DNA of 64,000 nucleotides from Xanthobacter autotrophicus (GTDB taxonomy: Bacteria; Pseudomonadota; Alphaproteobacteria; Rhizobiales; Xanthobacteraceae). The DNA is taken from the NCBI RefSeq assembly GCF_030015065.1, contig NZ_JAIVFN010000003.1, positions 1-64,000 of the forward strand, given 5' to 3'. Numbering within the stretch: position 1 is the first letter of the stretch; each line of letters starts with the position of its first letter. Positions 1-64,000 of this stretch are shown here, piece after piece. The position numbers and the translations under genes are program-made. Under the pieces are notes generated by a model that was given only the letters and a program-made list of their open reading frames with translations, did no database searches and was not told where the DNA came from.

Positions 1-66
1 GCCCTCGGCGGCAGAACGCCGGAGGAGGTCCATACGGCCTGCGACAGCATCGACATGGCGGCGTAA
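1..66 (+). pseudogene. IS3-family transposase (orfB/integrase), C-terminal end only
   Basis: The window opens inside a reading frame that ends in TAA at 64-66. The 21 visible residues begin ALGGRTPEEV, which resembles the end of the rve integrase domain of IS3-family OrfB proteins (a GRTP-E-V signature shortly before the C-terminus). The gene continues off the left edge, so neither completeness nor the IS subgroup can be judged. The assignment rests on this short motif and on the IS-like terminus that follows. Confidence 0.6.
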
Positions 67-127
67 CGCACACCAGAACCAAGCTTAGCAAAGCCGCCAA
101 TCTGTCCGCCAAACCGGGACCACCTCA
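1..127. mobile_element. Right end of an IS3-like insertion sequence
   Basis: After the transposase stop come about 60 non-coding bases ending in GGGACCACCTCA (116-127). A short non-coding tail finishing in CA is what an IS3-family right inverted repeat looks like. Immediately after position 127 the reading frame of hsdR is open and in phase, so the element boundary coincides with the point where recognisable HsdR sequence begins. The left end and any target-site duplication lie outside the window; GAG at 128-130 would be the right-hand copy of a 3-bp duplication. Confidence 0.55.
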
Positions 128-151
128 GAGATCGAGGCCCTGCGCCGCAAG

Positions 152-3058
152 GTGGCCGAGAGCGAGGATGCGGCCGCCGCCGCGCGGCGCGAGGCTGAAG
201 AGCATGCCCGCGCTCGCGAGACACTGGATGAGCGGCTGAGGCGGGAAGCCGAGGAGCGGGCGGCCTGGGAGCAGCTTGCCCAGGAGACGGAGGCCCAGAA
301 GACAGCGATCGCCGAGAAGCTGGCGAGCCTTCAGTCGCAGGCCGAGGCTGCTCCCCGTCAAGAAACGATGGAGCTTGTGGAGCGCGGCGAAGAGGCCGCT
401 GCCCGGCTTGAACTGGACGAGGCAGAGACCCGCGCACTCATCGACCAGCAGCTTCGGGACAGGGGTTGGGAAGCCGACACCAGGACCTTGCGCCACAGCG
501 CGGGCGTTCGGCCGGCAAAGAGCCGCAACATGGCCATCGCCGAATGGCCGACCGCAAACGGACGGGCGGACTATGCGCTGTTCGTCGGCACAACCCTCAT
601 GGGTGTCGTGGAGGCCAAGCGCCAGCGCAAGAGCGTCTCGGGGGCCATTGACCAATCCGAGCGCTATTCCATCGGCATCCGCGACGGCGACGATTTCGCT
701 TATGCCGGCGGGCCGTGGGGCGACCATCGCGTGCCGTTCGTCTTCGCCGCCAACGGGCGTTCCTACCTGAAGCAGATCGAGACCGAGAGTGGCATCTGGT
801 TTCGCGATACGCGCCGGGGAGCGAACCACCGCCGTGCCCTGGTGGACTGGCCCACGCCAGAGGGCCTGACGGGCCAACTGGAGGTGGATCAGGACGCGGC
901 CGATGCGGCCCTCAAGGTGCAGCCCTTCGTCTTCGGCTTCCCGCTCCGCCATTATCAGGAGAGCGCCATCCGGGCCGTGGAGGAGGCGCTGACGAACGAG
1001 CGTCGCTCCATGCTGGTGGCCATGGCCACGGGCACCGGCAAGACCAAGCTCGCCATTGCCCTGCTCTACCGGCTGTTGTCCGCCAAGCGCTTCCGTCGCA
1101 TCTGCTTCGTGGTGGATCGCTCCGCGCTCGGGCACCAGACCGAGGGCGAGTTCTCCACCACCAAGGTCGTCTCGGGTAAGACGTTCGCGGAAATCTTCGG
1201 GCTGAAGGGCCTCGACGACGTGACGCCCGACCTGGAGACGAAGGTCCACATCTGCACCATCCAGGGGCTGGTCAAGCGGGTGCTATATGCGGCCGATGGG
1301 TCCGAGGCGCCGCCCATCGACCAGTATGACCTCATGGTCATCGACGAATGCCACCGCGGCTATCTGCTCGACCGCGAGCTGTCCGACCCTGAACTCGGCT
1401 TCCGGGACGAAACCGACTACATCTCCAAATATCGCCGCGTGCTGGAATATTTCGACGCGGTGAAGATCGGCCTCACGGCCACCCCCGCCCTGCACACCAC
1501 GGACATCTTCGGCGAGCCGATCTTCCGCTATTCCTACCGCGAGGCGGTCATCGACGGCTTCCTGATCGACCACGAGCCGCCGGTGCGGATCGAAACCGCC
1601 TTGGCGCGGGCCGGCATTGTCTTCGCGCGGGAGGAGCAGCTCGACCTCTTGAACACCCAGACCGGCGAGGTCGACACCGCCACCCTGCCGGACGAAATCC
1701 GCTTCGAGGTGGAGCAGTTCAACAAGCAGGTCATCACGCCGGAGTTCAACCGCGTGGTCGCCGAGGAACTGGCCCGCCACATCGACCCGGCGCTTGACGG
1801 CAAGACCCTGATCTTCGCCGCCACCGACGCCCATGCGGACATGGTGGTGAACGCCATCAAGACCGCCTTCGCCGCGGAATATGGCGAGATCGACGATGCC
1901 GCCGTGAAGAAGATCACCGGCAGCGTGGACAAGGTGCAGAACCTCATCCGCTCCTTCCGCAACGACGCCAATCCGAAGATTGCCGTCACGGTGGACCTGC
2001 TCACCACCGGCATCGACGTGCCGAAGATCGTGAACCTCGTTTTCCTGCGCCGGGTGAACAGCCGCATTCTCTATGATCAGATGATCGGCCGGGCGACCCG
2101 GCGCTGCGACGAGATCGGCAAGGAGGTGTTCCGCATCTTCGACGCGGTGGACCTCTACCCCCACCTTCAGAACCTCACGGACATGAAGCCCGTGGTGGTC
2201 AACCCGTCCATCAGCTTTGCCCAGCTCGTCTCGGAGATGATCGGCGCCACCGACGATGCCCAGCGCGAGGTGATCCGCGACCAGCTTGTCGTCAAGCTGC
2301 GCCGCCGGATGAAGCAGATGCCCGAGGAGGCGCGGCAGCGGTTCGAGGCGGTGGCGGGCGAGACGCCGGAGGCCATGTTGCAGCGGCTCCGGTCGGGCGA
2401 GGCGCCAGCCCTCGCCGCGTGGCTCAAGGAGCGCTCAGCCATCGGGCCGATCCTCGACTGGCAGACGGACGGGGGGACCCCACAGCTCATTCCCATCTCG
2501 CCCCATGCCGACGAGATCGTCGCCGTCACCCGCGGTTACGGCACGGCCGCGCGGCCGGAGGACTTCCTCGACAGCTTCACCGCCTTCGTGCGCGACAACA
2601 TGAACACGATCGCCGCGCTGAAGCTGGTGGTGCAGCGCCCCCGTGACCTCACCCGCGCCGACCTCAAGGAATTGCGGCTCACCCTCGATCGCAAGGGCTA
2701 TTCGGAAGCGAACCTGCGCCGCGCCTGGGCCGATGCCAAGAATGAGGAGATCGCCGCCTCCATCATCGGCTTCGTCCGACAGGCCGCCATCGGCGATCCG
2801 CTGGTGCCCTACACCACCCGCGTGAAGGCCGCCATGCGCATCATCCTGGCGAGCCGCGCCTGGACGGAGCCGCAGAAGACGTGGTTGAAGCGCATCGGCG
2901 AGCAGATCGAGAGGGAAGTCGTGGTGGATCGCGAGGCCATCGACACCGGCCAGTTCTCGTCCCATGGCGGGTTCAGCCGGCTGAACAAGGTGTTCGGCGG
3001 AGAGCTTGAGAGCATCCTCGCCGGGATCAACGAAGAGATGTGGAAGAGAAGCGCCTGA
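152..3058 (+). CDS. hsdR: Type I restriction enzyme R subunit, N-terminus probably removed by an IS
   Basis: This is the ATP-dependent translocase/endonuclease subunit of a type I restriction system. From the N-terminus it shows a charged coiled coil (residues 1-85), the PD-(D/E)xK nuclease core with D and EAK (EAK near residue 153), Walker A GTGKTK near 293, a DECH box near 397, LTATP, and the motif VI region with GRATRR. The C-terminal helical domain is present. The GTG at 152 is only the first in-frame start; the frame is open from 89, across the IS junction at 127. Many homologues carry an additional N-terminal domain (DUF4145-like) before the coiled coil, and it is absent here. Only part of the protein is therefore encoded, and expression would depend on IS-derived signals. 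The stop overlaps the hsdM start (TGATG). Confidence 0.85.
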   Translation: MAESEDAAAAARREAEEHARARETLDERLRREAEERAAWEQLAQETEAQKTAIAEKLASLQSQAEAAPRQETMELVERGEEAAARLELDEAETRALIDQQLRDRGWEADTRTLRHSAGVRPAKSRNMAIAEWPTANGRADYALFVGTTLMGVVEAKRQRKSVSGAIDQSERYSIGIRDGDDFAYAGGPWGDHRVPFVFAANGRSYLKQIETESGIWFRDTRRGANHRRALVDWPTPEGLTGQLEVDQDAADAALKVQPFVFGFPLRHYQESAIRAVEEALTNERRSMLVAMATGTGKTKLAIALLYRLLSAKRFRRICFVVDRSALGHQTEGEFSTTKVVSGKTFAEIFGLKGLDDVTPDLETKVHICTIQGLVKRVLYAADGSEAPPIDQYDLMVIDECHRGYLLDRELSDPELGFRDETDYISKYRRVLEYFDAVKIGLTATPALHTTDIFGEPIFRYSYREAVIDGFLIDHEPPVRIETALARAGIVFAREEQLDLLNTQTGEVDTATLPDEIRFEVEQFNKQVITPEFNRVVAEELARHIDPALDGKTLIFAATDAHADMVVNAIKTAFAAEYGEIDDAAVKKITGSVDKVQNLIRSFRNDANPKIAVTVDLLTTGIDVPKIVNLVFLRRVNSRILYDQMIGRATRRCDEIGKEVFRIFDAVDLYPHLQNLTDMKPVVVNPSISFAQLVSEMIGATDDAQREVIRDQLVVKLRRRMKQMPEEARQRFEAVAGETPEAMLQRLRSGEAPALAAWLKERSAIGPILDWQTDGGTPQLIPISPHADEIVAVTRGYGTAARPEDFLDSFTAFVRDNMNTIAALKLVVQRPRDLTRADLKELRLTLDRKGYSEANLRRAWADAKNEEIAASIIGFVRQAAIGDPLVPYTTRVKAAMRIILASRAWTEPQKTWLKRIGEQIEREVVVDREAIDTGQFSSHGGFSRLNKVFGGELESILAGINEEMWKRSA

Positions 3059-4563
3059 TGACCACCTCGTCCACCCCCACTGCCAATATCGTGGCCAAGC
3101 TCTGGGGCCTCTGCCACGTGCTTCGCGACGATGGCGTCACGTACAATGAGTATGTCACCGAGCTGACCTACCTCCTGTTCCTCAAGATGCTGGAGGAGAC
3201 CGGTCACGAGGAGCGCCTGCCGGAAGGCTGGCGCTGGGGCCTTCTTGCGAAGAAGGAGGGCATGGAGCAGCTCGACTATTACAAGGCGATGCTGCTCGCC
3301 CTCGGCAAGGCTCCGGACAAGCTGGTTGGCGCCATCTTCACCGATGCCCAGACCAAGCTGCGCAAGCCCACGAACCTGAAGGCACTCACCTCCAGCATCG
3401 ACCTGCTGGATTGGTTCTCCGCCCGCGAGGAGGGGCTCGGCACCCTCTATGAGGGGCTGCTGGAAAAGAACGCGGCCGACAAGAAATCCGGCGCCGGGCA
3501 ATATTTCACGCCACGCCCCCTCATCGATTGCATCGTGCGGCTCATGAAGCCCCAGCCGGGGGAGATCGTGCAGGACCCGGCGGCCGGGACGGCCGGTTTT
3601 CTCGTCGCTGCCGATCGCTACATCAAGGACCGCACGGACGATCTTTTCGAGCTGACCGAGGCGCAAGGCTTCTTCCAGCGCAACAACGCCTTCGTGGGGG
3701 CCGAACTGGTGCCGGACACCCACCGCCTGTGCCTCATGAACCTGCTTCTGCATGGCATCGAGGGCGGGGTGGAGAACATGGACACCCTCTCGCCCGACGG
3801 CGAGGGGCTACCGAAAGCCCACCTCATCCTCACCAATCCGCCTTTCGGCACCAAGAAGGGCGGCGGGCGGCCCACGCGCACCGACTTTTCCGTGACGGCG
3901 GAGACCTCCAACAAGCAATTGGCCTTCGTGGAGCACATCGTGCGCGGCCTCATCCCCGGCGGACGCGCCGCCGTGGTGGTGCCGGACAATGTGCTGTTCG
4001 AGGACAATACCGGCCGGCGTCTGCGCACATGGCTCATGGAGCTGTGCAACCTGCACACCATCCTGCGGCTGCCCACCGGCATCTTCTACGCGCAGGGGGT
4101 GAAGACCAACGTGCTGTTCTTCCGGCGCGGCAAGAGCGACAAGGCCAACACCAAGGCGGTGTGGGTCTATGACATGCGGGCCAACATGCCCGCCTTCGGC
4201 AAGACCCGCCCCCTCACCATCGCCGATTTCGCCGCCTTCGAGGCCGCCTATGGGGATGATCCCAACGGCGGCGCGAAGCGGACGGACGAAGGTGAGGCAG
4301 GGAGCGCCGCAGGCGCGACAAGAAGCGAAAACGAAGTCCGCTGGCGCTGCTTCTCCCGCGCCGCCATCGCCGGGCGCAACGACAATCTCGACATCTCCTG
4401 GCTGCGCGATACCGAGGCCGAGGCCGAGGAAACCCTGACCGAGCCGGAAGACATCGCCGCCGCCCTCATCGGGCATCTCAAGGCCGCACTGGAGGAGATC
4501 GAGGCGCTGGCGGAAGAGCTGGAGCCGGAGGAGGCCGCCACCGTGGCGGAGGCGGCGGAATGA
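3058..4563 (+). CDS. hsdM: Type I restriction-modification methyltransferase (M subunit)
   Basis: N6-adenine DNA methyltransferase of the HsdM type, 501 residues. The N-terminal HsdM helical domain is followed by QYFTPR, the AdoMet-binding motif I DPAAGTAGF (near residue 172) and catalytic motif IV NPPF (near 259). The C-terminal tail is acidic and probably coiled coil. ATG at 3058 overlaps the hsdR stop (TGATG), which argues for translational coupling; an upstream in-frame GTG at 3040 would add six residues. It would act as M2S with the following HsdS, and with HsdR for restriction. All key motifs look intact, so modification activity is expected even if restriction is lost. Confidence 0.95.
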   Translation: MTTSSTPTANIVAKLWGLCHVLRDDGVTYNEYVTELTYLLFLKMLEETGHEERLPEGWRWGLLAKKEGMEQLDYYKAMLLALGKAPDKLVGAIFTDAQTKLRKPTNLKALTSSIDLLDWFSAREEGLGTLYEGLLEKNAADKKSGAGQYFTPRPLIDCIVRLMKPQPGEIVQDPAAGTAGFLVAADRYIKDRTDDLFELTEAQGFFQRNNAFVGAELVPDTHRLCLMNLLLHGIEGGVENMDTLSPDGEGLPKAHLILTNPPFGTKKGGGRPTRTDFSVTAETSNKQLAFVEHIVRGLIPGGRAAVVVPDNVLFEDNTGRRLRTWLMELCNLHTILRLPTGIFYAQGVKTNVLFFRRGKSDKANTKAVWVYDMRANMPAFGKTRPLTIADFAAFEAAYGDDPNGGAKRTDEGEAGSAAGATRSENEVRWRCFSRAAIAGRNDNLDISWLRDTEAEAEETLTEPEDIAAALIGHLKAALEEIEALAEELEPEEAATVAEAAE

Positions 4564-6038
4564 GCGGGCTGCCGAAGGGGTGGGTGGAGGCGCCGCTTTC
4601 ACAAGTGACAACTAAAATCGGCAGCGGCGCTACGCCGAAGGGCGGCCACACCGCCTACGCCACCTCGGGGACACCACTGATCCGATCGCAGAACGTCCAT
4701 TTCAGTGGATTCACCGATGTCGGTCTCGCCTATCTGGACGACGCGCAGGCGCGAAATCTGGACAGCGTGACCGTCCGACACGGCGATGTGCTTTTGAACA
4801 TCACCGGAGCTTCGATTGGACGCGTCACGCTTGCCCCGGAGCGGATGGACGGCGCCCGCGTCAATCAGCACGTGTCGATCATCCGACCAGCGGAGGGAAT
4901 GAACTCTGCCTTCATTGCCGGGTTTCTTGCCTCCCCATCCATGCAGCAACTCATCATTGCAGAGAACTACGGCGTGACCCGTCAGGCTCTCACGAAAGGA
5001 ATGATTGAGGCAATCAAACTGCCAGTTCCGCCTCTCCCCGAACAGCGGCGGATTGTGGCGAAGATCGACAGCCTGACGACCAAGTCCAGACGCGCCCGCG
5101 ATCACCTCGACCACATCCCCCGCCTCGTCGAGAAGTACAAACAGGCCATCCTCGCCGCCGCCTTCCGGGGGGATTTGACGCGGGAGTGGCGAGCGCGAAA
5201 GAGCGCCGATGATGTGTCCCCTGCCGCCCTTGAGGAGCTTAGAAAAGAAGCTTGGGGGACGTTCTCCGCCTCATCTCGCTACAGCGTGGCTGACGGCATT
5301 GACTGGCGGCCGGATATTGACTTGCCGCCCGGTTGGGTATGGGCGTCTGTCGATCAACTGTCGCACCTGATCCAGTACGGTAGCTCAGCGAAAACCAATG
5401 ACGATGAAACCGGTGTCGCTGTGCTGCGGATGGGAAATCTGCAAGGCGGCAGCCTCGACTTAAATTCTCTGAAATATCTGCCGCAGGATCATCACGAATT
5501 TCCCACCTTGCTATTGCAGAGGGGCGATGTGCTGTTCAACCGGACGAACAGCGCAGAACTCGTCGGTAAGACCGCTGTTTACGACGAGGAGCCAGCTCGG
5601 GCGTCGTTTGCTTCTTATCTCATTCGCATCAAGACCTGCGGATTTGTACCCCGTCTCCTGAGCGCCTACATCAATTCACATTACGGTAGGGAATGGGTCG
5701 CGTCAGTCGTCAACCAACAGGTTGGACAGGCGAACGTCAACGGCACCAAGCTGCGGCAGCTCGGCGTTCCCGTAATGCCTCTTGCCGAGCAAGCGGAACT
5801 GCTACACCGCATCGAAACCGCCTTCGCCTGGATCGACCGCCTCGCCGCCGAGGCCACCAGCGCCCGCAAGCTCATCGACCGGCTGGATCAGGCCGTGCTC
5901 GCCAAGGCCTTCCGCGGCGAACTGGTGCCGCAGGACCCCTCAGACGAGCCGGCGGGCATGCTGCTGGAGCGCATCCGGGCCGAGCGCGGCGCGGCGCCAA
6001 AGCCCCGGCGCGGGCGGCGGCCGGCGGCGGAGGCATGA
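4560..6038 (+). CDS. hsdS: Type I restriction-modification specificity (S) subunit
   Basis: DNA-recognition subunit, 492 residues. It has the expected two-repeat layout. Target recognition domain 1 (about residues 5-160) ends in a conserved region with LPEQRRIVAKID. Target recognition domain 2 begins at LPPGWVWASV and ends in LAEQAELLHRIE, and both are followed by helical spacers containing AAFRGDLT and KAFRGELV. The start overlaps the hsdM stop (ATGA at 4560-4563). The recognition domains are visibly less GC-rich than hsdM, as is usual for these horizontally shuffled modules. The recognised sequence cannot be inferred from this reading. Confidence 0.94.
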   Translation: MSGLPKGWVEAPLSQVTTKIGSGATPKGGHTAYATSGTPLIRSQNVHFSGFTDVGLAYLDDAQARNLDSVTVRHGDVLLNITGASIGRVTLAPERMDGARVNQHVSIIRPAEGMNSAFIAGFLASPSMQQLIIAENYGVTRQALTKGMIEAIKLPVPPLPEQRRIVAKIDSLTTKSRRARDHLDHIPRLVEKYKQAILAAAFRGDLTREWRARKSADDVSPAALEELRKEAWGTFSASSRYSVADGIDWRPDIDLPPGWVWASVDQLSHLIQYGSSAKTNDDETGVAVLRMGNLQGGSLDLNSLKYLPQDHHEFPTLLLQRGDVLFNRTNSAELVGKTAVYDEEPARASFASYLIRIKTCGFVPRLLSAYINSHYGREWVASVVNQQVGQANVNGTKLRQLGVPVMPLAEQAELLHRIETAFAWIDRLAAEATSARKLIDRLDQAVLAKAFRGELVPQDPSDEPAGMLLERIRAERGAAPKPRRGRRPAAEA

Positions 6039-6204
6039 GATGCCGATCCCCGGCTATCGGACCCTCATGCCGCGCTGATGTGCAACTCGCCGATCTGTTC
6101 TCGGGCCGCGATCTTCCCCCCGGCGAAGACGAGGTGTTGGACGGCCTCCTTGCCGGCAATACGGATGAGCGGCTCCGCTTCATCCGCTGGAAGACGCCCT
6201 CGGA

Positions 6205-6669
6205 TCACCTCATGGTCCGACGCACGCTGTCCAAATCTGCCCTGCAGAGCAGGCTGAATTGCACAAGTGGATCGGGGTCGAGGTTCTTGGACAAGGCCTC
6301 CGTCGCGAGCTGTCGAAGTTCGATGCTTGGTTTCAAGGAAATATCGACGATCGCGCGGAGCACCGCCTCCGCGGTGTCGACAACCTTGGGCGGAGCAAAG
6401 AACCTCATTCGGGTGATCAGTCCGATCAGGTGCTGCTCGTCTCCACTTAGCGTGAGCTCATCAATCGTATAAGCGCGTACAAGCAGCTGCGTTGCGTGCA
6501 TCACGAAATCTGCATAGACGATCTCACGCTTCGTTATTTCTGCGGCAATGCGCTGAAGACGATCTTGGCCGTGGTGCGTGTAGATGGCGGCGATCAGCGA
6601 GGCGCCGCCGCCGACAAGCGCTCCCAGCAATGCGGAAAGCGGGCTCAGGAATTCTGTGCTGATGCTCAT
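6205..6669 (-). CDS. Small membrane-anchored protein of unknown function, coupled to the RND pump
   Basis: A 154-residue protein with one glycine/alanine-rich hydrophobic N-terminal segment (about residues 8-30) followed by a soluble, mostly helical region without a motif I recognise. Its ATG (6669) overlaps the stop of the RND pump gene (ATGA), with a purine-rich ribosome site just upstream, so it is probably the third gene of the efflux operon. An upstream extension of the frame is open but lies inside the pump gene. It could be an accessory subunit of the pump or simply carried with it. It converges on hsdS. Confidence 0.65.
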   Translation of the reverse strand: MSISTEFLSPLSALLGALVGGGASLIAAIYTHHGQDRLQRIAAEITKREIVYADFVMHATQLLVRAYTIDELTLSGDEQHLIGLITRMRFFAPPKVVDTAEAVLRAIVDISLKPSIELRQLATEALSKNLDPDPLVQFSLLCRADLDSVRRTMR

Positions 6670-9600
6670 GCCCTCTCCAGGACGTCTTGTTGTGCAGAAT
6701 CCATTTTGCGGTCCTGAAGCGCCTCGGCGCGCGCCGGCGGCTCGGGCTCCCTGATGCGGAACCAGATCACATAGAGCGCCGGAAGAAATACGAGGGTCAG
6801 GAGCGTTGCCACTGCAAGACCGCCCATGATCGCGTAGGCCATCGGCCCCCAGAAGATTGTCGGCGCGATCGGGATCATGCCGAGGATCGCGGCGGCCGCG
6901 GTGAGCAGGATCGGTCGGAACCGGTGGGTGGTGGCCTCGACGACGGCGTCCCACGGATGCCGGCCGTGATCCCTTTCCCTCTCGATCTGATCAATGAGGA
7001 TCACCGAGTTCCGGACGATCATGCCGCTGAGGGCGAGCACCCCGAGGAGCGCCACGAAGCCCAGGGGCTTGTCCGAGGCGAGGAGGGCTGCGACGACCCC
7101 AATGAGGCCGAGCGGGGCGACGCTGACCACCAGAAACAGGCGGTTGAAGCTCTGGAGCTGGAGCATCAGCACAGTGAGCGCCAGGATGAGCATCAAGGGC
7201 ATGACGGCGGCGACCGACATTTGCGCCTTGTCACTCTCCTCCACCGTTCCACCGACATCGACATGGTAGCCGCTCGGCAGGCTGGCATTCAGGGCCGTGA
7301 ACTTCGGCGCCAAGGCCTGCACAACCGCTGCGGCCTGGGTGTCGGCCACCACATCGGCCTGGACCGTCACCGTGGGCTGGCGGTCCCGCCGCCAGACGAT
7401 GGGATATTCCTGACCATATTCGACGGAGGCAATCTGACTTAACGGAATGGTCCGCCCGTTCGGCAGCGGCACCTGAAGCATGCGGATCGTCGACAGCGAC
7501 ATGCGCTGCTCGGCGGCGCCCCGGATAACCACATCGACGAGATGGATGCCGCTGCGCAGCTGCGTTGCCGTGATGCCGGACACGACCGCGTGCACCGACT
7601 GGGCCAGATCCTGCGAGCTCAGGCCCAAAAGGCGCGCCTGATCCTGATCGACCTGGATCCTGACCGTGCGTGCCGGCTCGATCCAGTTGTAGTTGACGTT
7701 CTGGGCGCCAGGATCGGACCCGATGATCTGAGCGACCTTGAAGGCGATCGCCCGCACCTCTCCGGGCTCAGGTCCGCTCACCCGGTACTGGAGTGGCCAT
7801 CCCACCGGAGGTCCGAGCTCGAGCGGGTAGACCCGCCCGACGACATTCGGGAACTCGCTCGCCAGCGCGTGCTCCAGCTTCGCCTTGACCCGCTCGCGCT
7901 GCTCCAGCCCCTTGGTGACGATCACGTGCTGGGCAAAAAAATCATTGGGGAGCTGGACGTTGAGGGGCAGATAGAAGCGCACGGCGCCCTGCCCGACATA
8001 GGTGCTCCAGTGCTCCACGTCCTGGTCGCCTTCGAGCAGCCTGTCCAGCCGCGCCGAGACCTCCCGGGCCGCGGAGATCGACGCGTTGTCGGGCAGCTGC
8101 AGGTCCACCAGCAGTTCGGGCCGGTCGGAGGGCGGGAAGAATTGCTGCGGAACGAAGCGCATGCCGTAGAGCGCGGCCCCGAACAGGCCGAGCGTGACGA
8201 GGACCGTGGCCCAGCGTGCCCGCATCGCCAGCAGGAGAAGGCGGCGGAACCTGCGCAGGATCGGGCCCGGCTCCTCGGAGTGCGCCGTTCTCGGCTTCTT
8301 GAGAATCCAGACGCCGAGCAGGGGCGCGAAGAGCACCGCGACGATCCAGGAGGCGATCAGCGCGATCGCGACCACGGCGAAGATCGAGAAGGTGTACTCG
8401 CCTGCGGCGCTGTGCGCGAAGCCGATGGGGACAAACCCCGCGACGGTGACCAGCGTGCCCGTGAGCATGGGCACGGCGGTCGAGGTGAAGGCAAAGGACG
8501 CGGCCCGCTGCTTGTCGTCGCCGCGCTCCAGCCGGGTGACCATCGTCTCCACGGTGATCATGGCATCATCGACCAGCAAGCCGAGCGCGATGATGAGGGC
8601 GCCCAGCGAGATGCGCTGCAGGTCGATCCCGAAGAACTCCATTGCGACGAACACCGCGGCAAGGACGAGCGGGATCGCGATGGCCACCACGGCACCCGCG
8701 CGCATGCCAAGGCTGAGCAGGCTGACCGCAAGCACAATGGCGACGGCCTCCCAAAGCGCCTCCATGAATTCATCGACGGCATGCTCGACGGTCACGGGCT
8801 GGTCTGCGATGAACGTCGGCTCGACCCCCATGGGCAGCGCCGAGTTGATTTTCGTCATGGCCTGGGCGACGTTATGGCCGAGAGCGAGGACGTCGCCGCC
8901 CTTGCGCATGGCGATAGCAAGACCGATGCCGTCGCGCCCCTTGACGCGGAATATTGGCTGCGCAGGATCGGCAGGACCGCGTGTGACGCGCCCGATGTCA
9001 CCAAGGCGTATCATCCTGTCATTGGCGACGAAGTTGACGGCCAAGATGTCCTGCTCGGACTGAAACGCACCCGAGACGCGCACGAGGATCTTCTCGTCCC
9101 CGGTCTGCACCACGCCCGCGGGAATGACCGCGTTTTGGGCCAGCAGGGCGGCGACCAGCGAGGTGCGGTTGAGTCCGAGCCCCGCCAGCTTCTCTGTCGA
9201 GAACTCCACATAGACCCGTTCGTCCTGGGCGCCGAGGACGTCGATCTTCGAGATATCTTGCAGTTGGAGGAGCTGTTTGCGGATGTCTTCGACGCGGTCC
9301 CTCAACTCGCGATGGGTGAATCCGTCCGCGGTGAAGCCGTAGACGATGCCGTAGGTATCGCCGAACTCGTCGTTGAAGCCGGGACCGACGATTCCCTGGG
9401 GCAAGGTGTTGCGGATGTCCCCTACCTTCTTGCGCACCTGGTACCAGATGTCGGCGACCCTTTCTGGCGACGTCGAATCCTTCAGGTTGACGAAGATCGT
9501 CGTCTGGCCCGCCGTCGTGTAGCTCTTCAGGTGATCCAGGTTGGGCGTCTCCTGAAGCTTGCGCTCAAGACGGTCCGTGATCTGCTCGATCGTGTCGCCG

Positions 9601-9776
9601 ACGGTGGCGCCCGGCCATCCAGCCTGCACGACCATCGTCTTGACGGAAAAATCCGGATCCTCGCTGCGTCCGAGCCGGAGATAGGAGCTGATGCCCGCGA
9701 CGATAATGACGAGCATGAAATAGGTCACAACGGAACGATGACCGAGAGCCCATTCAGAAAGGTTGAAGCGCTTCAT
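6666..9776 (-). CDS. RND-family efflux transporter, inner-membrane pump
   Basis: Proton-driven efflux pump of the resistance-nodulation-division superfamily, 1036 residues, the usual length. It has the first transmembrane helix after MKRFNLSEWAL, two large periplasmic loops, and the proton-relay helix motif with paired aspartates in LLVDDAMITVE (near residue 400). A late helix block resembles the second half of AcrB-type proteins. The ATG at 9776 overlaps the stop of the membrane fusion protein gene (ATGA); the open frame upstream of it is antisense noise. No outer-membrane channel gene is adjacent, so it would have to borrow a TolC-like partner. Substrate range is not predictable from sequence. 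Confidence 0.93.
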   Translation of the reverse strand: MKRFNLSEWALGHRSVVTYFMLVIIVAGISSYLRLGRSEDPDFSVKTMVVQAGWPGATVGDTIEQITDRLERKLQETPNLDHLKSYTTAGQTTIFVNLKDSTSPERVADIWYQVRKKVGDIRNTLPQGIVGPGFNDEFGDTYGIVYGFTADGFTHRELRDRVEDIRKQLLQLQDISKIDVLGAQDERVYVEFSTEKLAGLGLNRTSLVAALLAQNAVIPAGVVQTGDEKILVRVSGAFQSEQDILAVNFVANDRMIRLGDIGRVTRGPADPAQPIFRVKGRDGIGLAIAMRKGGDVLALGHNVAQAMTKINSALPMGVEPTFIADQPVTVEHAVDEFMEALWEAVAIVLAVSLLSLGMRAGAVVAIAIPLVLAAVFVAMEFFGIDLQRISLGALIIALGLLVDDAMITVETMVTRLERGDDKQRAASFAFTSTAVPMLTGTLVTVAGFVPIGFAHSAAGEYTFSIFAVVAIALIASWIVAVLFAPLLGVWILKKPRTAHSEEPGPILRRFRRLLLLAMRARWATVLVTLGLFGAALYGMRFVPQQFFPPSDRPELLVDLQLPDNASISAAREVSARLDRLLEGDQDVEHWSTYVGQGAVRFYLPLNVQLPNDFFAQHVIVTKGLEQRERVKAKLEHALASEFPNVVGRVYPLELGPPVGWPLQYRVSGPEPGEVRAIAFKVAQIIGSDPGAQNVNYNWIEPARTVRIQVDQDQARLLGLSSQDLAQSVHAVVSGITATQLRSGIHLVDVVIRGAAEQRMSLSTIRMLQVPLPNGRTIPLSQIASVEYGQEYPIVWRRDRQPTVTVQADVVADTQAAAVVQALAPKFTALNASLPSGYHVDVGGTVEESDKAQMSVAAVMPLMLILALTVLMLQLQSFNRLFLVVSVAPLGLIGVVAALLASDKPLGFVALLGVLALSGMIVRNSVILIDQIERERDHGRHPWDAVVEATTHRFRPILLTAAAAILGMIPIAPTIFWGPMAYAIMGGLAVATLLTLVFLPALYVIWFRIREPEPPARAEALQDRKMDSAQQDVLERA

Positions 9777-10852
9777 GAGGCAGCTCCCGACAGGCGGACC
9801 TTCTGGCCGGGGCGCAAGGCGTGCACGCCAGCGGTGACGACGAGTTCGCCGGTTTCCAGTCCCCCTGAGATCACAACCATCGCCTGATCGTAGCGCAGCA
9901 CGTCCACCCTGCGCAGGGACACGGTCTGGCTCTGCGGATCGACCACCCAAACCGCCGGTCCCGCGTTCGCCTCGGTCAGCGCGCTCGCCGGCACCTCGAT
10001 CCCCGGAGGTGGGGCCAGCCGGATTTTTCCGGTCACGGTCGACCCCAGATGCATGGCCTCCGGCGGATCCATGATCTCGACCTTCACCTGGAAGGTCCGG
10101 GTGACGGAATCCGCCTGAGGCGCCACTTCGCGGACCCGCCCGGTGGCTCTCACCTTCGGGTCGTCGGTAAGCGCGATCTCGACGGGCACGTCGCGCGGGC
10201 TCGTCCTTATGATCTGCTCGGAGACGTCGAAGACGGCGTCGCGCCCGCCTTGGCGCGCGACCTCCACGACCATTTGGCCGGCGCGGATAACTTCGCCCGG
10301 TTCGGCGCCGACCGCGGTAACCGCGCCCGCGCCATCGGCGGACAAGACCGTATAGCTCAGCTGATCCTGAGCGGTGTGCAGCTGTGCCTGAGCGGACTCC
10401 ACCTGGGCCTCGGCGGACCGCAGGCTCTGCACTGCTTCATCAAATCTTGCGCGTGTGGCCCAGCCGCCCTTCGAGAGCTGCTCCTGGCGCTGGTAAGTCA
10501 GGCGAGCCTGGGTCAGCACCGCCTGAGCCGACGCAAGGTTTGCTTGCGCCGTGCGCAACGCATTCTGCTGGTTATTGGCGTCGAGCCGGGCGACGACTTG
10601 GCCTGGCGAAACCACATCGCCCACACGAATAGACCGTTCGATCATGCGCCCATCGAGGCGGAACGCCAGGCTGACCTGGTCCTTGGCACGAACTTGGCCC
10701 GTCAGCGAGACGGTCTCGCCTTCCGCGCTGCCCCCGACGGCGAGCGTCCGGACAGGGCGGGCTTGGGTATTGGGTGAGGCCGCCTCGTCGCAGCCCATGA
10801 CGGTCGCCGCCATCAAGATGGCCCCTATTATCCGAAACTTGAGCATTGGCAT
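9773..10852 (-). CDS. RND efflux periplasmic adaptor (membrane fusion protein), lipoprotein
   Basis: Adaptor linking the RND pump to an outer-membrane channel, 359 residues. The N-terminus is a lipoprotein signal peptide with a lipobox-like VMGC. It is followed by the split lipoyl/barrel-sandwich region, an alpha-hairpin rich in A, Q and L (about residues 95-170) and beta-barrel and membrane-proximal domains. ATG 10852 is preceded by GGAAG at good spacing; an ATG six bases later is the alternative. It is the first gene of the efflux operon, divergent from a TetR gene, and overlaps the pump gene by four bases. Confidence 0.92.
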   Translation of the reverse strand: MPMLKFRIIGAILMAATVMGCDEAASPNTQARPVRTLAVGGSAEGETVSLTGQVRAKDQVSLAFRLDGRMIERSIRVGDVVSPGQVVARLDANNQQNALRTAQANLASAQAVLTQARLTYQRQEQLSKGGWATRARFDEAVQSLRSAEAQVESAQAQLHTAQDQLSYTVLSADGAGAVTAVGAEPGEVIRAGQMVVEVARQGGRDAVFDVSEQIIRTSPRDVPVEIALTDDPKVRATGRVREVAPQADSVTRTFQVKVEIMDPPEAMHLGSTVTGKIRLAPPPGIEVPASALTEANAGPAVWVVDPQSQTVSLRRVDVLRYDQAMVVISGGLETGELVVTAGVHALRPGQKVRLSGAAS

Positions 10853-10937
10853 CGTCTTCCGCTGGGAGCCGTAGTGCGCTGCCTCGCAAGGGAAAAAGGA
10901 CGAAGGTCCGATTTCCCCGATCCGGCCCTTGGATTGC

Positions 10938-10977
10938 ATTGCACTGTGCAATATAATTATATGCACTTATCAGTGCA
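10938..10977. promoter_or_regulatory. Paired operator-like palindromes between efflux operon and tetR
   Basis: Two inverted repeats share the core ATTGCACTG. Site 1, 10938-10952, is a perfect palindrome with arms ATTGCAC/GTGCAAT around one base. Site 2, 10962-10977, has arms TGCACT/AGTGCA separated by four bases. They sit in the AT-rich 139-bp divergent region, 15 bp from the tetR start and about 85 bp from the adaptor start. That is the expected place for autoregulation and repression of the pump by the TetR protein. Binding by that protein is inferred. Confidence 0.75.
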
Positions 10978-10991
10978 ATAGGGGAATTTGG

Positions 10992-11621
10992 ATGAACGCT
11001 CGCAACGTGTCGAAGGAGGCGCTACAGAAAGCCCGGCGCGGCGGATCGCGGGACGCCATAGTCGAGGCCGCCGAGCGCCTGTTCCTGGAGCGAGGCTTCG
11101 GCGCGGTGAGTATGGACGAGCTCGCCGAGGCGGCGGGCGTGGCGCGGCGCACCCTCTACAATCAGTTTTCGAGCAAGGAAGAGATCTTTCGAGAGATGCT
11201 CCGACGGGTGTCGCATCAGCTCGAGGACACGTTTCCGCCCGGCATCGAAACCCGAGGCGACGTCGAGGACTTCCTGCGCCTGATCGCGCGGATGATCCTG
11301 GAGCTCCACAAGCACCGGGGATATCTCGGATTCTTGCGCATGGTGGTGGCCGACTCGCGCCAGTTTCCCTGGATCGCCGCGGAATTCGCAACCGTCATGG
11401 ACCCTCAAACGGAGCGGCTCACGCGGTATCTCGCCCATCTGACGGCCATGGGCATCCTGGCTTGTCCCAATCCCATGCTGGCGGCCCACCAATTCATGGG
11501 CATGCTCAACGAGTTGTCGCTCTGGCCCTGGATGATGGGTCGTGAAAGCCTGCCCATCTCGACCGATGAGGCGGTCGAAGAGACCATCCGCATGTTCCTG
11601 CAGCGTTACAGGCATCCATGA
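10992..11621 (+). CDS. TetR/AcrR-family repressor of the adjacent RND efflux operon
   Basis: A 209-residue TetR-type regulator. The N-terminal helix-turn-helix (about residues 20-65) contains the typical AAERLFLERGFGAVSMDELA and a recognition helix ending GVARRTLYNQFSSKEE. The C-terminal ligand-binding domain is aromatic- and methionine-rich. ATG 10992 lies 5 bases after an AGGGGAA stretch; an earlier in-frame start at 10929 would place the operators inside the coding region and is less likely. It diverges from the efflux operon, the classic arrangement for a drug-responsive local repressor. Confidence 0.9.
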   Translation: MNARNVSKEALQKARRGGSRDAIVEAAERLFLERGFGAVSMDELAEAAGVARRTLYNQFSSKEEIFREMLRRVSHQLEDTFPPGIETRGDVEDFLRLIARMILELHKHRGYLGFLRMVVADSRQFPWIAAEFATVMDPQTERLTRYLAHLTAMGILACPNPMLAAHQFMGMLNELSLWPWMMGRESLPISTDEAVEETIRMFLQRYRHP

Positions 11622-11865
11622 TTGGCCGACCAGCACCCCAGCGACTGGCTGGGCTACGGCTCCAGCGCAGCTTCACCCGCGCCGTCCGCCGCTGGACCTC
11701 CGCCCCGCCCACCACCTGCGCAAGGGCAAGGAAGGCGGCTGACGCCAAGCCGCGGGACCCGACGGCGCCCCCGACGCCGAGACCCGGCTCCGGCACCGGT
11801 GCTATAAGCGGGGGCGGTTCGAGATAATGCGCGCCAAGCGCGCCACCGGACAAGGAGGGCACCCC

Positions 11866-12429
11866 ATGCGTTCGAAACACTGGCTCCTCGCAGCTTCGGC
11901 CCTGATCGCGGCCACTCCCGTCGCTATGGCCCAGGCCCAAACCCAGGCCCCGGCGGCGCCCGCCGCAGCCCCGGCACCCACCGTCGTGAAGGCCGACATC
12001 ATCGGCAATAGCGGCAAGTCCATCGGCACCGTCACCGCCACCGGGACCGACCGCGTCACCATCGTGCGCCTTGTCCTTCAGCCCGGCGCGACGACGCCCG
12101 GCTGGCACGGCATCCACTTCCACGCCGTCGCCGACTGCTCGGACACCGAGAAGTTCCTGGCGTCCAAGGCCCATGTGAACCATGGCGGCAAGGCCCATGG
12201 CCTGCTCAACCCCAACGGGCCGGATGAAGGCGACCTGCCCAACATCTTCGCCGTCGCCGATGGGTCGGTGTCGGCCGAGGTGACGAGCCCGGTGGGCCTC
12301 ACCGGCGCCCGCGGCCTGCTGACCCCGGCGGGCTTCGCCCTGGTGATCCATGCCAGCCCCGACGACCACACCACCCAGCCCATCGGCGGCGCCGGCGCGC
12401 GCATCGCCTGCGCCGCGTTCAAGCCCTGA
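11866..12429 (+). CDS. sodC: Secreted Cu/Zn superoxide dismutase-like protein
   Basis: 187 residues with a signal peptide (cleavage probably after VAMAQA) and a low-complexity Ala/Pro linker. The Cu/Zn-SOD fold follows, with the Cu-ligand motif HGIHFH (near residue 82), the disulphide cysteines in ADCSD and IACAAF, KAHGLLNP, GDLPN and the late Cu-ligand region VIHASPDDH. The product would dismutate superoxide in the periplasm. The usual Zn-ligand histidine in the GPHxGD motif is an aspartate here (GPDEGD), so metal occupancy may differ. ATG 11866 has a strong AAGGAGGG ribosome site. The 244 bases between tetR and this gene hold no convincing gene. Confidence 0.85.
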   Translation: MRSKHWLLAASALIAATPVAMAQAQTQAPAAPAAAPAPTVVKADIIGNSGKSIGTVTATGTDRVTIVRLVLQPGATTPGWHGIHFHAVADCSDTEKFLASKAHVNHGGKAHGLLNPNGPDEGDLPNIFAVADGSVSAEVTSPVGLTGARGLLTPAGFALVIHASPDDHTTQPIGGAGARIACAAFKP

Positions 12430-12444
12430 GGCGCGGGGACCACG

Positions 12445-12518
12445 CTCTAAACTCAAGAAAGAGAACACGTTGTCCGACCGGCTTGTGATGCAAGCAGATC
12501 GGGCAACGCGTTCTCTAG
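12445..12518. repeat. Dispersed palindromic repeat, copy A
   Basis: First copy of a roughly 70-bp intergenic element. The conserved blocks are CTCTAAACTCAAGAAAGAGA at the start, AACGCGTTGTCCGATC, an inner stem around TTGCGATGCAA, and a terminal TCTCTAG-like block. The ends pair with each other (AGAGAACRCG against CGCGTTCTCT), so the whole unit can fold into one long hairpin. Other copies are at 28006, 40496, 42523, 42792 (inverted) and 55267. Confidence 0.8.
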
Positions 12519-12593
12519 AGGCGCGATTTTGCGGTCCCGTTCTTGCAGCCGGCTCGTCATGGCGTTTCACACGAGACAAAACGAGTTGCAGCC

Positions 12594-13124
12594 ATGACAA
12601 ACCCGACGCTCGCCCAGGCCCCGGCCGGACTGACCATCGCATGCCCCGCTTGCGACGCCCCGACCACACTCGCGCCCGACCAGGAGGCCCAGACCGCCCG
12701 CTGCGGCGCGTGCGGGGGCGCGCTCTTCACCGGGCGGCCCATGACGCTGACGGCCGCGCGTTTCGACGCCCACACGGCGCCGGGCGGCCTGCCCCTCGTG
12801 ATCGACTTCTGGGCGGCATGGTGCGGGCCGTGCAAGAGCATGGCCCCGGTGTTCGAGGCACTCGCCGCCGAGTTCGAGCCCCATGTGCGCTTCGCCAAGG
12901 TGGACACCGACGCCGAGCGCGCGCTGGCGGACTATTTCCGCATCTCGTCCATTCCCACCCTCAGCTTCATCCATGACCACCGCGAGGTGGCGCGCGTTGC
13001 CGGCGCCATGTTCGCAGGCGACATGCGCCGCTGGCTCTACGATGCCCTGTCGCGCGCCCAGGAGGCGCACGCAAAGGACGGCGCCGCACCGGAACCCGCG
13101 GGCGAGGACCGGGAGACGCCGTGA
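12594..13124 (+). CDS. trxC: Thioredoxin 2 (TrxC type) with N-terminal zinc ribbon
   Basis: Cytoplasmic protein-disulphide reductase of the Trx2 type, 176 residues. The N-terminus carries two CxxC pairs (CPAC and CGAC, about residues 13-42) that form the zinc-binding extension characteristic of TrxC. The thioredoxin domain has the active site WCGPC near residue 75 and the cis-proline loop SSIPTL. The C-terminal tail is low complexity. The start was chosen at the ATG just before the zinc ribbon; upstream in-frame codons run into repeat-adjacent DNA. It sits beside the SodC-like gene, consistent with an oxidative-stress role. Confidence 0.92.
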   Translation: MTNPTLAQAPAGLTIACPACDAPTTLAPDQEAQTARCGACGGALFTGRPMTLTAARFDAHTAPGGLPLVIDFWAAWCGPCKSMAPVFEALAAEFEPHVRFAKVDTDAERALADYFRISSIPTLSFIHDHREVARVAGAMFAGDMRRWLYDALSRAQEAHAKDGAAPEPAGEDRETP

Positions 13125-13168
13125 GGCGCGGTCCCTGAAGCACAGGTCCTGGGGCCACGGCCGGGCGG

Positions 13169-13885
13169 TCAGACCGCCAGCCATTCCTCCATCAGCCGCG
13201 CATTCGAGGTGAGCGCCTGCGGCGCGCCCTCGAACACGATGCGGCCATGGCCCATGACGCACACCCGGTGCGACACCTTGAGGGCGATGGTCAGTTTCTG
13301 CTCCACCAGCAGCACGGACACCCCGCGCCGGTTGATGTCGGCGATGGCCTCCCCCACCACGGTCACGATCTTCGGCGCCAGCCCCTCCGTGGGCTCGTCG
13401 ATGAGGATCACCAGCGGGTTGCCGAGCAGCGAGCGGCACATGGTGAGCATCTGCTGCTCGCCGCCCGAGAGGCTGCCGGCGCGGGTGTTGCGGCGCTCCT
13501 TGAGGCGCGGGAAATAATCGAACATCTGCTCGACGGTCCAGCGCGCGGCGCCCTCCGCGCCCTTCTGCTCGCCCATCCGCAAATTCTCGTCCACGGTGAG
13601 GTTGAGGAAGACCTCGCGCTCCTCCGGCACATAGGCGATGCCGGCGCGGCAGATATTGAAAGCGCGGGCGCCGGTGAGGTCCTTCCCGCGCAGCACGATG
13701 TGTCCGCCGGTGGGCGGCACCAGGCCCATGATGGCCTTCAGCGTCGTGGACCGGCCGGAGCCGTTGCGGCCCAGAAGGCTCACCACCTCCCCCTGCCCCA
13801 CCTGGAAGGTGACGCCGTGCAGGATGTGGCTCTTGCCGTAATGGGCGTGGAGGCCGTCGACGGTGAGAAGGGGCGTGTCGCGCAT
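13169..13885 (-). CDS. Liv-type ABC importer, ATP-binding protein (LivF-like) with variant Walker A
   Basis: One of two ATPases of a branched-chain-amino-acid-type importer (HAAT family), 238 residues. The signature LSGGEQQ, Walker B VILIDEP and the H-loop-region glutamine (VEQK) are present. The Walker A reads GRNGSGRST: the normally invariant lysine is arginine. The ATG overlaps the last base of the upstream livG-like gene, and this is the last gene of the minus-strand unit that begins with the VOC gene at 22542. It converges on trxC. The imported compound is unknown. Confidence 0.9.
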   Translation of the reverse strand: MRDTPLLTVDGLHAHYGKSHILHGVTFQVGQGEVVSLLGRNGSGRSTTLKAIMGLVPPTGGHIVLRGKDLTGARAFNICRAGIAYVPEEREVFLNLTVDENLRMGEQKGAEGAARWTVEQMFDYFPRLKERRNTRAGSLSGGEQQMLTMCRSLLGNPLVILIDEPTEGLAPKIVTVVGEAIADINRRGVSVLLVEQKLTIALKVSHRVCVMGHGRIVFEGAPQALTSNARLMEEWLAV

Positions 13886-14637
13886 CAGCTGGCCTCCTCG
13901 CCGAGATAGGCTTCGCGCACGGCCAGGTTGCCGCGGATCTCGGCCGGCGTTCCGGTGGCGATGATCTGCCCGTAGACCAGAACGCTGATGCGGTCGGAGA
14001 GGGAGAACACCACGTCCATGTCGTGCTCCACGATGAGGAGCGTGCGCCCCTTCGTGATCTCGCGGATGAGGCCCACCGTGTATTCCGTCTCCTCGTGGGA
14101 CATGCCCGCCATGGGCTCGTCCAAAAGGATCACCTTGGGATCGCTCGCCAGCGTCATGCCGATCTCCAGCGAGCGCTGCTCGGAATAGGACAGTTCGCTG
14201 GCCAGCGCATTTGCCCGCTTCTCCAGCCGCACCTGGGCAAGGAGTTCCTCCACCAGATGCGTCACCGCCCTGAGGCGCGAGGCCCGGCGCCAGAACACGA
14301 ATTCAAGGCCGAAGCGCCGCATCACCGCCAGCCTCAGATTCTCGAACACCGAGAGGCCGGGGAAGATGTTGGTGATCTGGAAGGAGCGGGCGAGCCCCTG
14401 CCGGTTCACCAGATGGGGCGGCATGCCGCCGATGGGCAGGCCCTCCAGCAGGATCTCGCCCGCCGTGGGCATGAACTGGCCGGAGATGAGGTGGAACAAG
14501 GTGGACTTGCCCGCCCCGTTCGGCCCGATCACCGCGTGGCGCTCCCCCGGCACCACGTCGAGCTCGATGCCGCGGATGATCTCGATGGGACCGAAGGACT
14601 TGCGGACCCCGTGGAGGGACAGGACGGGCGTGCTCAT
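13885..14637 (-). CDS. Liv-type ABC importer, ATP-binding protein (LivG-like)
   Basis: Second ATPase of the importer, 250 residues. It has a canonical Walker A GPNGAGKST, the LivG-type insert with the ARSFQ Q-loop, an ABC signature (SYSEQR) and Walker B VILLDEP followed by MAGMSHEE. Its start overlaps the livM-like stop by four bases (ATGA). With an intact Walker A it can form the catalytic heterodimer with the variant LivF-like partner downstream. Confidence 0.93.
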   Translation of the reverse strand: MSTPVLSLHGVRKSFGPIEIIRGIELDVVPGERHAVIGPNGAGKSTLFHLISGQFMPTAGEILLEGLPIGGMPPHLVNRQGLARSFQITNIFPGLSVFENLRLAVMRRFGLEFVFWRRASRLRAVTHLVEELLAQVRLEKRANALASELSYSEQRSLEIGMTLASDPKVILLDEPMAGMSHEETEYTVGLIREITKGRTLLIVEHDMDVVFSLSDRISVLVYGQIIATGTPAEIRGNLAVREAYLGEEAS

Positions 14638-15860
14638 GAAGCGCCTCCACGCTCAGGATCCAGGCGACGCGACGCGAAGGAGAGGAGGCCGAGGCCCACC
14701 GCCATCACGCCCAGGGGCAGCCCCCAGGTGACGACCGAGAATGGCAGCCATTCGCGCCCGAACAGGGCGACCGGCGGCCAGGTGGCGCCGACCACCATGG
14801 AGCGATAGTCGGTGGAGAAGAAGCGCTGCGCCAGCTCCACCGCGCAGACGAAGCCGACGACGCTCAGCGCCAGCGCCACCGCGAACAGCAGCCCCGCCGA
14901 AAGCCGCTCCCAGCCGAGACCGAAGCGTCCCTCGCGGACCCGCCTGGCGATTTCGCCCACGAGGCCGTCGGGCAGGAACATCATCACCAGCACGAACAGC
15001 ACGCCCTGATAGAGCAGCCAGGAGCGGGTGAGGTCCGACACCGCATAGCCGAAGAAGGACATGAGCGCCGCGCCGATGGCCGGGCCTAAGAACACCTTCA
15101 CGCCGCCGATATAGCTGTTCAGCACCACCGAGGCGGAGAGCTGCATGTCGAGGACAACATAGTTCGCCGCCTCGATGTTGAGCGCCTGCAGCGCCCCCGC
15201 CACGCCCGAGAACATGGCCGACACCGCGAACACCAGCACGCTGAGCTTGTGAACGTTGTAGCCGAGGAAGCGCAGCCGGTGGGTGTTCTCGCGCAGGCCG
15301 AGGGTGAGCCGGCCCACCGGCGTCAGGGTGTAGAGATAAAGCAGCACGAGGCAGAGCAGCACCCAGAAGAGGGTGAGGTAATAGACCTCCACGTTGCTGC
15401 CGAAGGTGAAGCCCCAGGCCGGCATGCGCATGGCGGAGACACCCGCCTCGCCGCCGAACACCTCCTTCAGGTGCGGGGCCAAAGCGTGCAGCAGCTCGGC
15501 CAGAGCCAGCGTGATCATGGAGAAGTAGACGCCGGTGCGCTTGGTGGCGAACCAGCCGGCGGCGATGCCGCTCATGAGGCCCATGAAGCCGCCCACCAGC
15601 GGCAGCAGCGGTGTGGGCAGGAGGCCGGCGCCGTTGAAGGCGTTCATGGCGTGGATGGTGGCGAAGGCGCCGATGCCGAAATAGGCCGAATGGCCGAAGG
15701 AGAGCATCCCCGCCTGCCCGCACAAAAGGCTGAAGGCGGAGGCGAACAGGGCGGCGATCAGCATCTGGATCGACGCATTGACGAGGCCTGCGGAGAGGAA
15801 GGCCGGGGCGGCGACCAGCGCCATGACGGCAAGGGCGAGGAGGATGACCTTGATGCGCAT
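14634..15860 (-). CDS. Liv-type ABC importer permease (LivM-like)
   Basis: Inner-membrane permease, 408 residues, somewhat longer than most LivM proteins because of a hydrophobic C-terminal extension (about residues 320-400). Multiple transmembrane helices are evident. The conserved LivM block LLCGQAGMLSFGHSAYFGIG lies near residue 45 and an EAA-like cytoplasmic loop near 200 (RENTHRLRFLGYN). It starts three bases after the livH-like stop and overlaps the livG-like start. Confidence 0.92.
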   Translation of the reverse strand: MRIKVILLALAVMALVAAPAFLSAGLVNASIQMLIAALFASAFSLLCGQAGMLSFGHSAYFGIGAFATIHAMNAFNGAGLLPTPLLPLVGGFMGLMSGIAAGWFATKRTGVYFSMITLALAELLHALAPHLKEVFGGEAGVSAMRMPAWGFTFGSNVEVYYLTLFWVLLCLVLLYLYTLTPVGRLTLGLRENTHRLRFLGYNVHKLSVLVFAVSAMFSGVAGALQALNIEAANYVVLDMQLSASVVLNSYIGGVKVFLGPAIGAALMSFFGYAVSDLTRSWLLYQGVLFVLVMMFLPDGLVGEIARRVREGRFGLGWERLSAGLLFAVALALSVVGFVCAVELAQRFFSTDYRSMVVGATWPPVALFGREWLPFSVVTWGLPLGVMAVGLGLLSFASRRLDPERGGAS

Positions 15861-15863
15861 GGC

Positions 15864-16805
15864 TTAGCTCTTGTCGCCGAACAGGCCCGAGGGACGCACC
15901 AGCAGCACCAGCAGCATCAGCGCGAAGGGAATGGTGGCGGCAAGGCTCGACACCTGGAGCGTCAGCGGGCCGCCCACCGCGCGCGCCCAGTCGCCGAGGC
16001 CGATGACGCCGAGCAGGTCGGCAAAGCTCGCGTCGATGCCCACCGCCAGCGAGGTGACCACGCCGATGAGCAGCGAGGCGACCATGGCGCCTTCCAGCGA
16101 GCCAAGGCCGCCGATCACCACCACCACGAACACCAGCACACCCAGTTCCAGCGCCATGTTGGGATTGGTGGTGTAGAACGCCCCCGCCAGCGCGCCGGCA
16201 AGGCCCGCGAGCGCCGCGCCCACCCCGAACACGCCCATGAAGACGAGGGGCACGTTGTGGCCCAGCGCCTCGGCCATGCGCGGCCGGAAGATGGCCGAGC
16301 GCACCACGATGCCCACCCGCGTGGTGGTGAGCAGCGCATAAATGACGCCGAACATGGCGAGCGCCACCGCGCCCATGATGAGGCGGTAGACCGGATAATC
16401 GGTGCCGCCGATGCGGAAGGCGGAGAAGCTGAGGGCGGCGGGAAGGCGGTAGTCCACCGGGAAGTTGCCGAAGAACAGCTTGACCAGCTCGGCGATGATG
16501 AAGGACAGGCCGAAGGTGAGCAGCAGTTCGTGGGCATGGCCGAAGCGATGCACCCGGCGCAGGAAATAGCGCTCCACCACCACCCCCACCGCGCCGACGA
16601 TGAGGGGGGAGACGATGACCGCCAGCGCGAAGCCGAGCACGCCCGCCAGCGCATAGGCAATATAGGCGCCCAGCATGTAGAACGAGGCGTGCGCGAAATT
16701 GAGGACGCCCATCATGCCGAAGATGAGGGTCAGTCCCGCCGACACCATGAACAGCAGCAATCCGTAGATCGTGCCGTTCAGGATCGCCACCAGCAGGTGT
16801 TCCAT
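15864..16805 (-). CDS. Liv-type ABC importer permease (LivH-like)
   Basis: Inner-membrane permease, 313 residues, the usual LivH length. The N-terminal pattern ILNGTIYGLLLFMVSAGLTL and the following FGMMGVLNFAHASFYMLGAY are the family hallmark. It pairs with the LivM-like protein. It is separated from the upstream binding-protein gene by 167 bases that contain two strong hairpins, which may lower its expression relative to the binding protein. Confidence 0.93.
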   Translation of the reverse strand: MEHLLVAILNGTIYGLLLFMVSAGLTLIFGMMGVLNFAHASFYMLGAYIAYALAGVLGFALAVIVSPLIVGAVGVVVERYFLRRVHRFGHAHELLLTFGLSFIIAELVKLFFGNFPVDYRLPAALSFSAFRIGGTDYPVYRLIMGAVALAMFGVIYALLTTTRVGIVVRSAIFRPRMAEALGHNVPLVFMGVFGVGAALAGLAGALAGAFYTTNPNMALELGVLVFVVVVIGGLGSLEGAMVASLLIGVVTSLAVGIDASFADLLGVIGLGDWARAVGGPLTLQVSSLAATIPFALMLLVLLVRPSGLFGDKS

Positions 16806-16912
16806 CAGATTGTCCCCTCGCTTCGCCCGCCGTCATCCCCCCGGCACGCCGGGAAACTTCTCTTTGCCCTGGCGCGCGACCGATCCTCAGGCGTCGGACT
16901 GCGGCCGGGATG

Positions 16913-16937
16913 GATGCCCCGGGCGCGCCGGGGCATC
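16913..16937. terminator. Perfect GC-rich hairpin between binding-protein and permease genes
   Basis: Arms GATGCCCCGG (16913-16922) and CCGGGGCATC (16928-16937) pair perfectly around a five-base loop. A second weaker hairpin (CCCGGC/GCCGGG) lies near 16840. No U-tract follows, so this is more likely an mRNA-stabilising or attenuating intergenic repeat (RPE/REP-like) than a full terminator. Confidence 0.5.
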
Positions 16938-16972
16938 ACGATGGCTGATGCGGTTGTGCGGTCCGTGGCCCG

Positions 16973-18220
16973 TCAGTTGGGCCGCGTCATCTTGCAGCTC
17001 TCCTGCACCGGCGAGGAGGCCTCGGCGGCGGTGAAGAGCTTCATGGGCTTGAAGCCGAGATTGGTGCCGTCCACCTTGAACCTGGCGTCTTCCGCCACGA
17101 TGGAGACCACCATGGGAAGCTGCACCTGGTGGTCAGCCGCGCGCATGCTGGCCTCGCCCATGGGCGTCCTGACCTTGACGTTTTCGATGGCCTTGGCGAC
17201 GGCATTGATGTCGATGCTGCCGTCCTTGGCCGGCGGCACGCTTTTCAGCGCCTCGCCCACCATGGCCATGCCGAAGGCGGTCTGCGGCTCGATATAGACC
17301 GGATAGTGGCCGGTCTTCGCCTTGTAGTCCTCGGCGAAGGCGGCCGTGGCCTCGCTCGCCTCGGCATTGAAGGGGTGGGAGACCACGTTGCCCAGGGCGA
17401 CCTCGCCGGCATTGGCGATGTTGCCCGGCTGGTCGAGGAAGGCGGTGGCGAAGCGGGCCTTGAGACCGGCGCCATGGGCCGCCTTCATGAGCAGCAACAG
17501 GTCGTTGGACCAGTTGCCGGTGATCACCGTCTCGGCATTGGCCGCGGCGATCTTGGCGACGTAGGGCGAGAAATCCTGGATCTTGTTCACGTCGTGGAGC
17601 GTCTTCTCCACCACCGTGTAGCCGCCCAGCCTGGCGTTCTCCTCGATGGCGCCCTGCATGTCGATGCCCCAGCTGTAGTTCTGGTTCATGGAATAGACGC
17701 GGGTGCCGAGGATGCCCGCGTCCTTCATGGCCAGAACCATGGGCTTCACCCGCACCTGCGCATTGGGATTGAAGCGGAAGTGGTGGAAGTGGCACTTGGC
17801 GCCGGTCAATTCCAGCGCCTCGCCGCCCACGTTGAGGAAGACCACTTCCTTGCCGGGATTGCGCAGATTGTGCTTGCGCACGTCCTCGGTGATCTGGCCC
17901 GCCACGGCGGAGGAGGCGCCCTGCACGATGAAGCGGGCGCCGTCGGCGATGGCCGCCTTCACCTTGTCGGCGGCGCCCACCGGGCCGCCCTGGTTGTCAT
18001 ATTCCAGCAGGGTGATGGGCTCGCCGCCATAGCCGCCGCCGGCATTGATCTTGTCGATGCCGTATTTCGCGGCGGTCTTGAACAAAAGGCCCGTGGACGC
18101 CTGCGGCCCCGAAAGCGTCTCGATCACCGCCACCTTCAGCGGCTCGGCGCAGACAGCGCCCGCTGTGGAGGCCAAAAGCATGGCGGCGATGGGCGCGAGG
18201 AAACGTGTGCGGATCTTCAT
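16973..18220 (-). CDS. Liv-type ABC importer, periplasmic substrate-binding protein
   Basis: Type I periplasmic binding protein (Peripla_BP_6 family), 415 residues including a signal peptide that ends near AVCA. The mature part starts LKVAVIETLSGPQASTG, typical of Liv-type receptors, and both lobes and the hinge region look complete. The start was set at ATG 18220, which has an AGGGAGGA-type ribosome site; the open frame upstream lacks a signal sequence. The co-located E1/E2 enzymes suggest the ligand is a carbon source oxidised through an acyl-CoA-forming dehydrogenase, but the ligand itself cannot be named. Confidence 0.92.
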   Translation of the reverse strand: MKIRTRFLAPIAAMLLASTAGAVCAEPLKVAVIETLSGPQASTGLLFKTAAKYGIDKINAGGGYGGEPITLLEYDNQGGPVGAADKVKAAIADGARFIVQGASSAVAGQITEDVRKHNLRNPGKEVVFLNVGGEALELTGAKCHFHHFRFNPNAQVRVKPMVLAMKDAGILGTRVYSMNQNYSWGIDMQGAIEENARLGGYTVVEKTLHDVNKIQDFSPYVAKIAAANAETVITGNWSNDLLLLMKAAHGAGLKARFATAFLDQPGNIANAGEVALGNVVSHPFNAEASEATAAFAEDYKAKTGHYPVYIEPQTAFGMAMVGEALKSVPPAKDGSIDINAVAKAIENVKVRTPMGEASMRAADHQVQLPMVVSIVAEDARFKVDGTNLGFKPMKLFTAAEASSPVQESCKMTRPN

Positions 18221-18287
18221 GATAAGTCCTCCCTGTGACGTTGTTTTGCTTCGCTTCACACGACTCGTCTTCACTCTTTGCGGTCTC

Positions 18288-18317
18288 ATGCCATCGGCTC
18301 TGGTCTTCGACCGACGC
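18288..18317. repeat. Second dispersed repeat family, copy 1
   Basis: The segment begins ATGCCATCGGCTC and continues GTCTTCGACCGACGC. It closely matches 41844-41875, where the arms are perfectly self-complementary. Here one arm has diverged. It lies between the E2-type gene and the binding-protein gene. Confidence 0.4.
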
Positions 18318-18348
18318 AGCGAGGCTTTCGCTCGATCGCCGCGCGGGC

Positions 18349-19722
18349 TTAACCCGCCGCGCGCAGGTGGCGCTCCAGCAGGCGCCAGACCTCATCGCGG
18401 ATTTCGAGCTGCGGCATGTGGCCGATGCCGGGGAACAGGTGCAATCCCACCATGCCCGGCAGCCGTCGCATATGGCCCGGCGGGATGATCCTGTCCTCGG
18501 TGCCGGCGACGACCGCGACCGGGATACGCAGCTGCTCCAGCTCCGCGCGCACGCTGAAGGCCTGTGTCCCGTCCGGGAACAGGGCGGCGGCGAGGCGTTG
18601 CTGGGCGGCCACCAGCGCCTCGTCGGCGCGGGCCGCGGCGGCGGCACGCACGAAGGCGGGGGTCAGCACCGCGGGATCGGCGACCAGCTCGCCCATCCAG
18701 GGCGCGAGGCTCTCGGCGGTGCGGGCGCGGGCAAGGCCGGACACGAAGGCGCCGTTGATGTCGGGACCGAGGCCCGCCGGCGCCAGCAGGAAGAGGGAGC
18801 GCACGTCGGGATAGCCTTCCGCCGCGAGCGCCACCGCCACCGCCGCGCCAAGGGAATGGGCGACGAGATCGAGATCGGACAGGCCGAGTTCCTCCAGCGT
18901 CTGGCCCACGGCCGCCACCAGCGCCTCGAAGCGCGCGGCGCCGTGTCCGGCCGATCCGCCATGGCCCGGCAGGTCGATGCCGAGCACCGGCCGCGACACC
19001 GCCGCGCCGGCGAGGAAGGGACGCCAGCCATTCAGCTCCGAGCCGAAGCCGTGGACCAGCACCAGCGGCCGGCCTTCGCCCTGACGCAGCCATGCATGGG
19101 TGAGCCCCCCCTGCCCGGCCCCGGTGGCAAGACGCGGTGTGGCGGGCGCAGCCCTTTGGTGGCGGGCCTTCTCCACGTCGATCCGCACGATGCGGCCCTT
19201 CGGACCGCTGCCGGAGAGCGCGCCGAGATCGACGCCGAAATCATCCGCGAGGCGCCGCGCCAGCGGCGAGGCCACCACCTTGCGCGCGGCCACGAGGGCG
19301 GCGATGGACGGCGCGCGCGCCGCAAGGCTCTGGGCAGGTGCAGCCGCTGCGACGGGCGCCGGAGCGGAGGGAACAGGCGCGGACGGCACGAGCGTGGGCG
19401 ATGCCGCAACAGCGGCCACCACGGGCGCCGCCACTGCCGGCGCGGCTGCGGCGGATGCAACCCGCGCAGGCGCCGTTTCCCCTTCCGCGAGGATGGAGGC
19501 GATGAGGGTGCCCACCGCCACGCCGCGCGAACCGTCTCCGATCAGGATGGGACCGAGGCGGCCTTCGTCCTCCGCCTCCATCTCCATGACGGCCTTGTCG
19601 GTCTCGATCTCGGCGAGGAGGTCACCGCGCTTCACGGCCTCGCCTTCCTGCTTCAGCCAGCGGACGAGGTGGCCCTCCTCCATTCCGGCGGCGAGGGCGG
19701 GCATCAGGATTTCCTTGGGCAT
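18349..19722 (-). CDS. AcoC-like E2: lipoyl domain, E3-binding domain and alpha/beta hydrolase
   Basis: A 457-residue modular protein. Residues 1-80 form a biotinyl/lipoyl domain with the lipoylation site ETDKAV (Lys43). An Ala/Pro-rich linker (about 85-140) leads to a peripheral-subunit-binding domain ([15 protein letters not shown]). From about residue 215 there is an alpha/beta hydrolase domain with oxyanion-loop [11 protein letters not shown], nucleophile elbow AHSLGA and a late catalytic histidine (GIGHMPQ). The HxxxDG acyltransferase domain of ordinary E2 proteins is missing, as in the AcoC subunit of acetoin dehydrogenase. The gene follows the fused E1 gene after 13 bases. No dihydrolipoamide dehydrogenase is nearby, so E3 is presumably shared. 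Confidence 0.88.
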
Positions 19723-19735
19723 GTCGGGCTCCTGA

Positions 19736-21922
19736 TCAGGCGAGGGCGAGGCCCTGCTCGGCCATGACGCGGCGGATGCCCGCCTCGATGTCCTTGGGAC
19801 CGGCGCAGGCGGCGGCTTCCAGCACCTTGGAGATGCTGGGCGAGGCCTCCCCGCCATGGACGCGCTGCACCGGCTGATCGAGCGCATCGAAGCAGCGGGA
19901 CTGGATCTCGGCGGCGAGGAACCCGCCATAGGAGGTGCCCACCGAGCCCTGCTCCACCACCAGCACATTGCCGGTCTTGGCGATGGAGGTCTCGATGGTC
20001 TCCCAGTCGAGGCCGGCGCGGTCGAGGCTGCGCAGGTCGATGACCTCCGCGTCCACGCCCAGGCGCTCCACCTCCTCCAGGGTCGATTTCACCATGGACA
20101 GATAGGTGAGGATGGTCATGGCCGAGCCGGGACGCACCACCTTGGCCTTGCCGAGGGGGATGAAGTAATCGAGGTCGTCCACCGGCGCCGGACCCTTGGT
20201 ATTGTAGAGGTCCACATGCTCCAGCACGAGCACCGGGTCCTGGCAGGCCAGCGCGCTGTTCATGAGGCCCACATAGTCGAACGGGGTGGAGGGGGCGACG
20301 ATGCGCCAGCCCACGGCGGTGGCGAAGATGCCGGCCGGGTCCATGGAATGCTGCGAGCCGTAGCCCGTGCCCATGGCCACCTTGGTGCGCAGCACCAGCG
20401 GCACCGCCATGTCGCCGCCGAACATGTGCCGCGCCTTGCCGATCTGGTTGAACACCTGGTCGGCGGCCACCCACATGAAGTCCGGATACATGAACTCGAT
20501 CACCGGCACATAGCGTCCATCCATGGCGATGCCGCCGGCGAGGCCCGAGAAGGCGTTCTCGCTGATGGGCGTGCCCAGCACGCGGTCGCCGAAGGCCTCC
20601 TTCAGGCCGCGCGTGGCGCCATTGGTGCCGCCCTTGAGGCGGTGCACATCCTCGCCCATCACCACGATGCGGTCGTCTTGCGCCATGCGCCGGTGCATCA
20701 CGTCCGCCACCACGTCCACGAAGCGGGCCTGCGGGTCGATGCGGCCGGCGAAGGTCTCCAGTTCCTCGGTGCGCACGCCATCGAGCTCGGAGAGGTCGCC
20801 GCGCACGCCGAAGTCGCGGAAATCGGGCGACGGCCACAAAGCGGGGATGATGCGACGCTTGCCGTCCACCTGCTCCACCAGCTCGCCGGCCACGTCCTCC
20901 ATGAGCGCCTTGGCGCGGGCGCGCAACGCCGCGACGTCCTCATCGCCGATGAGCTGGCGCTGGGCCATTTCGCGGGCCAGAAGATAGATGGGATCGCGCC
21001 GGCGCCACTCCTGCTCCTCCTCGCGGGTGCGATAGCCGAAGGCGCTGCCGGGCAAGGGGCCGTTCTGGTGGAAGAAGCGGTAGACATCGGCCTCGATGAG
21101 CGTGGGGCCGCCGCCCGAGCGCATCACCTCCAGCGCCTCGGCGCTGGCCAGCGCCACCGCCAGCGGGTCCATGCCGTCCACCTTCCAGGAGGGGATGGCA
21201 AAGCCCAGCCCGCGCGCGGACAGGCGGGTCTCGGCGGTGGCCTCCTCCACATGGGTGGAGACGGCGTAGCGGTTGTTCTCGATGAAGAAGCACAAAGGCA
21301 GCTTCCAGGCTGCCGCAAGATTCATGGTCTCCAGCACCGAGCCGATATTGGTGGCGCCGTCGCCGAAATAGGTGAAGACCGCGTCGCCCGTGCCGGCGCG
21401 CTTGTGGGCGAAGGCCGCCCCCGCCGCCAGCGGCACGCCGCCGCCCACGATGGCGTTGGTGCCGAGATTGCCGGCATCGCCCCAGCGCAGGTGCATGGAG
21501 CCGCCGCGCCCCTTGCAGAAGCCCTGGGCGAGGCCGAGGATTTCCGCCATGGTCTTCTTGGACAGGTCGCGCACGTCGCCGCCGATGGCAGCGGTGGGAG
21601 ACAGGCCGTCCGGCGCCACATAGGCCAGCGACTTGGCGAGAAACTGGTGGTGCGCCCGGTGGGAGCCGTTCACCTGATCGGAGGCGCGCATCATCACGGC
21701 GGAGCCGGTGGCGCCGCCTTCCTGCCCGATGGCCGAATGGGCGGGGCCGTGCACCAGCCCCTGCCCGGCCAGCTCCAGCACCTTCTCCTCAAAGGCGCGG
21801 ATCAGCGCCATGGAGGTCAGCATGGTGCCGAGCAGCGCCGGATCGGCCGCATTCCAGTCGTCGCGGGAGGTGGTCAGCTCGCGCCAGGGGGCGGCGGGTT
21901 GCAGGTCCATATGGGTCGCCAT
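19736..21922 (-). CDS. Thiamine-dependent 2-oxoacid/acetoin-type dehydrogenase E1, alpha and beta fused
   Basis: A 728-residue single-chain E1. Residues 30-360 match the alpha subunit, including the TPP motif that begins GDGATN and ends near NN (about 186-215). From about residue 390 the beta subunit follows ([35 protein letters not shown]) and runs to the transketolase C-terminal domain. Separate genes are the rule for acetoin and branched-chain systems, so the fusion is noteworthy though known elsewhere. With the AcoC-like E2 it should cleave a 2-oxo or alpha-hydroxyketone substrate and transfer the acyl group to CoA. Start ATG 21922 is preferred over a GTG one codon earlier. Confidence 0.9.
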
Positions 21923-21975
21923 CACGGCAGCTCCGAAAACGCGAAAGAACGGGACATTGAGGGGCGCGCCATGGC

Positions 21976-22542
21976 TCAGCCCCCCGGGTCGGCGGTGTGC
22001 CAGAGCCTCAGGGACGTGGTGCGCTCATAGGCCTTGCCGTTGGGAAAGCTCACCAGCTCGCACTGCATGCCCCAGGGGGTGAGGAAATAGACCCAGGTCT
22101 GCCCGCCGCTGGGGCCGCTCTCGCGCGTCACCGGCGCGCCGCAGATGCGGGCGCCGTGCGCCTCGAGATGGCGGACGGCGGCATCCATGTCGTCCACGTA
22201 GAACGCAAGATGATGCCCGCCCACATCGCTGTTGCGCGGCTGTATCGTCCGCTGGTCCGGGGCGATGTACTGGAATATCTCGAAATTGGAGCCGAAGCCG
22301 CAGCGCAGGAAGACGAGCTTCTTCATGATGGCGCGGGGATCGACATTGAGCTGGCGCGCCATCCAGTCGTCGTCGGCCTGGAACGGCCCGAGTTCGTAGA
22401 CGCGGATGCAGCCGATGACATCGACGAAGAAGCGCACGGCCTCGTCGATATCGGGAACGGTGAAGCCGATATGATCGGTGCCGCGCAGGCCCGGAAGCCC
22501 CCGCACGGCCGTCTCCCGGGATTGCCCGCCCTCAGTGCTCAT
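21976..22542 (-). CDS. VOC-family protein (glyoxalase/extradiol dioxygenase superfamily)
   Basis: 188 residues with two beta-alpha-beta-beta-beta modules. The first starts TDHIGFTVPDIDEAVRFF and the second contains GGHHLAFYVDDMDAAVRHL, so metal-ligand histidines and a late glutamate (CELVSF) are present. The superfamily covers glyoxalases, epimerases, extradiol dioxygenases and resistance proteins, so the reaction is open. It is the first gene after the divergent promoter and is likely co-transcribed with the E1/E2 and importer genes, which suggests a step on the same substrate, for instance isomerisation or ring/chain oxygenation before E1. Confidence 0.8.
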   Translation of the reverse strand: MSTEGGQSRETAVRGLPGLRGTDHIGFTVPDIDEAVRFFVDVIGCIRVYELGPFQADDDWMARQLNVDPRAIMKKLVFLRCGFGSNFEIFQYIAPDQRTIQPRNSDVGGHHLAFYVDDMDAAVRHLEAHGARICGAPVTRESGPSGGQTWVYFLTPWGMQCELVSFPNGKAYERTTSLRLWHTADPGG

Positions 22543-22720
22543 GACCCGACCCGCTGGAGAAATCGGCGCGCCGTTCGGCCGGGACGGGTCGCGAAATCCT
22601 GAAGGAACCGGCCACCCTCGCGGTCGCCGCAGCCCCCTCGCTTCCGCATCCTCCGACCGCCAAACGATCTGCGCCGCTTTCCTGACGGATAGTGGCGGCG
22701 CGATACGCTGTCAACATTAA

Positions 22721-22780
22721 TGTATCCAATTATGCGGCAATTTGCGATAGTATGCCGTAATATCCGCCTTATTGGATACA
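22721..22780. promoter_or_regulatory. Two opposed 10-bp operator half-sites in the gntR/VOC divergent promoter region
   Basis: TGTATCCAAT at 22721-22730 and its exact reverse complement ATTGGATACA at 22771-22780 are spaced 50 bp start to start, about five helical turns. A related GGTATCCAAA lies just downstream near 22804. They sit in the 326-bp AT-enriched region between the VOC gene (start 22542) and gntR (start 22869). Spacing on one face of the helix suggests looping by the GntR dimer. No gene is seen in this region. Confidence 0.7.
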
Positions 22781-22868
22781 TTTGCTGCAATGCGAACACG
22801 CATGGTATCCAAACACGACGAGCCGCACGGTCCCCCTGCGATTCAGGGACCCTCCAGAAGAGCGCGCC

Positions 22869-23561
22869 ATGAGAACGGAAAAATCCCCGGACGGGCCGGA
22901 CAAGGACCAGGGCGTCCGCAGCCATGCCATCGCCATGGACCTGCGGGCCGGCATCCTCGCCGGGCTCTATGCGCCGGGCACCCGCGTGCGGCAGGAGGAA
23001 CTGGCCGAGCGCTACGGCACCAGCCGCATTCCCGTGCGCGAGGCCCTGCGGGATCTCGAAAGCGAGGGACTGGTGGTGCTCGTGCCCAATTCCGGCGCGT
23101 GGATCGCCAAGACCGACATCAACGAGTGCGTGGAGATCTACAAGATCCGCGAGCGCATCGAGCCCCTCGCCCTCAGCGAGAGCATCCGCAACATGGACGA
23201 GGCCACCATCGCCCGCCTCGCGGACCTGTGCGCGCAGATCGAGGCATCAACGGAGGTGGAGGACTTCCTGAAGCTGGACAGGGAGTTCCACCTGCTCAGC
23301 TACAGGGCGGCGGCCATGCCCACTCTGCTCACCATGATCGAGCGCTTCTGGAACACCACCCAGCATTATCGCCGTGCCTATTCCCGCCTCATCGGCAAGG
23401 AGGGCCAGTGGATCATCCACAGCGAGCATCGCCTCATCATGGAGGCGATCCGGCGGCGTGACGGCGTGGATGTGCAGCACCTGCTCGAGAGCCACATCCG
23501 CCGCACCCGCCTGCAGCTTCAGGCGCACGATCTGTCCGGCCTCGTGCCGGCCGGAAAGTAG
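22869..23561 (+). CDS. GntR-family regulator with FCD domain
   Basis: 230 residues. The N-terminal winged helix (about residues 15-80) contains LAERYGTSRIPVREALRDLE, the GntR signature. The C-terminal all-helical FCD domain (about 95-220) includes the metal- or ligand-binding acids and histidines (DREFH, SEHRLIMEAI, ESHIRR). FCD regulators usually respond to small organic acids. It is divergent from the VOC-E1-E2-transporter unit and is the obvious local regulator. Start ATG 22869 was chosen for its AGAAGAG site; the frame is open further upstream to 22782, inside the operator region. Confidence 0.88.
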   Translation: MRTEKSPDGPDKDQGVRSHAIAMDLRAGILAGLYAPGTRVRQEELAERYGTSRIPVREALRDLESEGLVVLVPNSGAWIAKTDINECVEIYKIRERIEPLALSESIRNMDEATIARLADLCAQIEASTEVEDFLKLDREFHLLSYRAAAMPTLLTMIERFWNTTQHYRRAYSRLIGKEGQWIIHSEHRLIMEAIRRRDGVDVQHLLESHIRRTRLQLQAHDLSGLVPAGK

Positions 23562-23625
23562 AACGGCGCGAAACACCCACCCACCCCGCAGCCCCCTGCG
23601 AGGCGCCGAAACGGTCCGAAAGCAC

Positions 23626-23667
23626 GGCCTCCCTCTCCCTCATTTAAGTTGAGAGAGCGGGGAGGCC
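23626..23667. terminator. Bidirectional terminator-like hairpin between gntR and katG
   Basis: Outer arms GGCCTCCC and GGGAGGCC plus an inner CTCA/TGAG pairing around TTTAAGT form an imperfect long stem in the 115-bp gap between two convergent genes. T-runs are short on both sides, so termination efficiency is uncertain. Confidence 0.5.
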
Positions 23668-23676
23668 GGCGTCTCG

Positions 23677-26028
<2,352 letters not shown>

Positions 26029-26030
26029 TT

Positions 26031-26993
26031 ATGAATGGCATCTCCATGAAGCAGTTGCGCTATTTCGAGGCGCTCGCCCTGCATGGCCATTTCGGCCGCG
26101 CCGCGGAGGCCTGCGCCATCTCGCAGCCGGCCCTGTCCCTGCAGATGAAGGAGCTGGAGGAGATCCTGGGCGCGCCCCTGGTCGAACGGGGCACGCGGCA
26201 GATTCGCCTCACCAGCCTCGGGGAGGCGTTCGCGCTGCGCGTGCGCGATATCCTGCGCGCGGTGGACGAGCTTGACGACCTCGCGCGGTCCTCCCACAGC
26301 GCCCTCGCCGGCCGGCTGCGCATCGGCGTCATCCCGACGGTCGCGCCCTATCTGCTGCCGAGCGTGATCAAGCGCCTCACCGAGCGCTTTCCCGGACTGG
26401 ACCTGCGCCCGCGCGAGGCGGTGACGAAGCGCCTGGTGGATGACCTCGTGGAGGGCCGGCTCGATACCGCCATCGTCGCCCTGCCGGTCTCCGAGCCGTC
26501 CCTGAACGAATACGCCCTGTTCGACGAGGAGTTCATCCTGGTGCGCCCGATCGAGGACGCGGACAAGCCGGTGCCGAACCCGGAGATGCTGCGCGAGATG
26601 CGGCTGCTCCTGCTTGAAGAGGGACACTGCTTCCGCGAGCAGGCCCTCTCCTACTGCAGGATGTCGTCGTCCTTGCCCCGCGACCTCATGGAGGGCAGTT
26701 CCCTCACCACCCTGGTCCAGATGGTCGGGGCCGGCATCGGGGTCACCCTGATTCCGCAGATGGCGGTTCCCATCGAGACGCGCTCGGCCTCCGTCTCCAT
26801 CGCGCCGCTGGCCCATCCGCGCCCGTCGCGGACCATCGGCATGGTCTGGCGGAAGACCAACCCGCTGTCGGGCCAGTTCGAGCACATCGCCGAGATCGTC
26901 CGCGACGTCGGCCGCTGCGGCTCCGTCGCGCCGCCGGCGGGACGGGCCCTCAGCCTCGCGCCGTGGCAGGCTCAGCCACGCTCGCCAGGGTGA
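26031..26993 (+). CDS. oxyR: Peroxide-sensing LysR-family regulator OxyR
   Basis: 320 residues: LysR helix-turn-helix (about 1-65, RAAEACAISQPALSLQMKELE) and effector domain. The redox pair is clear, with GHCFREQ giving Cys200 and ALSYC giving Cys209. This nine-residue spacing matches Cys199/Cys208 of the Escherichia coli protein, and the downstream LETL-like segment (SSLTTLVQMVGAGIGVTLIP) matches too. It is divergent from katG. The last 22 bp overlap the 3' end of the convergent epimerase-like gene. ATG 26031 was used; an ATG 15 bases later is also plausible. Confidence 0.95.
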   Translation: MNGISMKQLRYFEALALHGHFGRAAEACAISQPALSLQMKELEEILGAPLVERGTRQIRLTSLGEAFALRVRDILRAVDELDDLARSSHSALAGRLRIGVIPTVAPYLLPSVIKRLTERFPGLDLRPREAVTKRLVDDLVEGRLDTAIVALPVSEPSLNEYALFDEEFILVRPIEDADKPVPNPEMLREMRLLLLEEGHCFREQALSYCRMSSSLPRDLMEGSSLTTLVQMVGAGIGVTLIPQMAVPIETRSASVSIAPLAHPRPSRTIGMVWRKTNPLSGQFEHIAEIVRDVGRCGSVAPPAGRALSLAPWQAQPRSPG

Positions 26994-27883
26994 AGGCCCG
27001 TTCCGATATCCGGCAGCCAGCTGACGGACATGGAAAAACTCTGCTCGCCGCCCGGCGGAATGTGGGCGAGGCCGGGCTTCTCGACGAACGGCCGCGTGTC
27101 CGCCTCCGGCGTCGCATAGCCGTGCCAGGGCTCGATGCACAGGAACGGCGCGCCGGGCTTCGACCAGAGGCCAAGCTGCGGCATGCCCGGAAAGGCGATC
27201 TCGAGCCCCGGCCCGCCCGGCACCCCGAAGCGGATGCGGCGCGAGCGGGGATTGAGGAAGATCAGCGCGTCGCATTCAAACATGGCGTCGTCGGGCGCAA
27301 GGATAGATCCGGATAGCGGATTGGGCTCGGTCGCCGCGCAGAGCAGGCCCCCGACCGGACGGTGCACCGGCTCGTCCTCCGGCGCCTCGAACAGCAGCCG
27401 ATGCGCGTCGCGCGTGCCGCCATAGGGCAAAGGCCACAGGAACGCCGGATGGAAGCCGAAGCTCGCCGGCAGGCTTGCCGCTCCAGGATTGCGCACGCTC
27501 GCCGCGATGGTGAGGGTGGCGCCTTCGAGGACATAGGCAACGTCGAGCTCGAAGGCGAAGGGATATTGCGCGCGGGTCTCCGCGCTCGGCAGCAGCCGGA
27601 ACACGGCGCGCTGCGGCTGCGCCTCCACCAGATCGAACCGGCTGCGCCGCGCGAAGCCGTGCTGCTTCATGGCGAAGCCCTGCCCGTCATGCATCAGCGT
27701 GTCCTGCGGCAGCCGCCCGACGATGGGGAACAGCAGCGGCGAGCGGCCTGCCCACACGCCCGGATCGCCGTGCCAGAGCAGGTCCCGGCCATCCGGGTCG
27801 CGCAGCCGGAGCAGCTCGGCGCCTTCCGCCGTGATTTCCGCCGACAGCATGCCGGACCTCAGCGTCGCAGACGTGCCCGCCAT
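26972..27883 (-). CDS. Aldose 1-epimerase family protein (mutarotase-like)
   Basis: 303 residues from ATG 27883. It belongs to the galactose-mutarotase-like superfamily: an all-beta protein with ELLRLRDPDGRDLLWHGDP near the N-terminus, GFARRS and FGFHPAF around the catalytic histidines, and a late glutamate (CIEPWHGYA). The family interconverts sugar anomers; this LACX/YihR-like branch has few characterised members. An alternative start at 27916 adds eleven residues. Its 3' end overlaps oxyR by 22 bp on the opposite strand. Confidence 0.82.
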   Translation of the reverse strand: MAGTSATLRSGMLSAEITAEGAELLRLRDPDGRDLLWHGDPGVWAGRSPLLFPIVGRLPQDTLMHDGQGFAMKQHGFARRSRFDLVEAQPQRAVFRLLPSAETRAQYPFAFELDVAYVLEGATLTIAASVRNPGAASLPASFGFHPAFLWPLPYGGTRDAHRLLFEAPEDEPVHRPVGGLLCAATEPNPLSGSILAPDDAMFECDALIFLNPRSRRIRFGVPGGPGLEIAFPGMPQLGLWSKPGAPFLCIEPWHGYATPEADTRPFVEKPGLAHIPPGGEQSFSMSVSWLPDIGTGLHPGERG

Positions 27884-28005
27884 CTTGCCTGCCTCTTCAT
27901 CCACCGCGCGGACCATCCGCGCGGTGGAATCCCTACCATCATGACGCGGTCCATATCACCCCCGCCGCGTGCCGCAGGCGCCGGCGACGAGGCGGGACCT
28001 ATGCC

Positions 28006-28075
28006 CTCTAGACTCAAGGAAGAGAACGCGTTGGCCGATCAGCTTGCGATGCAAGCTGATCGGCACGGGCTCTAG
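28006..28075. repeat. Dispersed palindromic repeat, copy B
   Basis: Near-consensus copy. The inner stem is perfect: CCGATCAGCTTGC pairs with GCAAGCTGATCGG around a GAT loop. The final CTCTAG supplies the TAG stop of the small gene at 28072-28320 read on the minus strand. Confidence 0.85.
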
Positions 28076-28320
28076 GCTGGCTCCATCGCCTCGTCCGGGA
28101 CCTGGCCGAAGCGCGCGATCAGCACCGGCGGATCGGCATCGTCCGATTCGGGATCGACGTCCCGCGAGAAGGCGACGGCCCCCGCCTTCACGATCGCCAG
28201 CCGGCGGGCGATGCGTTCAGCATCGGCCGAGGTGCGGACCTCCATGGCCGGAGCCGCCTTCAGCGCCCCGCGCTTGCCCAGCTCGAACGGCTGGACCACG
28301 TAGAACGTCTTCTTCGCCAT
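28072..28320 (-). CDS. Small hypothetical protein
   Basis: 82 residues, starting MAKKTFYVVQPFE. It has a basic N-terminal half with possible beta-alpha pattern (RTSADAERIARRLA) and an acidic segment (DPESDDADPP). There is no signal peptide, no membrane segment and no motif I recognise. ATG 28320 is preceded by GGGGAG. The stop codon lies inside repeat copy B, so the natural C-terminus may have been changed by insertion of the repeat. Confidence 0.6.
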   Translation of the reverse strand: MAKKTFYVVQPFELGKRGALKAAPAMEVRTSADAERIARRLAIVKAGAVAFSRDVDPESDDADPPVLIARFGQVPDEAMEPA

Positions 28321-28410
28321 GGCGTGCACTCCCCTTCGGAGCCCGGACGCTGCACCAAGGACGAGAACATTTCAAGAACTTTTAGAAGCGAGAGCCGCCC
28401 TCCACCGGCC

Positions 28411-29358
<948 letters not shown>

Positions 29359-29499
29359 GCGGGTATCCTCGAAAGATGGAAGCGCCGGACGCTCCGCCGC
29401 GGTCGCGCGGTACCATAGCCGGCCGGGACGGCAGATGGAACGATCCCGCGCGCCGGAGCCGACGCCGGCCTGATCTTTCAGGGAGCCTCGTGGATCAAC

Positions 29500-29606
29500 C
29501 GAAACGGATGCTACCCATCCGTTTCGAAAAGTTGACCCACCAGATCAAAGAGCTGTGGTTCGATCTGCTCACGACAGATGGGTTCCATCTGTCGCGGTCG
29601 AACCAC
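29500..29606. repeat. Pair of strong intergenic hairpins (REP-doublet-like)
   Basis: Hairpin 1, 29500-29526, has perfect 11-bp arms CGAAACGGATG and CATCCGTTTCG. Hairpin 2, 29555-29606, has outer arms GTGGTTCGA/TCGAACCAC and inner arms CGACAGATGG/CCATCTGTCG around a GTT loop. They occupy the 350-bp gap 29359-29708 between the aldo/keto reductase start and the end of the gentisate operon. No gene is visible in the gap. The structure resembles bacterial interspersed mosaic elements. Confidence 0.65.
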
Positions 29607-29708
29607 TGGCACCCGCATGGGCGCCGGCGGGCACCGGCGAAGCTCCGGACGATGAACGCGGGTGCCATCCCGCCCCCGCCGGGACGATCCCGACTGCGGG
29701 AAGGCGGC

Positions 29709-30953
29709 CTACCCCACCATGCGGGGCTCGGCCGGGGCCTCGTGGACCTTTCCTCCCACCGCGCCCGCGCCACCGCTCAGCCCGTTGCCGCCATAGAGCC
29801 ATTCCACCGCGTCGTACCAGTCCTGCGACGTGTAGGAGCGCATGATGGTGTTGCGCAGGGCCGCGTGGGCGCCGGCGGGGTGATAGATGTGCTCGCCGAT
29901 GGCCCGCGACTGGAGCTGGATGCGCGCCGTGCGCAGCACCCTCAGGTCGCGATAGGCGTTCAGCGCCGCCTCCATGTGGCCGGGGTGGGCGTCCACGCAA
30001 TGGGCCAGCGCCACAGCATCCTCCATGGCCATGCAGGCGCCCTGCGCGAAATATTGCAGCTGCGGATGGGCCGCGTCTCCCAGCAGGGCCACGCGGCCGT
30101 CGGTCCAGCGCTCCACCGGGTCGCGGTCGCACAGCACCCAGAGCTTCCAGCCCGAGCCGTGGCGGATGATCTTCTGCGCCCGCTCGTGCACATGGGTGAA
30201 GCCGGCCATCACTTCCTCCGCCGAGACCGGCTTGCCGGCCACCGGCTCGGGGGCGTCGTTGTGGTAGGTGACCACGAGGTTGAACACCTTCCAGCCCGAC
30301 AGCGGATAATGGACGATGTGGCACTTCGGCCCGGCCCAGAGCGTCGCCGCGTTCCAGCGCAGGTCCTCGGGCATCTGCTCGGTGGGGATCACCGAGCGGT
30401 AGGTGGTGTGGCCCGATACTCGCGGCCGCCCGTCGCCCAGAAGCTGCTTGCGCACGTTGGACCACAGGCCGTCGGCACCGATCAGCGCGGCGCCGCGCTC
30501 GCTCTCGCCGCCGGCGAGGCGGGCGGTGACGCCATTCTCGTCCTGATCGTAGCCCAGGACCTCGCTGCTGGTGCGCAGGGCGACGAGCGGGCTCGCCTCG
30601 CAGGCCCGCAGCAGCACCCCGTAGAGGTCGCCGCGATGGATCACCGCATAGGGATTGCCGAACCGCTGGCGGAACGGCTCGTCCAGCCGGATGTGGGTGA
30701 TCTCCTCGCCGGAGATGGCATCCATCAGGCGCAGGCGGTCGATATAGACCGCCATGGCGCGGGCGGCATCGCCCACCCCCAGCGCATCGAAGGAGTGGAA
30801 GGCATTGGGGCCGAGCTGGATGCCGGCGCCGATCTCGCCGAGCTGCGGCGCCTTCTCCATCACCAGGGAGGGCACGCCCCGGCGGGCGAGGCCGAGGGCG
30901 GTGGCGAGGCCGCCAATGCCGCCGCCGGCGATCAGGATGCGGGTCTTTGTCAT
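29709..30953 (-). CDS. 3-hydroxybenzoate 6-hydroxylase (FAD monooxygenase)
   Basis: 414-residue class A flavoprotein monooxygenase: N-terminal FAD-binding GGGIGGL (about residues 8-14), the middle motif around GADGLWSNVRK, and GDAAHPQLQYFAQGAC at the ribityl-binding site. Several NAD(P)H-dependent salicylate and hydroxybenzoate hydroxylases share this layout. The neighbours settle the role: gentisate dioxygenase, fumarylpyruvate hydrolase and maleylpyruvate isomerase precede it on the same strand, so it should convert 3-hydroxybenzoate to gentisate. A salicylate 5-hydroxylase role is less likely because those are usually multicomponent. ATG 30953 has GGAGGACAA upstream, 53 bp after the isomerase gene. 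Confidence 0.87.
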   Translation of the reverse strand: MTKTRILIAGGGIGGLATALGLARRGVPSLVMEKAPQLGEIGAGIQLGPNAFHSFDALGVGDAARAMAVYIDRLRLMDAISGEEITHIRLDEPFRQRFGNPYAVIHRGDLYGVLLRACEASPLVALRTSSEVLGYDQDENGVTARLAGGESERGAALIGADGLWSNVRKQLLGDGRPRVSGHTTYRSVIPTEQMPEDLRWNAATLWAGPKCHIVHYPLSGWKVFNLVVTYHNDAPEPVAGKPVSAEEVMAGFTHVHERAQKIIRHGSGWKLWVLCDRDPVERWTDGRVALLGDAAHPQLQYFAQGACMAMEDAVALAHCVDAHPGHMEAALNAYRDLRVLRTARIQLQSRAIGEHIYHPAGAHAALRNTIMRSYTSQDWYDAVEWLYGGNGLSGGAGAVGGKVHEAPAEPRMVG

Positions 30954-31006
30954 GGCGTTGTCCTCCGCTGGCAGTCTTGTTGTCTCGATATGCGGCAGCG
31001 CCGGCC

Positions 31007-31696
31007 TCAGGGCTCGGCGTCCGGCTGATGGTCGGGAAGGGCGGCGATGAAGGCCGGATGCTCGGCCAGGGCCGCGTCGATGGCGTTCAGGCGCGACAAT
31101 CCCGACAGGTCGCAGTTGAAGCGGCGCGCATTGTGGAGCTGGGGCACGAGGCAGATGTCGGCGAGCCCCGGCGTGTCGCCGAAGCAGCAGCGCCCGTGGC
31201 CGCTGCGCGCGACGAGCGCCTCGCAGGCGGCAAGCCCCTCCTCCACCCAATGGCGGTACCAGGCATCCACGGTAGCCTGATCGTGCCCAAGGGTGCCTTT
31301 GAGATAAGCGAGCACCCTCAGATTGTTGAGCGGATGGATGTCCGCCGCGATGGCGAGGGCGAAGGCGCGCACATGGGCCCGCGCCAGCGGGTCGGCGGGC
31401 AGCAGGGCGGGCTCGGGCCGCGTCTCCTCCAGCCACTCGATGATGGCGAGCGACTGGGTAAGGACATCGGCCCCCACCTCCAGCGCCGGCACGAGGCGCT
31501 GGGGATTGACCGCGGCAAAGGCCGGCTGGAACTGCTCGCCGCCGCCGCGCCGCAGGTGCACGGCGACGAAATCGGGCGTGATCCCCTTCAGGTTGAAGGC
31601 GATGCGGCAGCGATAGGAGGCCGACGAGCGGAAATAGCCGAAGAAGCGCGGTTCCGGCTGCGCCGGCTCAACGATGGCGGGCGCGGGCATGGTCAT
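31007..31696 (-). CDS. Maleylpyruvate isomerase (zeta-class glutathione transferase)
   Basis: 229 residues. The GST zeta motif SSASYRCRIAFNLKG lies near residue 24, and the C-terminal helical domain contains NNLRVLAYL and GDTPGLADICLVPQ. It would isomerise maleylpyruvate, the gentisate ring-cleavage product, to fumarylpyruvate using glutathione. Maleylacetoacetate isomerase is the homologous alternative, but the neighbouring gentisate dioxygenase favours maleylpyruvate. The start overlaps the stop of the hydrolase gene (ATGA). Confidence 0.88.
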   Translation of the reverse strand: MTMPAPAIVEPAQPEPRFFGYFRSSASYRCRIAFNLKGITPDFVAVHLRRGGGEQFQPAFAAVNPQRLVPALEVGADVLTQSLAIIEWLEETRPEPALLPADPLARAHVRAFALAIAADIHPLNNLRVLAYLKGTLGHDQATVDAWYRHWVEEGLAACEALVARSGHGRCCFGDTPGLADICLVPQLHNARRFNCDLSGLSRLNAIDAALAEHPAFIAALPDHQPDAEP

Positions 31697-32412
31697 GCCT
31701 CCGCCGCACCGACCACGAGCCGCACCGGGGCGAGCCCGTCGATGGTGCCGTCCAGCACCGCGCCGGGACCCACCGCGCCGACGCCTGCCGGCGTGCCCGT
31801 ATAGATCAGGTCGCCGGGGCCGAGGTGATAGTATCGGGACAGGTGGGCGATGATCTCCGGCACGCTCCAGACGAGGTCCGACAGGTGCGCCTGCTGCCGC
31901 ACGGCGCCATCCACCGCAAGCGCGATGCGCTGCGGCCCGATCTCCCCGAACGCCGCCTTCCGCGTCAGCGGCGCCAGGACGGCGGACTGCTCGAACGCCT
32001 TGCCCAGATCCCAGGGCCGGCCCTTGGCGCGGGCGTCGAGCTGGAGGTCCCGCCGGGTCATATCGAGCCCGGCCGCATAGCCGAACACCGCATCAAGGGC
32101 GCTGTCCGTGGCCACGCGGAAGGCCGGCGCGCCCATGGCGACCACCAGTTCCATCTCATAGTGATAGTTGTCGGTGCCCGGCGGATAGGCAATGGTCGCG
32201 CCGGATGCCACCAGGGCCGTGCCCGGCTTGGTGAAGTAGAAGGGGGCCTCGCGGTCCACCTCGTGACCCATTTCCTTGGCGTGGTCCGCATAATTGCGGC
32301 CGACGCAGAAGATGCGATGAACCGGATACTGCGCCGCCTCGCCCGCGATGGGGACGAGCGGCTGGGCCGGCGCCGGGAAGACCAGCGCGGGAGTTGCAAC
32401 AGAGACATTCAT
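31693..32412 (-). CDS. Fumarylpyruvate hydrolase (FAH family)
   Basis: 239 residues, fumarylacetoacetase superfamily. CVGRNYADHAKEMG and the metal-binding glutamates in HYEMELVVAMG are present, along with GLDMTRRDLQ and the late TGTPAGVG. It would split fumarylpyruvate to fumarate and pyruvate, ending the gentisate pathway. The true start is ATG 32412, overlapping the dioxygenase stop (ATGA); the longer open frame runs back through the dioxygenase gene and is spurious. Confidence 0.9.
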   Translation of the reverse strand: MNVSVATPALVFPAPAQPLVPIAGEAAQYPVHRIFCVGRNYADHAKEMGHEVDREAPFYFTKPGTALVASGATIAYPPGTDNYHYEMELVVAMGAPAFRVATDSALDAVFGYAAGLDMTRRDLQLDARAKGRPWDLGKAFEQSAVLAPLTRKAAFGEIGPQRIALAVDGAVRQQAHLSDLVWSVPEIIAHLSRYYHLGPGDLIYTGTPAGVGAVGPGAVLDGTIDGLAPVRLVVGAAEA

Positions 32413-33461
32413 GGGCGCGGGCGCTCCTCGAAAAAGCCCAGCCGCTCCTGCAGCGGCCGATCGTGAATGCGGATGAGAAAGGCCGGCTCCACGCCCTCCG
32501 CCCGGTGGGTGACGGCGGAGAAGACGGGAGCGGAGAAGGTGTCGGCGGGTCCCCAGCCGAAGCGCTCGCCATTGACCACGCTCTCGCCGCGGCCCGACAC
32601 CACGTGGAACACGGCGCTGGAGGAGCGCAGCGGCGGGGCCAGCGTCTCGCCGGGGCGCAGCATCATGGCGGTGAAGCCGAGGGTGGGCAGGCAGCTCTCC
32701 CCGGTTTCCGGATTGACGTAGTCGAGTTCCACCGCCTCCCCCGGCGCGGCGAAGGCGCCGAGGCGCGCGAGCGCCGCCTCGGTCCGCGACCAGGGATAGC
32801 GCAGCATGGGATAGCGGTTGGGCTTCGAGACCGCAGGACGGCGCGCGGGCACGAGGCCGGCGGACAGGTATTCCGCCTGCGAGGCATCGGGGCGGTTGCG
32901 CGGCGCCTGCAGCGGCGCTTCCTCCGCATAGGAGCCTTCCAGATAGACGAACAGCGGCAGGTCGAGGGCATCCAGCCAGATCACCGGCTCGGTGCCCGAA
33001 TGGCCGTGGTCGTGCCAGGCGCCGCCGGGGGTAAGGACGAGGTCGCCGCGGTGCATGGGGCATTTCTCGCCGTCCACCACCGTATAGGCCCCCTCCCCTT
33101 CCACGATGATGCGCGCGGCGCTGGGGGTGTGGCGATGGGCGGGCGCGGTCTCGCCCGGCTTCAGCAGCTGCAGGCCCACATAGATCACGGAGGTGGCCTG
33201 CATGGCCCCCTCGCCCCGGCCGGGATCGGTGAGCACCAGCACCCGGCGCTCGGCCTTTTCCACCGGCGTCAGGTCTCCGGCCTCCAGCAGCAGCGGGCGC
33301 ACCGCCTCGAACCGCCACAGATGCGCCCGGCTCACCGGCTGGGGCGCGCCATGGGGCAGCACATTGCGCATCATGGGCCACAGCGGCGCGAGGCTGAGGC
33401 GCCCCAGCGCCGCGCGATAATCGAGCGGCAGATCCTCCAGCGTGCCGAGCGTCGTACTCAT
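32409..33461 (-). CDS. Gentisate 1,2-dioxygenase
   Basis: Bicupin ring-cleaving dioxygenase, 350 residues. The N-terminal cupin has the iron-ligand motif PAHRHTPSAARIIVEG near residue 100 and WHDHGH further on. The second cupin (about 250-330) is less ligand-rich. It converts gentisate to maleylpyruvate. It is the first gene of the four-gene operon, starts at ATG 33461 with an AAGGGAGGG ribosome site, and lies 153 bp downstream of marR. Confidence 0.93.
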   Translation of the reverse strand: MSTTLGTLEDLPLDYRAALGRLSLAPLWPMMRNVLPHGAPQPVSRAHLWRFEAVRPLLLEAGDLTPVEKAERRVLVLTDPGRGEGAMQATSVIYVGLQLLKPGETAPAHRHTPSAARIIVEGEGAYTVVDGEKCPMHRGDLVLTPGGAWHDHGHSGTEPVIWLDALDLPLFVYLEGSYAEEAPLQAPRNRPDASQAEYLSAGLVPARRPAVSKPNRYPMLRYPWSRTEAALARLGAFAAPGEAVELDYVNPETGESCLPTLGFTAMMLRPGETLAPPLRSSSAVFHVVSGRGESVVNGERFGWGPADTFSAPVFSAVTHRAEGVEPAFLIRIHDRPLQERLGFFEERPRP

Positions 33462-33483
33462 GCGCACCCTCCCTTCATGAATG

Positions 33484-33512
33484 TTATTTTAAATAATCAT
33501 AAGCATACTTAT
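33484..33512. promoter_or_regulatory. AT-rich dyads upstream of the gentisate operon
   Basis: Two adjacent inverted repeats lie 23-51 bp before the dioxygenase start: TTATTTTAAATAA (33484-33496) and arms ATAAG/CTTAT (33499-33512). The local AT-richness stands out against the surrounding DNA and fits a promoter with a MarR-type operator. Binding by the upstream MarR protein is inferred. Confidence 0.6.
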
Positions 33513-33614
33513 TATAGGCGCGCAAGAGGTCCGTGGAATGGCCTCCGAGATGCTCCCCCGAGAGCCATCCGTTCCGGTGTTATCCCCTTGCGTTAGCGTT
33601 CAAATTCTCAGGGC

Positions 33615-37525
<3,911 letters not shown>

Positions 37526-37626
37526 GGGATCAGGGCCTCGATGCGGGAGATTGCGCCGCGCAAGCTCGGCCGCCATGGGGCCAGCCGTCAAGAGCGCAGG
37601 CCGCGCGGCTTATTGTCGATCCTCTG

Positions 37627-38541
37627 TCAAAGCCCGCGCGCGACCTCGCGCACGGCCCTCACGAGCAGCTCCGCAGCCGGGGTCGGCGCATGGCCCGCGC
37701 GGGTGGTGAGACCCACCGGGCCACCCGATACAGACGTGGACAAGGGAAGGCGCACCAGGGTCCCTTCGTCGAGATCGCCGGCGACGACGCCGTGGGAGAT
37801 GATCCACACTGCGTCGCTCGCCAGCACGTAGGCGCGGGAGAATTGCGGTTCCACCGTCTCGATCCGGTCGTCGATGCGGCCGATGCCTTCCTGGATGAAC
37901 AGGCGGTCGATCTCGGGGCGGATGATGGAGCCCCGCGCCGGCATGATCAGGGTGTGGCGGGCGATGTCCTCCAGCCCCACCGGCCGCCCCGTGGCGGCGG
38001 GATGGCCGGGGCGGGCCACGAACACGATGGGTTCGGAATAAAGATGCTCGAAGGCAAGGCCCATCATCACCTGCGGCTCGGCAAGCCGGCCCACCACCAG
38101 ATCGAGCCGGCCCTGCTTCAGCTGGTCGATAAGCCAGCCGTTGGGCCCGGCCTCGATGGCGATGGAGGCTGCGAGCCCCGCCGCCTTCGCCCGCTGGACC
38201 GCCTTCGGCATGATGCGGGCGGCGACCGTTGGCAGGGCGCCCACCACGAGGGTGCCGCCGGTGCCGCCGCCGGCCCGCTTCAGCGTGTCGATGCCCCGGC
38301 CAAGCTCGGCGAAGGCGGCCCCCGCATGGGCGCGGAATGCCACACCTTCCGCCGTGAGGACGGCGCCGCCGCGCCCGCGCTCGAACAGCGGCGCGCCGAG
38401 AATGTCCTCCAGCTCGGCGATGGCCCGCGAGACCGCCGGCTGGGTGAGATGCAGCGCCTCGGCAGCACGGCCGAAGCCGGCGCGCGCCGCCACCTCCAGG
38501 AAGCAGGCAATATGGCGCAGCTTGATGCGGGCATCGATCAT
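37627..38541 (-). CDS. pcaQ: LysR-family regulator PcaQ
   Basis: 304 residues: LysR helix-turn-helix (FGRAAEALHLTQPAVSRAIAELE) and effector domain with LVVGALPTVAARIMPKAV. Position and sequence fit PcaQ, the LysR activator of the protocatechuate branch in Agrobacterium and rhizobia, which responds to carboxymuconate-type intermediates. It is divergent from pcaCHG across 169 bp that hold AT-rich dyads, and precedes pcaB. Confidence 0.9.
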   Translation of the reverse strand: MIDARIKLRHIACFLEVAARAGFGRAAEALHLTQPAVSRAIAELEDILGAPLFERGRGGAVLTAEGVAFRAHAGAAFAELGRGIDTLKRAGGGTGGTLVVGALPTVAARIMPKAVQRAKAAGLAASIAIEAGPNGWLIDQLKQGRLDLVVGRLAEPQVMMGLAFEHLYSEPIVFVARPGHPAATGRPVGLEDIARHTLIMPARGSIIRPEIDRLFIQEGIGRIDDRIETVEPQFSRAYVLASDAVWIISHGVVAGDLDEGTLVRLPLSTSVSGGPVGLTTRAGHAPTPAAELLVRAVREVARGL

Positions 38542-38710
38542 GATCCAGTTTCATATCAAAAATCGCATGTATAGATACAAAAATATCATTTTCCATGTCG
38601 AAACTCGTATGGAAATCTCCCCTGCGAGCCGAGCCCGGCGCGATCGCGATCGACCCGCGTCACCCATCGCGCGCCTTCCGGATCGACTGCCCCAGAAACG
38701 GAGACCTCAA
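38542..38710. promoter_or_regulatory. pcaQ-pcaC divergent promoter region
   Basis: The stretch 38550-38610 is markedly AT-rich compared with its surroundings. It contains the dyad TGTATAGATACA (38568-38579; arms TGTAT/ATACA). The region would hold the PcaQ site and both promoters. I do not see a perfect match to a published PcaQ consensus that I could quote, so the assignment is positional. Confidence 0.5.
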
Positions 38711-39142
38711 TTGCCGTCCGCACCAGAACGCTCCGACCGCTGGATCGCCGGCGACGCCACTCGCCGCGCCGTGCTCGGCGACGGCCATGTGGACGCGGCG
38801 GCGGCGCGCACGGACGCCTTCGACGCCGGCTTCCAGGCCTTCATCACCGAAGGCGCCTGGGGCTCGGTGTGGTCGCGACCGGGGCTGACGCGGCGCGAGC
38901 GCTCGCTCATCACCATCGCGCTGCTCGCGGCGCTCGGCCACGACGAGGAAGTGGCCATGCACGTCCGCGCCACGCGCAACACCGGCGCCAGCGCGGCGGA
39001 TGTGGCGGAGGCGCTGATGCATGTCGCCGTCTATGCCGGCGTCCCCGCCGCCAACCGTGCCTTCAAGATCGCCAGGCAGGCCTACGCCGAAGCGGAAGCC
39101 CAACACGAACAAGACGGAGGAAGCGATGGACGAGAGGGGTGA
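38711..39142 (+). CDS. pcaC: 4-carboxymuconolactone decarboxylase
   Basis: 143-residue CMD/AhpD-like protein that decarboxylates 4-carboxymuconolactone to the beta-ketoadipate enol-lactone. [23 protein letters not shown] and [15 protein letters not shown] are diagnostic. TTG at 38711 is preferred as start: GGAGACCTCAA precedes it and the length then matches the family. A possible ATG at 38609 adds 34 unrelated basic residues. The 3' end overlaps pcaH by 17 bp, so the three genes are one operon. Confidence 0.92.
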
Positions 39143-39854
39143 TTTCATCCGCAGGGACCGGAAATGGCATCCGCCCGCCTTCACCCCCGGCTACAAGACG
39201 AGCGTGCTGCGCTCCCCCCGCTGCGCGCTGGTGTCGGTGGAGCAGGGCGTCGGCGAGAAGGCGGGCCCCCTCTTCTTCCCGCGCGGCGGGCTCGACCCGC
39301 TCGACAACGATCTCATCTGCAACTTCTCGAAGGGCGGCGAGGCCATCGGCGAACGCATCGTTGTGCATGGCCGGGTGCTGGACGAGAACAGACGGCCCGT
39401 GCCCGGCACCCTTATCGAGGTCTGGCAGGCCAATGCGGGCGGCCGCTACCGCCACAAGAACGACAGCTACCTCGCCCCGCTCGATCCGAACTTCGGCGGC
39501 ACCGGGCGCTGCCTGACCGACGCGGAGGGCTATTATTTCTTCCGCACCATCCGCCCCGGTCCCTATCCCTGGCGCAATGACGGTTCGGACTGGCGCCCGG
39601 CGCACATCCACTTCTCCATCTTCGGCGAAGCCTTCGTGCAGCGCCTCGTCTCCCAGCTCTATTTCGAGGGCGACCCGCTGATCCCGCTCTGCCCGATCGT
39701 CAACACCATCCCGGACCCGGCGGCCATCGACCGGCTGGTGGCGCGGCTCGACATGGGCCAGCAGATGCCGTTCGACGCCCTGGCCTATCGCTTCGACATC
39801 GTCCTGCGCGGACGCCGCCAGACGTTCTTCGAGAACAAGAGGGAGGGCAACTGA
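39126..39854 (+). CDS. pcaH: Protocatechuate 3,4-dioxygenase beta subunit
   Basis: Iron(III) catalytic subunit, 242 residues. The intradiol-dioxygenase ligands are visible: Tyr in RYRHKND, Tyr in PGPYPW and both histidines in PAHIHFS. It cleaves protocatechuate to 3-carboxy-cis,cis-muconate together with PcaG. ATG 39126 lies within the end of pcaC; the stop overlaps the pcaG start (TGATG). Confidence 0.96.
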
Positions 39855-40444
39855 TGCCGGTCGCCTATCTGAAGGAGACGCCGTCCCAGACCGGCGGCCC
39901 CTATGTGCATATCGGCACCCTGCCGGCGGTGGCCGGGCTTCCCGTGCGCACCCAGGAGAACCTGTCCGTGCTCGCCTCCGGCAGCGTGCCGGGCGAGCGC
40001 ATCCGCATCACCGGGGTGGTGTGGGACGGCGCGGGCCATCCGGTGAAGGACGCGCTTCTGGAACTCTGGCAGGCGGACGCGGCCGGCCGCCACGACAATC
40101 CGGACTTCCCCGGCTTCGGCCGCGCGGCGGCGGATTTTGCCACCGGCGCATTCAGCTTCGAGACCGTCAAGCCGGGCGCCCTGCCCTGGCGCGACGGGCG
40201 CACCCAGGCGCCGCACGTCTGCCTTCTCATCTTCGCCCGCGGCATCAACATCCACCTGCATACCCGCATGTACTTCTCCGACGAGGCGGAGGCGAACGCC
40301 GCCGACCCCGTGCTGAAATCCATCGAGCATGCCGGGCGCCGCACCACGCTGGTGGGCGCGCGCGACGAGGCGGACGGTGTCGTCACCTATCGCTTCGATA
40401 TCCGCCTGCAGGGCGAGAACGAGACCGTCTTCTTCGACGTCTGA
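39854..40444 (+). CDS. pcaG: Protocatechuate 3,4-dioxygenase alpha subunit
   Basis: 196-residue non-catalytic subunit paralogous to PcaH. It starts [21 protein letters not shown], typical of PcaG, and lacks the full iron-ligand set seen in PcaH. It forms the alpha-beta protomer of the dioxygenase. The start overlaps the pcaH stop (TGATG). No pcaD gene follows; instead a degenerate repeat and a binding-protein gene come next. Confidence 0.95.
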   Translation: MPVAYLKETPSQTGGPYVHIGTLPAVAGLPVRTQENLSVLASGSVPGERIRITGVVWDGAGHPVKDALLELWQADAAGRHDNPDFPGFGRAAADFATGAFSFETVKPGALPWRDGRTQAPHVCLLIFARGINIHLHTRMYFSDEAEANAADPVLKSIEHAGRRTTLVGARDEADGVVTYRFDIRLQGENETVFFDV

Positions 40445-40495
40445 CGCGACCATCACGACCCGCCGCGCGCCGCCCCAGCGCAGCGGCGGATCCGT

Positions 40496-40550
40496 CTCCA
40501 CGTTCCAAGAAAGAAAACGCGTCACGCGATCCGATCAGCGCGTGCTCCAG
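40496..40550. repeat. Dispersed palindromic repeat, copy C (internally deleted)
   Basis: It retains the outer blocks (CCAAGAAAGAAAACGCG and CGATCAGCGCGTGCTCCAG) but lacks the central stem-loop around TTGCGATGCAA. It sits between pcaG and the binding-protein gene, ending 10 bp before its start codon, next to the ribosome site GGGAGGA. Confidence 0.7.
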
Positions 40551-40560
40551 GGAGGACACC

Positions 40561-41781
40561 ATGGGCAGAACATCCATCCGATGCGCGGGGGCCGCCGCGC
40601 TCATCGCCGCCGCCATGGCCGCGCCGGGGCCTGCCCGCGCGCAGATTTCCGACGACGTGGTCAGGATTGGCGTGCTCAACGATCTGTCCGGCCAGTTCGC
40701 CGACATCGGCGGCAAGGGTGCGGTGCTGGCCGTGCAGATGGCCGCCGACGACTTCGGCGGCAAGGTCGCGGGCAAGAAGATCGAAATCCTCTCCGCCGAC
40801 CACCAGAACAAGCCGGACGTGGCCGGCGCCACCCTGCGCCAGTGGTTCGACCAGGAGGGCGTCGATGCCGTGACGGGCCTGCCCACCAGCTCCGTCGCCC
40901 TCGCCGCGCAGGAGATCGCACGGGACAAGAAGAAGACCGCCCTGATCGCCGGCGGCGCCACCTCCGACCTCACCGGCAAGGCCTGCTCGCCCTATTCCAT
41001 CCACTGGGCCGACGACACCTATGCCCTCGCCAACGGCACCGCCCGCGCGGTGACCCGCGCCGGCGGCAAGACCTGGTTCTTCCTCACGGCGGACTACGCC
41101 TTTGGCCACGCCATGGAGCGCGACGCCTCCACCGCCATCCGCGACGGCGGCGGCAAGGTACTCGGCGGCGTACGCCATCCCTTCGCCGCATCGGATTTCT
41201 CCTCCTTCCTGCTGCAGGCGCAGGCCTCCAGGGCGCAGGTGATCGGGCTCGCCAATGTGGGCGGCGACACCGGCAACGCCATCAAGCAGGCGGCGGAATT
41301 CGGCATCGTGGACAGCGGCCAGAAGCTCGCGGGCTTCCTCGTCTTCATCACGGATATCCACGCCCTCGGCCTCAAGCTCGCCAAGGGGCTCCTGGTTTCC
41401 ACCGGCTTCTACTGGGACCAGAACGACGCGTCGCGCGCGTTCGCCAAGCGCTTCTTCGAGAAGACCGGCCGCATGCCCACCAAGGAGCAGGCGTCGGGCT
41501 ACGCGGCCGTGACCCACTACCTGAAGGCGGTGGCCGCCAGCGGCACCGACGATGCGGCGCGGGTCAATGCGCAGATGCGGCAATTGCCGGTGGACTATTT
41601 CGGCCATTCCGGCTCCATCCGCCCCGATGGCCGCGTGCTCTACGACCTCACCTTGTACGAGGTGAAGGCGCCCGAGGAGAGCAAGGGTCCGTGGGACTAT
41701 TACAAGCCCGTGGCCACCCTGGCCGCGGCCGAGGTGTTCCGCCCCATGAGCGAGGGCGGCTGCCCTCTGGTGAAGCCCTGA
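40561..41781 (+). CDS. Liv-type ABC importer, substrate-binding protein (aromatic-acid type)
   Basis: 406 residues with a signal peptide ending ARA-Q near residue 30 and a Peripla_BP_6 fold starting VVRIGVLNDLSGQFADIGG. DHQNKPDVAGATLRQWFDQEGVDAV and WFFLTADYAFGHAMERD are typical of receptors found beside aromatic-degradation genes. The 115-bp distance from pcaG leaves open whether it is co-transcribed with pcaCHG. The permease/ATPase genes at 42923-46624 are the likely partners. The ligand is probably an aromatic acid, by context. Confidence 0.9.
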   Translation: MGRTSIRCAGAAALIAAAMAAPGPARAQISDDVVRIGVLNDLSGQFADIGGKGAVLAVQMAADDFGGKVAGKKIEILSADHQNKPDVAGATLRQWFDQEGVDAVTGLPTSSVALAAQEIARDKKKTALIAGGATSDLTGKACSPYSIHWADDTYALANGTARAVTRAGGKTWFFLTADYAFGHAMERDASTAIRDGGGKVLGGVRHPFAASDFSSFLLQAQASRAQVIGLANVGGDTGNAIKQAAEFGIVDSGQKLAGFLVFITDIHALGLKLAKGLLVSTGFYWDQNDASRAFAKRFFEKTGRMPTKEQASGYAAVTHYLKAVAASGTDDAARVNAQMRQLPVDYFGHSGSIRPDGRVLYDLTLYEVKAPEESKGPWDYYKPVATLAAAEVFRPMSEGGCPLVKP

Positions 41782-41843
41782 CCGCGCGCCCACCGCTTGA
41801 AGACCGCCGATGCCGGGGCCTCACGGCGCGCCGGTGCCGGCTT

Positions 41844-41875
41844 ATGGCATCGGCCTCCTGTCTTCAACCGATGCC
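41844..41875. repeat. Hairpin, second dispersed repeat family, copy 2
   Basis: Arms GGCATCGG and CCGATGCC pair perfectly around a 14-base loop. The sequence matches 18288-18317 over most of its length. It lies between convergent binding-protein and marR genes, where it could also act as a terminator. Confidence 0.45.
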
Positions 41876-41904
41876 AAGTGGGTTAAGCTCATGGGCCATT
41901 GATC

Positions 41905-42507
41905 TCAGTCGATCCGCGCCACCTTCCGCAGCAGCGACACCAGCGTGTCGCGCCCGCCGGGGCCCAGGAGGTTGGCGAAGTCCTCTTCCTGCGCCGACTG
42001 GAGCTTGCGCGCCTTGTTGAGGAGCGCGGTTCCCGCCTTGGTCAGGAACACCGCGTGGGAGCGCGCATCGGTGGCCGAGCGCGTGCGCTCGGCGAGCCCG
42101 CGCTTTTCCAGCTGGTCGAGCATGACGACGAAATTGGTGCGCTGGATGCCGAGCACCCGCGCGATCTCCGACTGCTTGCGGCCGGGATTGTCGGCGATCA
42201 CCAGCAGCACGGAATATTGCGCGGGCGTCAGATCGAGGGTCGCGAAACGGGCGCTGAAATCCTCGAACACCGCCATCTGCGCCCGCCGCAGGGTGTAGCC
42301 GACGACGCTCGTGAGGCCCGTGAGGTCGAGGTCGGAGCCCTCGGCCATTTCGTCCGCATCGTCCGGCTCCACCGCGCGCGCCGGCTTGCGCCCGCGCCGC
42401 GCCGGCGCGCCGTTGGCGGACGTTGTCTTTTGCGCCTGTGCCCTCTGAGCCTGTGTCCTCTGGGCCTGTGTCTTGCGGGCCTGTGTCAGGTCGTCTTCAG
42501 CACCCAT
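41905..42507 (-). CDS. MarR-family regulator (hydroxycinnamate-type, CouR/HcaR-like)
   Basis: 200 residues. The first 45 are a Gln/Ala/Lys-rich tract with near-identical TQAQR repeats. The MarR core follows (LTSVVGYTLRRAQMAVFEDF, LTPAQYSVLLVIADNPGRKQ, GIQRTNFVVMLDQLEKRGLA) with the wing RSATDARSHAVFLT. This core resembles the MarR proteins that control p-coumarate and ferulate genes in alphaproteobacteria. It is divergent from the transporter operon and near the feruloyl-CoA synthase genes. ATG 42507 is preferred over a TTG inside repeat copy D. Confidence 0.85.
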   Translation of the reverse strand: MGAEDDLTQARKTQAQRTQAQRAQAQKTTSANGAPARRGRKPARAVEPDDADEMAEGSDLDLTGLTSVVGYTLRRAQMAVFEDFSARFATLDLTPAQYSVLLVIADNPGRKQSEIARVLGIQRTNFVVMLDQLEKRGLAERTRSATDARSHAVFLTKAGTALLNKARKLQSAQEEDFANLLGPGGRDTLVSLLRKVARID

Positions 42508-42522
42508 CGTTCGCCCTTCGCA

Positions 42523-42590
42523 CTCTAAATTCAAGAAAGAGAACGCGTTGTCCGATCAGCTTGCGATGCAAGCTGTTCGGCGCGTGCTCT
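42523..42590. repeat. Dispersed palindromic repeat, copy D
   Basis: Near-consensus copy with a single change in the inner stem (GCAAGCTGTTCGG). It starts 16 bp upstream of the marR start codon. With copy E it brackets the 415-bp intergenic region 42508-42922, which otherwise holds the operator at 42676 and a hairpin at 42870. Confidence 0.82.
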
Positions 42591-42675
42591 TGCGCTCCCG
42601 GTCGCGGAAGCCGTGACGGCCAAGGCCGTCCTGTCCATTTCGCAGGTTTCGGCCGTCTTGCCGACCCCTGCAAAT

Positions 42676-42696
42676 ATTGTTATGATCCATATCAAT
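42676..42696. promoter_or_regulatory. Imperfect palindrome, probable MarR operator
   Basis: Half-sites ATTGTTAT and ATATCAAT flank a five-base spacer in the only AT-rich part of the marR-permease divergent region. The pattern TTGTTAT-N5-ATANCA recurs at 55172-55189 before the enoyl-CoA hydratase gene, suggesting one regulator for both. Confidence 0.65.
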
Positions 42697-42791
42697 TAAA
42701 CAAGAACCAGCCGGGAGGGACGTCCGCGTCCCGAAAAATCGCCGCCAGATCCGACGCCCTTCCGGGCGAACGCATCCATGCGGCAGGACAC

Positions 42792-42849
42792 AAGAGCACG
42801 CTTTGATCGGATTGCCCCGCAATGTGATCGGCAAAACGTTCTCTTTCAT
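42792..42849. repeat. Dispersed palindromic repeat, copy E (inverted, diverged)
   Basis: Read on the minus strand it runs from ATGAAAGAGAACGTTTTGCC through a GATCACATTGCGGGGCAAT core to AAAGCGTGCTCTT. The order matches the consensus; the inner stem has several changes but can still pair. It lies 74 bp before the permease start. Confidence 0.7.
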
Positions 42850-42869
42850 AACGTCAGAGCCGGTTTCAC

Positions 42870-42893
42870 CGTTCAGGCCCGACACCCTGAACG
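42870..42893. promoter_or_regulatory. Leader hairpin before the permease gene
   Basis: Arms CGTTCAGG and CCTGAACG pair perfectly around eight bases, 30 bp before the GTG start at 42923. There is no T-run. It could affect translation or mRNA stability of the transporter message. Confidence 0.35.
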
Positions 42894-42922
42894 CAGCCGG
42901 CCGAAGGGGGAGACACGCATCC

Positions 42923-43963
42923 GTGGACAGCACGATTCTGCTTTTCCTGCTGCAGGACGGTATCACGAACGGAGCGGTCTACGCTTTGCTCGGCATCGCC
43001 ATCGTCCTCATCTTCGCGGTCACCCGCGTCATCTTCATTCCCCAGGGCGAGCTGGTCGCCTTCGGCGCGCTCACCTATGCGCTTCTGGAGGCGGGGCGGC
43101 TGCCGGGCACGGTGTGGCTCACCGCGGCCTTCGGCGCCCTCGCCTTCGCCTTCGATCTCGCCGCATCGCTTAGCACCGGGATCGATGCGAGGAAACTCGC
43201 CCGCAGCGCCGGCTTCAACCTCGCCCTGCCGGCGGCCCTCCTCGCCGTCACCCATGAAGTGGCGGGGGCCGGCTTCGGGCCCGGCGTGCACATCCTCGTC
43301 ACCCTCGCCCTCGTCACGCCGCTCGGCCCCTACATCTACCGGGTGGCGTTCCAGCCCATCGCCTCGGCCTCCATCCTGGCCCTGCTCATCACCGCCGTGG
43401 GCGTGCATCTCGCTTTGGTCGGGCTCGGGCTCGTCTTCTTCGGCGCGGAGGGGGTGCGGGCGCCGAGCCTGTCGGAGCTGACGCTGGAGCTCGGCCCCCT
43501 GCTGGTGAGCGGGCAGAGCCTCGTGATCTACGCCGTGACGCTGCTCGCCATCGGCGCGCTCTGGTTCTTCTTCGAGCGCGCCTTGTGGGGCAAGGCGCTG
43601 AAGGCCACCGCGGTCAACCGCCTCGGCGCGCGGCTGGTGGGCATCCGCACCACCTTCGCCGGCGCCCTCGCCTTCGGCCTCGCCGCGCTCGTGGGCGCGC
43701 TCTCGGGCATCCTGATCGCGCCGGTGACCACCATCTATTACGACACCGGCTTCCTCATCGGGCTCAAGGGGTTCGTCGCCGCCATCGTGGGCGCGCTGGC
43801 GAGCTATCCACTCACCGCCGTCGCCGCCCTCGCGGTGGGGATCGTCGAGGCCTTCTCCTCCTTCGTCGCCTCGGACCTGAAGGAGGTCATCGTCTTCATG
43901 CTGATCATCCCGGTGCTGGTGTGGCGCTCCCTCACCCAGCCCCACGTGGAAGAGGAGGACTGA
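42923..43963 (+). CDS. Liv-type ABC importer permease (LivH-like)
   Basis: 346-residue integral membrane protein. DGITNGAVYALLGIAIVLIFAVTRVIF and the following IPQGELVAFGAL replace the usual NFAHG motif in the manner of aromatic-acid Liv systems. An additional hydrophobic segment (about residues 58-115) makes it longer than typical LivH. The GTG at 42923, behind AGGGGGAG, puts the first membrane helix at the N-terminus; the upstream open frame is repeat-derived. It is the first gene of a four-gene operon. Confidence 0.88.
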   Translation: MDSTILLFLLQDGITNGAVYALLGIAIVLIFAVTRVIFIPQGELVAFGALTYALLEAGRLPGTVWLTAAFGALAFAFDLAASLSTGIDARKLARSAGFNLALPAALLAVTHEVAGAGFGPGVHILVTLALVTPLGPYIYRVAFQPIASASILALLITAVGVHLALVGLGLVFFGAEGVRAPSLSELTLELGPLLVSGQSLVIYAVTLLAIGALWFFFERALWGKALKATAVNRLGARLVGIRTTFAGALAFGLAALVGALSGILIAPVTTIYYDTGFLIGLKGFVAAIVGALASYPLTAVAALAVGIVEAFSSFVASDLKEVIVFMLIIPVLVWRSLTQPHVEEED

Positions 43964-43967
43964 GCCC

Positions 43968-45875
43968 GTGACACCCCCTCCCGCCGCGACCCATGCCCAA
44001 CCCCTCCGCTCCGAGGCGCCGATGACCGCACGCTCCGAAGCCGCCCTGCCTCCGGCCGCCGCCGGCGAGCCGCAGACCCGCAACCGCGGCCGGCTGAAGC
44101 TGCCGCCGCTCGAACCCCGCATCGCCATCGCCGTGTTCGCGGCGGCGATGGCGGCATTGCCACTCATCCCCGGCGTGCCGGTCTTCGCCATCACCCTCAT
44201 CGGCAATATCGGCCTTGCCGCGCTGGTCGCCCTCGGGCTCGTCCTGCTCACCGGCGTGGGCGGCATGACCTCGTTCGGACAGGCCGCCTTCTGCGGCTTC
44301 GGCGCCTACACCACGGCGGTGCTCTCCACCACCTACGGCTGGTCGCCCTGGGCCACACTGCCGGTGGCCCTGCTGGTATCCGGCAGCGCCGCGGTGGTGC
44401 TCGGCCTTCTCACGGTGCGCCTGTCAGGACATTTCCTGCCGCTCGGCACCCTGGCCTGGGGCATCAGCCTCTATTACCTGTTCGGCACCCTCGACATCCT
44501 CGGCCGCCACGACGGCATTTCCGGCATCCCGCCCTTCTCCATCGCCGGCCATGACCTGATCGACCCGCGCACGGTGCACTACCTCATCTGGGGCCTGGTG
44601 ATCGGCGCGGCGATTCTCACCATGCACCTGCTCGACAGCCGCGTGGGCCGCGCCATACGGGCGTTGCGGCGCGGACAGCTGGCGGGCGAATCCTTCGGCA
44701 TCGACGCGGCGCGCATGAAGCTCATTGTCTTTGTTTATGCCGCGCTCCTTGCCGGCCTCTCCGGCTGGCTCTACGCCCACGTGACGCGCACCGTCACCCA
44801 GACCCCGTTCGGCATCAATGCCGGCATCGAATACCTGTTCATGGCGGTGCTGGGCGGCGCCGGGCAAATTTTCGGCGCGGTGGTGGGCGCGGGCCTCGTC
44901 ACCGTGCTGAAGGAGGCGCTCCAGCGCGTGCTGCCGCAGGTCTTCGGCCATGGCGTTCAGCTGGAGGCCGTGGTGTTCGGCATCCTGCTGGTGGGGCTGC
45001 TGCAGGTGGCGCGGGAAGGCGTGTGGCCCCACATCGCCGCTTTGTGGCCGGCACGCGGGCGGCCCGTGCCCCCCGACGCGCCGGCCCTGGCGCGGCGCTC
45101 CGCCTCCGCGGCACCAGCGGAGAAGCTGCTGGCGCTCGACGGCGCGGTGAAGAAATATGGCGGCCTCACCGCCGTGAACGCCGTATCCTTCGCCGTTGGG
45201 CGCGGCGAGATCGTCGCCCTGATCGGACCGAACGGCGCCGGCAAGAGCACCACCTTCAACCTCATCACCGGCGTCACCCGCCTCACCACCGGCGCGGTGC
45301 GCTTCGAGGGCATGGACATCGCCGGAGCCCCGCCGCAGGAGATCGCGCGGCTCGGCATCGCCCGGACCTTCCAGCACGTGAAGCTCAATCCCGAGATGAG
45401 CGTGCTCGAAAACGTCGCGCTGGGCGCCCACCTGCGCGGCCATGCCGGCGTCCTCTCCTCCATGCTCCGCCTCGACCGGCGCGACGAGGCCCGCCTTCTG
45501 GCGGAAGCGCGCCGGCAGATCGAGCGCGTGGGCCTCGCCGAGCACATGCTGAAGCCCGCCGGCAGCCTTGCCCTGGGCCAGCAGCGGGTGGTGGAGATCG
45601 CCCGGGCGCTGGCCCTCGACCCGGTGCTGCTGCTCCTCGACGAGCCCGCCGCCGGCCTGCGCCACAAGGAGAAGGAGGCGCTCGCCGCGCTGCTGCGCAG
45701 CCTGCGCGCCCAGGGCATGAGCGTGCTGCTGGTGGAGCACGACATGGGCTTCGTGATGGGGCTGACCGACCACATCGTGGTGCTCGACTTCGGCACCAAG
45801 ATCGCCGAGGGCCCGCCCGCGGCCATCAAGACCAACCCCCAGGTCCTCGAAGCCTATCTCGGAGGTGTGGCATGA
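43968..45875 (+). CDS. LivM-LivG fusion: ABC importer permease with C-terminal ATPase
   Basis: 635 residues. The N-terminal half (about 50-360) is a LivM-type permease with LVALGLVLLTGVGGMTSFGQ and an EAA-like loop (ALRRGQLAGESFGID). The C-terminal part (about 385-635) is a LivG-type ATPase with Walker A GPNGAGKST, Q-loop ARTFQ and Walker B LLLLDEP. Permease-ATPase fusions of this kind are known in Liv-type transporters. GTG 43968 starts four bases after the permease stop; ATG 44022 is an alternative. The stop overlaps the next start (ATGA). Confidence 0.9.
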   Translation: MTPPPAATHAQPLRSEAPMTARSEAALPPAAAGEPQTRNRGRLKLPPLEPRIAIAVFAAAMAALPLIPGVPVFAITLIGNIGLAALVALGLVLLTGVGGMTSFGQAAFCGFGAYTTAVLSTTYGWSPWATLPVALLVSGSAAVVLGLLTVRLSGHFLPLGTLAWGISLYYLFGTLDILGRHDGISGIPPFSIAGHDLIDPRTVHYLIWGLVIGAAILTMHLLDSRVGRAIRALRRGQLAGESFGIDAARMKLIVFVYAALLAGLSGWLYAHVTRTVTQTPFGINAGIEYLFMAVLGGAGQIFGAVVGAGLVTVLKEALQRVLPQVFGHGVQLEAVVFGILLVGLLQVAREGVWPHIAALWPARGRPVPPDAPALARRSASAAPAEKLLALDGAVKKYGGLTAVNAVSFAVGRGEIVALIGPNGAGKSTTFNLITGVTRLTTGAVRFEGMDIAGAPPQEIARLGIARTFQHVKLNPEMSVLENVALGAHLRGHAGVLSSMLRLDRRDEARLLAEARRQIERVGLAEHMLKPAGSLALGQQRVVEIARALALDPVLLLLDEPAAGLRHKEKEALAALLRSLRAQGMSVLLVEHDMGFVMGLTDHIVVLDFGTKIAEGPPAAIKTNPQVLEAYLGGVA

Positions 45876-46624
45876 GCGTCGAGCCCGGCATCCGCCCCGA
45901 CGCCGTGGAAGCCACGGTGCTTCTCGACATCGCAAGCGCCTCCATCGCCTACGGCAAGGTGCGCGCGGTGGAGGGCGCCTCCCTGCGCGTCGGCGCGGGC
46001 GAGATCGTCACCGTCATCGGCGCCAACGGGGCCGGCAAGTCCACCCTGCTGAACGCCGCCATGGGGGCGCTGCCGCTCGCGGCCGGCGCCATGACCTTCC
46101 TCGGCCGCGACGTGAGCCGGCTGGCCGTGGAGGAGCGCGTCGCCCTCGGCCTCAGCCTCGTGCCCGAGCGGCGCGAACTGTTCTCCACCATGAGCGTGGA
46201 GGATAACCTCGTGCTGGGCGGCTTCCGCGTTGCCCGCGCCGTGGCCCGCGACACCCTCGCCGAAGTCTATGACCGCTTCCCCCGTCTCAAGGAGCGGCGG
46301 CGCCAGCTCGCCGGCACCATGTCCGGCGGCGAGCGGCAGATGCTGGCCATGGGCCGCGCCCTCATGGGCCGCCCGAAGCTGCTGATGCTCGACGAGCCCA
46401 GCCTGGGGCTGGCCCCGCGCATCGTCGCCGACATCTTCCGCATCATCGCGGACCTGCGCGCGTCCGGCGTCTCCATCCTCCTGGTGGAGCAGAATGCGCG
46501 CGCGGCGCTCGCCGCCGCCGATGTCGCCCATGTGATGGAGCTCGGCGCCGTGACCCTGTCCGGGCCCGCCGCCGTGCTCGCCCGCGATGAGCGGGTGATC
46601 GAGAGCTATCTCGGCCTCCACTGA
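45872..46624 (+). CDS. Liv-type ABC importer, ATP-binding protein (LivF-like)
   Basis: 250 residues with canonical Walker A GANGAGKST, signature MSGGERQ, Walker B LLMLDEPSLGLAP and VEQNARAAL. The true start is ATG 45872, overlapping the fusion gene stop; the longer open frame is antisense-free noise inside the fusion gene. It completes the importer with the two preceding membrane proteins and one or both binding proteins at 40561 and 48456. Confidence 0.92.
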   Translation: MSVEPGIRPDAVEATVLLDIASASIAYGKVRAVEGASLRVGAGEIVTVIGANGAGKSTLLNAAMGALPLAAGAMTFLGRDVSRLAVEERVALGLSLVPERRELFSTMSVEDNLVLGGFRVARAVARDTLAEVYDRFPRLKERRRQLAGTMSGGERQMLAMGRALMGRPKLLMLDEPSLGLAPRIVADIFRIIADLRASGVSILLVEQNARAALAAADVAHVMELGAVTLSGPAAVLARDERVIESYLGLH

Positions 46625-46651
46625 TCCTTCCAATACCCCCGCGAGGGCGCC

Positions 46652-48370
46652 ATGACCTATCGTCCGCCGATCGACGAGATCCTGTTCACGCTGACCCGGG
46701 TCGCGTCGCCGCCGGGGAGCCCGCCCCCCGTTCCGGTCGATGAGCTCGCCGCCATACTGGAGGAGGCGGGCCGCTTCTGCGCCGAGCGCATCGCCCCCCT
46801 CGACCGCACCTCCGACCTTGTGGGCGCACGCTGGGAAGACGGCCGCGTCACCACCCCACCCGGCTTCAGAGAGGCCTATGCGGACTGGATCGCCGGCGGC
46901 TGGAACGCGGTCGCCCAGCCGGAAGCCTTCGGCGGCTCCGGCCTTCCCGTGTCGGTGGGCACCGCCGCCATGGAGATGCTCACCTCGTCGTGCATGGCGC
47001 TCTCCACCTTGCCGGTGCTGTCGCAGGGAGCCGCGGACGCCATCGAGGCCCATGCCTCGGACGAGCTGAAGGCGCTCTATCTGCCCAAGCTGGTCTCGGG
47101 CGAATGGACCGGCACCATGAACCTCACCGAGCCGCAGGCGGGCTCGGACCTCGGCCTCCTGCGCACCCGCGCCGAGCCCCTGGGCGACGGGCGCTACCGC
47201 ATCACCGGCTCGAAGATCTTCATCACCTTCGGCGCCCACGACCTGGCTGAGAACATCATCCACCTGGTGCTCGCCCGCCTGCCCGACGCGCCGGCCGGAG
47301 TGAAGGGCATCTCCCTGTTCCTGGTGCCGCAGCGTTTCGTGGCGGCGGATGGGACGCTGGGGGCGGAAAACGACCTGCGCTGCGCCGGCATCGAGCACAA
47401 GCTCGGCATTCGCGGCTCGCCCACCTGCACCATGGTGTTCGGCGATGGCGGCGGCGCCATCGGCTGGCTGGTGGGGGAGGAGAACAAGGGCCTTGCCTGC
47501 ATGTTCACCATGATGAACAAGGCCCGCCTCGCCACCGGCCTCCAGGGCGTCGCCATGGCGGAGAAGGCGACGCAGAAGGCCGCCGCCTATGCGCTGGAGC
47601 GCCGGCAGGGGCGCGCGGCCGGCTTCGACGGCGCGGCGCCCATCGCCGCCCATCCGGACCTCGCGAAGACCCTTGCCCGCATGAAGGCGCTGACCGCCGC
47701 CGCCCGCTCCATCGCCTATGCCGCCGCCGCCGCCATCGACGCAGGTGATGCCGGTGATGCCCGCGCCAGCCTGCTGACGCCGGTGGTGAAGGCGTTCTGC
47801 ACCGACATCGGCTGCGAGGTGGCCTCCCTCGGCATCCAGGTCCATGGCGGCATGGGCTTCGTGGAGGAGACCGGCGCCGCCCAGCTGCTGCGCGACATCC
47901 GCATCGCGCCCATCTATGAGGGCACCAACGCCATCCAGGCCATCGACCTCGTGATGCGCAAGATTCCCCGCGAAGGCGGCAGCGAGGTGGCCCGCCTCAT
48001 CGCCGAGAGCCGGGCCGACGTGGCGCGGGCGGAGAACCGCGTCGGCCCCTCGGCGGCGATCCTGGCGGAAGCGCTCTCCGCGCTCGAAACAGCCACGGCC
48101 CATCTGCTGGCCCCCGCCATCGGCGAGGCGGCGAAGCTGCTGGCGGCGCAGACCTATCTGCGCCTGTTCGGCCTCGCTTTGGGCGGGGCGCTGCTGTCGC
48201 GCGGCGCGGCGGCGGCAGGAGACAGCAGATGGGCGAAGGAGGCCGACTGGATCCGCCTCGCCCGCATCTATGCGGAGGACATCGCCGCCGAGGCCGAGGG
48301 CCTTGCCGGACAGATCGTCTCCACCCGCCGCGATCCCGCCGACTACCGCGCCCTCGCCGGCGTCGGCTGA
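46652..48370 (+). CDS. Acyl-CoA dehydrogenase (FadE-like, C-terminal-extension type)
   Basis: 572-residue flavoprotein. N-terminal helices contain EILFTLTRV, the FAD/substrate segments MNLTEPQAGSDLGLLRT and ITGSKIFITFGAHD lie mid-protein, and the C-terminal part has the GGMGFVEETGAAQLLRDIRI and IYEGTNAIQAIDL signature. The long C-terminal domain is typical of the phenylpropanoyl/long-chain branch. It is the last gene of the transporter operon, before a strong terminator. By context it may oxidise a dihydrocinnamoyl-CoA-type thioester to the enoyl-CoA; the paralogue at 59913 belongs to the fatty-acid cluster. Confidence 0.87.
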   Translation: MTYRPPIDEILFTLTRVASPPGSPPPVPVDELAAILEEAGRFCAERIAPLDRTSDLVGARWEDGRVTTPPGFREAYADWIAGGWNAVAQPEAFGGSGLPVSVGTAAMEMLTSSCMALSTLPVLSQGAADAIEAHASDELKALYLPKLVSGEWTGTMNLTEPQAGSDLGLLRTRAEPLGDGRYRITGSKIFITFGAHDLAENIIHLVLARLPDAPAGVKGISLFLVPQRFVAADGTLGAENDLRCAGIEHKLGIRGSPTCTMVFGDGGGAIGWLVGEENKGLACMFTMMNKARLATGLQGVAMAEKATQKAAAYALERRQGRAAGFDGAAPIAAHPDLAKTLARMKALTAAARSIAYAAAAAIDAGDAGDARASLLTPVVKAFCTDIGCEVASLGIQVHGGMGFVEETGAAQLLRDIRIAPIYEGTNAIQAIDLVMRKIPREGGSEVARLIAESRADVARAENRVGPSAAILAEALSALETATAHLLAPAIGEAAKLLAAQTYLRLFGLALGGALLSRGAAAAGDSRWAKEADWIRLARIYAEDIAAEAEGLAGQIVSTRRDPADYRALAGVG

Positions 48371-48391
48371 CGCTTCCGGAACAAAAGGAAA

Positions 48392-48423
48392 GGGCTCCCG
48401 GATCGCGTCCGGGAGCCCTTTTT
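48392..48423 (+). terminator. Rho-independent terminator
   Basis: Perfect 11-bp arms GGGCTCCCGGA and TCCGGGAGCCC around a TCGCG loop, followed by five Ts (48419-48423) and preceded by an A-rich run. It ends the transporter/acyl-CoA dehydrogenase operon and, with the A-run, can act on the convergent binding-protein gene as well. Confidence 0.92.
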
Positions 48424-48455
48424 CATGGACCTTCAGGAGAGCGCGGCACCACTCC

Positions 48456-49610
48456 TCACTCGACCAGAACCCACTTGCCGTCCTTGACCGTGATCAGGAT
48501 GCGGGCCCGGTCGTCCACGCCGTAATGGTTGGCGGCGGTGTAATTGTAGACGCCCTGGCTCGCCTTCAGCTCCTTCTCGCTTTCCAGCGCATCGCGCAGG
48601 GCGGCGCGGAATTCGGGCGTGCCGGGCCGGGCGGTCTTGAGCGCCACCGGCAGCACCCGCTCCAGCAGCTGGAACACATCGTACATATGGGCGCCGAACT
48701 GGGTGACGGTGCCTTCGCCGAACTTCGCCTCATAGGCCTTGGTGTAGGCGATTCCCGGCGCCTTGGTGGGGCTTGCCTCGGGCTGCTCGGCGGCGGCCAC
48801 CACCGGGCCCGAGGTGAAGACCACCCCCTCGGCGGCCTTGCCGGCGATGCGGATGAAGTCGCGCGTCACGGCGCCGTGGGTCTGGTAGATGGGCCCCTTG
48901 TAGCCGCGCTCGCGCAATGCGATCACCGGCAGCGCGGCGGCCGTGCCGGAGGCGGCGACCAGCACTGCATCGGGCTTCTGGGCGAGGAGCTTCAGCGTCT
49001 GCCCGGCCACGGAGGTGTCGGCGCGGGCATAGCGCTCGTCGGCGACCATGGAGAGGCCGAGCGGCTCGCCGTTGGCCTTGAACTCCTTCACCCAGAGGTC
49101 GCCCCAGCTGTCGGAAAAGCCGATGAGGGCCACCCGCTTCACCTTGCGCTTCAGCATGTCCTCATAGAGGCCCTTGGCCATCAGCGGCACGGGCTGGGGC
49201 ATGGAGAAGCTCCATTTCTCCTTGCCGGGCTGGAAGGGAATGGGGCTCAGCGCGAAATGGGGCACCTGCGCCTCCGCCGCCACGTTGGCGACGGCGAGGG
49301 TGGCCGGCGTCACCGCCGAGCCGATGAGCACGTCCACCTTGTCCTCGGTGGCGAGGCGCCGGGCATTGGTGGTGGCGACCGTGGGGTCGCCCGCATCGTC
49401 GAGCGGGATGATCTCCAGCTTCAACCCGGCGATCTCCCTGGGCACCACGTCAAGGGTGTTCTTCTCCGGGATGCCGAGGGCCGCGCCCTGCCCGGTGGTG
49501 GAAATGGAGGCGCCGATGCGCACCACATCGTCCGCCGCCAGCGCCCCGGTGCCGCCGAGGGCAAGAAGCAGCGCCGCGCCTGCGAGCGGGCGCCGAAAGG
49601 CATAGGTCAT
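48456..49610 (-). CDS. Liv-type ABC importer, substrate-binding protein (CouP-like candidate)
   Basis: 384 residues with a cleavable signal peptide (to about GALA) and a Peripla_BP_6 fold starting DDVVRIGASISTTGQGAALG. The region FALSPIPFQPGKEKWSF and SDSWGDLWVKEF are typical of receptors beside aromatic CoA-ligase genes. It is the last gene of the minus-strand hydroxycinnamate unit. Rhodopseudomonas CouP, a p-coumarate-binding receptor near couAB, is the closest described arrangement I know; ligand identity here is inference. Confidence 0.88.
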   Translation of the reverse strand: MTYAFRRPLAGAALLLALGGTGALAADDVVRIGASISTTGQGAALGIPEKNTLDVVPREIAGLKLEIIPLDDAGDPTVATTNARRLATEDKVDVLIGSAVTPATLAVANVAAEAQVPHFALSPIPFQPGKEKWSFSMPQPVPLMAKGLYEDMLKRKVKRVALIGFSDSWGDLWVKEFKANGEPLGLSMVADERYARADTSVAGQTLKLLAQKPDAVLVAASGTAAALPVIALRERGYKGPIYQTHGAVTRDFIRIAGKAAEGVVFTSGPVVAAAEQPEASPTKAPGIAYTKAYEAKFGEGTVTQFGAHMYDVFQLLERVLPVALKTARPGTPEFRAALRDALESEKELKASQGVYNYTAANHYGVDDRARILITVKDGKWVLVE

Positions 49611-49690
49611 TCTCGTCTCCTCCCCTGTTTGATTGGCCCCGGCCGCCCCGCCTTTCGCGGCGGTGTTCCGGCCAAGGGATGTACCGCCGC

Positions 49691-50122
49691 TCAGCCTTCC
49701 GACAGCCGCCGGATCACCTCCTGCGGGATCGGGCGGGATTTCAGCCGCTTGGGATCGTCGGGATGCGGGCCGACCCAGACCCGGGTCTCGTAGCCCTCGA
49801 TGGCGAGCACCTCGCCCTCCGGCGCCGGCTTCAGCACCTTGTGCAGCACATCGAAGCTGGAGGTGCGGATGGCGCTGATGGTGGTCTCGATGACGATGTC
49901 GTCGCCGAAGCTCGACGGCACCATGAATTTCGCCCGCGTATCCACCATGGGGTAGCCGACGATGTCGAACTGCCGGATGAGGTCACGCTTCAGCCAGCCC
50001 GCCTTCTCGAACAAAGCGTGGGTGGAAGCATCGAACATGGCGAAGTAGCGCGGGTAGAAGACGATGTTGGCGGCATCGCAATCCCCCCATTCGATGCGCA
50101 CGGTCCGGCGGTTCACCAGCAT
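49691..50122 (-). CDS. Acyl-CoA thioesterase, 4-hydroxybenzoyl-CoA thioesterase type
   Basis: 143-residue hot-dog-fold protein. The catalytic aspartate lies in EWGDCDAANIVFYPRYFAMF, the 4-hydroxybenzoyl-CoA thioesterase pattern (D-x-D-x3-V-x-Y). ATG 50122 follows GGAGGAAGCC. It sits at the end of the ligase/thiolase/SDR gene set, so its best role is release of a hydroxybenzoate from the hydroxybenzoyl-CoA made by the thiolase. The free acid would feed PobA. Confidence 0.88.
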   Translation of the reverse strand: MLVNRRTVRIEWGDCDAANIVFYPRYFAMFDASTHALFEKAGWLKRDLIRQFDIVGYPMVDTRAKFMVPSSFGDDIVIETTISAIRTSSFDVLHKVLKPAPEGEVLAIEGYETRVWVGPHPDDPKRLKSRPIPQEVIRRLSEG

Positions 50123-50133
50123 GGCTTCCTCCT

Positions 50134-50895
50134 TCAGCGCGGCGGCAGGCGCAGCGCGCCGTCGAGGCGCACGGTCTCGCCGTTGAGGAACCTGTTCTCC
50201 ACCATGTGCACCGCAAGGGCGGCGAACTCCGACGCCTCGCCGAGGCGGGAGGGGAACGGGATGGAGGCGCCCAGCGCCCGCTGCACCTCCTCCGGAAGGG
50301 TCTTCAGCAGCGGCGTGGCGAACAGGCCGGGGGCGATCACGTTCACCCTGATGCCGAAGCCGGCGAGTTCTCGGGCGATGGGCAGCGTCATGCCGACGAT
50401 GCCGGCCTTTGACGCGGAATAGGCCGCCTGCCCCACCTGGCCCTCGAACGCCGCCACCGATGCGGTGGAGACGACGACGCCGCGCTCGCCATCCTCCAGC
50501 GGGTCGAGCGCCGTCATGGCGGCCGCGGCGAGGCGCAGCATGTTGAAGGTGCCGAGGAGATTGACCCGCACCACCTTCTCGAAATCGGCCAGGGGCTGCG
50601 GGCCATCCTTGCCCACCACGCGTTTCGCGATGCCGATCCCCGCGCAATTGACGAGGATGCGCGCCGGCCCGTGGGCCGCCGCCGCGACGGCAAGCGAGGC
50701 TTCCGCCGAGGCGGGGTCGGCCACGTCGCAGGGCGCGGCGACGCCGCCGATGGCGGATGCCACCTCTCGCGCGGCGTCGGCATTGAGGTCCAGCACCGCC
50801 ACCCTGGCGCCACGCGCCGCCAGCGCCTGCGCCGTGGCGCGGCCGAGGCCGGAGCCGCCGCCGGTGACGATGGCGGCCGTCTGTTCAAGCTTCAT
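50134..50895 (-). CDS. SDR-family 3-hydroxyacyl-CoA dehydrogenase
   Basis: 253 residues, short-chain dehydrogenase. NAD-binding TGGGSGLG lies near residue 11, NCAG near 85, and the catalytic Ser-Tyr-Lys is in STASVAAFEG and AYSASKAG. The protein resembles type II hydroxyacyl-CoA dehydrogenases (HSD17B10-like) rather than FabG. In this unit it should oxidise the 3-hydroxy-3-arylpropanoyl-CoA to the beta-keto thioester. It starts 19 bp after the thiolase gene and ends 11 bp before the thioesterase gene. Confidence 0.88.
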   Translation of the reverse strand: MKLEQTAAIVTGGGSGLGRATAQALAARGARVAVLDLNADAAREVASAIGGVAAPCDVADPASAEASLAVAAAAHGPARILVNCAGIGIAKRVVGKDGPQPLADFEKVVRVNLLGTFNMLRLAAAAMTALDPLEDGERGVVVSTASVAAFEGQVGQAAYSASKAGIVGMTLPIARELAGFGIRVNVIAPGLFATPLLKTLPEEVQRALGASIPFPSRLGEASEFAALAVHMVENRFLNGETVRLDGALRLPPR

Positions 50896-50914
50896 CTGTA
50901 GCTCCCGCGTCCGC

Positions 50915-52165
50915 TCAGGCGGCTTCAGGGTTTTCGACCAGCATGGCGATGCCCTGCCCGCCGCCGATGCAGGCCGAGGCGATGCCGTAGCGCAGGCCCG
51001 ACCGCTTCAATTCGCGCGACACGGTGAGGGCGAGCCGCACGCCCGTGGCGCCCAAAGGATGGCCGATGGCGATGGCGCCGCCATTCACGTTCAGCCGGTC
51101 CTCGTCGAGGTCGAGCTCGCGGGCGCAGGCCATGATCTGGGCGCCGAACGCCTCGTTGATTTCGATGCGGTCCACGTCGGCGACGGCAATGCCCGCCCTG
51201 GCGCACACCGCCCGGATGGCCGGCACCGGCCCGATCCCCATGATGTGGGGCGGCACCCCCACGGCGGCGCTGGCGACGATACGGGCGAGCGGCGCCTTGC
51301 CCTTCGCCTTCAGCCAGCCGCCGGAGGCGAGCACCACGCTTGCCGCCCCGTCCACCACGGCGGAGGAATTGCCGCCCGTCTGCACCCCGCCGAAGGCCGG
51401 GCGGATCTTCGCCAGCACCTCCAGGGGCGAGGGCCGCACATGGCTGTCCTCCTTCACCACCTCGCCCTTGGCCTTCAGCTTGATGGCGCGGGGCTTCAGG
51501 CCGTCCGCCTCGAAGGTCTCGTCGGTCACGGCCACGATCTCGCCGTCGAAGAAGCCGGAGGCGCGGGCGGCGAGCGCCCGCTCGAAGGAGCGCGCGGCGA
51601 AGGCGTCCACCTCATCGCGGGTGATCTGGAAATCCCGGGCGAGGTTCTCCGCCGTGCCGCCCATGGTGGTGTCGCAATCGGTGTCGAGCAGGCTTTCCCA
51701 GAGGAAGTCCTTGAACTCCACCTGCCCCATGCGAAAACCGCCGCGATGGGTGTAGGCCGCCACCGGATTGCGGCTCATGGATTCGGTGCCGACGCACAGC
51801 CCCACCTCGGCGCGCTTCTGGGAGAGGGCGTCGGCGGCCTGGGCGATCACCTCCACCCCGGTGCCGCAGATGCGCTGGACGAGATGGGCCGGAACCTCGG
51901 TGCGCGCGCCGCAATAAAGGCCCACGTGGCGGGGCAGGAAATATGCGTCGAAGCTGGCCTGCGCCATGTTGCCGGCCACCACCGTGCCGACCTCGGATGG
52001 ATCGACGCCGGCGCGGCGCAGCGCCTCGCGCCCGGCCTTGATGCCGAGGTCGGTGGGCGAGACCGGGGAGAGGGCGCCGTTATAGTCCACGAACGGCGTG
52101 CGGGCGCCGTCCACGAGGAAGACGTCGTCGAAGCTGAGCGTGACCGCGCCGGGAACCGTGCTCAT
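50915..52165 (-). CDS. Thiolase (acetyl-CoA acyltransferase), aryl-beta-ketoacyl-CoA role likely
   Basis: 416 residues with the acyl-accepting cysteine in RICGTGVEVI, catalytic NEAFGAQ, GHPLGATG and the second cysteine in CIGGGQGIAM. It would split an aroylacetyl-CoA into acetyl-CoA and a hydroxybenzoyl-type CoA. ATG 52165 was chosen; the upstream open frame runs through a 13-bp tandem repeat. The gene lies between the ligase and SDR genes on one strand. Confidence 0.9.
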   Translation of the reverse strand: MSTVPGAVTLSFDDVFLVDGARTPFVDYNGALSPVSPTDLGIKAGREALRRAGVDPSEVGTVVAGNMAQASFDAYFLPRHVGLYCGARTEVPAHLVQRICGTGVEVIAQAADALSQKRAEVGLCVGTESMSRNPVAAYTHRGGFRMGQVEFKDFLWESLLDTDCDTTMGGTAENLARDFQITRDEVDAFAARSFERALAARASGFFDGEIVAVTDETFEADGLKPRAIKLKAKGEVVKEDSHVRPSPLEVLAKIRPAFGGVQTGGNSSAVVDGAASVVLASGGWLKAKGKAPLARIVASAAVGVPPHIMGIGPVPAIRAVCARAGIAVADVDRIEINEAFGAQIMACARELDLDEDRLNVNGGAIAIGHPLGATGVRLALTVSRELKRSGLRYGIASACIGGGQGIAMLVENPEAA

Positions 52166-52175
52166 GGAAGAACCT

Positions 52176-52208
52176 TTCTTGCTGCGTGTTCTTGCTGCGT
52201 GTTCTTGC
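52176..52208. repeat. 13-bp tandem repeat in the thiolase leader
   Basis: The unit TTCTTGCTGCGTG occurs twice in direct succession (52176-52188 and 52189-52201), followed by a partial third unit. It lies 11-43 bp upstream of the thiolase start on the minus strand. Function unknown; slipped-strand variation could alter spacing to the ribosome site. Confidence 0.6.
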
Positions 52209-52300
52209 GGCATGCGTCGGACCGTCGGGCGCCGGCAAGGCCGCGCGCCCGCAAGATCGTCGGGGTGTTGGGGCTCCGGAGGGAGCGGCTTGCGCCGGAT

Positions 52301-52340
52301 CCGATCGGGTTGAACCAACCTGATCGGTGCGCGCTCTACA
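52301..52340. repeat. Hairpin related to the dispersed palindromic repeat
   Basis: Arms CCGATCGGGTTG and CAACCTGATCGG pair with one G-T wobble (52301-52327), followed by TGCGCGCTCTAC, which resembles the 3' block of the dispersed family. As in copy B, the CTCTA supplies the stop codon of the adjacent minus-strand gene. Considered a degenerate relative. Confidence 0.5.
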
Positions 52341-54192
52341 GCTTCACCACGTTGGGCGCGCCCTCCGCGCCATAGAGAGCCTCCACCTCGCTCGCGCGGT
52401 TGGCGAGCACGGCGCGCTGGTTCAACGAGCCCTTGTCGGTGGCCTCCCCGAGGTCGATGGACGGCGGGTCGGCGAGAAGGGCGAGGCGCATCACGCGGGT
52501 GGAGGACCCGGTGGAGACCTTCGCGATCTCGGCGAGCCGGGCGCGGAAGGCGTCATGCACCGCCGGATCGCCCAGCACCTCGGCCAGCGGCACATCGGCG
52601 GGCAGATGGGGGGCGAGGGCGCGGACCGCCTCCTCCTCCGGGAACACCAGCATGCCGATGTCGTCCCGGTCGTGCCCGGTCACGACGGCATCCTTCACCA
52701 GCGGATCGAGCTTGCCGATGAAGTCCACCCGCAGCGGCCCGACGCTGACCCAGGTGCCGGTGGCCAGCTTGAAATCCTCGGAGACCCGCCCGTCGAACTC
52801 GAAGCCGGCAGCGAAATTGTTCGGCTCGGCAAGGCGCAGCGCATCGCCGAGGAGATAGAAGCCCTCGGCGTCGAACGCGCTCTGGGTGAGGTCCGGGCGC
52901 CGCCAGTAGCCGGGCATGATGTTGGGGCCGCGCAGGCGCGCCTCCAGCTTGCCGGCATTGGGCACGAGCTTCAGCTCGACGCCGCGATGGGGCACGCCGA
53001 CGATGCCCGGCCGGTCCACCTCGCGCACCCCGATGAGCGCGCCGGGGGCGGTCTCGGTGGCGCCGAGGGAGGTTGTCATGGTGATGGCATGGCCCACCGT
53101 GTCGATGGAGAGGTCGCGATAGGCGTCCCACACCGGCTTCGACAGCCCCGCCCCGGCATAGAACATGAGCTTGAGGCGGGAGAAGAAATGCAGCCTCAGC
53201 GCCTCGTCGGCCTGGAGGTAGGGCAGCAGCGCCTCGAACCCCTTCGGCACGTTGAAATAGATGGTGGGCGCGATCTCCCGCAGGTTGCGCACCGTCGCCT
53301 CGATGCCGTTCGGCATGGGCTTGCCGGCGTCGATATAGAGGGTGCCGCCATTATAGAGGGCGATGCCGAAATTGTGGTTGGAGCCGAAGGTATGGGCCCA
53401 GGGCAGCCAGTCCACCAGCACCGGCGGCTCGTCCTTGAGGAAGGCCATGGCCTCCGCCAGCATGGCCTGGTTGGCGCAGATCATGCGGTGGGTGTTGGTG
53501 ACCGCCTTGGGATAGCCGGTGGACCCCGAGGTAAGCAGGAACTTGGCGATGGAATCCGGTCCCACCTGGGTGCGCGCCGAGACCACCGCCGACGAAATGG
53601 GGCGCTCCAGGAGGCTGCGGAACGGGGTGGCGCCCAGCTCCTCCGCGCTGTCGTCGGAGACAACGATCTCGATGCCGCGCTCCTTCACCTTCCTCAGGGC
53701 GCGGGCATAGGCCCTGCCCTCCGCAGCGAAGACGAGGCGAGGGGTGAGCAGGTCGAGGGCATAGCTGAGCTTGCCGAGGTCCTGCGACACCAGCGAATAG
53801 GCCGTGGACATGGGGCAGGTGGGCACGCCCACCGCCATGCCGGCGAGGGAAACGAGCGCGTGGTCGGTGCCGTTGCCGGAGAGGATGAGCACCGGCTCGT
53901 CCTCGGACAGGTCGCGGGCGAGCAGCGCCGCGCCGATATGCAGGATCTGCTCGAAGGCAGCGCCGTAAGTCAGCTCGCGCCAGCCGCCGCCGGCCGCGCG
54001 CTCGGCGAGGAACACCCGCTCGGGCGTCACCTTGGCCCAATGCTCCAGCCGGTCCACCAGCGAGGCGGCGTAGTGGGGCAGAGGCTTGGCCGAACGGACC
54101 ACGATGACCCCGTCCGGCCGCGTCTCCACCACAGGGTCGAGCTTGCCGAACAGGCGCAAGGGGGCGCTCGGCGGAATCATGGCGTGCATCAT
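52336..54192 (-). CDS. Feruloyl-CoA synthase-like acyl-CoA ligase
   Basis: 618-residue AMP-forming ligase. The N-terminal layout (VVETRPDGVIVVRS, PLPHYAASLVDRLEHWAK, VFLAERAAGGGWRELTYGAAF) is that of bacterial feruloyl-CoA synthases. The P-loop is LLTSGSTGYPKAV, followed by WAHTFGSNHNFG and TSLGATETAPGAL. The enzyme would activate ferulate, p-coumarate or caffeate to the CoA thioester. The start is one of two adjacent ATGs (54192 or 54189) directly behind GGGAGGGA. It leads the ligase-thiolase-SDR-thioesterase set, with the hydratase gene 119 bp upstream. Confidence 0.87.
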   Translation of the reverse strand: MMHAMIPPSAPLRLFGKLDPVVETRPDGVIVVRSAKPLPHYAASLVDRLEHWAKVTPERVFLAERAAGGGWRELTYGAAFEQILHIGAALLARDLSEDEPVLILSGNGTDHALVSLAGMAVGVPTCPMSTAYSLVSQDLGKLSYALDLLTPRLVFAAEGRAYARALRKVKERGIEIVVSDDSAEELGATPFRSLLERPISSAVVSARTQVGPDSIAKFLLTSGSTGYPKAVTNTHRMICANQAMLAEAMAFLKDEPPVLVDWLPWAHTFGSNHNFGIALYNGGTLYIDAGKPMPNGIEATVRNLREIAPTIYFNVPKGFEALLPYLQADEALRLHFFSRLKLMFYAGAGLSKPVWDAYRDLSIDTVGHAITMTTSLGATETAPGALIGVREVDRPGIVGVPHRGVELKLVPNAGKLEARLRGPNIMPGYWRRPDLTQSAFDAEGFYLLGDALRLAEPNNFAAGFEFDGRVSEDFKLATGTWVSVGPLRVDFIGKLDPLVKDAVVTGHDRDDIGMLVFPEEEAVRALAPHLPADVPLAEVLGDPAVHDAFRARLAEIAKVSTGSSTRVMRLALLADPPSIDLGEATDKGSLNQRAVLANRASEVEALYGAEGAPNVVKL

Positions 54193-54311
54193 TCCCTCCC
54201 GCAGGCTGTCGTCGCCTCATGGCGCGACGCCTCGTCGTTTCCTCGGCCCCGCCCGTTCTCCGGCGCGGCCCTCCTGCCGGTTGATCCGGCGTGATGCTTG
54301 GACCGTCCGGA

Positions 54312-55145
54312 TCAGTCCGGGCGGGTCACCTTGGCGGCGCGCTTCTCCAGGAAGGCGCGCACGCGGGTCTTGGCCTCACGATCGCCCTGGGCGACGGCGG
54401 AAATGAGGGATTCCATCAGATAGCCCACGCGCGGATCACTGTCGGCGATGCGTGGCAGGGCCTGGATGACGGCGAAATTGGTGAGCGGGGCGTTGCCGCA
54501 GATGCGCCGGGCGAGGTCGAGCGCGTGGGCGAAGCCCTCGCCCTCACCCACCAGATATTGCGAGAAGCCGAGGCCGACGCCCTCCGCCGCCGAATAGGAG
54601 CGGCCGGTCAGCATCATGTCCGACATGCGGGCGACGCCGATGAGCCTGGGCAGCCGCACCGAGCCACCGCCGCCCACGAAGATGCCGCGCTGCCCCTCGG
54701 GCAGGGCATAGAAGGCGGAAGGCTCGGCGACGCGGATGTGGGCGGCGCAGGCGAGCTCAAGCCCCCCGCCGATCACCGCGCCCTTGAGCACCGCCACCAC
54801 CGGCACGCGGCCGAATTCGATCTTCTCGAAGCAGCGGTGCCAGGCGCGGGAGTGAAACACCCCGTCGGTCACATCCCGCTCGGAGATTTCCGAAAGATCG
54901 AGCCCCGCGGAGAAATTGGGGCCGATGCCGTGGATCACCACCGCCCGCACATCGTCGGGAATGGTGGAGAAGCACTCATCCAGGGCCTCGATGGTGGAAT
55001 CGTTGATGGCATTGCGCTTGGCCTGCCGATCGAGACCCACCATGAGAATGTCGCCGTCCCGCGTCACCACGAGGGGGCCACCCGCATGGCGGTGCAGCGC
55101 CCCGTTGAACGCGCTCGCTGCCGGCGCCGATGCCGCCTCGGCCAT
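54312..55145 (-). CDS. Enoyl-CoA hydratase/isomerase (crotonase family)
   Basis: 277 residues. The crotonase oxyanion-hole segments are NFSAGLDLSEI and AVIGGGLELACAAHIRVAE, with the catalytic-glutamate region at LPEGQRGIFVGGGGSVRLPR. It would hydrate the cinnamoyl-type CoA ester made by the ligase. A retro-aldol hydratase-lyase (Ech/HCHL) activity cannot be excluded from this reading, but the adjacent SDR and thiolase argue for simple hydration. ATG 55145 has GGGAGGAGGAA upstream. It is the promoter-proximal gene of the minus-strand unit. Confidence 0.87.
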   Translation of the reverse strand: MAEAASAPAASAFNGALHRHAGGPLVVTRDGDILMVGLDRQAKRNAINDSTIEALDECFSTIPDDVRAVVIHGIGPNFSAGLDLSEISERDVTDGVFHSRAWHRCFEKIEFGRVPVVAVLKGAVIGGGLELACAAHIRVAEPSAFYALPEGQRGIFVGGGGSVRLPRLIGVARMSDMMLTGRSYSAAEGVGLGFSQYLVGEGEGFAHALDLARRICGNAPLTNFAVIQALPRIADSDPRVGYLMESLISAVAQGDREAKTRVRAFLEKRAAKVTRPD

Positions 55146-55172
55146 GGGTTCCTCCTCCCGCGCTTCCATATT

Positions 55173-55189
55173 TGTTATTGTCTATAACA
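55173..55189. promoter_or_regulatory. Palindromic operator before the enoyl-CoA hydratase gene
   Basis: Perfect arms TGTTAT and ATAACA around TGTCT, 28 bp upstream of the start codon. It matches the TTGTTAT-N5-ATANCA pattern at 42676-42696. The rest of the 316-bp gap 55146-55461 holds repeat copy F and nothing else I can identify. Confidence 0.65.
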
Positions 55190-55266
55190 TTTTTCGGAAG
55201 TCAACCGCTCCGTGGCGGCGGGCGCATTTTTTGGCGCGTGCGGTCGCGGCGCGGCCATGGACCGCC

Positions 55267-55336
55267 CTCCAAACTCAAGAAAGAGAACGCGTTGTCCGAT
55301 CAGCTTGCGATGCAAGCAGATCGGCGCGTGCTCTAG
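55267..55336. repeat. Dispersed palindromic repeat, copy F
   Basis: Close to consensus: CTCCAAACTCAAGAAAGAGA, then AACGCGTTGTCCGATCAGC, TTGCGATGCAAGCAGATCGG and CGCGTGCTCTAG. It is almost identical to copies A, B and D over its whole length. Confidence 0.85.
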
Positions 55337-55461
55337 GAACGAGGTTTGAATGCCGGGTGCCGAACACGACTGAAGGCACCGAAGGGCGTGCTCATGCCGA
55401 GCGCGAACCGCTCTGGTCACGGCGCAGAACAGGGACGCCGGCCGGGGCGAGGCGCCACCTG

Positions 55462-56118
55462 TCAGTTCGATCCACCGCGCCCGGCGCGTTGATGGAATAT
55501 AAAAACTATTTGCTTTGCAATATCCTTAGGCGTCAGACGCCCCTCGCGGTACCACAAGCTGACATTGTTGAGAAGCGTCAGAAGCAGGAGTCTATATATA
55601 CTACGATCAATATGTGGATTTAAGGGCAGGTCGGCCACGAGATCTGAAAAGATTTTTTCGAAACTGTCGCGCCGAGCGATAAGCTGCTCGCGAACCTCTA
55701 CAGGGACCGCCTGAAGATCATTCATGAGCGGCATCGTGATGGACTGGGGATCGAGCTGGATCTCCAGCATGGTCACGCACGCTGCCTCCAGGCGATCCCA
55801 GGGGTCGCTCTGCGCCTCGATGGCGGCACGGATGCGGTCCCCCGCGACCTCGAGCGCCGTGTCGTGGATGCGCACGAACAGCGCTTCCTTCGACTTGATA
55901 TAGTGGTAGAGCGACCCCCCGAGCAGGCCGACACGTTCGCCGATCTCGCGCACCGAGGTGGCCGCATAGCCGCGTTCCGCGAACAGGCTCGCGGCGGCCT
56001 CCAGCACCTCCCGGTGGCGGGGGCTGAGTTCACCCTGGAACAGCTCGCTCGCGAACTTGTTCTGCCGCGTCTCATCGCCTTTCGCGGCGGTCTTCCTGGC
56101 GGCGGTCTTGCGTGACAT
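55462..56118 (-). CDS. TetR-family regulator, probable repressor of the fatty-acid cluster
   Basis: 218 residues. After a basic N-terminal tail (MSRKTAARKTAAK) comes a TetR helix-turn-helix (AASLFAERGYAATSVREIGE, GGSLYHYIKSKEALF) and a helical ligand-binding domain. It is divergent from the thiolase/HAD-ECH/acyl-CoA dehydrogenase/ligase operon, the usual position for an acyl-CoA-responsive TetR repressor. The 3' third (about 55490-55720) is clearly richer in A and T than the rest of the gene and its neighbours. Confidence 0.87.
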   Translation of the reverse strand: MSRKTAARKTAAKGDETRQNKFASELFQGELSPRHREVLEAAASLFAERGYAATSVREIGERVGLLGGSLYHYIKSKEALFVRIHDTALEVAGDRIRAAIEAQSDPWDRLEAACVTMLEIQLDPQSITMPLMNDLQAVPVEVREQLIARRDSFEKIFSDLVADLPLNPHIDRSIYRLLLLTLLNNVSLWYREGRLTPKDIAKQIVFIFHQRAGRGGSN

Positions 56119-56272
56119 TCACGTCGTCCCGAGGTCCCGATTCTGGCGCCATGCCGCGACCGGGGACATCCGGTCCACGCCCCTGACTTCGCTTGTCCTG
56201 TCTTAGTGCGCCCTTCGCGTCGAGGAAAGCACCCTCGACGCCCCATGCGGCAGCCATTACCGGGTTGCATAT

Positions 56273-56292
56273 TGTACCAATCGTTTGGTACA
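56273..56292. promoter_or_regulatory. Perfect operator palindrome in the tetR/fad divergent region
   Basis: TGTACCAATCGTTTGGTACA: eight-base arms around TCGT. It lies 155 bp upstream of the tetR start and 153 bp upstream of the thiolase start, nearly central in the 326-bp gap 56119-56444. This is a strong candidate for the TetR-family operator. No gene is visible in the gap. Confidence 0.75.
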
Positions 56293-56444
56293 TAGCCAGC
56301 CGGCAGGGCAAGCCCGGGGGTTGAGCCGGTCCGGCGCGGCGACGGCCGGAGCGGATCGACCCCCTCCCCCTCGCGGCACGACCTCTTGTTTTTGAACTGC
56401 CTCCTGCGAACCCGTGCCGGCGTCCGGCCGGCCAAGGAACGAGC

Positions 56445-57581
56445 ATGGCCCACGCTTTCATCGTCGATTATGCGCGCAGCCCCTTCGCCCCGGCCTACAA
56501 GGGCGCCCTCTCCGGCATCCGCCCGGACGACCTCGCCGCCGGTGTCATCTCCACCGTCGTCGGCCGCTCGGGCCTCGATCCGGCGACCCTCGAGGACGTC
56601 ATCCTCGGCTGCGCCTTCGCGGAGGGCGAGCAGGGCCTCAACATCGCCCGCTGCGCCAGCCTCATCGCCGGCCTGCCGCTGAGCGTCGGCGCCTCGACGG
56701 TGAACCGCTGGTGCGGCTCCTCCATGCAGGCGGTGCAGATGGCGGCGGGCGCCATCGCCATGGGCGCGGGCGAGGCCTTCATCGCCGGCGGCATCGAGAG
56801 CATGACCAAGGTGCCCATGATGGGCTTCAACCCCATGCCCAATCCGCGCTGGGACGATGCCCTGCGCGCCGCCTTCCTGAACATGGGCCTCACCGCGGAA
56901 AATCTCGCCGCCCGTTATGGTATTTCCCGCGAGGCCCAGGACACGTATGCCGCCGCAAGCCAGGACAAGGCCGCCGCGGCCCAGGCCGATGGGCGCCTCG
57001 CCACCGAGATCGCCCCGGTGGCGACGCCGGCGGGCACGGTGGACAAGGACGGCTGCGTGCGCGGCGGCACCACCGTCGACAAGCTCGGGACCCTCAAGGC
57101 GGTGTTCAAGGCCGGCGGCTCGGTGACGGCGGGCAATTCCTCTCCGCTCACCGATGGCGCCTCGGCCACCCTCATCGTCTCCGAGGACTTCGCCCGCCGG
57201 CACAACCTCGCGCCGCTGGCGCGGGTGGCGGGCTATGCGGTGTCCGGCTGCGCGCCAGAGATCATGGGCATCGGCCCGGTGGAGGCCTCCCGCAAGGCCT
57301 TGGCCCGCACCGGGATCGCCGCCGCCGACCTCGACGTGATCGAGATGAACGAGGCGTTCGCGGTGCAGGTGCTGGCCTGCTGCGCCGACCTCGACATCGA
57401 CCCCGCCCGGCTCAACCGGGACGGCGGCGCCATCGCGCTGGGCCATCCGCTGGGCGCCACCGGCGCGCGCCTCGTGGGCAAGGCGGCCCAGCTCCTGAAG
57501 CGCGACGGCGGGCGCTACGGCCTCGCCACCCAGTGCATCGGCGGCGGGCAGGGCATCGCCCTCGTGCTGGAGGCCGCGTGA
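56445..57581 (+). CDS. Acetyl-CoA acyltransferase (thiolase, FadA-like)
   Basis: 378 residues. The active-site cysteine is in NRWCGSSMQAVQ, with NEAFAVQVL, GHPLGATGARL and the final CIGGGQGIALVL. It performs the last step of beta-oxidation. ATG 56445 has AAGGAACG upstream. The stop overlaps the next gene (TGATG), which encodes the hydratase/dehydrogenase partner, so the two form a FadAB-like pair. Confidence 0.93.
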   Translation: MAHAFIVDYARSPFAPAYKGALSGIRPDDLAAGVISTVVGRSGLDPATLEDVILGCAFAEGEQGLNIARCASLIAGLPLSVGASTVNRWCGSSMQAVQMAAGAIAMGAGEAFIAGGIESMTKVPMMGFNPMPNPRWDDALRAAFLNMGLTAENLAARYGISREAQDTYAAASQDKAAAAQADGRLATEIAPVATPAGTVDKDGCVRGGTTVDKLGTLKAVFKAGGSVTAGNSSPLTDGASATLIVSEDFARRHNLAPLARVAGYAVSGCAPEIMGIGPVEASRKALARTGIAAADLDVIEMNEAFAVQVLACCADLDIDPARLNRDGGAIALGHPLGATGARLVGKAAQLLKRDGGRYGLATQCIGGGQGIALVLEAA

Positions 57582-59878
57582 TGGGTCCGATCAGGAAGGC
57601 CGGCGTCATCGGCGCCGGCGTCATGGGCGCGGGCATTGCGGCGCATCTCGCCAATGCCGGCCTTGAGGTGGTGCTGCTGGACGTGGATGCGGCCACCGCC
57701 GCGGCCGCCGTCGCGAAGCAGGTGAAGGGCGGCGGCTTCATGGACGCCGCCTTCGCCGAGCGCGTCATCACCGGCTCGGTGAGCGACCACATGCGGCTGC
57801 TGGCCGATGCCGACCTGATCATCGAGGCGGTGGCCGAGCGGCTCGACGTAAAGCAGGACCTCTATGCCCGCATCGAAGCGGTGCGCAAGCCGGGCTCCAT
57901 CGTCAGCTCGAACACCTCCACCATCCCCCTGTCGGCGCTGGTGGAGGGCCTGCCCGAGCGTTTCGCCGCCGACTTCCTCGTCACCCATTTCTTCAACCCG
58001 CCGCGCACCATGCCCCTGCTGGAGCTGGTGGCCGGGCCCCGGACCCGGCCCGAGGCGCTGGAGACGATCCGCGATTTCGGCGACCGCATCCTCGGCAAGA
58101 GCGTGGTCGTCTGCCGCGATACCCCCGGCTTCATCGCCAACCGCATCGGCAATTACTGGATGGCCGCCGCGGTGAACGAGGCCATCGCCCTCGGCCTCGA
58201 CATGGAAGTGGCGGACGCAGCCATCTCGAAGCCCTTCGGCATCCCGAAGACCGGCATTTTCGGGCTCATGGACCTGGTGGGGATCGACCTCATGTCCATG
58301 GTCCTGCGCTCCCTGCACGGTGCGCTCCCGTCGTCCGACGCGATGCAGGACTATCCCGCCGAGCCCGCGCTCCTCACCCGTATGGTCGGCGAGAAGCGTC
58401 TCGGTCGCAAAAGTGGCGCCGGCTTCGTCAAGCTCTCGGCCGATCGCAAGAGCCGGGAGGTGACCGATCTCGCCACTGGCGAATACCGTCCCCAGAAGGC
58501 GGTGGAGAGCGACGCCCTCGATGCCGCGAAAGGCGACGCCCGCACGCTGATGGAGCATGAGGGCGCCGCCGGACGCTATGCCTCGGCGGTGATGGAGAAG
58601 GCGCTGGCCTATGCCGCCCGCGTCGCGCCCGAGATCGCCGACGGTCCGGATGCGGTGGATACGGCCATGCGCGGCGGCTATGGCTGGGCGAAGGGGCCGT
58701 TCGAGCTCATCGACCAGCTGGGGGCGGGCTGGCTCGTGGCGCGTCTCGAAAAGCGCGGCGTGGCGGTGCCCGATTTTCTCGCCGGAGCGGCTGCCGCGGG
58801 CGGCTTCTACGGCATCGAGAACGGCGCGCGCACCTGCCTGCTGCCGGACGGCACCCGCCGCAAGGTCGCGCAGGCCGATGGGGTCGTCACTCTGGCCGCG
58901 GCCCAGCTTGCCTCCAGGGCGGTGGAGGACTGGGGCGCGGCCCGGCTGTGGGATCTGGGCGACGGCATCGCCTGTTTCGAGATCCGCAGCAAGATGAACA
59001 CCTTCGGCGCCCCCGTGCTGGACGCGCTGGAGGCGGCGCTGGCGCGCGTCGAGCGGAGCTTCAAGGGCCTCGTCATCGGCTCCGACGCGCCGCTGTTCAG
59101 CGCCGGCGCGGACATCCGGGTATTCCTCGAAACCGTGGAGACGGGCGGGCCTGCCGCCTTCGGCGCGTCCATTGATCGCGGCCACCGCCTGTTCAGGGCG
59201 GTGAAGTACGCACCCTTCCCCGTGGTGGGCGCGGCTGCCGGCCTCGCCTTCGGCGGCGGCTGCGAGCTGCTGCTACACTGCCGGGCCATTCAGGCCCATG
59301 CGGAGCTCACCATCGGCCTCGTGGAGACGCGCATCGGCGTGGTGCCCGGCTGGGGCGGCTGCAAGGAGATGCTGCTGCGCTTCGCCGAGGGCCATGCGAG
59401 CGCGAAGGGACCGGTGGCACCGGCGCTCAGCGCCTTCGGTCTCATCGCGCCCGCAAAGGTCTCCACCAGCGCGTTCGAGGCCCGCCGCCTGGGCTATCTG
59501 CGCCCCACCGACGGCATCACCATGAACCGCGACCGCCTGCTCGCCGATGCCAAGGCGAAGGCCCTTGCGCTGGCGGAGGGCTATGCACCGCCCGCCCCGC
59601 CAAGCCTCACCCTGTCCGGCCCCTCCGGCGCATCGGCCCTGCGCAACGTGCTGGACACCGAGACCACGGCGGGCCGGCTCACCGCCCATGACCGGGTGGT
59701 GGGCGAGGCCCTCATTAGCGTGCTCACCGGCGGCCCCGATGCCGATCCCGCCCGGCCGGTCGGCGAGGACGAGGTGACGGCACTGGAGCGCGCCGCCTTC
59801 ATCGCGCTGCTCGGCGAGCCGGCCACGCTGGAGCGCATCCGCCACATGCTCGCCACCGGCAAGCCCCTGCGCAACTGA
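57581..59878 (+). CDS. 3-hydroxyacyl-CoA dehydrogenase/enoyl-CoA hydratase fusion
   Basis: 765 residues in dehydrogenase-first order: Rossmann motif GAGVMGAGIAAHLANAG at the N-terminus, catalytic-histidine region THFFNPPRTMPLLELV, a dehydrogenase C-terminal duplication (about 185-440), then a crotonase domain (about 470-700) with FSAGADI and AAAGLAFGGGCELLLH. Classical FadB has the hydratase first; this reversed layout is common in other proteobacteria and Bacillus FadN. It catalyses the hydration and oxidation steps of beta-oxidation. The start overlaps the thiolase stop. Confidence 0.93.
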   Translation: MGPIRKAGVIGAGVMGAGIAAHLANAGLEVVLLDVDAATAAAAVAKQVKGGGFMDAAFAERVITGSVSDHMRLLADADLIIEAVAERLDVKQDLYARIEAVRKPGSIVSSNTSTIPLSALVEGLPERFAADFLVTHFFNPPRTMPLLELVAGPRTRPEALETIRDFGDRILGKSVVVCRDTPGFIANRIGNYWMAAAVNEAIALGLDMEVADAAISKPFGIPKTGIFGLMDLVGIDLMSMVLRSLHGALPSSDAMQDYPAEPALLTRMVGEKRLGRKSGAGFVKLSADRKSREVTDLATGEYRPQKAVESDALDAAKGDARTLMEHEGAAGRYASAVMEKALAYAARVAPEIADGPDAVDTAMRGGYGWAKGPFELIDQLGAGWLVARLEKRGVAVPDFLAGAAAAGGFYGIENGARTCLLPDGTRRKVAQADGVVTLAAAQLASRAVEDWGAARLWDLGDGIACFEIRSKMNTFGAPVLDALEAALARVERSFKGLVIGSDAPLFSAGADIRVFLETVETGGPAAFGASIDRGHRLFRAVKYAPFPVVGAAAGLAFGGGCELLLHCRAIQAHAELTIGLVETRIGVVPGWGGCKEMLLRFAEGHASAKGPVAPALSAFGLIAPAKVSTSAFEARRLGYLRPTDGITMNRDRLLADAKAKALALAEGYAPPAPPSLTLSGPSGASALRNVLDTETTAGRLTAHDRVVGEALISVLTGGPDADPARPVGEDEVTALERAAFIALLGEPATLERIRHMLATGKPLRN

Positions 59879-59912
59879 TCTTCGAGGCAAGACCCATTTC
59901 GAGGTAAGACCC

Positions 59913-61670
59913 ATGGCCACCTATACCGCCCCCGTCGACGACATCGCCTTCCTGCTGACGCGGGTTTTCGACTTCGATGCCACCATGGCCGGCCTGCCCG
60001 GCTTCGAGGAGGTGAATGCCGAGCTGGCGGTGAGCGTGCTGGAGGAGGCCGGCAAGTTCGCGGCCGGCGTGCTGGAGCCCCTCAACCGCCCCGGCGACGA
60101 GGAGGGCTGCACCCTCGAGAACGGCCTCGTGACAACGCCCAAGGGCGTCGCGGAGGCCTATCGCGCCTTCGCCGAGGCCGGCTGGTGCTCGCTCTCCGGG
60201 GATCCCGAATATGGCGGGCAGGGCCTGCCGCGGGTGCTGCAGATCCTGCTCGACGAGATGCTGTCTTCGGCCAATCTCTCCTTCGGCCTGTTCCCCGGCC
60301 TCACCCGCGGGGCGGTGGAGGCCATCGGCCATCACGCCGGCGCGGAGCTGAAGGCCACCTATCTGCCCAAGATGATCTCCGGCGAATGGACCGGCGCCAT
60401 GGCCCTCACCGAGGCCTCCGCCGGCACCGACCTCGGCCTGCTCTCCACCCGTGCCGTGCCGAACGGCGACGGCAGCTTCGCCATCACCGGCACCAAGATC
60501 TTCATCTCCTCCGGCGACCAGGATTTCGGCGGCAACGTCATCCATCTGGTGCTCGCCCGCCTGCCGGATGCGCCGAAGGGCGTGAAGGGCATCAGCCTGT
60601 TCCTCGCCCCCAAGTTCCTCGTGAATGCGGATGGCAGCCTCGGCGGGCGCAACGGCATGAGCGTGGGCGCGCTGGAGCACAAGATGGGCATCCATGCCCA
60701 GCCCACCTGCGTCATGAATTATGATGGCGCCACCGGCTGGCTGGTGGGCGAGCCCGGCCGCGGGCTCAATGCCATGTTCACCATGATGAACGCGGAACGC
60801 CTGTTCGTCGGCATCCAGGGCCTCGGCATCGCCGAGGCGGCCAACCAGAAGGCCGTGGCCTATGCCCGGGAGCGCCTGCAGGGCCACGGCGCCGACGGCA
60901 CGCCCGGCCCCGTCGCCATCATCAACCATCCCGACGTGCGCAAGATGCTGCTCTGCGGTCGCGCCTTCGCCGATGCGGCCCGCGCGCTGGCGGTGTGGAC
61001 GGCGCTCCAGATGGACATCGCCGACCGCCATCCGGACGAGGCGGTGCGCCGCGAGGCCGATGCGCTGGTGGCGCTGCTGACCCCGGTGGTGAAGGCCGCC
61101 TTCACCGATTTCGGCTTCGAGACCGCGGTCGCCTCCCAGCAGGTGCTGGGCGGGCACGGCTACATCCGCGAATGGGGCATGGAGCAATATGTGCGCGACG
61201 CGCGCATCGCCCAGATCTACGAAGGCACCAACGGGGTGCAGGCCATGGACCTCGTCACCCGCAAGCTCGGCCTTGAGGGCGGGAAGCTGCCGCAGCGCTT
61301 CTTCGGCCTCATCAAGGCGGACCTCGACGCCGCCCTGCCGTCCGCCGGCGCCGCGCTGGTAACGCCGATGGCCGAGGCCCTGGCCCGGCTCGAGGGCGCG
61401 ACGGCGCGTCTCGCCGCCAATGGCGGCGCGATCGAGGCCGGCGCCGCCGCGACCGACTACCTGCGCCTGTTCGCGCTCGTCGCCTTCGGCTGGATGTGGG
61501 TGCGCATGGCCGCCGCCGCAGCGGGACATGCCGCCACCCCGGTGGAGCAGCGCAAGGCCGCCCTCGCGCGCTTCTTCATGGAGCGCATGCTGCCCCAGAC
61601 GGTGGGCCTCGACGCCGCCCTCGCATACGGCGCGCCCTCGCTTATGGCGCTCCACGCCGACGCCTTCTGA
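59913..61670 (+). CDS. Acyl-CoA dehydrogenase (FadE-like, C-terminal-extension type)
   Basis: 585 residues, paralogous to the protein at 46652: DDIAFLLTRVFDFD at the N-terminus, MALTEASAGTDLGLLST, GTKIFISSGDQDFGGN, and the C-terminal GGHGYIREWGMEQYVRDARI with IYEGTNGVQAMDL. It is FAD-dependent and oxidises acyl-CoA to enoyl-CoA, passing electrons to ETF. It lies 34 bp after the HAD-ECH gene in the fatty-acid operon. Confidence 0.93.
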   Translation: MATYTAPVDDIAFLLTRVFDFDATMAGLPGFEEVNAELAVSVLEEAGKFAAGVLEPLNRPGDEEGCTLENGLVTTPKGVAEAYRAFAEAGWCSLSGDPEYGGQGLPRVLQILLDEMLSSANLSFGLFPGLTRGAVEAIGHHAGAELKATYLPKMISGEWTGAMALTEASAGTDLGLLSTRAVPNGDGSFAITGTKIFISSGDQDFGGNVIHLVLARLPDAPKGVKGISLFLAPKFLVNADGSLGGRNGMSVGALEHKMGIHAQPTCVMNYDGATGWLVGEPGRGLNAMFTMMNAERLFVGIQGLGIAEAANQKAVAYARERLQGHGADGTPGPVAIINHPDVRKMLLCGRAFADAARALAVWTALQMDIADRHPDEAVRREADALVALLTPVVKAAFTDFGFETAVASQQVLGGHGYIREWGMEQYVRDARIAQIYEGTNGVQAMDLVTRKLGLEGGKLPQRFFGLIKADLDAALPSAGAALVTPMAEALARLEGATARLAANGGAIEAGAAATDYLRLFALVAFGWMWVRMAAAAAGHAATPVEQRKAALARFFMERMLPQTVGLDAALAYGAPSLMALHADAF

Positions 61671-61726
61671 CCAGCCACCCGCCAGGCGATCAACAGTCAA
61701 CAGAAAATCAAAGACGGAGGGAAGCG

Positions 61727-63379
61727 ATGCTCGGAACGATGATGGATGTCCCGCTGCTGTTGTCCTCGATCCTCCGGCATGCGGAAGCCTATCACGGCGA
61801 CGGCGAGGTGGTTTCGGCGACGGTGGAGGGTGGCCTTCACCGTTACACCTATGGCGAGTTGTCGAAGCGCAGCCGGAAGCTCGCCAACGCCCTCGCCCGC
61901 CTGGGCCTGAAGACCGGCGACCGGGTCGGCACCCTTGCCTGGAACGGCTACCGCCACCTGGAGCTCTATTACGGCGTCTCGGGCTCCGGCTTCGTGTGCC
62001 ACACCATCAATCCGCGCCTGTTCCGCGAGCAGATCGCCTACATCATCGCGCATGCCGGCGACAGCGTGCTGTTCTTCGACCTCACCTTCCTGCCCATCGT
62101 GGAAGAGCTGGCGGAGCAGCTGAAGGGGCTCAAAGCCCTGGTGGCCATGACGGACGAGGCGCACATGCCCGTCTCCCAGGTCCTTCCCGGCCTCAAGTGC
62201 TACGAGACCCTCATCGCCGGCGAGCCGGATGCGTTCGACTGGCCGACCTTCGGCGAGAATACCGCCTCCGGCCTGTGCTACACCTCCGGCACCACGGGCG
62301 ACCCCAAGGGCGTGCTGTATTCCCATCGCTCATGCGTTCTGCACGCCATGGCGATCGCCATGCCCGACGCGCTGGGGCTCTCCGCCAGCGACGTCGTCTG
62401 CCCCATCGTGCCCATGTTCCATGTCAACGCCTGGGGCCTGCCGTTTGCCGCTCCCATGGTGGGGGCGAAGCTGGTGCTGCCCGGCGCCCATCTCGACGGC
62501 GCCAGCCTGCACGCATTGTTCGAGGGCGAGGGCGTCTCCTTCACCGCCGGCGTGCCCACCGTGTGGCTCGGCATGCTCGACTGGATGGACACCCACGCCC
62601 GTAGCTTCTCTGCGCTGAAGCGGGTGGTGATCGGCGGCTCGGCCATTCCGCCCATCATGATCAGCCGGTTCCACAACATGGGCGTGCAGGTGCGCCAGGC
62701 GTGGGGCATGACGGAAACGAGCCCGGTGGGGCTTTCCGCCGCGCTCAAGCCCAAGCATGCGGCTCTGCCGCCGGAGGAGCGCCTCGCCCTCGAATGCAAG
62801 CAGGGCCGGCCGGTGTTCGGCATGGAGTTCCGCGTGGCCGGGGCCGACGGACGGGAGGTGGCGCACGACGGCAGGAGCTTCGGCTCCATGCTGGTCCGCG
62901 GCCCCTGGGTGGCGCAGGCCTATTTCAATACTCCGACGAGCCCAGCCCATGCGGACTATCCCGGCTGGTTCGACACCGGCGACGTGGTGACCATGGACCA
63001 GGAGGGTTTCATCCAGATCGTCGACCGCACCAAGGACGTGGTGAAATCGGGCGGCGAATGGATCTCCTCCATCGACCTCGAAAACATCGCCCAGGCCCAT
63101 CCGGCCATCCAGGAGGCCGCCATCGTCGCGCGCCCGGATACGCGCTGGGGCGAGCGGCCGGTGCTGGTGGCGGTGCTGAAGCCGGGCGCCACCTTCTCCC
63201 GTGCCGACATGCGCGCCCATTATGAGGGCAAGATCTCCAAATGGTGCATGCCGGACGACGTGGTGATCGTCGCCGAGTTGCCGCACACCGCCACCGGCAA
63301 GCTCTCCAAGAAGGCGATCCGCGAACTCATCCTGGAGGAGATCAAAAGTCGCTCACCCGACCTCGGCATCGGCTCCTGA
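61727..63379 (+). CDS. Medium/long-chain fatty acyl-CoA synthetase (AMP-forming)
   Basis: 550-residue ANL-superfamily ligase with P-loop [38 protein letters not shown] and the C-terminal lysine region [12 protein letters not shown]. It resembles AlkK-type medium-chain fatty-acid ligases. It activates the fatty acid for the upstream beta-oxidation enzymes and is the last gene of that operon. ATG 61727 follows ACGGAGGGAAGCG. Confidence 0.92.
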
Positions 63380-63417
63380 GGAGCCGCGCCGCTCTCGCGT
63401 CACGGTCGCGGCGCGTG

Positions 63418-63446
63418 AACCGCCTCCGGGTGCTGTGAAGGCGGTT
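63418..63446 (+). terminator. Terminator-like hairpin after the fatty-acid operon
   Basis: Arms AACCGCCT (63418-63425) and AGGCGGTT (63439-63446) pair perfectly; a short T-containing tail (TCGTTCG) follows. It lies in the 197-bp gap between the ligase gene and the convergent hydrolase gene; nothing else is apparent there. Confidence 0.55.
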
Positions 63447-63576
63447 TCGTTCGAGTGATGCCGTCAGCTTCTGCTCGTCGAGCAGGTCGCAGCCGTCCAA
63501 CGGCGGGCGGAACTCCCGGCTGGGGTCCCGACCGCCAGGGCGTGCATTCAGCTGCGACGCGGGCGTGCCCGGACCG

Positions 63577-64000
63577 TCAGGGCTTCAGGGCTTTCGCCCA
63601 GGCTGCGATGGCCGCGACCACGGCATCCGGCTGCTCGGGGATGAGCGCATGACTGGCGTTATCCACCGTCGCGATCGTCACCCTGTCGCCGAACTCCGCC
63701 TTGATGTCGTTCGCAGTGGAGCGGGGGCGGAAGGGATCCTGCAGCGCCTGCAGGTCAAGCAACGGCGCCGTCCCGCCGGACCACCACTCGTTCTCCTTCG
63801 GCGCGGCGATGATGGGACGCTGGTAGGCCGCCATCTTGGGATGCCAGCCCTTGAGCCAGATCGAGGCATCGTTGCCCGGGGCGAAGAAGGCGACCTTGAG
63901 CGCCGCGATCCGCTGCGCGTCCGGCAGGGTGACGTTGCCGGCATCCCGCAGAGAGACCAGGAGTTCCTTTGGATAATTCTTGGCCGCGGCCGCCACGATG
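63577..64000 (-). CDS. Alpha/beta hydrolase, C-terminal part (cut by window edge)
   Basis: About 140 C-terminal residues are visible and the frame continues past 64000. TAPLLDLQALQDPFRPRS looks like the strand carrying the catalytic aspartate, and ASHALIPEQPD the catalytic histidine near the end of an alpha/beta hydrolase. The nucleophile elbow lies outside the window, so the reaction cannot be narrowed. It is transcribed toward the fatty-acid operon. Confidence 0.7.
   Translation of the reverse strand, partial: IVAAAAKNYPKELLVSLRDAGNVTLPDAQRIAALKVAFFAPGNDASIWLKGWHPKMAAYQRPIIAAPKENEWWSGGTAPLLDLQALQDPFRPRSTANDIKAEFGDRVTIATVDNASHALIPEQPDAVVAAIAAWAKALKP

Follow-up and report, generated by a model that had tools for sequence, protein, structure and literature searches.

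An IS3-like element appears to interrupt hsdR of an EcoKI-like restriction-modification operon in Xanthobacter autotrophicus, probably at the cost of restriction and possibly with survival of methylation

Introduction

Type IA restriction-modification (RM) systems such as EcoKI of Escherichia coli have their genes in the order hsdR-hsdM-hsdS. The EcoKI HsdR protein (NCBIfam NF008521) is composed of an N-terminal DUF4145-like region followed by HSDR_N, ResIII plus Helicase_C, and EcoEI_R_C domains. In a passage of a review, the N-terminal extension of EcoKI HsdR is called required, and a second promoter is placed before hsdM (PMC12707154). This promoter lies in the gap of about 200 bases that separates hsdR from hsdM in EcoKI. 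A study of HEPN domains counts DUF4145 in the HEPN superfamily, describes such domains fused to EcoEI-like helicases, and proposes the HEPN domains of restriction systems as suicide RNases (PMC3710099). Disruptions and scrambled gene organizations are common in type I systems according to a section of another review (PMC3874165), and a truncated hsdR is described in a portion of a report on Staphylococcus epidermidis (PMC6918075).

Here, we describe an RM operon with the EcoKI gene order at the start of a 64,000-base stretch of Xanthobacter autotrophicus DNA (hereafter the window), with which contig C3 (NZ_JAIVFN010000003.1) of a 594-contig draft genome begins. The domains of its HsdR follow the EcoKI order after the point of interruption, but the first 148 residues are missing, and its hsdR and hsdM overlap where those of EcoKI are spaced apart. 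We consider it likely that an IS3-like insertion in hsdR of this type IA operon severed the gene, with loss of restriction and, if the operon is still transcribed, retention of methylation by the M2S complex. The locus is an ordinary IS disruption of a known system, in a new instance.

The IS3-like Element at the Contig Edge

The first 127 bases of the window form the right end of an IS3-like element (this and the features described up to position 6038 lie on the + strand). Bases 1-66 translate as ALGGRTPEEVHTACDSIDMAA followed by a stop, the last 21 codons of an IS3-like transposase (OrfB), and resemble the C-terminus of IS3-type transposases; bases 67-127 are non-coding and close with the terminal inverted repeat GGGACCACCTCA at 116-127. 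Bases 1-127 stand, at 98-100% identity, at eight contig edges of this genome, of which the window start is one, and in all eight readable right ends the sequence differs from base 128 on. Because every copy diverges at 127/128, position 127 is the real end of the element. The inverted left end TGAGGTGGTCCC is found 13 times at contig edges of this genome, where the left ends read TGAGGTGGTCCCCG...; inverted terminal repeats are present, since the 13 left ends start with TGAGGTGGTCC and the eight right ends finish with GGACCACCTCA. The initial annotation, which had placed a transposase-like C-terminus up to 66 and an IS-like terminus at 127, is thus borne out on both points. Each of the 21 readable element ends breaks off 127 bases into the element, the start of the window being itself a contig edge, and these equal cuts fit an assembler with k = 127 that breaks at the repeat. 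The 13 left against eight right ends suggest that some element ends are hidden.

The 127 bases also match annotated IS3-family elements in other bacteria, and the top three plasmid matches are Azospirillum sequences annotated as IS3 family transposase (77.7-78.5% identical). In these plasmid elements (e.g., NZ_CP032326.1, L019) the right end is 78.5% identical over 127 bases and the inverted ends are alike. The L019 element has two transposase frames (OrfA/OrfB), of which OrfB matches the NCBIfam IS3 model, whereas in the window copy 21 transposase codons are readable and the interior is not. The closest match to the IS interior in the readable contigs of the X. autotrophicus genome is a 69% relative on C32. 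C89 (L170, 19,990 bases) is the sole contig observed to have a left IS end on either edge; it holds a 19.7-kb stretch between two inverted copies, and the flanking 4-mers do not match.

A target-site duplication of 4 bp is typical of the IS407 group of the IS3 family. When the eight right ends are compared with the 13 left ends, three of the eight have the same flanking 4 bp as one of the 13 (C39/C155, C148/C96, and C55/C32), against a mean of 0.63 four-bp pairs at random positions and three or more pairs in 2.2% of trials. For the pair C39/C155, Pfam finds HTH_Tnp_Mu_1 in the left flank and HTH_Tnp_Mu_2 and DDE_2 in the right flank, all in one frame; these are successive domains of a Mu-type transposase. 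The element copy at these edges (L003, L042) seems to have split a gene for a Mu-type phage transposase and to have duplicated CTGG. The flanks of C148/C96 form one open frame in which, by eye, one flank shows a P-loop and the other a Walker-B-like stretch; Pfam assigns no domain above the cut-off to either half. Open-frame length does not separate matched from unmatched pairs (20, 47, and 33 of the 101 unmatched pairs are equally long, the 47 belonging to C148/C96). The element appears to duplicate 4 bp, not 3 bp, and the window copy of the duplication, first placed at 128-130, would then be GAGA at 128-131. The three-base alternative, GAG at 128-130, matches the left end on C28. By eye, however, the genes on that contig look like TypA and an oxidoreductase, with no hsdR among them, and the match is taken as chance.

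The Interrupted hsdR and Its Full-Length Relatives

The hsdR remnant (128-3058, 976 codons) is delimited by Pfam, by NCBIfam NF008521 and by alignment with Xanthobacter oligotrophicus, and its frame is open throughout. Against NF008521, the EcoKI-type HsdR model, it scores 1450.2 bits (cut-off 729) and covers model positions 148-1122 of 1123, which leaves the N-terminal extension incomplete; the match starts at model position 4 in the intact HsdR of X. oligotrophicus and at position 1 in EcoKI. Judged by these matches, the window protein is a broken member of the EcoKI-type (type IA) HsdR family. The remnant contains a coiled coil (read by eye, within 128-3058), a PD-(D/E)xK nuclease (D at 569, E..K at 611-619) and an SF2 motor (Walker A at 1025, DECH at 1343), and all catalytic motifs looked for are intact. 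Pfam assigns HSDR_N, which is partial both here and in the intact relative, together with ResIII, Helicase_C, and the C-terminal EcoEI_R_C domain.

The hsdRMS locus of X. oligotrophicus 29k (NZ_VTTL01000002.1, L083) is 90.4% identical in DNA over window positions 128-4587, and its HsdR is 94% identical to the remnant. The DNA alignment starts exactly at window position 128, and the hsdR of strain 29k, which is full length, has its start codon 148 codons earlier. The earlier reading of hsdR as in frame from 128 and interrupted by the IS is therefore upheld. The hsdS genes match partly and 5-12 kb of the downstream side differ, but window positions 11777-12432 again match strain 29k (84%), about 12 kb beyond its hsdS. 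Two stretches within 11650-12432 match DNA of this genome (G106) about 6 and 12 kb downstream of hsdS. On this alignment, the two RM operons may share a genomic location. Between the operon and these stretches, at 6666-11621, the window has genes that read as an RND efflux pump, a membrane-fusion-protein-like component and a TetR-type regulator. The best match to the pump in other genomes of the genus is 62% identical, so that this region looks accessory. Another genome of the genus (G104; L165, L166) has about 620 additional bases between hsdR and hsdM, two genes that overlap in the window.

The absence of an N-terminal domain, also suspected at the outset, is confirmed by comparison with other bacteria. 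Among the best 80 of 559 relatives, confirmed in the genome collection, 77 carry the additional domain upstream, in one open frame with the rest of the gene (68 of them almost in full, nine as shorter matches), so that full-length homologues extend upstream of the residue at which the remnant begins. The three exceptions are a gene cut by a contig edge (L095), one with a broken frame (L128) and one with the domain in another frame (L137). Within the genus, four of 14 genomes have a match: two full-length proteins, the truncated protein of the window and a distant 36% relative. A second HsdR-like protein of the X. autotrophicus genome (C4:87971-89239, L010) is 32% identical and has an open frame of 799 codons.

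The Severed N-Terminal Domain

In the relatives, the missing 148-codon part is a DUF4145 domain by Pfam. EcoKI HsdR is co-linear from its N terminus onward (39% identity, with a profile probability of 99.8 for the N-terminal part), and its own N-terminal region has a DUF4145 score below the Pfam cut-off. An AlphaFold2 model of the domain built from 41 relatives has a pLDDT of 91.7. Its best VIA match is a HEPN domain of solved structure (Z 14.2 over 115 residues, 2.5 A), a Z that helical models can reach by chance; four of the eight best VIA rows are named HEPN. In Foldseek, the 12 top rows have probabilities of 0.98-1.00, although E is never below 0.09. The model thus points to a HEPN-like fold, and in this fold and in the DUF4145 match the severed domain resembles the fused HEPN-helicase proteins treated in the study cited above (PMC3710099).

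In the 41 rows chosen for the alignment, R87, G90, N91, A93, and H95 are invariant, and the R and H are present in all of the 68 nearly complete relatives except L079, which has K for R. The two residues are spaced R-x7-H. The usual HEPN catalytic motif is Rx4-6H, one residue shorter at its longest, and an RNase activity of the domain is therefore not established.

Proposed Explanation and Its Alternatives

In the explanation that we favor, an IS3-like element would have inserted between hsdR codons 148 and 149 (X. oligotrophicus count) with its transposase co-directional with hsdR. The R subunit would then lack the N-terminal extension that EcoKI reportedly needs, so that restriction is probably lost. 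Transcription of the hsdR remnant, hsdM and hsdS would from then on rely either on transcripts that run out of the element or on hidden promoters inside the operon; given either, M2S would methylate DNA without restriction. Our best inference from the sequence is that restriction has been lost and that methylation may survive, and a modification-only system is the likeliest consequence of the interruption.

One alternative is a deletion or rearrangement next to the IS, by which the hsdR 5' part and its promoter were not just separated from the remnant but removed altogether or transferred to another place in the genome; this is possible, though we hold it only tentatively. A search with the N-terminal protein, which found matches in five of five control genomes, detects the hsdR 5' part on none of the readable contigs of the X. 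autotrophicus genome. With 1031 bases of X. oligotrophicus upstream and 5' DNA as query, the only match beyond chance level is formed by the 29 bases that follow the junction (E 0.0044); all others, with 40 of the 67 candidates scored, have E values of 0.015 or higher. The GAGA flank is likewise absent from all 13 readable left ends. These absences from the readable contigs count against a simple insertion, but the short contigs leave room for it: 67 of the 68 stretches fetched from C200-C594 (66 contigs of at most 2,780 bases, a control contig included) read as N, with C200 (4,602 bases) as the only readable one. Separation and deletion of the hsdR 5' part are consequently not distinguishable, and the missing part may lie on a short contig that reads as N. 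Moreover, as a readable 4-bp partner is found for only three of the eight right ends, a missing partner is the usual state.

A resolvase gene bears on the same question. It lies upstream of hsdR by about 60 bases in G104 and by about 900 bases, with another gene between, in G106, and has a match in nine of the best 80 relatives (of 559), a close one in X. oligotrophicus only. Among the readable contigs of the X. autotrophicus genome, the single full match is on C148, with a 149-base partial match on C133. Since C148 starts with a right IS end and the resolvase is 400 bases away, this arrangement favors a rearrangement. We nevertheless do not favor C148 as the far border of a deletion between two IS copies in inverted orientation: its GTAG flank has a partner in the left end on C96, an indication of a separate insertion there. 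C148 (L169) carries two serine recombinase genes, at 530-1174 and 3950-5611, the first of them close to the resolvase upstream of hsdR in the two relatives.

A second alternative concerns the genes downstream. In the window, hsdM (3058-4563; Pfam N6_Mtase and HsdM_N, motifs DPAAGTAGF and NPPF) and hsdS (4560-6038; Pfam Methylase_S at residues 5-174, PADLOC Specificity_I over nearly the whole length) are adjacent and full length, as a type I RM gene set requires. HsdS aligns with that of a relative over residues 1-491 of 492 (37% identity), and the initial description of both genes as intact agrees with Pfam, with PADLOC and with the full-length alignments to relatives. Across four compared loci HsdM is 80-82% identical in two and 79% and 54% in the others; HsdS is 28-37% identical to its counterparts in four relatives, against 54-82% for HsdM, as expected from exchange of recognition domains. 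With the upstream operon promoter severed too, however, methylation could also be lost, and hsdR', hsdM and hsdS would then all be silent; we regard this as a possibility of the lesser kind. The hsdM ATG overlaps the hsdR stop (TGATG), and a scan for consensus sigma-70 promoters gives none in bases 1-600 or in 2400-3100, upstream of hsdM, although such a scan covers alphaproteobacterial promoters poorly. Against silence, the transposase of the element reads toward hsdR in the same direction, and EcoKI has a second promoter before hsdM in the review passage mentioned above (PMC12707154).

It is improbable that the remnant still restricts from a start at GTG 152 or ATG 368 as an R subunit that has lost the N-terminal domain and kept the nuclease, motor and C-terminal domains: the motifs are intact, dN/dS is low and the three distant HsdRs without the domain all have their first possible start near residue 90 of the remnant (their existence counts against our explanation, as it shows that a nuclease-motor core can do without the domain), but these proteins are only 28-32% identical, the window protein belongs with EcoKI, whose extension is reported as required (PMC12707154), and by eye no strong ribosome-binding site is recognised before either start. 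In the reading frame of the remnant, a stop lies inside the IS at 86-88, and GTG 152 is the first in-frame ATG, GTG or TTG after it, with ATG 368 later.

The own-branch dN/dS of the remnant is 0.096, against 0.076 and 0.059 on two intact branches, and the corresponding hsdM values are 0.074 (own), 0.060, and 0.166; these are counting estimates on three sequences and are compatible with a recent relaxation. There is no clear decay in the remnant, which implies that the insertion is recent or that the remnant is kept. It also counts against our explanation that the remnant has a dN/dS slightly above that of both intact hsdR branches.

Conclusion

For annotation, the hsdR of this operon is best filed as IS-disrupted, and the host is not to be assumed to restrict foreign DNA by this system. 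The locus illustrates that the N-terminal HEPN-like domain of EcoKI-type R subunits, the role of which is poorly understood, can be removed without damage to the remainder of the gene. As the insertion falls just after this domain and before the nuclease-motor body, it might amount to a natural experiment, with either a working R subunit that lacks the domain or a HEPN domain made, free of its partner, from the parted 5' end; we think this quite unlikely. Either case, if true, would test whether the head of EcoKI-type R subunits acts as a toxin, has a structural role or serves in assembly.
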